A program made the translations under genes and the position numbers. Positions 1-6,680 of a stretch of 6,680 bases of DNA are shown in pieces. The notes beneath the pieces were generated by a model, which saw nothing but the letters and a program-made list of their open reading frames with translations, was not told the DNA's origin and ran no database searches. Numbering within the stretch: position 1 is the stretch's first letter; each line of letters opens with the position of its first letter. The stretch comes from Desulfobacterales bacterium (GTDB lineage: Bacteria; Desulfobacterota; Desulfobacteria; Desulfobacterales; Desulfobacteraceae), in NCBI GenBank assembly GCA_022361535.1, contig JAKSAU010001120.1, positions 1 through 6,680 of the forward strand, written 5' to 3'.

Positions 1-310
1 ATTACACTATCAAAAGAGTCGTCCGGATGATAGTTAACCCAGTCCACATGGTTGTTTTTGAATAACAGGACTTGTTTGATTTTTATTATTAAAAGTCTTG
101 ATAAATAACATGGTTTACGGGTAGCGGTTTAATCACAATATTGCCCGATTAATTTAAATAGTGTACTGTTTATTTAATCTTGAAAAACGGCTATTCATAA
201 CAGGTTCTTATCAATTATTCCGAATAACTTGAAGTAATCAAATATATCTAAACGTAGTCTTACATTAATTTATACTTCCTTTTTGAAGAATCAAGGAAAC
301 CGATTGCGAC
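1..310. other. AT-rich intergenic region upstream of the sensor kinase
   Basis: This stretch is visibly AT-rich and holds no gene I can support. It should carry the promoter of the kinase gene that begins at 311. Only weak sigma-70-like combinations are seen, for example TTGCCC with a 17-nt spacer before TACTGT near 142-170, and I do not regard them as convincing. No strong inverted repeat, RNA gene or transposon end is visible. On the minus strand one frame stays open from about 128 to the left edge without an ATG. It may be chance or the beginning of a divergent gene that lies outside the window. Confidence 0.5.
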
Positions 311-3211
311 ATGTGTGAAAAATTAATGCAACCTGATGCATGTAAAACGATAATAGTCATCACAATTATTACCATAGCAGCAGTGTGCGTGACGGGGTGG
401 GCGGATGCGCTTGCCTCAAACCAAGAAAGCCTTTTAACCCGGGAAGAACAGGCATGGCTTCATGCCAATGATGGTCGTGTCCGGTTTGCACCATCTCCTA
501 CATACCCTCCGATCAGTTTTCGTGACAGCCAAGGTGAATTCAGAGGCCTCACGATGGATATTATAAAACTGATTGAATCCCGCATCGGTATCCGGTTTGA
601 ACTTGTTGCATGCGATACCTGGAGCGAAATTATTGAAAAAGCCCGGGCAAAAGAGATCGACGTAGTGGGAAATATTCAGCCTAATGAGGCAAGAGAGAAA
701 TTTTTACTATTTACTGAGCCTTATGTAACGATTCCCAACGTCATCATAACGCGCAAAGAGATAAAGCGCTCATTAACTCCTGAGGCCATGCAAGGCATGC
801 GGGTGGCGATTGTTAAAGGGTATGCTACAGCAGAGTATTTCCAAAAGCATTTTTCTCAAATAGATATTGAGCTTGTAAAGGACAACGCAAGCGGCCTGCA
901 GGCAGTTTCCTTTGGCCGTATTGACGCTATGGTAACCGATTTGGCTGTTGCCTCACATACCATCGAATCGCTTGGCATAGGAAATCTGAAAGTGGCAGGA
1001 AACGTGCCGGAGTTCACATGGCATCTATCATTTGCCAGCCGCAAAGATATGCCGGTTCTTAACCGCATTCTTTCTAAAGGATTAAAAACGATATCCAAGG
1101 ATGAAAAACAGGAAATCAGGCGTCGCTGGATTGTGCTTGAACGACCGGTTTCTATTTGGAAAGACTTTCGGTTTTATGCGTCACTTTCAGCTGTGATTCT
1201 ATTTTCTGCAATCCTTGCCTTTTTATGGACCCGTACCCTTAGAACTCAAGTGAAAAATCGTACGGAAGAGTTGGCCCAAAGTGAACTCAAATACCGTATA
1301 TTGGCTGAGAATTTATCAGATGTTATCTGGACGCGTGATATGAATTTTACTCTTACCTATATCAGCCCATCAACATTCCAACAGTCCGGGTTCACCGTAG
1401 ACGAAAAATTCAAACTCTCTCTGGAAGACTATCTGACACCTGATTCGATTGTTAAAATTAACCAAACGTTCAAAGAGGAGATGGCGATAGAGCAGCAAAT
1501 GGGTTCAGATCCCAAACGTTCGAGGACGCTTGAAGTAGAAATGCAGCATAAGAACGGTACACTTTTTCCTGTGGAAATGACCGTTTCGTTCTTAAGGGAT
1601 AATAAAGGCAAAGCCGTTGGCATTATAGGGGTTAACCGGGACATCACCATCCGTAAACGGACAGAAGAAGAACTCCTGCATAGTGAGTCAAAGTTTAGGA
1701 ACATATTCAATTTTCTGGACGTTATGATCATGATGAATGGACTAGAAGAAGATGGTTTCCGCTTTTTGGAGGTTAACACGGCTGCTTGCAGCATGCTCAA
1801 GTTTACCCGTGAAGAAATGCTGCAAAAGACACCAATGGATATCGATGAAAATTTAATAACCGGCCGGGTATCTGTTGCAGATATGCCACGGCATGGAGAT
1901 CCCCCCCTTTTTACCGAGACTGTATTGAGAAGAAAGGATGGCTCTAAATTTCCAGTCGAACTCAGTGCCGTTGGCATTGAGTATGAGGGCCGGCCCGGCA
2001 TCCTTGCTGCGGTACGTGATATTACCGACCGCAAACAAAATGAAGAAGAAAAACTTGAGGCCCAAAGAAGCGCTTTGCAACACGAGAAATATGCTTTGGT
2101 TGGCCAAATTGCAGGAAAAATGGCGCATGATTTTAATAATATTCTGGCCGGGATTTTGGGCAATGCCCAGCTTGAACTGTTTGAAGGTGTTGAAAAACAA
2201 AGAGAAGAAACCCTGAATCTGATAGTTGATCTTGCTATGCGGGGCAGTAATCTGACTAAAAACCTGATTGCCTTTGCCAAAGATCAAGAGCCCAAGTTCG
2301 AATACTTTTCCATCAACGACAAGATGGAATTTGTATTAAGCATATTAAAAAAAGAACTTATAGAAATAAATATAATCCGCAAGTACAACTCAGCGGTTTC
2401 TAATTTATTAGCAGATCCGGGAATGATCGAACACGCTCTTGTTAACGTGATACAGAATGCTGTCCATGCAACAAGCAATACAAGGGATCCGAACATTACA
2501 CTTAAAACCGATCAGTTGAAAGACCATATAATTATTGAAGTTGAGGATAATGGCTGCGGAATGCCTCAAGATTTAACGGATCGGATATTCGAACCTGCTT
2601 TTACCCTGAAAGGTATTAAAGACGTTACCGGTTCGTATAAGCCAGGGATTAAAGGAACCGGATATGGAATGACCAACGTAAAAAAATATATTGAACAGCA
2701 CAAAGGGCAGGTTGCTGTCGAATCCCAAATAGATAAAGGTACCAGGGTTGCGATACGATTGCCCATCATCAAAAAGGAACTGACCAAAAAAGAAATAATA
2801 GAAATCAAAGCCACTAAGTCGTATTCTGGCAAGCAGATACTCCTTGTTGAAGACGAACAGGCGATCTCAAATGTTCAATATCAAATATTGACACACCAAT
2901 CCATAAATCACAAAGTTGATATTGCTGCAAACGGGAAATTGGCAATCGATTTGTTTAACAGGTACCAATACGATTTGGTTAGTCTTGATTATATTCTCCC
3001 GGGTCAAACGAACGGTATGGATGTTTACAAACATATTAGAAAAACAAATAGGACGATGCCAATCCTTTTTGTATCAGGCAACATTGAATTTATTGAAAGC
3101 ATCAAAGAGTTGAAGAAAAAAGATCCGATTATTGACCATATTTCAAAGCCATGTCCGAATAAAGAGTATATCAATCGTATAAATAGGTTGTTAGATGCCC
3201 AAGAAGCTTAG
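311..3211 (+). CDS. hybrid sensor histidine kinase with periplasmic solute-binding (SBP_bac_3-like) domain, two PAS domains and C-terminal receiver
   Basis: This is a 966-residue membrane sensor kinase. An N-terminal hydrophobic segment (about residues 12-35) acts as signal or anchor. It is followed by a family-3 extracellular solute-binding domain (about 50-275; RVRFAPSPTYPPISF and GEFRGLTMDII are typical), a transmembrane helix (about 287-306), and two PAS domains (about 322-450 and 458-575, each ending in a DIT motif). The kinase core has phospho-acceptor His606 (MAHDFNN), an N box at QNAVHA (Asn716), and G boxes DNGCGM (746-751) and GTGYGM (782-787). The receiver (about 842-963) has acidic Asp848, phospho-acceptor Asp893, Ser922 and Lys946, so the phosphorelay residues look intact. 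The periplasmic domain should sense a small polar ligand, perhaps an amino acid; the ligand is unknown. The chosen ATG follows AAGGA at 293-297 with a long 13-nt spacing; the next in-frame ATG is at 326. The gene converges on the radical SAM gene with a 53-bp gap. It carries no DNA-binding domain, so output must pass through a phosphotransfer partner elsewhere. A link to the selenopeptide locus is not shown. Confidence 0.95.
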   Translation: MCEKLMQPDACKTIIVITIITIAAVCVTGWADALASNQESLLTREEQAWLHANDGRVRFAPSPTYPPISFRDSQGEFRGLTMDIIKLIESRIGIRFELVACDTWSEIIEKARAKEIDVVGNIQPNEAREKFLLFTEPYVTIPNVIITRKEIKRSLTPEAMQGMRVAIVKGYATAEYFQKHFSQIDIELVKDNASGLQAVSFGRIDAMVTDLAVASHTIESLGIGNLKVAGNVPEFTWHLSFASRKDMPVLNRILSKGLKTISKDEKQEIRRRWIVLERPVSIWKDFRFYASLSAVILFSAILAFLWTRTLRTQVKNRTEELAQSELKYRILAENLSDVIWTRDMNFTLTYISPSTFQQSGFTVDEKFKLSLEDYLTPDSIVKINQTFKEEMAIEQQMGSDPKRSRTLEVEMQHKNGTLFPVEMTVSFLRDNKGKAVGIIGVNRDITIRKRTEEELLHSESKFRNIFNFLDVMIMMNGLEEDGFRFLEVNTAACSMLKFTREEMLQKTPMDIDENLITGRVSVADMPRHGDPPLFTETVLRRKDGSKFPVELSAVGIEYEGRPGILAAVRDITDRKQNEEEKLEAQRSALQHEKYALVGQIAGKMAHDFNNILAGILGNAQLELFEGVEKQREETLNLIVDLAMRGSNLTKNLIAFAKDQEPKFEYFSINDKMEFVLSILKKELIEINIIRKYNSAVSNLLADPGMIEHALVNVIQNAVHATSNTRDPNITLKTDQLKDHIIIEVEDNGCGMPQDLTDRIFEPAFTLKGIKDVTGSYKPGIKGTGYGMTNVKKYIEQHKGQVAVESQIDKGTRVAIRLPIIKKELTKKEIIEIKATKSYSGKQILLVEDEQAISNVQYQILTHQSINHKVDIAANGKLAIDLFNRYQYDLVSLDYILPGQTNGMDVYKHIRKTNRTMPILFVSGNIEFIESIKELKKKDPIIDHISKPCPNKEYINRINRLLDAQEA

Positions 3212-3226
3212 GGGTGTTGTTTTTTA
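3198..3226 (+). terminator. weak candidate terminator of the sensor kinase gene
   Basis: A short imperfect stem, CCC pairing with GGG around AAGAAGCTTA, overlaps the kinase stop codon. It is followed by a T-rich run (TGTTGTTTTTT). The stem is short and has a mismatch, so it is at best a weak Rho-independent terminator. The gap between the two convergent genes holds no better hairpin on either strand. Confidence 0.25.
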
Positions 3227-3264
3227 AAGGTCAGATCACACGACAGGCTCAATACCGTCTATTC

Positions 3265-4878
3265 TTAAATACGGGGTTTATCCGGGGCCTTGGCATAAAA
3301 GCAGAATGGATCACGGGACTCAAAACAGTCAAGACCCATGCCGTAGACAACAGCGGGACAACCACGGCAAACAGAAAAGAGATCGCAGCCTCTACAGGCA
3401 CTTGAGCCGTTTCTGTATTTTTGCGCCATAGAAGAGTTGTAAATGTTTAAAAGAGAGTCGTGTTTGATATTTCCGATTATGGAAGGAAATTTTCGGCAGG
3501 CATGAACTTCTCCATCCGGAAGAATCGAAACGAAATTAAATGCAGCACCACAGCCGTGTCCGGTACACCCTCCAAACAATTCAGAGCCGTTTTCAGCTTT
3601 GCCAATATTTATCAGGTTATCTTTTAAACTTAAGACCGGGTTGGATTTAGCTGCATTGACATACGCTTTCAAGAAAACCTTGAAATCTTTTGGATCAGGC
3701 ATATTTAAAGCTTGGGCCTCCCCCACCATGGCCAGACGGTTGAATGTAAAGGAATCAGCCTTGCCCTTTAATATATCTGCAAGGGGAAGAACCTGGTCCA
3801 TGTTGTCCCGGTTCAGGGTCAACATGACCATTGAGTAAATATCTTTTTCACGGAGCCGTTCCAAAAAAGAAAGAGAGCGTTTAAAATGTCCAGGGCCGCG
3901 GATATAGTCGTTATAGTCTTCAAGACCTTCCAAGCTGATCTGAAAGTGGGTCAGTGGCTGTATATCAACAAGCGTATCAAGAATGCCAGCGGAAGCAGGG
4001 TTACCTAAAATTGCCATAGAAAACCCCATGTCCGAAGCGGTTTGGTAGAGCTTAGTAAAGTCGGGATAAAGCAAGGGATTACCACCGGTAAAGGTTACAT
4101 GTCCTCTGACATTCATTTTTTGTATAAAATCAAAAAAGGTATCCAGGACAGACTGGGCATCGGAAAAAGACAGCTTTATCCGATCACTTCTGTCATAGCA
4201 ATGCCTGCAGTGCAGATCGCAGACCTGTGTAATATGCCATTGCAGGGTAAATACATCGGTTTTTAAAAATGAGTTAGAAAGTGTATTTGCTGAAAAGTAT
4301 TCAGGGTCTCTGGAAATACCTGATTCAGGAGTTATAAGAAGTCCGTCTTCAGCGGCGTGGTGGAGAATAGCTAATAGTTTTCCAAGAGAACTATTCTCTT
4401 CTTGCGCAGCCTTTTTTATGTCGATGTCGTCTACTATCAGTTTGAGGGCGAGAAGATCATTATCAAATGCTTCCCGGCACAATACTTTTCCTGTTAGCGG
4501 ATGACGCCAGACTAGAATATGACTGTCTTTTTTCTCCGGTTTAAATTGGATCGTTCTGTCTTGCGAATTGAACAGCAAAGCAAGGTTACACCACTTGCTT
4601 GGAATAAGATGAAGGTTAGGGTTAACCATTATATCTTCTACTTTTTCCGGTATGGATTTAGGGTTCCGGCATAAGTTTTGGTAGTTGAATTCCAGCAAGG
4701 CAATATCCGGAAGATATCCCGGAACCTCGTTGTCGTCTTGCACATTATTGATATGCTGGACAAAATCCCAAGGGTCGCGATATTCAAATGCCGACAGGAT
4801 CCTTTCCCAGGCGTTGTCCCCAAGGATCCTGCGGCAGATGGGAAAGTGTTTAACTAAATGGTTTAAAGAATCGGTCAT
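3265..4878 (-). CDS. radical SAM/SPASM RiPP maturase next to the selenopeptide precursor (SbtM-type)
   Basis: This is a radical S-adenosylmethionine enzyme expected to modify the selenopeptide encoded immediately upstream. Residue numbers count from a possible TTG start at 4920 (551 aa). I prefer the ATG at 4878 (residue 15, giving 537 aa) because TTG is weak and abuts a hairpin, but neither start has a good Shine-Dalgarno. The [4Fe-4S] motif CX3CX2C is C234-DLH-C238-RH-C241. A GGNPLL segment at 279-284 matches the SAM-binding GGE/GGNP strand. The C-terminal SPASM domain is complete: C457-X12-G470-X4-C475, then C509-X2-C512-X5-C518-X2-C521 and later Cys532/Cys540, enough to ligate auxiliary Fe-S clusters. 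Residues 1-220 form a long extension; about 100-200 has a strand-rich then helical pattern reminiscent of a PqqD-like leader-binding (RRE) fold, which is only an inference. SPASM enzymes beside small Cys-rich peptides commonly make thioether or related crosslinks. From memory the pairing matches the 'selenobiotic' (SbtM) maturase family; the exact reaction here is unknown. The gene lies 66 nt downstream of the precursor stop codon and is probably co-transcribed with it. Confidence 0.9.
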   Translation of the reverse strand: MTDSLNHLVKHFPICRRILGDNAWERILSAFEYRDPWDFVQHINNVQDDNEVPGYLPDIALLEFNYQNLCRNPKSIPEKVEDIMVNPNLHLIPSKWCNLALLFNSQDRTIQFKPEKKDSHILVWRHPLTGKVLCREAFDNDLLALKLIVDDIDIKKAAQEENSSLGKLLAILHHAAEDGLLITPESGISRDPEYFSANTLSNSFLKTDVFTLQWHITQVCDLHCRHCYDRSDRIKLSFSDAQSVLDTFFDFIQKMNVRGHVTFTGGNPLLYPDFTKLYQTASDMGFSMAILGNPASAGILDTLVDIQPLTHFQISLEGLEDYNDYIRGPGHFKRSLSFLERLREKDIYSMVMLTLNRDNMDQVLPLADILKGKADSFTFNRLAMVGEAQALNMPDPKDFKVFLKAYVNAAKSNPVLSLKDNLINIGKAENGSELFGGCTGHGCGAAFNFVSILPDGEVHACRKFPSIIGNIKHDSLLNIYNSSMAQKYRNGSSACRGCDLFSVCRGCPAVVYGMGLDCFESRDPFCFYAKAPDKPRI

Positions 4879-4921
4879 ATTTTTAGGTTTAAGGTATAAG
4901 TTAGTAATCGGGCTGATCAAA

Positions 4922-4938
4922 TCATGCGAACCGCATGA
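4922..4938 (-). promoter_or_regulatory. candidate SECIS hairpin for Sec112, located beyond the stop codon
   Basis: On the coding strand TCATGCGGTTCGCATGA is a perfect palindromic stem (6 bp with loop GGUUC, or 7 bp with a 3-nt loop). It lies at nucleotides 13-29 after the TGA at 4951-4953. The TAG stop is only two codons after that TGA, so this hairpin is untranslated. Its GGU is at nucleotides 19-21, three bases nearer the TGA than in the other four, which by my count is the position of GGU in the E. coli fdhF element. It is too short and lacks a U-tract to be a normal terminator. Confidence 0.7.
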
Positions 4939-4944
4939 AATAGA

Positions 4945-5286
4945 CTAACCTCAGCCGCTTTTGGGCTTCTGTGAGTCTTTTGTGGTGCCACCTGCACCAC
5001 TTGAGCCGCCACTTCAGCCACTTTGGGGTTTTTGTTCTTTGGTTTCTTTTTCGGGTTCTTTTGTGGTGCCACCTGCACCACTTGAACTACCACTTCAGCC
5101 GCTTTGGGGGCTAACTGCCTCCGGTTTTTCTCCGCTTCAGCCGCTTTGGGAACTACCTGTTCCCGTTTTTTTATCGCCTCAGCCACTGCCAGCGATGCAG
5201 ACAGGGGGCAATACGGCTGAAGAACCTGTAAGAAGACCGGCGACACAAAACCCAGCCAGTAATTTCTTCAGTTCTTTTTGATCCAT
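4945..5286 (-). CDS. multi-selenocysteine RiPP precursor peptide (SbtA-type selenopeptide) with five in-frame TGA/Sec codons
   Basis: Reading TGA as selenocysteine (U) gives a 113-residue peptide from ATG 5286 to TAG 4945. AGGAGG lies 7 nt upstream of the ATG. The leader begins MDQKELKKLLAGFCVAGLLT and continues hydrophobic and small-residue rich to about residue 33. It could serve as enzyme-recognition leader, export signal or both. The core is Gly/Ser-rich with Lys/Glu-rich linkers and five Ser-Gly-Sec motifs: Sec36, Sec50, Sec64, Sec91 and Sec112 (TGA at 5179-5181, 5137-5139, 5095-5097, 5014-5016 and 4951-4953). Every TGA is preceded by AGY-GGC and followed by a hairpin. Cys14 and Cys30 are the only cysteines. 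The other genes use TGG for Trp and have no internal TGA, which argues against general UGA reassignment. The radical SAM enzyme is next downstream. From memory this resembles the in silico 'selenobiotic' family of radical SAM-modified selenopeptides. Sec insertion needs selA, selB, selC and selD elsewhere in the genome. Standard gene callers would miss the gene or choose a wrong frame. Confidence 0.88.
4976..5028 (-). repeat. Sec-module direct repeat, copy 2 (around Sec91)
   Basis: This is the second copy of the 53-bp unit, encoding PQSGU followed by SGGSSGAGGTTK. The TGA and its hairpin are carried together in the unit, so duplication adds a complete, decodable selenocysteine site. Its start is 81 bp from that of the first copy. 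Confidence 0.85.
4982..5000 (-). promoter_or_regulatory. candidate bacterial SECIS hairpin for Sec91
   Basis: This hairpin is identical to the one after Sec64: a 7-bp stem and loop AGGUG at nucleotides 14-32 after the TGA at 5014-5016. It belongs to the duplicated Sec module. Confidence 0.8.
5057..5109 (-). repeat. Sec-module direct repeat, copy 1 (around Sec64)
   Basis: This 53-bp unit runs on the coding strand from CCCCAAAGCGGCTGA through the hairpin to CACCACAAAAGA. It encodes the PQSGU motif followed by SGSSSGAGGTTK. It matches the second copy at 4976-5028 except for about four substitutions. Confidence 0.85.
5063..5081 (-). promoter_or_regulatory. candidate bacterial SECIS hairpin for Sec64
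   Basis: On the coding strand GTGGTGCAGGTGGCACCAC forms a perfect 7-bp stem with loop AGGUG. It lies at nucleotides 14-32 after the TGA at 5095-5097, with the loop again at 21-25. The same hairpin is repeated after Sec91. Confidence 0.8.
5106..5122 (-). promoter_or_regulatory. candidate bacterial SECIS hairpin for Sec50
   Basis: On the coding strand GGAGGCAGTTAGCCCCC folds with five pairs and one A-C mismatch around loop AGUUA. It sits at nucleotides 15-31 after the TGA at 5137-5139, the same offset as the hairpin after Sec36. Its stem sequence is different, which suggests selection on structure. This is the weakest of the four internal hairpins. Confidence 0.65.
5148..5164 (-). promoter_or_regulatory. 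candidate bacterial SECIS hairpin for Sec36
   Basis: On the coding strand GGGAACAGGTAGTTCCC forms a perfect 6-bp stem with loop AGGUA. It occupies nucleotides 15-31 after the TGA at 5179-5181, with the loop at 21-25. The GU-bearing loop and the distance resemble the fdhF-type bacterial SECIS that SelB recognises. Confidence 0.8.
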
Positions 5287-5293
5287 ACCAGTT

Positions 5294-5299
5294 CCTCCT
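5294..5299 (-). promoter_or_regulatory. strong ribosome binding site of the selenopeptide gene
   Basis: A perfect AGGAGG lies 7 nt upstream of the ATG at 5286. It is the best Shine-Dalgarno in the window. It fixes the reading frame in which the five TGA codons are in phase, and therefore decides between this ORF and the TGA-free overlapping frames. Confidence 0.9.
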
Positions 5300-5324
5300 G
5301 GATTAGGAATGCATAAGAAATATT

Positions 5325-5350
5325 GGTTCTCCGCCCGGGGATAAAGAACC
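5325..5350 (-). promoter_or_regulatory. inverted repeat in the presumed 5' leader of the selenopeptide mRNA
   Basis: On the coding strand GGTTCT and AGAACC flank a 14-nt C/G-rich centre that includes CCCCGGG. The 6-bp stem lies about 38 nt upstream of the ATG. It lacks a U-tract, so it is not a standard terminator. It may be a leader-RNA hairpin or an operator; no function can be assigned. Confidence 0.35.
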
Positions 5351-5416
5351 AAAACCAAAACGAATCACAGCGGGCAGGCTCAGGAAATACATCAATAATT
5401 TTCGCCGCGATGAATA

Positions 5417-5446
5417 AAACTACCAAGTAACTGGTGATTAGGTCAA
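5417..5446 (-). promoter_or_regulatory. weak candidate promoter for the selenopeptide operon
   Basis: On the minus strand TTGACC (5441-5446) is followed after 18 nt by TAGTTT (5417-5422). The -35 is good and the -10 is poor. An imperfect palindrome, ACCAGTTACTTGGT (5422-5435), lies in the spacer and could be an operator. The 280-bp gap between the deacylase and the selenopeptide gene makes a promoter here plausible, but this assignment is tentative. Confidence 0.2.
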
Positions 5447-5554
5447 TAGCATTTGGATGATATATCCAGTCCAGAATAAATTCTCAGCCAAGATTCCTTT
5501 TATATTCCTTAATGTTAATTCAATAGGGAAAAGTGTCAGCATTGCTCCAGGTTG

Positions 5555-5571
5555 CCTGAATTTTTATCAGG
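5555..5571 (-). terminator. short hairpin over the deacylase stop codon
   Basis: CCTGATAAAAATTCAGG forms a 5-bp stem with a 7-nt A/T loop and overlaps the stop codon at 5567-5569. No U-run follows. It is a doubtful terminator, recorded because no other transcription end is visible before the selenopeptide gene. Confidence 0.15.
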
Positions 5572-6680
5572 TAAGAAATTTGCCTGGTTTCAATGAAGGA
5601 TCTGCGATCCCGTTTTTTACCACCTGTACTCCGTTGATGAAAACCGCACCAATGCCTGAAGGCCGCTTGTCTGTCTGGTCAAGGGTAGTGTTGTCTTTGA
5701 TTGATTCCCAGTCAAATATGGTGATGTCTGCGGCTTTGCCTTTTTCAAGGACACCGCGATCCTTGATGTCAAATCGTTTGGCACTTGCACCTGTCATTTT
5801 ATGAATCACAGCTTCCAATGAAAGAAGCCTTTTTTCCCTGGCCTTTTGCAGAAAACAGGGAAAACATCCAAAAGCCGCAGGATTTTGCAGACCGTCCGGC
5901 TCGGTCCAGGCATCTGTCATGTATACGGATAAGGGGTGCACCATTAAGGCATCTACGATTTGTGGACTTGTATACTTATGCATCAGCACACGGGCAGTCC
6001 CATTGCTTTCACGGACAAAATCCATATAATTTTGGAATGGGGCAACCCCGCGTTCTTTTGCAATCTGTGATAAAAACATTCCGTTGAACTTTTCAAAAGG
6101 TTCGTGCATGGCAGAGGCAATCTGGATATCGTCAAACCCAAAACCCAGAAGCTTAAAAGAGATGGCTGCAAGAAGCCTTGCTTTTAAAATCATGGTTTTG
6201 TCTTCATAGCTTTGCGGGGCTTTGGCCATAAACCAGTCAGGCATGAGAACGGTAATGATGGATGCACCGCAGTGATACGGATAAGAATCAATGCCAATAT
6301 CAAGACCGTCGGCAACAGCCTTTTCAATTAATGCCATGGCTTTATCAAAGGTTTTCCAGGTCTTTTCTCCCACGAAAATCAAATGGGACAACTGAATAGG
6401 AACATCGGTTTCCCGGGCCAGGTTTAGAGCTTCTTCCAGGGCGATAATATTATGGGCTTTGCCAAAGGGAATCACAGGATAGGTGGCTGAAACCGAAGAG
6501 TAGGCCTTAAGATGTAAGGTTAAAAGTTTTCCTCTGGACTTGACCAGGTCTGCGATCTGCTTGATTTCATCTTTTTGAGCAAAAATCCCGGGCGCATACT
6601 GAAAACCGAAAGAGACGCCTTTGGCCCCTTCATCCATGGCCTGGCCCATGAGGGATAAAAGGGTTGTGCTCTGCTCTTTG
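5567..6680 (-). CDS. N-acyl-D-amino-acid deacylase-like amidohydrolase (3' part; 5' end outside the window)
   Basis: This is the C-terminal part of a metal-dependent amidohydrolase of the D-aminoacylase family, which hydrolyses N-acyl-D-amino acids or related amides in the cytoplasm. The frame stays open through the right edge (KEQSTTLLSL precedes the first visible ATG at 6649), so the start is beyond the window. That ATG falls within the conserved stretch AMDEGAKGVSFGFQYAPG and is not the true start. Counting from it, candidate metal or catalytic residues are His46 (TLHLKAY), His89 (QLSHL) and Asp246 (MTDAW); IDSYPYHCGAS and NPAAFGCFPCFL correspond to family motifs (usually DxYPY and HPRxYGTFPR, so the latter has diverged). 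The C-terminus GVLEKGKAADITIFD...VFINGVQVVKNG is the usual composite-domain ending. The visible part is 370 residues; relatives have roughly 480-550, so the missing N-terminus should hold the HxH metal site. The gene ends in TGA followed at once by TAA. It is on the same strand as the selenopeptide gene but 280 bp away, so co-function is unproven. Confidence 0.85.
   Translation of the reverse strand, partial: KEQSTTLLSLMGQAMDEGAKGVSFGFQYAPGIFAQKDEIKQIADLVKSRGKLLTLHLKAYSSVSATYPVIPFGKAHNIIALEEALNLARETDVPIQLSHLIFVGEKTWKTFDKAMALIEKAVADGLDIGIDSYPYHCGASIITVLMPDWFMAKAPQSYEDKTMILKARLLAAISFKLLGFGFDDIQIASAMHEPFEKFNGMFLSQIAKERGVAPFQNYMDFVRESNGTARVLMHKYTSPQIVDALMVHPLSVYMTDAWTEPDGLQNPAAFGCFPCFLQKAREKRLLSLEAVIHKMTGASAKRFDIKDRGVLEKGKAADITIFDWESIKDNTTLDQTDKRPSGIGAVFINGVQVVKNGIADPSLKPGKFLT

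What the first reader, a model, noticed from the sequence alone, without database searches (positions are those of the whole stretch)
4945..5286. Hidden selenopeptide gene with five in-frame UGA codons
Behind a perfect Shine-Dalgarno, one frame reads 113 codons to a TAG if UGA is decoded as Sec. All five UGAs fall in an identical Ser-Gly-UGA context, and the peptide looks like a RiPP precursor (leader plus Gly/Ser repeats). Chance does not readily explain five UGAs with the same two preceding residues and no other stop codon in the frame. Five Sec in about 113 residues is an exceptional selenium density. From memory, the 'selenobiotic' (SbtA) family was predicted computationally; I know of no established product structure.
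Basis: partly seen in the sequence, partly recalled or inferred. Interest (0 to 1): 0.95.

Follow-up and report, generated by a model that had tools for sequence, protein, structure and literature searches.

The report
Five-selenium peptide beside its maturase
A bacterial gene really does appear to use five UGA "stop" codons to put selenium into one small peptide, which the enzyme encoded next to it probably turns into selenium-containing rings; the peptide family is known, but how its RNA and its enzyme are built links it to copper-binding peptides made by unrelated chemistry.

Summary
On the minus strand (5286..4945), behind AGGAGG, a 113-codon frame carries five UGAs, each in AG[C/T]-GGC-UGA, and ends at TAG. 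The peptide is an SbtA precursor (NCBIfam TIGR04081, over cut-off); the next gene is its radical SAM maturase SbtM (TIGR04082, 705 bits).

Each UGA is followed, about 20 nt on, by a SECIS-like hairpin: four intact stems, one mismatched, the last beyond the stop codon. Across 105 distinct SbtAs, 210 of 248 Sec sites but 6 of 29 Cys sites have such a hairpin. The GAGGT-type linker follows Sec sites, not Cys sites, so it seems to be the hairpin read as peptide. selA, selD and tRNA-Sec were over cut-off in 8 of 8 genomes with Sec-bearing SbtA and below it in 4 of 5 with all-Cys SbtA. The window's gene has the most Sec of the set.

New here: SbtM's N-terminus is homologous to the DUF2063-RRE partner of MNIO enzymes, which make the same thiooxazole in copper-binding RiPPs (hhalign 97.9%; best PDB fold match 3DEE). 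I propose SbtA is an exported, selenium-bearing soft-metal ligand; that step is inference. The window's own genome was not available.

The parts
5294..5299 (-). Shine-Dalgarno AGGAGG, 7 nt before the ATG
   Evidence: sequence
4945..5286 (-). sbtA: 113-codon selenopeptide precursor gene, five in-frame UGA, TAG stop
   Evidence: (TIGR04081 1.6e-13)
5206..5286 (-). SbtA leader (residues 1-27, the part matched by TIGR04081); hydrophobic, signal-peptide-like (inference)
   Evidence: for the family
5179..5181 (-). UGA 1 (residue 36)
5137..5139 (-). UGA 2 (residue 50)
5095..5097 (-). UGA 3 (residue 64)
5014..5016 (-). UGA 4 (residue 91)
4951..4953 (-). UGA 5 (residue 112)
5148..5164 (-). SECIS-like hairpin 1, GGGAAC-AGGTA-GTTCCC
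5106..5122 (-). SECIS-like hairpin 2, GGAGGC-AGTTA-GCCCCC, one A.C mismatch; not in the predicted minimum-energy fold and no signal in the permutation test
5063..5081 (-). SECIS-like hairpin 3, GTGGTGC-AGGTG-GCACCAC
4982..5000 (-). SECIS-like hairpin 4, identical to hairpin 3 (duplicated module)
4922..4938 (-). SECIS-like hairpin 5, TCATGCG-GTT-CGCATGA, downstream of the TAG stop codon
3265..4878 (-). sbtM: radical SAM/SPASM maturase, 537 aa
   Evidence: (TIGR04082 4.7e-212)
4333..4869 (-). SbtM N-terminal PME-like module (DUF2063-like helical part plus RRE-like winged helix)
3775..4233 (-). SbtM radical SAM domain
   Evidence: PF04055 2.1e-17
3382..3552 (-). SbtM SPASM domain
   Evidence: PF13186 1.6e-10

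Best explanation
sbtA-sbtM is a two-gene selenium RiPP cassette.

(1) Five UGAs are decoded as selenocysteine, each directed by its own SECIS hairpin about 20 nt downstream; the last SECIS sits beyond the stop codon. The linker residues between Sec sites are largely dictated by these hairpins, so the gene is an array of Sec+SECIS modules that can duplicate (UGA3/UGA4). Supported by computation, least well for UGA2.

(2) SbtM binds the precursor through an N-terminal PME-like module (DUF2063+RRE), and its radical SAM/SPASM part removes four hydrogens at each Sec to give selenooxazoles. The module homology is shown here; that it binds the precursor is inferred from RRE proteins. The chemistry is taken from published work on an SbtM, as reported in a review. 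That all five Sec are modified is inference.

(3) The modified peptide is exported by the general Sec route, as a lipoprotein in many relatives, and serves as a multidentate soft-metal ligand. Inference, about 0.4.

The confidence given is for steps 1 and 2.
For: SbtA and SbtM both score over their curated cut-offs. 0 of 5000 synonymous permutations reached the window's hairpin energy, also when one copy of the duplicated module is left out. Across 105 SbtAs the hairpin in register is found at 125 of 155 internal and 85 of 93 terminal Sec sites, against 3 of 17 and 3 of 12 Cys sites. In fixed register 79% of stem positions pair at Sec sites, against 28-49% when slid by 1-3 nt; Cys sites give 45% in register and 29-37% slid. 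A five-residue motif [GSD][AT][GV][GSD][STA] lies near 121 of 155 internal Sec sites but 1 of 17 Cys sites; at exactly +6 to +10, 90 of 155 and 1 of 17.

The Sec machinery tracks Sec use: selA, tRNA-Sec and selD were over cut-off in 8 of 8 genomes with Sec-bearing SbtA (two of them with mixed Sec/Cys genes), and all three were below it in 4 of 5 genomes with all-Cys SbtA. The gene upstream in the window ends in UGA (5569..5567), so UGA is not reassigned throughout.

For export: a Cys in xx[GAS]C at residues 26-29 ends the leader in 57 of 105 SbtAs, against a mean of 14.7 and maximum of 24 in 500 shuffles. After SbtM itself (79 of 81 loci), the commonest neighbouring gene family is in 14 of 81.
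Against: The window's own genome is not held, so Sec machinery there is untested. Hairpin 2 of the window has a mismatched stem and scored zero. UGA3's hairpin alone is not striking (175 of 5000 permutations reach it).

In the family 30 of 155 internal and 8 of 93 terminal Sec sites lack the hairpin in register. Loci titled or drawn as Nitrospirota have it at 19 of 37 internal sites, the others at 106 of 118. In 23 of 64 relative genes more than 10 of 200 permutations reached the real score. Single Sec sites are sometimes lost to other residues. One genome with all-Cys SbtA (G031) does have selA, tRNA-Sec and selD; genome completeness was not given, so the absences are weak singly.

The window's leader has no lipobox-like Cys. 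SignalP could not be run, and export and metal binding have no direct evidence. Single-sequence Pfam matches of the SbtM N-terminus to DUF2063 are below cut-off.
Confidence: 0.88

Rival explanations
1. Same Sec-coded RiPP, but the product is a released small antimicrobial ('selenobacteriocin' or 'selenobiotic') rather than an exported metal ligand.
For: A review table calls TIGR04081 'Selenobacteriocin' (PMC13188914, passage), and several source names call SbtM 'selenobiotic family peptide radical SAM maturase'. The precursor has a leader and repeats.
Against: No protease, exporter or immunity gene stood out beside sbtAM: after SbtM the commonest neighbour family is in 14 of 81 loci and its representative looks to me like a sensor protein (not scanned against Pfam; many loci are cut by contig ends). 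Many leaders end in a lipobox-like Cys. SbtM's N-terminal module is that of thiooxazole metallophore pathways (PMC12668002, passages).
Confidence: 0.2
2. Sec is incorporated, but SbtA is a periplasmic redox or selenium-storage peptide in which the heterocycles are minor.
For: Selenium density is high (5 in 113 residues), and all-Cys forms exist.
Against: SbtM sits beside SbtA, and an SbtM oxidises Cys/Sec to heterocycles in vitro (PMC11002830, passages). All-Cys genes would not store selenium.
Confidence: 0.2
3. The UGAs are true stops and the product is a 35-residue peptide; the downstream frame is a decayed or coincidental remnant.
For: One database entry for a close relative, P0122, ends just before the first UGA.
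Against: Permutation control (0 of 5000), hairpins, U/C exchange and Sec-machinery concordance across the family.
Confidence: 0.02
4. UGA is read as Trp or another amino acid throughout this genome (code change).
For: The frame is open under any UGA sense reading.
Against: The gene upstream in the window stops at UGA (5569..5567). UGA sites exchange with Cys in relatives and carry SECIS-like hairpins.
Confidence: 0.01
5. The likeness of SbtM's N-terminus to DUF2063-RRE proteins reflects only a common winged-helix RRE, not shared ancestry of the whole module.
For: Sequence identity is 12-16%, single-sequence Pfam hits are weak (7 of 91 for DUF2063; 6 of 91 for NGO1945_C), and a Sigma70_r4_2 profile matches as many (8 of 91).
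Confidence: 0.1

Closest known systems
SbtA/SbtM thio(seleno)oxazole RiPP system (NCBIfam TIGR04081/TIGR04082; Lewis et al. 2021, seen only through PMC11002830 passages)
   Same: Leader, S/G/A-Sec-S/G sites, adjacent SbtM, both over the curated cut-offs.
   Different: Five Sec (maximum among 105) with a duplicated Sec+SECIS module, and no lipobox-like Cys in the leader. The review table gives 2 Sec for its example.
MNIO-PME1 5-thiooxazole RiPPs (bufferins, oxazolin, fontiphorin, bulbicupramide; 'captophorins', PMC12668002, passages)
   Same: Same heterocycle reported on Cys (paper passages), homologous DUF2063-RRE recognition module, signal-peptide-like leaders, repeated sites.
   Different: Catalyst is radical SAM/SPASM, not MNIO; recognition module fused to it rather than separate; Sec in most members instead of Cys; hosts seen here are chiefly Desulfobacterota- and Nitrospirota-type (titles).
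RiPP-lipoprotein hybrids (DybA, NedA; PMC12636315, passages)
   Same: Precursors whose leader is a lipoprotein signal peptide; about half of SbtAs end the leader in a lipobox-like Cys.
   Different: Lipidation is not shown for SbtA, and the window's SbtA lacks that Cys.
Bacterial selenoproteins with SECIS in the coding region (recalled)
   Same: Hairpin with a G in the loop roughly 20 nt after UGA.
   Different: Several SECIS in series in one short gene, the last one past the stop codon.

Membership tests
SbtA (TIGR04081) | Leader scores over the curated cut-off | tested here: met
   50.1 bits against 30.5, residues 1-27
SbtA (TIGR04081) | Sec or Cys in small-residue context repeated after the leader | tested here: met
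   five SG-U-[SG] sites
SbtA (TIGR04081) | Encoded beside SbtM | tested here: met
   sbtM begins 66 nt after the sbtA stop; TIGR04082 705 bits against 350
SbtA (TIGR04081) | Sites converted to thio(seleno)oxazole | not testable with these tools
   needs mass spectrometry or NMR
SbtM (TIGR04082) | Radical SAM CxxxCxxC motif and SPASM domain | tested here: met
   CDLHCRHC in the translation; PF04055 and PF13186 over cut-off
Bacterial selenoprotein | SECIS-like hairpin just downstream of each UGA | tested here: met
   4 of 5 UGAs with intact stem, 1 with a mismatch
Bacterial selenoprotein | Host has selA, selB, selC, selD | not testable with these tools
   window's genome not held; selB over cut-off in 6 of 6 relatives tested, selA/tRNA-Sec/selD in 8 of 8 relatives with Sec-bearing SbtA
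PME-type (DUF2063-RRE) module in SbtM | Homology over both domains | tested here: met
PME-type (DUF2063-RRE) module in SbtM | Single-sequence Pfam DUF2063 match over gathering score | tested here: not met
   14.8 bits against 27.2; so it is not filed as a PF09836 member, only as a homologue
Captophorin (MNIO-PME1 5-thiooxazole metallophore) | MNIO enzyme (PF05114) in the cluster | tested here: not met
   none among the four window proteins scanned; the window ends 1.4 kb upstream of sbtA
Captophorin (MNIO-PME1 5-thiooxazole metallophore) | Signal peptide on the precursor | tested here: inconclusive
   lipobox-like Cys in 57 of 105, not in the window, whose leader only offers a possible signal peptidase I site; SignalP not available
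Captophorin (MNIO-PME1 5-thiooxazole metallophore) | Copper binding | not testable with these tools
   needs experiment

The most novel reading that the evidence does not exclude
SbtA/SbtM is the anaerobic, selenium branch of the thiooxazole metallophores. One PME (DUF2063-RRE) precursor-recognition module has been paired with two unrelated oxidases, the MNIO enzymes and a fused radical SAM enzyme, which install the same heterocycle on exported peptides. In the SbtA branch a Sec+SECIS module is the unit of duplication, so RNA structure, not peptide function, dictates the linker sequence, and the window holds the most extended array seen.
Probability: 0.45. Interest if true: 0.87.

Novelty: new member of a known kind. 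Interest (0 to 1): 0.7.

Why it matters
The gene itself is a further, extreme member of a known family. What matters is what it makes testable.

First, a natural series (Sec, mixed and Cys versions, with and without Sec machinery) shows which parts of a precursor belong to the RNA and which to the peptide. Genes that end Sec-UGA, one codon, stop-UGA offer a natural ruler for how far a SECIS must be from its UGA.

Second, the shared PME module suggests that recognition of the precursor, not the oxidant, is the common part of thiooxazole biosynthesis, and it gives SbtA a concrete functional hypothesis (soft-metal ligand) beside the name 'selenobacteriocin'.

Tried and rejected
SbtM relatives in plasmids (E<=1e-40) and viral contigs: none found, so the cassette does not look plasmid- or virus-borne in those collections. 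Rfam on the window at gathering thresholds: no match; I did not check whether the library holds a bacterial SECIS model. Protein search with SbtA, C written for U: one hit, a 71-residue entry ending at the first UGA. Conserved neighbours: none beyond SbtM at that sensitivity (ORFs of 90 aa or more, BLAST clusters; representatives judged by eye). Full-length SbtM fold search: the 50 rows shown are radical SAM proteins, so the N-terminus was modelled alone. Sequence profile of the N-terminus against PDB chains: nothing significant (best E 0.5). DUF2063 in 144 genomes of the class of G003: none at E<=0.001; in five genomes of loci: nothing over cut-off, though the one match in G747 (E 0.0099) has the coordinates of its SbtM locus (L054). 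An all-in-one lipobox pattern was discarded because UGA sites themselves matched it; the Cys-only count replaces it. A first choice of upstream ORFs was wrong and was redone. Code reassignment and true-stop readings were considered and rejected (see rivals).

Rows dropped before counts: identical SbtA proteins were collapsed; loci without SbtM over cut-off (L094-L110, L168-L170) were left out; internal sites were de-duplicated by 40-mer (153 of 155). Gene starts and ends of the 105 SbtAs were set by script and a few look wrong (e.g. L049, L119). The genome scan found 288 stretches encoding a relative of SbtM and kept 80; the protein search scored 7998 candidates and listed 120 of 3213. Of the 30 PME loci, upstream frames were drawn for 12 and 10 of those scanned against Pfam; 10 of 10 are MNIO.

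Full report
WHAT IS THERE. On the minus strand of the window, AGGAGG (5299..5294) precedes ATG (5286). With UGA read as Sec the frame gives 113 residues and a TAG at 4947..4945; the UGAs are residues 36, 50, 64, 91 and 112, and every one reads AG[C/T] GGC TGA [A/G]G[C/T]. NCBIfam calls the peptide SbtA (TIGR04081, 1.6e-13, 50.1 bits against 30.5; leader residues 1-27) and the next gene, 4878..3265 minus, SbtM (TIGR04082, 4.7e-212, 705 bits against 350). A review passage says that an SbtM removes four hydrogens from Cys or Sec substrates in vitro and that the Cys product is a thiooxazole by NMR (PMC11002830; the original, Lewis et al. 2021, is not held).

THE RNA. After each UGA the RNA can form a short hairpin whose loop lies at nt 20-25: GGGAAC-AGGTA-GTTCCC, GGAGGC-AGTTA-GCCCCC (one A.C mismatch), GTGGTGC-AGGTG-GCACCAC twice, and TCATGCG-GTT-CGCATGA, which lies after the TAG. 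With the amino acids fixed and synonymous codons permuted, 0 of 5000 versions reached the observed energy summed over the four internal UGAs, although UGA2 contributed nothing because of its mismatch; 16 of 5000 base shuffles reached the post-stop hairpin. UGA3 and UGA4 sit in 53-nt blocks that are 92% identical, so the array has grown by duplication. Taken singly, UGA1's hairpin was reached in 2, UGA3's in 175 and UGA4's in 176 of 5000 permutations; UGA1 with only one of the two copies, in 0 of 5000.

THE FAMILY. A genome scan gave 288 stretches encoding an SbtM relative, of which 80 loci were kept. Further whole-genome searches found SbtM over cut-off in 13 of 86 genomes of the family of G001, 128 of 257 of the order of G003 and 27 of 395 drawn from the phylum of G006. 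By the record titles of L001, L038 and L029 these are Desulfobacter latus, Desulfogranum japonicum and a Nitrospirota bacterium. From these loci and the window I extracted 105 distinct SbtAs from 98 loci: 92 with Sec only, 5 with Cys only, 8 mixed; Sec per gene 0 (5), 1 (7), 2 (45), 3 (42), 4 (5), 5 (1, the window). A 2026 review says that of its 119 prokaryotic selenoprotein families or subfamilies the vast majority have one Sec and a small subset 2-3, and lists TIGR04081 as 'Selenobacteriocin' with 2 (PMC13188914, passages).

SEC AGAINST CYS. A hairpin in register (energy -4 or lower) follows 125 of 155 internal and 85 of 93 terminal Sec sites, but 3 of 17 internal and 3 of 12 terminal Cys sites; internal sites, de-duplicated, 124 of 153 against 3 of 17, Fisher p 2.7e-7. 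These sites are related by descent, so the p value overstates independence. Two of the three positive internal Cys sites are in mixed genes (L083, L087). In fixed register 79% of the five stem positions pair at Sec sites, against 28-49% when the partner is slid; Cys sites give 45% in register and 29-37% slid; among the 153 Sec sequences there are 119 different stem-loops. The motif [GSD][AT][GV][GSD][STA] lies near 121 of 155 internal Sec sites and 1 of 17 Cys sites. With synonymous permutation gene by gene, 64 relatives with 113 internal UGAs had a mean energy of -7.05 against -1.76; in 27 genes 0 of 200 and in 34 at most 2 of 200 permutations reached the real value, in 23 more than 10 did. 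Hence the Gly/Ser/Thr linker is best read as the SECIS translated, not as a designed peptide repeat.

SEC MACHINERY. selA, tRNA-Sec and selD were over cut-off in 8 of 8 genomes with Sec-bearing SbtA (G001-G006, and G033 and G066 whose SbtAs are mixed). Of five genomes with all-Cys SbtA, four (G742-G745) were below cut-off for all three; the fifth (G031) has them. selB was over cut-off in the six genomes tested. Completeness was not given, so each absence is weak singly, but three genes agree. The window's own genome is not held.

SEC NEXT TO STOP. I took a UGA as Sec or stop by its two preceding residues. Of 89 genes with a Sec within ten codons of the end, 18 stop at UGA, 17 of them two codons after the Sec UGA. 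The loop centre averages 21.4 nt from the Sec UGA and 14.9 nt from the stop UGA. The next base is A or G after 235 of 248 Sec UGAs and T after 14 of 21 stop UGAs; this is partly built in, since Sec sites are mostly followed by Ser or Gly. Such pairs may serve as a natural ruler for SECIS distance. In the window the gene upstream also ends at UGA (5569..5567), so UGA is read by context.

EXPORT AND FUNCTION (INFERENCE). SbtA leaders have Lys near the start and then a hydrophobic stretch. In 57 of 105 it ends in xx[GAS]-Cys at residues 26-29, 45 of them at residue 29, against a mean of 14.7 (maximum 24) in 500 shuffles. In genes whose later sites are Sec this Cys is encoded as Cys; the one clear UGA at that place is L012. 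Of the other 48, 39 have a small-x-small pattern before the first Sec, a loose test without a background. The window's leader is of this second sort. No transporter or protease stood out beside sbtAM. Exported and lipoprotein-type RiPP precursors and copper-binding thiooxazole RiPPs are described in PMC12452194, PMC12636315, PMC12538549 and PMC12668002 (passages). I therefore favour an exported, selenium-bearing soft-metal ligand (about 0.4) over a bacteriocin (about 0.2) or a redox or storage peptide (about 0.2).

WEAK POINTS. 30 of 155 internal and 8 of 93 terminal Sec sites have no hairpin in register. In loci titled or drawn as Nitrospirota it is present at 19 of 37 internal sites, elsewhere at 106 of 118; I do not know how the rest are decoded. 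Some sites in relatives are neither Sec nor Cys. Hairpin 2 of the window is imperfect. No expression data were available for this gene.

VERDICT. The gene is a new member of a known family with the highest Sec count in this set. The added value lies in the Sec+SECIS module logic and in the PME-radical SAM fusion.

Noticed in passing
L024, L027, L028, L061, L073: Two sbtA genes before one sbtM, one leader lipobox-like and the other AxA-like by my loose patterns.
   Followed up: partly
L011/L150, L061/L147, L064/L156, L073, L148: Internal UGAs in SbtA without the hairpin in register; several spacers encode GDAQQAP-like peptides. Another SECIS geometry may be used.
   Followed up: no
L017, L024/L158, L043, L080, L131, L153: Two UGAs 3-8 codons apart with a hairpin in register for only the second, as if one SECIS served two UGAs.
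   Followed up: no
L012 (sbtA, residue 29): The lipobox-like Cys position is a UGA, which would be a Sec at a lipidation-type site.
   Followed up: no
genome G005 (of L005), contig C38:23736-25745: A second tRNA-Sec over cut-off lies directly before a second selB over cut-off.
   Followed up: no
selD of G001-G006, G031, G033, G066: Each best selD match has one in-frame TGA, so SelD itself looks like a selenoprotein.
   Followed up: no
window 311-3211 (+): Hybrid histidine kinase with an SBP_bac_3 sensor, PAS domains and receiver, running from the other side towards sbtM.
   Followed up: no
window 5567-6679 (-): Partial amidohydrolase upstream of sbtA on the same strand, ending in UGA.
   Followed up: no
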